From Acidimicrobiia bacterium (GTDB lineage Bacteria; Actinomycetota; Acidimicrobiia; Acidimicrobiales; Acidimicrobilacustridaceae), in assembly GCA_018882825.1 (NCBI GenBank), contig VERC01000030.1:1-14386 (forward strand): a stretch of 14,386 bases of DNA. Direction: 5' to 3'. The position numbers and the translations under genes were made by a program. A model generated the notes under the pieces. The model made no database searches and was not told the DNA's origin. It saw only the letters and a program-made list of their open reading frames with translations. Positions 1 to 14,386 of the stretch are shown here, in pieces (position 1 is the stretch's first letter; every line of letters starts with the position of its first letter).

Positions 1-455
1 CGGTGACAGAACGTGTCGATCCGATGGCGATCGTGTCGTCGACGATGATCGGTGGCGCCATCCTGCTGCTGCCGGTCGGTCTGGTGCTCGGGGCTGCCCG
101 GGACACCGATGCACTGGGAGGTGCACTCGCGGCCGCGCTGGCCATCGCGCTGTTCGGCACCGTGGGACGCATCCTGCGCGCCGCCGCGCTCCCGGCGGCC
201 GGGGTAACGGCCATGGCGGCCAGTTCGCAGGTCATCGCCCTCGTCACCGCGGCGGGGGGAGTGGCGCTGTTCGCCGACGAGGTGACGGTGGTGAGTGCCG
301 TGTGCACCGCGGTGGCCGCCACGCTGGGCGCAGTGGCCGTCGTGGCCGGGGCCCGGTGGCGCCTGCGACGGGACCCGGCGCTGGGTGCCTCGCTGACGCG
401 AGTCGATGGATGGGAGGATGGACCGGTGGGAGGAGGACCCCGTGCCGATGCGTGA
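1..455 (+). CDS. EamA/DMT-family transporter, C-terminal part (5' end cut off by the window)
   Basis: The visible part is a strongly hydrophobic protein tail with about four membrane segments (roughly residues 10-28, 35-55, 63-85 and 92-116, counting from the GTG at position 3) and a short basic cytoplasmic tail (RWRLRRDP). The late DEVTVVSAV segment followed by a small-residue helix resembles the 'GE-x-lt' element before the last helix of EamA (drug/metabolite transporter) domains, so a ten-helix exporter cut in half is the likely identity. The GTG at 3 is probably internal, with the true start upstream of the window. The substrate cannot be inferred. The 3' end overlaps the next gene by 14 bases, so the two are probably cotranscribed. 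The family call rests on topology and one weak motif. Confidence 0.6.
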   Translation, partial: VTERVDPMAIVSSTMIGGAILLLPVGLVLGAARDTDALGGALAAALAIALFGTVGRILRAAALPAAGVTAMAASSQVIALVTAAGGVALFADEVTVVSAVCTAVAATLGAVAVVAGARWRLRRDPALGASLTRVDGWEDGPVGGGPRADA

Positions 456-786
456 GGAGTGCAAGCACTTCGAGAGCCGCACCTATGCCGGCGGTGAGAC
501 CGTGCGGAAGTGCAATCTCGATCTGGCCCCCGAGGCGCCGTGGCGGTGCCCGGAGAACTGCAGCGCCTATGCCCGGCGGCTGGTCGACGTCGACTGGCAG
601 CACGGCACCCTGGTGACGCCGCCCACTCCGAGCGAACCGGTGGGTGAGGGCATCGCCGAGTTGCTCGACGAGGCCGAGGACATCGTGAATTCCGCCGGAC
701 CGACGATCCTGGCCGAGTTCGAGGCCGAACAGCGTCGGGCCAAGGGCCCGCTCGGACGTCTGCGCCGCCGGTTCCGCCGGGACTGA
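442..786 (+). CDS. small four-cysteine protein of unknown function
   Basis: I do not recognise a named family. The product is a soluble protein of about 114 residues. Its N-terminal half holds four cysteines in the pattern C-X16-C-X11-C-X3-C (residues 7, 24, 36 and 40 from this start), the last two within CPENC, so a bound zinc or Fe-S cluster is plausible but unproven. The C-terminal half is an acidic amphipathic stretch (GIAELLDEAEDIV) ending in a basic tail (RLRRRFRRD). I chose the GTG at 442 because GGAGGA at 432-437 lies 4 nt upstream. An ATG at 448 and an in-frame ATG at 406 are alternatives. It overlaps the transporter gene and ends 62 bases before sufD, which has its own promoter, so it lies beside the suf arm but is probably not part of that transcript. 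Confidence 0.72.
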   Translation: MPMREECKHFESRTYAGGETVRKCNLDLAPEAPWRCPENCSAYARRLVDVDWQHGTLVTPPTPSEPVGEGIAELLDEAEDIVNSAGPTILAEFEAEQRRAKGPLGRLRRRFRRD

Positions 787-810
787 GCCGTCGGCCGGGA
801 TGCCCCGGGG

Positions 811-848
811 TTGGTCGGCATTTCTCCTACGCCGGTAGGATTATTCTC
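811..848 (+). promoter_or_regulatory. predicted promoter of the sufD arm, giving a leaderless transcript
   Basis: TAGGAT at 836-841 fits the actinobacterial -10 pattern TANNNT. It is followed by only 7 bases before the GTG start at 849, and there is no Shine-Dalgarno sequence, so transcription probably starts at or next to the start codon. A possible -35 element is TTGGTC at 811-816, with a rather long 19-base spacer. The -10 box is overlapped by the dyad at 825-840, a position expected for repressor control. Confidence 0.6.
821..840 (+). promoter_or_regulatory. palindromic operator candidate in front of sufD
   Basis: TCCTAC-GCCG-GTAGGA (825-840) is a perfect 6-bp inverted repeat around a 4-base spacer, preceded by TTTC. 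The 18 bases from 821 to 838 recur exactly, in the matching orientation, in front of the minus-strand sufC-sufS-sufU arm (7288 down to 7271). The dyad covers the predicted -10 box. Iron- or cluster-sensing regulators (SufR, IscR/Rrf2 or DtxR types) commonly control suf genes, but the sequence does not resemble the DtxR/IdeR iron box, and no regulator gene is in the window. Which protein binds here is therefore unknown. Confidence 0.68.
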
Positions 849-2099
849 GTGACCTCCCCCCTCACTGCACCCGTGGGTGACGACGCGCTCGCCGCCCGCC
901 GATCGGCTGCCGCCGAGCGCCTCGATGGTGCGGCGCTGCCCGCCACCGACGAGGAGGTGTGGCGCTACAGCCGTGTCGGCGAGCTCGATCCGACCCGCTG
1001 GGGCGCGCCGGCCACCGTCGACTCGGTGCCGGCGGCCGTCGAGGAACTGTTGTCCTCCCTCGGCCATCTGGCCGGTGCCGTGGTGGTGCACGACGGGACC
1101 GTGGTGGCGAGCCGACTCGACGAGCGGTTCGCCGCCGTCGGGGTCTTCGTCGGTCCGGCCGCCGAGCACCCCGAGGGTGTGGAGGCGCTGGGCTCGGTGA
1201 TCGGGGACGGCCCCGACGTGTTCACGGCGCGGAACGACGCCCTCGGCGCCGCTCCACTGCTGGTGCACGTGCCCCGCAGCGTCGTCGTCGACGCGCCCAT
1301 CGTGATCGTGGACTGGATCTCGTCGGCCGACATCGCCGTTCACCCGCGCCTGGTGGTGCGGATGGGGGTCGATGCCGAGGCCACCGTCGTCGAGTGGCGC
1401 GGTTCGGCCGACGTCGCCGCGCTGTCGGTGCCGGTGTGTGAGCTCGACGTCGATCGGGCGGCGCGACTTCGTCACCTCGTGGTGCAGGACCGCGGCCCGC
1501 AGGTGTGGGAGATCGCCACCACCTCGGCCCGGGTCGACACCGACGGATCGGTGTCGGTGGTGCAGGCCGGATTGGGCTGCGAATACGGCCGGTCCCGGGC
1601 CGACTGCCGTCTGACCGGTCGCGGCGCGTCGGGCGATCTCGATGCCGTCTACTTCGCCACCGGCGATCAGACGCTCGACTACCGGACCTTCCAGTGGCAC
1701 GATGCCCCCGACACCACCTCGAACCTGTTGTTCAAGGGCGCGGTCGACGACGACGCCCGTTCGGTCTACACCGGTCTGATCAGGGTGGAGCGCGAGGCTC
1801 GGGGCACCAACGCCTTCCAGACGAATCGCAATCTGAAGTTGTCGGACCGAGCGTGGGCCGAGTCTGTGCCCAACCTCGAGATCGAGACGAACGATGTGCG
1901 TTGTTCGCACGCCTCGACCGTCGGACCGATCGACGAGGATCAGCTCTTCTACCTCGAGAGCCGAGGGGTGCCCACCGAGACCGCCGAGCGATTGATCGTC
2001 GCCGGGTTCTTCGACGAAGTGCTCGAGCACATGTCCGTACCGGCCGTGGCCGCGCTCGTCACCGAGGCCATAGCCCGACGATTGGGGAGCGCTCGATGA
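849..2099 (+). CDS. sufD: Fe-S cluster assembly protein SufD
   Basis: This is a SufB/SufD-family scaffold component, 416 residues long, close to the usual SufD length and shorter than most SufB proteins. In known systems SufD pairs with SufB and binds the SufC ATPase in the cytoplasm to build Fe-S clusters. The C-terminal core is recognisable: NAFQTNRNLKLSD, then LEIETNDVRCSH, then DEDQLFYLESRGV. The CSH motif (C352, H354) matches the Cys/His pair of SufD (C358/H360 in E. coli) and not the SufB arrangement, which supports SufD. The start is GTG at 849, immediately after the promoter with no ribosome binding site. The stop overlaps the Rieske start by four bases (ATGA), implying translational coupling. 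Unusually, no sufB precedes it; the upstream genes are unrelated. Confidence 0.9.
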   Translation: MTSPLTAPVGDDALAARRSAAAERLDGAALPATDEEVWRYSRVGELDPTRWGAPATVDSVPAAVEELLSSLGHLAGAVVVHDGTVVASRLDERFAAVGVFVGPAAEHPEGVEALGSVIGDGPDVFTARNDALGAAPLLVHVPRSVVVDAPIVIVDWISSADIAVHPRLVVRMGVDAEATVVEWRGSADVAALSVPVCELDVDRAARLRHLVVQDRGPQVWEIATTSARVDTDGSVSVVQAGLGCEYGRSRADCRLTGRGASGDLDAVYFATGDQTLDYRTFQWHDAPDTTSNLLFKGAVDDDARSVYTGLIRVEREARGTNAFQTNRNLKLSDRAWAESVPNLEIETNDVRCSHASTVGPIDEDQLFYLESRGVPTETAERLIVAGFFDEVLEHMSVPAVAALVTEAIARRLGSAR

Positions 2100-2410
2100 T
2101 GCTGGAACGAGTGTGTTCGGTGACCGATCTCGCCGATGGTGAGGTTCGACGGTTCGAACTCGGCGATCTGGCCGTGGCCGTGGTGCGCATCGGTACCGAC
2201 TGGTACGCCATCGAGGACCGTTGCTCGCACCAGGACGTCGCGTTGTCCGACGGCGAGGTGCTGGCCGACTCCTGCGAGATCGAGTGTCCCAAGCACGGGA
2301 GCTGCTTCTCGTTGCGCACGGGCGAGGTGGACACCCTGCCCGCCACCAGGCCCGTCGCTGCCTTCGGTGTGCGCATCGACGGTGGCGACGTGTACGTGGA
2401 GGTGGACTGA
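2096..2410 (+). CDS. Rieske [2Fe-2S] ferredoxin of the suf operon
   Basis: This is a 104-residue soluble Rieske protein of the oxygenase-ferredoxin type. The ligand motif is complete: C43-S-H45 and, 18 residues on, C64-P-K-H67, which would hold a [2Fe-2S] cluster through two cysteines and two histidines. Two further cysteines, C60 and C70, flank the second motif. There is no signal peptide or membrane anchor, unlike respiratory Rieske proteins. ATG at 2096 overlaps the sufD stop; the ATG at 2099 is an equally usable start. Actinobacterial suf operons are known to carry such a ferredoxin between sufD and sufC, which fits here. Its role there is not settled: electron donor for cluster assembly or simply a client are both possible. 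The P450 downstream could be a redox partner, but that would be unusual for a Rieske protein. Confidence 0.9.
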   Translation: MMLERVCSVTDLADGEVRRFELGDLAVAVVRIGTDWYAIEDRCSHQDVALSDGEVLADSCEIECPKHGSCFSLRTGEVDTLPATRPVAAFGVRIDGGDVYVEVD

Positions 2411-2411
2411 C

Positions 2412-3191
2412 ATGGGCGAGTTGCGCATCGAAGGTCTGGCCGTCGACGTCGCCGGCCGCCGCATCCTCGACGGGATCGACCTCATCGTGCGATCGGGCGA
2501 GGTGCATGCCGTGATGGGCCCCAACGGCGCCGGCAAGTCGACGCTGTCGCACGTGCTCATGGGTCGCTCGGGGTACGAGGTCGTGGCCGGGTCGGTGACG
2601 TTGGACGGCACCGACCTGTTGGCCCTGCCCACATGGAAGCGGGCCGAGGCCGGGTTGTTCCTGTCGATGCAGTACCCCGTCGAGGTGCCGGGCGTTCGCC
2701 TGGAGCCGATGCTGGTCGAGGCCCTGGCCGCCCGCGGACGTGACACCTCGGTGGTCCATGCCGCGCTGGCCAGTGAGGCCGAGCGAATCGGGCTGGCCGA
2801 GCGTCTGCTCGACCGACCGGTGAACGTCGACCTGTCGGGTGGCGAGAAGAAGCGCAACGAGACGATGCAACTGGCAGTGCTGCGACCCCGGTTCGCCATT
2901 CTCGACGAGCTGGACTCGGGCCTCGATGTCGACGCGCTGCGGGCCTGTTCCCGGCGTGTCGCCGATGCCACCGACGAGTTCGATCTCGGGGTACTGGCCA
3001 TCACCCACTGGACGCGTCTGTTCGAGCAGTTGCGACCCGATGTGGTTCACGTGCTGGCCCAGGGTCGGATCGTGGCCACCGGTGGACCGGAGTTGGCTGA
3101 CGAACTCGAACGCTCGGGCTACGCGGCGTGGGTGACCGAGGCACCCGCACCGGAGCCGGCCGTCGATCCGTTCGCCGATCCGCTGGGCTGA
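2412..3191 (+). CDS. sufC: Fe-S cluster assembly ATPase SufC (first copy)
   Basis: This is an ABC-type ATPase of 259 residues without membrane parts. It would energise the SufB/SufD scaffold in the cytoplasm. All ATPase elements are intact: Walker A GPNGAGKST (36-44), Q-loop Q87, the SufC-specific signature LSGGEKKRNE (141-150), Walker B AILDELDSGLDVDAL (162-176) with catalytic E166, and switch H199. It differs from the second copy in this window at many positions (LSGGEKKRNETMQL against FSGGEKKRNEILQM; ITHWTRLF against ITHYQRLL) and carries a proline/alanine-rich tail of about 18 residues (APAPEPAVDPFADPLG). It looks like the more diverged paralogue. It begins one base after the Rieske stop and clearly belongs to the sufD arm. 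Confidence 0.93.
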   Translation: MGELRIEGLAVDVAGRRILDGIDLIVRSGEVHAVMGPNGAGKSTLSHVLMGRSGYEVVAGSVTLDGTDLLALPTWKRAEAGLFLSMQYPVEVPGVRLEPMLVEALAARGRDTSVVHAALASEAERIGLAERLLDRPVNVDLSGGEKKRNETMQLAVLRPRFAILDELDSGLDVDALRACSRRVADATDEFDLGVLAITHWTRLFEQLRPDVVHVLAQGRIVATGGPELADELERSGYAAWVTEAPAPEPAVDPFADPLG

Positions 3192-3202
3192 GCCGGTCGG
3201 AG

Positions 3203-3496
3203 ATGTCGCGCGATCGACTCCTCGACGACGCCGAGGTGACCCGTCGGCTCGAATCGATCCCGGACTGGACGTTCGTCGACGGACTCCTGCACCGGGAGTT
3301 CGTGTTCGCCGACTTCGTCGAGGCCTTCGCCTTCATGGCCCGTGTCGCGCCATTGGCCGAGGAACTCGACCACCATCCGAACTGGAGCAACGTCTGGAAC
3401 CGGGTGGTGATCGACATCACCAGCCATGACAGCGGCGGGCCCACCGAGCGGTGCTTCGCCCTCGCCGCCGCCATCGATTCGGTGGTGTCACACTGA
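3203..3496 (+). CDS. pterin-4a-carbinolamine dehydratase
   Basis: This 97-residue protein has the usual length and motifs of the PCD/DCoH family: DHHPNWSNVWNRV (56-68) followed by DITSHDSGGPTERC (71-84) and a final ALAAAID helix. H57, H58 and H75 are the likely catalytic histidines. The family dehydrates 4a-hydroxytetrahydropterin, recycling pterin cofactor after aromatic amino acid hydroxylation. No such hydroxylase is in the window, and many bacteria have PCD homologues without one, so the physiological substrate is open. I chose ATG at 3203 because the family's N-terminus begins here; the longer in-frame extension overlaps sufC and looks non-coding. GGAG directly abuts the ATG, too close to be a normal ribosome binding site. 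It lies 11 bases after sufC and 4 before the P450 gene, so cotranscription with the suf arm is likely. Confidence 0.88.
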   Translation: MSRDRLLDDAEVTRRLESIPDWTFVDGLLHREFVFADFVEAFAFMARVAPLAEELDHHPNWSNVWNRVVIDITSHDSGGPTERCFALAAAIDSVVSH

Positions 3497-3500
3497 CCCG

Positions 3501-4706
3501 GTGACGCCGCCGCTGCTGCCCCTCGATGACGACCGGTACTGGGCCGATCCCTATCCGGTGCTCGCCGAACTGCGCGAACACCACCGCACGGCGGTCACCC
3601 CCGACGGTGCGCTGGCCGTGTTGCGGTGGGCTGACGCCGAGGAGGTGAAGAAGCGTCCCGAGTTCGTGAACGAGGGGCTCGAGTACATCGAGGCCCGCGG
3701 GTTCGTTCCGGGCGATCCGCTCTACGAATGGCGGCGTCACTCCGTCGGGGCACTGAACGGCGACGACCACCGCCGGCTGCGCGGACTGGTCAACCGGGCT
3801 CTCACGCCCCGGGCCGTGGAGAAGGTGCGACCGGTGGTGCGCGGTCACGTGCGCGACCTGCTGGCCCGACACGCCGAGGCCGGTGGGTTCGACGTGCGCG
3901 AGCACATCCGCATCGTGCCGTTCCTGTCGATCGCCGCCTTCCTCGACATCTCGCCGACCGAGGCGGCCGAGGTGGGCCGACGGATGCAGGGAGGGGGAGC
4001 CGACGCCTTCGGTCCCCACGTGACGCCCGAGATCAGGGCCGCGGCCAACGCCACCTTCGCCGCGGCGATGGCCTTCGTGTCCGATCTCGTCGCCGACCGC
4101 CGGGCCACACCCCGGGACGACCTGCTCAGTCGTCTCATCGCCGTGGAGGAGGACGGCGATCGACTGTCCAACGACGAGTTGATCGTGCTGTTCACCAACA
4201 TCTTCGCCGGGGCCATCGACACGACCTCCAGCGTCATGACGTCGATGTTCCTCGAGTTCGCCCGTCGTCCCGATCAACTGGAACTGCTGCGGTCGGCCCC
4301 CGACGAGTTGGCCCGGGGCGCCACCGAGGAGGTGTTGCGCTTCCGGCCCGGGTTCTATGCGGCCGGGAGCAGGACGATTGCCGACACCGAGGTGGCCGGC
4401 GTGCGACTGGCCGAGGGGGAGACCGTCTCCATCGTCATCGGGGGCCCCAATCGTGATCCCCGCCGGTTCGCCGATCCGGACCGCTTCGACATCACCCGAG
4501 ACCCGACGCTGTGGTCGTTCACGTTCTCCATGGGGCCGCACTTCTGTCTCGGCCAGGCGCTGGCTCGGGCGGAACTGCAGGAGACGGCCATCGCCATCGC
4601 CACCCACACCCGCGACCTCGAACTGGTGGGAGAACCGCAGTGGACATCACGCACGATGGTCAATCATGTCGACCGGTGCGAGATCGCCTACCGATTCGTG
4701 GAGTGA
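3501..4706 (+). CDS. cytochrome P450
   Basis: This is a soluble bacterial P450 of about 401 residues, a typical length, using a b-type haem and external electron donors to activate oxygen. Landmarks: I-helix AGAIDTT (236-242), with an alanine where the second glycine of the usual AGx(D/E)TT often sits; ExxR at E277-R280 (EEVLRF); and the haem loop FSMGPHFCLG with C349 as the iron ligand. The N-terminus (DDDRYWADPYPVLAELREH) also matches bacterial CYPs. The start is GTG at 3501, four bases after the preceding stop, because upstream in-frame sequence would overlap the dehydratase gene. The substrate is not predictable. No dedicated ferredoxin or reductase gene adjoins it apart from the Rieske gene of the same run. 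It ends 6 bases from the convergent sufU. Confidence 0.93.
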   Translation: MTPPLLPLDDDRYWADPYPVLAELREHHRTAVTPDGALAVLRWADAEEVKKRPEFVNEGLEYIEARGFVPGDPLYEWRRHSVGALNGDDHRRLRGLVNRALTPRAVEKVRPVVRGHVRDLLARHAEAGGFDVREHIRIVPFLSIAAFLDISPTEAAEVGRRMQGGGADAFGPHVTPEIRAAANATFAAAMAFVSDLVADRRATPRDDLLSRLIAVEEDGDRLSNDELIVLFTNIFAGAIDTTSSVMTSMFLEFARRPDQLELLRSAPDELARGATEEVLRFRPGFYAAGSRTIADTEVAGVRLAEGETVSIVIGGPNRDPRRFADPDRFDITRDPTLWSFTFSMGPHFCLGQALARAELQETAIAIATHTRDLELVGEPQWTSRTMVNHVDRCEIAYRFVE

Positions 4707-4712
4707 GGCGGG

Positions 4713-5195
4713 TCAGTCCCCGCTGGCTTCGTCGATGGCCTGAGACAGGGTGTTCCACGCCAGGGTGGCGCACTTGATGCGCACCGGGAACTTCACCACT
4801 CCTCGCAGTGCCTCCAGATCCCCGAGCTTCACGTCGACCGGGTCGACCTCGTCGTCGACGTCGTGTTCGGCACCCTCGAGCGACGACTCGTGGATCGACA
4901 TCATCGACTTGAACGCGCGGGTCAGTCGTTCGATCTCGTCGACCGTCCTGCCCTTCACGGCCGCCGACATCATCGATGCCGAGGACTGGCTGATCGAGCA
5001 GCCCTGCCCGCCGATGCGGATGTCGTCGACCGTCCCGTCGGCGTCGAGTTGCACGTAGAGCACGATCTCGTCACCGCACAACGGGTTGAAACCCTCCACC
5101 CGCACGGCGGGCGGCACGTCGAGCTCACCGCGGTTCCGAGGGTTGCGGTAGTGGTCGAGGATGATCTCGCGGTAGAGGTCTTCCAGGCCGGGCAT
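4713..5195 (-). CDS. sufU: SufU, zinc-dependent sulfur acceptor of the SUF system
   Basis: This is a 160-residue IscU-fold protein of the SufU subtype. It accepts persulfide sulfur from SufS and passes it to the SufB-containing scaffold. Visible landmarks are NPLCGDE (C40, D42), GGQGCSISQSSASMM (C66) and RIKCATLAW (C142), which correspond to the zinc ligands Cys/Asp/Cys/Cys of SufU. The acidic insertion between C66 and C142 (around GAEHDVDDEVDPVDV) is longer than in IscU and is typical of SufU. ATG at 5195 is chosen because AGGAG lies about 7 bases upstream on this strand and the family's N-terminus LEDLYREIILDHY follows. The upstream extension to 5345 would overlap sufS and is a shadow frame. 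It is the last gene of the sufC-sufS-sufU arm. Confidence 0.95.
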   Translation of the reverse strand: MPGLEDLYREIILDHYRNPRNRGELDVPPAVRVEGFNPLCGDEIVLYVQLDADGTVDDIRIGGQGCSISQSSASMMSAAVKGRTVDEIERLTRAFKSMMSIHESSLEGAEHDVDDEVDPVDVKLGDLEALRGVVKFPVRIKCATLAWNTLSQAIDEASGD

Positions 5196-5238
5196 CGGCG
5201 CTCCTGCAGGATCGGGGCGGACGGAGAGCGTAGGGGGA

Positions 5239-6485
5239 CTAGAGGGCGAAGAACGAACCCGCGGCGTCGAGCGCATCGGCCAGCGCATCGATGTCGGTGG
5301 TGTCGTTGTAGACGTACACCGACGCCCGGGCGGTGGCCCCGACACCCAGCAGTCGCATCAACGGCTTGGCGCAGTGGTGACCGGCTCGCACGCACACCCC
5401 GTGGGTGTCGAGGACCTGCGAGATGTCGTGCGGATGCAGACCGTCGAAGTCGAAGCTGAACACGCCGCCACGTTCGAGCGGATCGGCGGGGCCGTGGATC
5501 CGCAGACGGTCGCCGAACCGTTCACCCAGGGTGCGCATCGTGTACTCGACCAGCGCGATCTCGTGGGCCCGTACCGCCTCCATGCCCACACCTTCGAGCC
5601 ATTCGACGGCCGCGCCCAGCCCGATGATCTCGGCGATGGGGGGAGTGCCGGCCTCGAACTTCCAGGGGAGGTCGTTACAGGTGAAGCCGTCGAGGCGTAC
5701 ATCGCGGATCATCTCGCCGCCGCCCAGGAACGGCGGCATCTCCTCCAGCAGTTCCTCGCGGCCGTAGAGCACACCGATGCCGGTCGGACCGCACATCTTG
5801 TGGCCGGAGAAGGCCACGAAGTCGGCGCCCATGGCCACCACGTCGGTGGCGGTGTGGGGGACCGACTGACAGCCGTCGATCACGCTGATCGCACCGGCAG
5901 CGCGCGCCGCATCGGTGAGCGTGCGCACCGGGTTGAGGGTGCCCAGCACGTTCGACATGGCCGTGGCCCCCAGCAGACGGGCGCCGTCGAGCAGCCGGTC
6001 GAGATCTGTGAGATCGAGTCGACCCTGTTCGTCGAGCGGGATCCAGCGGATCTCGAATCCCACTTCGGCGGCCAGCATCTGCCACGGCACGATGTTGGCG
6101 TGGTGCTCCATGTGGGTGAGCACGATGGCATCACCGGCGCGCAGATTGGCCCGACCCCAGGACTGGGCCACGAGGTTGAGCGACTCGGTGGCGTTCTTGG
6201 TGATGAGCACCTCGGCGGCCGAGCGAGCGCCGATGAAGGCGCGCACGCGTTCCCGGGCGCGCTCCATGCGGTTGGTCGCCTCCTCGGCGATGGCGTACAC
6301 GCCGCGGTGCACATTGGCGTTGCACGTCCGGTAGTAGTCGTCCATGGCGTCGAGGACGGACTGTGGCTTCTGCGATGTGGCCGCCGAATCCAGGTAGACG
6401 ATCGGTCGGCCGTCGACACAGCGCGACATCAGCGGGAACTGCGACCGCACCGGGGCCACCTCGACGGGCGAGATGCCGGCCGCCG

Positions 6486-6489
<4 letters not shown>
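5239..6489 (-). CDS. sufS: cysteine desulfurase SufS
   Basis: This is a PLP-dependent group II cysteine desulfurase of 416 residues, the normal length. It takes sulfur from L-cysteine, leaving alanine, and holds it as a persulfide for SufU. Landmarks: LDSAATSQKP near residue 33, THMEHHANIVPW with H129 stacking on PLP, VIDGCQSVPH with D205, SGHKMCGPTGIG with Schiff-base lysine K231, and RAGHHCAKPLM with catalytic C373. The SGHK and RAGHHCA contexts identify the SufS group and not IscS. The ATG at 6489 overlaps the preceding sufC stop by four bases (ATGA on this strand), giving tight translational coupling. Its stop is 43 bases before sufU. Confidence 0.96.
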
Positions 6490-7238
<749 letters not shown>

Positions 7239-7268
7239 GGCCCGAGTCTAGGTCGCCGGCCGAATTCC
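7239..7268 (-). promoter_or_regulatory. predicted leaderless promoter of the sufC-sufS-sufU arm
   Basis: Read on the minus strand, TAGACT (7250 down to 7245) matches TANNNT, and the GTG start at 7238 follows after six bases. The arrangement parallels the sufD promoter. No convincing TTGACA-like -35 element is visible at 17-19 bases upstream; that region is occupied by the operator. Confidence 0.5.
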
Positions 7269-7288
7269 CACTACCGGCGTAGGAGAAA
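7269..7288 (-). promoter_or_regulatory. operator candidate in front of the second sufC
   Basis: On the minus strand the 18 bases TTTCTCCTACGCCGGTAG (7288 down to 7271) are identical to those at 821-838. The dyad is imperfect here: TCCTAC-GCCG-GTAGTG against GTAGGA in the sufD copy. It sits where a -35 element would be, upstream of the TAGACT box, and only two bases beyond the stop of the hydrolase gene that reads towards it. The exact repeat in matching orientation before two suf arms supports a common regulator. Confidence 0.65.
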
Positions 7289-7290
7289 CC

Positions 7291-7896
7291 TCACCAGCCG
7301 CGGGCCACCCATTCGTCGAGGTTGGGGCGCTCGGCCCCGACGGTCGTCCACGCCCCGTGACCCGGCAGCACCAAGGTCTCGGCCGGCATCGTGAACAGCC
7401 GGCGGTCGATGGACTCGATGATGGTGGGGAAGTCCCCACCCGGGAAGCCGGTGGCACCGGGACCGCCCGGGAAGAGGGTGTCCCCGGAGAAAAGCACCGG
7501 GGCTCCCTCCAGGGCGAAGCACATCGAACCCGCCGTGTGACCCGGCGTGGCGATGGTGCGCAACCGCAGTCGACCGACGGCGAGCACCTCGTCATCGACC
7601 AGGACCTCGTCATAGGACTCGAGCATCTCGGCATCGGCCGCGGTGATGGCCACGTGGTAGCCCGCATCGCGCACGGCGGGGACGGCTTGCACGTGGTCCC
7701 AGTGGCCGTGGGTCTCCACCACCGAGCGCACGCCGAGGGCCGTGCACAGCTCGAGCAGGCGCTCGTGCTCGTTGGCCGCATCGATGAGCACGGCGTCGCC
7801 GGTCACGGTGCAGCGCACCACGAACACGTTGTTGTCCATCGGACCCACGACGACGGCGTGGATCTCGTAGCCGGTGTCGGCCAGAAGCAGCGTCAT
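7291..7896 (-). CDS. metallo-beta-lactamase-fold hydrolase (glyoxalase II-like)
   Basis: This 201-residue protein has a full dinuclear metal site: T-H63-G-H65-W-D67-H68, H120 in PGHTAGS, D139 in SGDTLF and H180 in PGHG. The short length and the PGHTAGSMCF and SGDTLFPGGPG segments place it in the glyoxalase II-like group, which hydrolyses thioesters such as acylglutathione or acylmycothiol; the substrate cannot be fixed from sequence. There is no signal peptide, so it is cytoplasmic. ATG at 7896 is chosen from the fold's usual N-terminus. No clear ribosome binding site precedes it, and GAGACT lies six bases upstream, so it too may be leaderless. It is divergent from the quinone oxidoreductase gene and in the same direction as the downstream sufC arm, 52 bases away. 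Confidence 0.87.
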   Translation of the reverse strand: MTLLLADTGYEIHAVVVGPMDNNVFVVRCTVTGDAVLIDAANEHERLLELCTALGVRSVVETHGHWDHVQAVPAVRDAGYHVAITAADAEMLESYDEVLVDDEVLAVGRLRLRTIATPGHTAGSMCFALEGAPVLFSGDTLFPGGPGATGFPGGDFPTIIESIDRRLFTMPAETLVLPGHGAWTTVGAERPNLDEWVARGW

Positions 7897-7935
7897 GGGT
7901 GGAGTCTCGCAGCCGCGACGGCGATCCGGCTCGTC

Positions 7936-7947
7936 TACCGTCGAACC
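7936..7947 (+). promoter_or_regulatory. predicted -10 box of a leaderless promoter (quinone oxidoreductase gene)
   Basis: TACCGT at 7936-7941 fits TANNNT and lies six bases before the ATG at 7948. No Shine-Dalgarno sequence fits in the gap. No clear -35 element is visible. Confidence 0.4.
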
Positions 7948-8937
7948 ATGCGAATGGTCGTGTGCGAGGAGTTCGGCCCGGTGGAGCGTCTCCGGGTGGT
8001 CGAGCGGGAATCGGTTCCGTGCGGACCGGGTGCCGTGCGCATCGCGGTGACGGCGACAGGCGTCAACTACGTCGACGGTCTGTTCGTCAAGGGTGAGTAC
8101 CAGATCAAGCCCCCGCTCCCGTTCACGCCGGGGATGGAACTGGTCGGTCGCATCACCGAGATCGGTGAGGGCGTCGTCGACCGGGCCGTGGGCGATCGGG
8201 TGTTCGCCAACGTCGGCCTCGGTGCCTATGCCAGCGAGGTCGTGGCTCCGTCGCTGGCGACGCTGCTGCTCCCCGCCGACACGTCGACGCTGTCGGACGG
8301 ACAGGCGGCCACTTTCATGCAGAGCTATCTCACCGGATGGTTCGCGCTGCGCGAGCGGGTGCAGGCCCGCGAGGGTCAGTCGATGCTGGTGCTCGGGGCC
8401 GGCGGCGGCGTCGGCGCGGCGGCCGTCGACATCGGCGCCCTGCTCGGACTGCGCGTCATCGCCGCCGCATCGACTCCGGAGAAGCGCGAGCTCGCCCTCC
8501 GACAGGGCGCGGTCGCCGTCATCGATTCCTCGACCGAGGACGTCAAGGAGCGGGCCAAGGAGATCGCCGGGGAATCGGGGGCCAGTGGTGTCGATCTCGT
8601 CTACGACCCCATCGGCGGGGAGCAGTCGGCGACGTGTCTGCGGGCGCTCGGTGATGACGGTGCCCTGCTGGTGATCGGCTTCGTGGCCGGCATCCCGATG
8701 CTCCCGGCCAACCAGGTGCTGCTGCGCAACCGGCGGGTGATCGGCGTCGACTGGGGCGGCTGGGCCCTGCGCAATGGCGCTCGCAACAACGAACTCACCG
8801 GCGAGGTCCTCGACCACGTGTTGGCCGGTCGTCTCCACCCGGTCGAGCCGGCGTCGTACCCGCTCGAGCGCGCCGCCGAGGCACTGGCCGATCTCGACGC
8901 CCGCAAGGTGGCCGGCAAGGTCGCGCTCCGGCCCTGA
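7948..8937 (+). CDS. NADPH:quinone oxidoreductase-like protein (MDR superfamily)
   Basis: This is a medium-chain dehydrogenase/reductase of about 329 residues, normal for the quinone oxidoreductase branch. The N-terminal GroES-like domain contains TGVNYVDGLFVKGEY and PFTPGMELVGRITEIGEGV; the nucleotide-binding domain has GAGGGVG (150-156) followed by AAVDIGALLG. The cysteine ligands of zinc alcohol dehydrogenases are absent, so it is zinc-independent. Such enzymes reduce quinones or alpha,beta-unsaturated carbonyl compounds with NADPH; the actual substrate is unknown. ATG at 7948 follows the TACCGT box; a second in-frame ATG at 7954 is possible. It is followed by an acyl-CoA dehydrogenase gene 109 bases on, which may be a separate transcription unit. 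Confidence 0.9.
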   Translation: MRMVVCEEFGPVERLRVVERESVPCGPGAVRIAVTATGVNYVDGLFVKGEYQIKPPLPFTPGMELVGRITEIGEGVVDRAVGDRVFANVGLGAYASEVVAPSLATLLLPADTSTLSDGQAATFMQSYLTGWFALRERVQAREGQSMLVLGAGGGVGAAAVDIGALLGLRVIAAASTPEKRELALRQGAVAVIDSSTEDVKERAKEIAGESGASGVDLVYDPIGGEQSATCLRALGDDGALLVIGFVAGIPMLPANQVLLRNRRVIGVDWGGWALRNGARNNELTGEVLDHVLAGRLHPVEPASYPLERAAEALADLDARKVAGKVALRP

Positions 8938-9046
8938 CCGGAGGAGCGGTTCCGGCGGGATGTGTCGACCCGCGTCCGGGTCGGCTAGAAACATGGTCCG
9001 TCATGCCGCGGGGGACAGGCCTCCGCGTCGGCCCGGAGGCCCCATC

Positions 9047-10162
9047 ATGAACTTCGCCTTCTCCGAGGAGCAGGAAGAGCTCCGATCGATCGTCCGCCAG
9101 TTCCTCGAGGCGAAGTCGTCCGAGACCGACGTGCGGGCCCAGATGGAGACCGAGCGCGGGTACGACCCGGACGTGTGGGCGCAGATGGCCGAGCAGCTCG
9201 GTCTGCAGAGCCTCATCATCCCCGAGGAGTTCGGCGGTCAGGGCTTCGGCTACGTCGAGTTGATCGTGGTGCTGGAGGAGATGGGCCGCGCCCTGTTGTG
9301 CGCGCCGTTCTTCTCCTCGGTCGTGCTCGCCACGAACACCCTGCTGCAGTCGGGCGACGACTCGGCCAAGGCGGCGATCCTCCCGGGCATCGCTTCGGGC
9401 GAGACGATCGCCACCTTGGCCCTCACCGAGCCGAACGGTCGTTGGGACGAGTCCGGAATCGAGGCCACCGCCACCGGCGAGGGCGGCACCTGGCGCATCT
9501 CGGGCACGAAGTCCTATGTGATCGACGGTCACACCGCCGACGTCGTTCTCGTCGCCGCCCGCACCGGGGCCGGAGTGAGCCTGTTCTCCGTGGCTGGCGA
9601 CGCCGCCGGTCTGACCCGGACGCCGCTGGCCACCATGGACCAGACGCGCAAGCAGGCCAAGCTCGAGTTCGCCGGTGTCGAGGGAACCCTCATCGGCACC
9701 GACGGCGCCGGCTGGGACGTGCTGTCGACGGTGCTCGACCTCGCCGCCGTGGGCCTCGCCGCCGAGCAGGTCGGTGGTGCCCAGATGTGCCTCGACATGG
9801 CCGTGCAGTACGCCAAGGACCGTGTGCAGTTCGGTCGCCCCATCGGTTCGTTCCAGGCCATCAAGCACAAGTGCGCCGACATGCTCCTCGAGGTCGAGTC
9901 GGCCAAGTCGGCCGCCTACTACGCCGGATGGTGCGCGTCGGAGCTCAACGACGAGCTGCCGGCGATCGCCTCGCTGGCCAAGGCCTATTGCAGTGACGCC
10001 TACTTCCACACCGCAGCCGAGAACATCCAGATCCACGGTGGCATCGGCTTCACCTGGGAGCATCCGGCGCACCTGTACTTCAAGCGGGCCAAGTCGTCGG
10101 AACTGCTGTTCGGTGACCCGACCTATCACCGCGAGCTGTTGGCCCAGCGCATCGGCATCTGA
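9047..10162 (+). CDS. acyl-CoA dehydrogenase family protein
   Basis: This 371-residue FAD-dependent flavoprotein has the usual ACAD layout: helical N-terminal domain (FSEEQEELRSIVRQFLE), central beta domain (LALTEPNGRWDESG, then WRISGTKSYVIDG) and C-terminal helical domain (YAKDRVQFGRPIGSFQAIKHKCADM). The ending QIHGGIGFTWEHPAHLYFKRAKSSELLFGD resembles mycobacterial FadE proteins, several of which work as two-gene heteromers in sterol or fatty acid breakdown, and lacks the YEGT motif of the classical short- and medium-chain enzymes. No partner ACAD gene is in the window. ATG at 9047 has GGAGG about 8 bases upstream and fits the family start. An upstream TAGAAA at 8986-8991 could be a -10 box with a leader of about 50 bases. 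The acyl substrate is not predictable. Confidence 0.92.
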   Translation: MNFAFSEEQEELRSIVRQFLEAKSSETDVRAQMETERGYDPDVWAQMAEQLGLQSLIIPEEFGGQGFGYVELIVVLEEMGRALLCAPFFSSVVLATNTLLQSGDDSAKAAILPGIASGETIATLALTEPNGRWDESGIEATATGEGGTWRISGTKSYVIDGHTADVVLVAARTGAGVSLFSVAGDAAGLTRTPLATMDQTRKQAKLEFAGVEGTLIGTDGAGWDVLSTVLDLAAVGLAAEQVGGAQMCLDMAVQYAKDRVQFGRPIGSFQAIKHKCADMLLEVESAKSAAYYAGWCASELNDELPAIASLAKAYCSDAYFHTAAENIQIHGGIGFTWEHPAHLYFKRAKSSELLFGDPTYHRELLAQRIGI

Positions 10163-10183
10163 ACGGGACGGAGCCCGCCCGTC

Positions 10184-10615
10184 GTGCTCCTGTTGATCCT
10201 CATCGCCCTTGCCGCCGTGCTCGTCGTGGCGGTCGCCCTCGTGGCGGTGGGGCGCGTCACCGGTCAACTCGATTCGTCGGTGAAGCAGGCCATCTACGAC
10301 CGGGCCGAGGCCGTCGACTACGTGGCCGAACTGTTGCCCGACGACGTCACTGCGCAACTGTCCTACGAGGAACTGGCGCAACTGTTGCAGTACCACCTCG
10401 ACTATCTCGCTGCCCAGGGTGTGGCCCACGCCCAGGGTGACGAACCACTCGACCCCGGACCGGCGCTGGCCTCCGAGGACGACGCGCTGGCCTATGTCAT
10501 CGGACGCGCCGCCGACACCGGGCCGGTCGCCGACGACGTGTGGATCGCGCAGGTGATCACCGGCAACGAGCGCTACCTGCGGGCCATCGGCGCCATCGGA
10601 CCCGAGGTCGACTGA
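10184..10615 (+). CDS. membrane-anchored protein of unknown function
   Basis: I do not recognise this 143-residue protein. An N-terminal hydrophobic helix (about residues 2-23, LLLILIALAAVLVVAVALVAVG) is followed directly by soluble sequence, so it is probably anchored with a single span. The rest is rich in acidic and helical segments, for example SYEELAQLLQYHLDYLAAQGV around residues 64-84 and a C-terminal DDVWIAQVITGNERYLRAIGAIG. No catalytic motif is evident and there are no cysteines. The GTG at 10184 is preceded by GGACGGAG about ten bases upstream. It starts 21 bases after the acyl-CoA dehydrogenase gene and may be cotranscribed with it. Confidence 0.75.
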   Translation: MLLLILIALAAVLVVAVALVAVGRVTGQLDSSVKQAIYDRAEAVDYVAELLPDDVTAQLSYEELAQLLQYHLDYLAAQGVAHAQGDEPLDPGPALASEDDALAYVIGRAADTGPVADDVWIAQVITGNERYLRAIGAIGPEVD

Positions 10616-10639
10616 TCGGGTCCGGTCGCCGGGGGCGTC

Positions 10640-10652
10640 TACCATCGGCGCC
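10640..10652 (+). promoter_or_regulatory. predicted -10 box of a leaderless promoter (73-residue protein)
   Basis: TACCAT at 10640-10645 fits TANNNT and is followed by seven bases before the ATG at 10653. No ribosome binding site is present in the gap. No -35 element stands out. Confidence 0.42.
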
Positions 10653-10874
10653 ATGGAGCGGCCCACGAAGTTCGAGCACAATCGGTGGATCGGCGACAAG
10701 CGCACGCAGGTCGTCTACGACGTCGACAACATCGACGATCCGTCGATCATCGACGAACTCATGGCCGCCGAGACCTTCCTCTGCTTCGGGCCGGACACCC
10801 TCGACGAGGCCCGGAATCGTCGTTACCGCCCCTACAAGGGCAACGGCAGCGGCGTCGAGGGCGTCGCGGTCTGA
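10653..10874 (+). CDS. small conserved-looking protein of unknown function
   Basis: This is a 73-residue soluble protein without a recognised domain. It is rich in charged and aromatic residues (KFEHNRWIGDKRTQVVYDVDNI near the start) and ends in a basic and then glycine-rich tail (RNRRYRPYKGNGSG). It has one cysteine, in FLCFGPDTLDEA. The coding frame is supported by a TACCAT box ending seven bases before the ATG, by lack of overlap with neighbours, and by a composition unlike the shadow frames of these GC-rich genes. The gap to the previous gene is 37 bases and to the next 19. Nothing in the sequence indicates a function. Confidence 0.7.
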   Translation: MERPTKFEHNRWIGDKRTQVVYDVDNIDDPSIIDELMAAETFLCFGPDTLDEARNRRYRPYKGNGSGVEGVAV

Positions 10875-10893
10875 CGCCGTCGGGCGCTGATCC

Positions 10894-11664
10894 ATGGAAC
10901 GGATCCTGCGCTCGGGCGATCTGGAACTCGCCGGTCACCTGTCGCGGCCTCGCACCGCGCCCGGCACGGCGGTGCCCGGACTGGTGATCGCCCACGGCTT
11001 CCCGCACCTGCGGCAGGGAGGTCGTCTCTCGGCCAAGTCGTTCCCGGAACTGGCCGATCGCATCGCCACCGAGATGGGGTGGATGGTGCTGGTCTTCAAC
11101 TTCCGCGGGGCCGGTGACTCCGAGGGTGACTTCTCGCTCGAGGGTTGGCGGCAGGACCTGTTGGCCGCCGCGGCCCACCTGCGCGGTGTGGAGGACGTGC
11201 ACGGTGTGTGGGTGGCCGGCTTCGGTACGGGTGGGTCGCTGGCCATCTCGGCCACGACCACCGATCCGGAGATCCGCGGAGTGGCCGCCATCGCCGCGCC
11301 GGCCGACTTCGACGACTGGTCGCACCATCCGCGTCGTCTGTTGCAGCACGCCCGCGACACCGGGATCATCGGTGCCTCGTCGTTCCCACCGAACTTCGAG
11401 GAATGGGCGCGCTCGATCCGGGCCGTGAGCGCGTTGGCGGCGGTGAGGACCATGGCGCCGCGGTCGTTGCTGCTCATCCACGGGTCCGATGACGACGTGG
11501 TGCCCGTGTTCGACGCCCGTGTGCTGGCCGACGCACACGGCAGCGCCGATCTGCGCGTGATCGAGGGTGGCGGCCATCAGCTGCGTCACGATCCTCGGGC
11601 GGTGGCCATGCTGCTGGGCTGGCTCGATCGTCAGCGGGCGGCCGCCTCGGCCCGGGCCTCATGA
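10894..11664 (+). CDS. alpha/beta-hydrolase-fold protein lacking the nucleophile serine
   Basis: This 256-residue protein has the alpha/beta-hydrolase layout: an oxyanion-type VIAHGFPHLRQGG segment (32-44), VFNFRGAGDSEG (about 68-79), a nucleophile elbow, a late acid in HGSDDDVVP and a final histidine in GGGHQLRHD. At the elbow, where G-X-S-X-G is expected, the sequence is G109-F-G111-T-G113, so glycine replaces serine. The acid and histidine remain. It may therefore be a non-hydrolytic relative, or use another residue (S115 lies four positions on). Without the serine an esterase call is not justified. There is no signal peptide. ATG at 10894 begins 19 bases after the preceding stop, and its stop overlaps the next gene's ATG (ATGA), implying coupling to the membrane protein. 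Confidence 0.85.
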   Translation: MERILRSGDLELAGHLSRPRTAPGTAVPGLVIAHGFPHLRQGGRLSAKSFPELADRIATEMGWMVLVFNFRGAGDSEGDFSLEGWRQDLLAAAAHLRGVEDVHGVWVAGFGTGGSLAISATTTDPEIRGVAAIAAPADFDDWSHHPRRLLQHARDTGIIGASSFPPNFEEWARSIRAVSALAAVRTMAPRSLLLIHGSDDDVVPVFDARVLADAHGSADLRVIEGGGHQLRHDPRAVAMLLGWLDRQRAAASARAS

Positions 11665-13487
11665 CGGCATCGTCGACGGGTGCGACCGAGCGGTCGGCGA
11701 TGTCATCGACAACGGCACGGATACGGGGGCCGCTGCGCGCGCTGGGCCGATCACCGTTGCTGGCCGTGGTGGTCGCGCTCGTCATCGCGGCCGCGACGTG
11801 GTTGGTGGTGCGCACCTTCGCACTCGACTGGCATCCCATGGGGGACTACCGCAACCTCCAGTTCCGCGTCGCCGACGTGGGAGGTGCGCACACGCCGCTG
11901 GTCGGGCCGTGGTCGAGGTTCGACTGGAACCATCCCGGACCGTGGGTGTTCTGGTTGCTGGCCGGGCCCTATCGGGTGTTCGGCGACGCGGGCATCCTGC
12001 TCGGCGCCGCTGCGGTCAACCTCGCCTCGATCGTCGCGGCCATCGCCGTCAGCCGGGGCGCCGGGCGGCGCTGGACGCTCGTCGTGGCCGTCACCGCCGC
12101 GTTGCTGTGCGGAGGCATCGGACTCGGTGGACTGGCCGATCCATGGAATCCCTACCTGGTGGTGCTCCCCACCTTCGCCATGGGTGTGGGCGCGTGGCGG
12201 GCCATCGACGGCAGTCGAGCCGGCGCGCTCCTCGCCGTCATCGCCGGTTCGTTCGCGGCGGCGACGCACTTCGGTTCGGTGCCGCTGGCCGCGTCGATGG
12301 TCGGTCTGGTGGCGCTCGTGCTCGTGTGGCGCGCCTGGCGGGGGCCGGACCGCGACCGCGATGTGCGCACGCTCCTGTGGTGCGCGCTGGCCGGACTGGT
12401 CCTGTGGCTCCCACCGCTGATCGAACAGGTGACCTCGTCGCCGGGCAACCTCCGACTGCTCACGTCGTTCGTGCTCGAGGGCGGACGCGACGGCGTCAAC
12501 GGGTTCGGATCGGGATTGCGCATCATGGCCCGCTCCTTCGGTGGCACCTTCGACTGGATAACCGGCCACTCACCGTCCCTGGCCAACGACCTGCTGGCCA
12601 CGCCGTGGGCGATCCCGTTGGCCCTGCTGGCCCTCGCGGTCGCTGTGGTCGTGGCCGTGCGTCGGCGCGATCGCACCGGTCTGAACCTCTGCGCGGTGGC
12701 GGCGGTGGCGACGATCATCGAACTGGCGGCGATGTCGCGGATCTCCGGACCGTTGTTCCCCGCCCTCGTTCGTACGACGTGGTCGGTGGCGGCGTTGGTG
12801 TGGATGGCGGTGCTCGGTGTGGCCGTCGGTGCAGTGGCGGCACGCCGCGATGGCGAACGACGCATGGGCGTCGCGCTCACCGCAGTGCTCGCCGTCGCGC
12901 TCGCCGCCCTGCTCGTCCGCGGCATCGACACCGAACCGCTCGGACCGCCGGCGGACTGGGCGGCGGCCGACGCGGCGATCACCGCCGCCGTCGTCGCCGC
13001 CATCGCCGGGGCACCTGCTCCCGTGCTCGTGGTCAACGGGTTCTGGACCGATGGCGCCGTCGGCACCGAGGTGCTGGCCGCGGCGCGAGCCGCCGGCTAC
13101 GGCGTGCACCGCGCGTCGTCCGACGCGTTCATCGTCGGACCGCAACGCACGGTCGATCCCGGGAGAGTCGCCACCACCATCGCCGTGGTGGCCGATGGTG
13201 CCATCGACGAGTACCTGGCCGATCCCGCATGGCGACTCATCGTCCGCTACGACGCGCTCAGCGCGGGCGAACGGGCCGAACTGGTCGCGCTGGAGGCTGC
13301 GGCCACCGCGGGAGCGGACACCGAGGGCATGACGGCCGAACAGGCGCAGGCAGCCCGTCGGGCCGCGCTCGATCGATGGAGCGCAGAGCAGTCGCGTCGG
13401 ACGAGTGCGTCGACCGAGTACGCGCGGTGGCGCGAACTCTCGTTGCGGGTGAACCTGGCCGCCTTCGAACGGAGCGGTCCGCCGTGA
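11661..13487 (+). CDS. polytopic membrane protein, GT-C glycosyltransferase-like
   Basis: This is a 608-residue protein. The first hydrophobic helix (about 31-53) is followed by an outside loop carrying DWHPMGDYRNLQ (from residue 56) and SRFDWNHPGPWVFWLLAGPYRVFG. The HPGP-x-x-F-x-L-x-x-P-x-Y pattern after an acidic loop is characteristic of polyprenyl-phosphate-sugar-using GT-C transferases and relatives, with D62 a candidate catalytic acid. About eight to ten more helices follow, up to roughly residue 420. The last 190 residues are hydrophilic, probably outside the membrane, with an acidic, alanine-rich helical stretch near 550-590. Donor and acceptor sugars are unknown, and non-enzymatic homologues exist. 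ATG at 11661 overlaps the hydrolase stop; an ATG at residue 14 is an alternative start. The gene ends four bases short of the convergent aceE stop. Confidence 0.75.
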   Translation: MTASSTGATERSAMSSTTARIRGPLRALGRSPLLAVVVALVIAAATWLVVRTFALDWHPMGDYRNLQFRVADVGGAHTPLVGPWSRFDWNHPGPWVFWLLAGPYRVFGDAGILLGAAAVNLASIVAAIAVSRGAGRRWTLVVAVTAALLCGGIGLGGLADPWNPYLVVLPTFAMGVGAWRAIDGSRAGALLAVIAGSFAAATHFGSVPLAASMVGLVALVLVWRAWRGPDRDRDVRTLLWCALAGLVLWLPPLIEQVTSSPGNLRLLTSFVLEGGRDGVNGFGSGLRIMARSFGGTFDWITGHSPSLANDLLATPWAIPLALLALAVAVVVAVRRRDRTGLNLCAVAAVATIIELAAMSRISGPLFPALVRTTWSVAALVWMAVLGVAVGAVAARRDGERRMGVALTAVLAVALAALLVRGIDTEPLGPPADWAAADAAITAAVVAAIAGAPAPVLVVNGFWTDGAVGTEVLAAARAAGYGVHRASSDAFIVGPQRTVDPGRVATTIAVVADGAIDEYLADPAWRLIVRYDALSAGERAELVALEAAATAGADTEGMTAEQAQAARRAALDRWSAEQSRRTSASTEYARWRELSLRVNLAAFERSGPP

Positions 13488-13491
13488 CGCC

Positions 13492-14386
13492 TCAGTGCAA
13501 CAGCGGGTCGGGGGCGTCGGGGTCGATGCCGTGGGCGGCGATGGCCTCGGCCACCACCGTCGGCTCGATCACGCCATCGGTGGTCAGCGCCGACAGCACC
13601 GCCACCTCGACGTGGGCGGCGTCGGTCTCGAAGTGCCGACGCAGCGCGTCACGGGTGTCGGAACGCCCGAACCCGTCGGTACCCAGGGCGATGAATCGCT
13701 TGGGGATGAACGGCGCCACCTGATCGGCCACCGACTTCATGTAGTCGGTCACGGCGACGATCGGTCCCGGCGCCTGCATCAGCTTCGATGTCACCTCGGC
13801 GATGCGCGGCGACGAGCCCGGATGCAATCGGTTCCAGCGTTCGGCCGACAGTGCGTCCTCCCGCAATCGCTTGTAGGAGGTGGCGCTCCACAACTCGACA
13901 CCGATCCCGCGCCCGGCCAACGCCTCCTGAGCCTGGCGCGCCGCGCTGTGAGCCGTGCCCGAGAACACGATGGTCGCCATGGGCTCGACGCCATCGGGTG
14001 CCGGGGCCCAGCGGTAGAGCCCGCTCATGATGTCGTCGTCGGTCACGTCCGACGGTCGCGCCGGCATGACGTAGTTCTCGTTGTAGGCGGTGAGGTAGTA
14101 GAAGACCGATTCTCCCGAACCGCCCGGCCCGCCGTACATGCGCTCGAGTCCGCGCTTGACCACGGTGGCGAACTCGTAGGCGAAGGCCGGGTCGTACACC
14201 TGACAGGTGGGCACCGTGGAGGCCAGCACCGGGGAGTGACCATCGCAGTGCTGCAGGCCCTCACCGACGAGGGTCGTGCGGCCGGCGGTGGCGCCGACGA
14301 TGAAGCCCTTGGCCTGCGAGTCGGCGGCAGCCCAGACGAGGTCACCCACTCGTTGGAAGCCGAACATCGAGTACAGCGTGAAGAAC
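13492..14386 (-). CDS. aceE: pyruvate dehydrogenase E1 component AceE, C-terminal part (5' end cut off by the window)
   Basis: About 297 C-terminal residues of a protein that normally has about 900 are present. It is the homodimeric, thiamine-diphosphate-dependent E1 that decarboxylates pyruvate and acetylates the lipoyl groups of E2. Diagnostic segments are YSMFGFQRVGDLVWAAADSQ, TAGRTTLVGEGLQHCDGHS, FATVVKRGLERMYG, TAYNENYVMPARP and, near the end, FIALGTDGFGRSDTRDALRRHFE, all matching the E. coli AceE order. Reading continues off the window edge; the internal methionine at 14367 is not the start. The C-terminus ends a little after DGVIEP, consistent with the family. Actinobacteria commonly use this E1 type. 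Its partner subunits are not in the window. Confidence 0.96.
   Translation of the reverse strand, partial: FFTLYSMFGFQRVGDLVWAAADSQAKGFIVGATAGRTTLVGEGLQHCDGHSPVLASTVPTCQVYDPAFAYEFATVVKRGLERMYGGPGGSGESVFYYLTAYNENYVMPARPSDVTDDDIMSGLYRWAPAPDGVEPMATIVFSGTAHSAARQAQEALAGRGIGVELWSATSYKRLREDALSAERWNRLHPGSSPRIAEVTSKLMQAPGPIVAVTDYMKSVADQVAPFIPKRFIALGTDGFGRSDTRDALRRHFETDAAHVEVAVLSALTTDGVIEPTVVAEAIAAHGIDPDAPDPLLH

Follow-up and report, generated by a model that had tools for sequence, protein, structure and literature searches.

Two convergent suf arms in a genome of the class Acidimicrobiia are preceded by the same 18-nucleotide sequence, which raises the question of whether this repeat is a regulatory site and which protein would act on it. 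The window considered here is the whole stretch of DNA analysed, 14,386 nucleotides in length; its contig, C196, belongs to a draft genome (G000) of 2.25 Mb in 299 contigs, about 80% complete. We consider it very probable that the repeat is the operator of an autoregulated [4Fe-4S] repressor of the SufR type, encoded elsewhere in the genome, that would close dispersed suf promoters. Here SufR denotes a functional type, and orthology with the named SufR proteins is not implied.

The repeated dyad and its promoters

The plus-strand arm of the window consists of sufD (849..2099), the gene of a Rieske-type ferredoxin in the same operon (2096..2410, PF00355) and sufC1 (2412..3191), followed by PCD and P450 genes. 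The minus-strand arm is the operon sufC2-sufS-sufU, led by sufC2 (6486..7238) and continuing with sufS (5239..6489) and sufU (4713..5195). SufD (TIGR01981), both SufC proteins (TIGR01978), SufS (TIGR01979) and SufU (TIGR01994) score above the NCBIfam cut-offs. Both leading genes start with GTG codons, at positions 849 (sufD) and 7238 (sufC2). Each of the convergent arms has its own sufC gene; of the 24 named loci, 16 show both, and several others are truncated. Just upstream of sufD (406-786) there is a gene for a 126-aa cysteine-containing protein that has no Pfam match; 13 of these 24 loci have a homologue in the same place.

The sequence TTTCTCCTACGCCGGTAG occurs without mismatches at 821-838 of the plus strand and 7271-7288 of the minus strand. 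Both copies are directed into the suf genes and lie just 5' of the first suf gene of their arm, as the initial annotation had it, and the expectation of about 0.003 exact 18-mer pairs given there is of the right size by arithmetic. No third copy was found in the window with up to three mismatches allowed, and there were no matches in 200 dinucleotide shuffles. The perfect dyad TCCTAC-GCCG-GTAGGA described at the sufD copy was found at 825-840. The sufC2 copy differs from it by two mismatches, because the conserved unit is not TCCTAC-N4-GTAGGA, as had been proposed, but a longer and different dyad: the 18-mer makes up the central part of a palindrome of 26 bp, ATTNNNNCTAY-N4-RTAGNNNNAAT. The candidate operators are thus ATTTCTCCTAC-GCCG-GTAGGATTATT at 820..845 (plus strand, sufD) and GTTTCTCCTAC-GCCG-GTAGTGGGAAT at 7264..7289 (minus strand, sufC2), each with one mismatch to the 26-bp pattern. 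The inner core CTAY-N4-RTAG occurs in the window exactly twice, in these two operators. The DtxR/IdeR box is a TTAGG-type palindrome; TTAGG-N9-CCTAA has no exact matches in the window, and the earlier view that the repeat is a different element holds.

When up to two mismatches were allowed, the 26-bp pattern was found in four places of the source genome, each time with a single mismatch, against two for the reversed pattern used as a control. Apart from the sites upstream of sufD (C196:820) and sufC2 (C196:7264), these are a site upstream of sufB (C71:3638), ending 32 bp short of the ATG, and a site just 5' of a helix-turn-helix regulator gene, denoted sufR, with mrp/apbC in the divergent orientation (C9:4221). 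All four overlap with or adjoin a hexamer resembling a promoter element; the hexamers and the sufB leader were assigned by eye. At sufD, the -10-like TAGGAT (836..841, plus strand) falls inside the right half-site, and the GTG follows 7 nt later; the predicted overlap of the dyad with a -10 box is borne out. At sufC2, the -10-like TAGACT (7245..7250, minus strand) is separated from the upstream operator by 13 bp and from the GTG by 6 nt, so that the operator spans the -35/spacer region; of the 14 sequences displayed, 11 have TAGACT close to the start of sufC2. The sufR gene has TAGAAT at the edge of the operator followed by 6 nt and the GTG codon, and the sufB gene has TACTAT within the left half of the operator and a leader about 40 nt long. 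The sufD transcript is probably leaderless, and altogether three of the four starts (sufD, sufC2, sufR) look leaderless, in which case the dyad there would not be an RNA element.

Conservation of the dyad in Acidimicrobiia

The suf loci of related genomes were located by tblastn with reference proteins. The exact core CTAY-N4-RTAG was observed upstream of 26 of the 28 sufB and 29 of the 30 sufC2 genes collected, and upstream of 24/26 and 19/20, respectively, when the loci brought in by motif search were set aside. For sufD, inspection by eye of 22 readable loci of relatives (23 displayed) found the core in 19; among the exceptions, L018 has the core with one mismatch, L012 has none, and L013 ends at the edge of the displayed stretch. 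Larger sets yielded lower fractions, 31/49 for sufD and 29/37 for sufC2. The former is lower because some of the upstream stretches stop within the site and others, including L012, truly have no core; the sufC2 set was unfiltered and may include paralogous ABC proteins.

The dyad extends beyond the core. In 79 core-selected sites (26 at sufB, 29 at sufC2 and 24 at sufD, some of them found by motif searches), the symmetrised outer positions, counted over 158 half-sites, are A in 138, T in 150 and T in 156 for positions 1, 2 and 3, respectively. Some sites are near-perfect palindromes, e.g. GGATTACCACTATctccATAGTGGTAATCC in L017. An initial narrower pattern, CTCCTAYGNCGGTAG, was replaced by the 26-bp dyad: its exact matches were limited to 25 of 61 genomes, and with one mismatch allowed it matched 53/61, the reversed control being about equally high.

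The exact 26-bp pattern is present in 131 of 247 genomes of Acidimicrobiia, compared to 4/247 for the reversed pattern. In a sample of 396 genomes from the whole phylum, it was found in 18 of 38 Acidimicrobiia and 13 of 358 others; since the reversed control outside the class is 9/358, the dyad in other Actinomycetota is at the chance level. Family f23 has no exact sites, and loss or changed specificity was considered for it and rejected, as 9 of the 11 sufB promoters read in it have the core, the exceptions being G058 and G111. In the small-genome family f40 (42 genomes of about 1 Mb), SufR matches are absent throughout, and the only sufB promoter inspected, that of G064, lacks the core. Exact 26-bp sites are present in 10 of the 42 genomes (reversed control, 3/42) and may be due to chance in AT-rich DNA.

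The genes downstream of the sites were considered for 68 distinct exact sites whose loci were read, a part of all those listed. Fifty-nine of them precede sufC2 (25), sufR and/or mrp (15), sufB (11), sufD (6) or sufS (2). Of the other nine, one is at an ErpA/IscA-type gene (PF01521, L187), and five are at iron-related genes of family f45, described below. The site in L348 lies at a contig end and is probably a sufD site. Two exact sites fit no reading: the one in L321 lies within an open frame, as judged by eye, and the one in L325 precedes an ORF with weak ATP-grasp-type matches. The motif is therefore neither missing from the suf promoters of relatives nor scattered away from Fe-S genes, and the suggestion of a shared operator is strongly supported by the recurrence of the dyad upstream of sufB, sufD and sufC2 across the class. 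Judging by this conservation, the class-wide candidate operator and its small Fe-S regulon are real, and control by a SufR-type protein is the most likely arrangement.

In several relatives the sufB match is broken by about 1.0-1.2 kb (L007/L062 in G023, L025, L275 in G099, L276 in G169, L277 in G061). These interruptions are possibly inteins, as in Rv1461 (PMC6034842).

A candidate SufR-type regulator and the alternatives

The initial annotation placed the regulator outside the window, and a candidate was indeed found there. The sufR gene (G000:C9:3483-4214, minus strand) encodes a protein of 244 aa with an N-terminal winged helix-turn-helix domain (PF12840 HTH_20, 40.2 bits at a cut-off of 27) and a C-x12-C-x33-C pattern near the C-terminus, formed by C191, C204 and C238, the first pair being 13 apart. 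It matches TIGR02702 SufR_cyano with 30.7 bits (E 2.4e-7), far below the curated cut-off of 178.8. The three cysteines are present in all 50 aligned SufR of Acidimicrobiia; the same columns are occupied in 19 of 20 homologues from other classes, and hence the cysteines are not SufR-specific. The putative recognition helix H(P/A)NVARHHL(D/E) is found in 44 of the 50 class members, and the remaining six differ by one or two residues.

Homologues from other classes differ in setting. The sufB gene is nearby in 5 of 20 loci (three divergent, two with the regulator heading the suf operon), and these five sufB-linked proteins have an unrelated helix at the position of the recognition helix. Proteins with the three cysteines and no suf linkage are numerous, and a similar helix is found in some of them (L307, L312). 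The core was found upstream of none of the 20 other-class homologues and none of five other-class sufB genes. In a tree that contains no named SufR sequences, the C9 protein is drawn, with weak support, beside the SufR of G326 and G399, and the divergent sufB-linked homologues (G373, G363, G304) are placed elsewhere. A sequence search of PDB found no close relative of the C9 protein. A protein search yielded 7387 homologues; among the 120 listed, none is named SufR, and the names given are 'predicted ArsR family transcriptional regulator', 'helix-turn-helix' and 'hypothetical'. A role can thus be proposed for a gene named in the listed sources only 'ArsR family' or 'helix-turn-helix'. In one locus from another actinobacterial class (L307 in G331), a SufR-type homologue lies directly 5' of genes 30-32% identical to SufS and SufU, which are perhaps IscS and IscU.

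Within the class, SufR is present in 188 of 247 genomes at E<=1e-3 and in 170 at E<=1e-30. Among the 30 SufR loci with the best scores, 18 have the core within 200 bp upstream of sufR and 12 have no exact core there; a single intergenic copy lies between the divergent sufR and mrp. The exact 26-mer was found in 115 of the 170 genomes with SufR (E<=1e-30) versus 16 of the 77 without (Fisher p 5e-12, kinship uncorrected). Ten of these 16 belong to f40; with that family left out, the figures are 115/170 versus 6/35 (p 7e-8, likewise uncorrected for kinship). The six non-f40 genomes with a site and no strong SufR match are G134, G199, G225, G232, G264 and G268. Fifty-five of the 170 SufR-bearing genomes have no exact 26-mer, at least some of them because the outer positions vary. 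A contrast set of 30 picked genomes, mostly from distant families, provided 27 readable sufB promoters, 18 of which have the core: 18 of 22 in genomes with SufR and 0 of 5 in genomes without it (p 0.0016). In this set, G111, G058, G077 and G063 have SufR and no exact core at sufB, and G126, with no SufR match, keeps the sufB core with one mismatch.

Taking the SufR proteins of cyanobacteria, Streptomyces and Mycobacterium as the model, we infer that the C9 protein binds the 26-bp sites as a repressor with a [4Fe-4S] cluster as the signal; it likely works like SufR. A dimer would bind ATTNNNNCTAY-N4-RTAGNNNNAAT over the -10 box (sufD, sufB, sufR) or the -35/spacer region (sufC2) and obstruct RNA polymerase at each of the separate suf promoters. 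SufR would also repress its own promoter, a promoter shared with mrp/apbC, the divergently oriented gene of an Fe-S carrier. With a sufficient Fe-S supply, SufR would carry the cluster and repress; upon cluster loss, caused by iron shortage, oxidants or NO, all suf units would be released together. A whole class of actinobacteria, most of them uncultured, would thereby gain a regulator, an operator and a small regulon that are open to testing.

Of the two regulator families that the initial annotation had brought up, SufR and Rrf2, the former is favoured by the site at its own promoter and by co-occurrence, and the latter has little to connect it with the dyad. A regulator of the Rrf2 family, IscR-like in role, is an unlikely owner of the operator, even though such proteins are present in 61 of 61 relatives. 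In three genomes a cysteine-less Rrf2 gene adjoins sufC2 with the site in between (G026, L123; G028, L127; G025, L163), and in three more an Rrf2 gene lies within about 3 kb of sufC2 (G029, L124; G032, L125; G058). Published regulators of Fe-S assembly in this family include IscR and RisR of Myxococcus (the latter in PMC9973013). However, the site between Rrf2 and sufC2 is the ordinary sufC2 site, which is there with or without Rrf2, and the core occurs within 600 bp upstream (less at contig ends) of only 3 of 60 Rrf2 genes, those of G025, G026 and G028 (G047, G050 and the C40 gene of G039 were left out of this count). Moreover, both Rrf2 genes of the source genome are on other contigs and have no core upstream; one of them, on C33, encodes a protein without cysteines, whose close relative in G019 is situated beside genes that read as sulfate assimilation. 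Rrf2 was dropped as the leading candidate once the exact 26-bp search had placed a site between the SufR-like gene and mrp. IscR, RisR and RirA, the latter a regulator of iron uptake, also control Fe-S assembly, but they are a different protein family, and in Acidimicrobiia no Rrf2 gene is tied to the operator class-wide. Other Rrf2 genes of the same clade lie near genes that read as cysteine or sulfonate genes (L121, L119), which we take to be a CymR-like setting.

Binding of the dyad by some other transcription factor is quite improbable. It would account for the one-mismatch core kept at sufB by G126 and for the sites in the six genomes with no strong SufR match, and among regulator genes it was the Rrf2 family that the systematic survey covered. 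On the other hand, among regulator genes it is at the promoter of sufR that the site is repeatedly found, and the presence of SufR and that of the site correlate. Slightly less probable still is that the dyad is no operator but a conserved promoter element, recognised by a special sigma factor or acting as an extended -10, as might be thought since all four sites of the source genome overlap or abut a promoter-like hexamer and the sufD site has a -10-like TAGNNT for its right half. A sigma site, however, would be directional and at a fixed offset, whereas the dyad lies over the -10 at sufD, 5' of a separate TAGACT at sufC2, and shifted and reversed at sufB, and one intergenic copy is situated between the divergent sufR and mrp. 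Finally, chance or a recent local duplication could be invoked for two copies within one 14-kb window, but this has next to no probability given the absence of matches in the 200 shuffles, the difference of the sequences flanking the two copies and the orthologous sites across Acidimicrobiia.

Known SufR systems and the iron genes of family f45

SufR of Synechocystis combines an N-terminal DNA-binding domain with C-terminal cysteines that hold a [4Fe-4S] cluster; it is a repressor of the suf genes and of its own gene (PMC8593673, PMC13421787). The published SufR operator is CAAC-N6-GTTG in cyanobacteria and S. avermitilis and GAAC-N6-GTTG in C. glutamicum (PMC8593673, PMC13421787, PMC11995493). 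The window has no exact match to CAAC-N6-GTTG, in line with the earlier remark that the repeat is not recognisable as a published SufR site. Compared with Synechocystis, the operator here is the core CTAY-N4-RTAG inside a 26-bp dyad, and sufR lies away from the suf genes, divergent from mrp. The half-site and spacer geometry of CAAC-N6-GTTG is like that of ACTA-N6-TAGT, a common form of the core, but the bases differ; this is a case where the regulator lineage and the operator differ together. The SufR systems of Streptomyces avermitilis and Corynebacterium glutamicum are also actinobacterial and have an operator overlapping a -10 region (PMC11995493); there the site is at the sufR promoter, whereas in Acidimicrobiia the suf genes form several units that lie apart, and the sites in front of these units differ in sequence from the published operator.

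Rv1460, the SufR of Mycobacterium tuberculosis, is a suf repressor with cysteines C203, C216 and C244 (PMC6034842). The spacing of 13 between C203 and C216 equals that between C191 and C204 of the C9 protein. Rv1460 is the first gene of the suf operon, whereas the sufR gene considered here is not suf-linked. In G326, where sufR comes first as in the case of Rv1460, CTAY-N4-RTAG is missing upstream of sufR, and AACACTGGTGTTGTGA stands near the start. A literature search that reached few subscription journals found no publication on SufR in Acidimicrobiia; within the literature searched, the operator sequence, the dispersed suf units, the pairing of sufR with mrp and the possible extension to iron supply in f45 are new.

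In family f45, candidate sites are situated beside genes related to iron. In G099, a site was found beside the genes of a siderophore-interacting protein (SIP, PF04954) and of a Peripla_BP_2 protein. SBP_bac_6-type binding-protein genes adjoin sites in G072, G140 and G268; we consider these proteins putatively iron-binding, which is a judgement rather than a family assignment. In G072, a ferritin gene (PF00210) lies across the same site from the SBP_bac_6-type gene, and a site is also present beside an imelysin/EfeO-like gene (PF09375). The SufR match in G268 is weak (E 1e-7). It is conceivable, though we lean slightly against it, that SufR of f45 senses Fe-S status and governs, as a master regulator, cluster assembly together with iron acquisition and storage. 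RirA and IscR fill a comparable combined role in Fe-S and iron regulation elsewhere. If true, the case of f45 would hint at the way in which a repressor devoted to suf can become a regulator of iron.

At the siderophore genes of G099 (L324, about 1501-1580), the SufR-type operator adjoins TTAGGTGAACCTAA, which resembles a DtxR/IdeR box, and thus SufR and DtxR/IdeR may both act at these genes.
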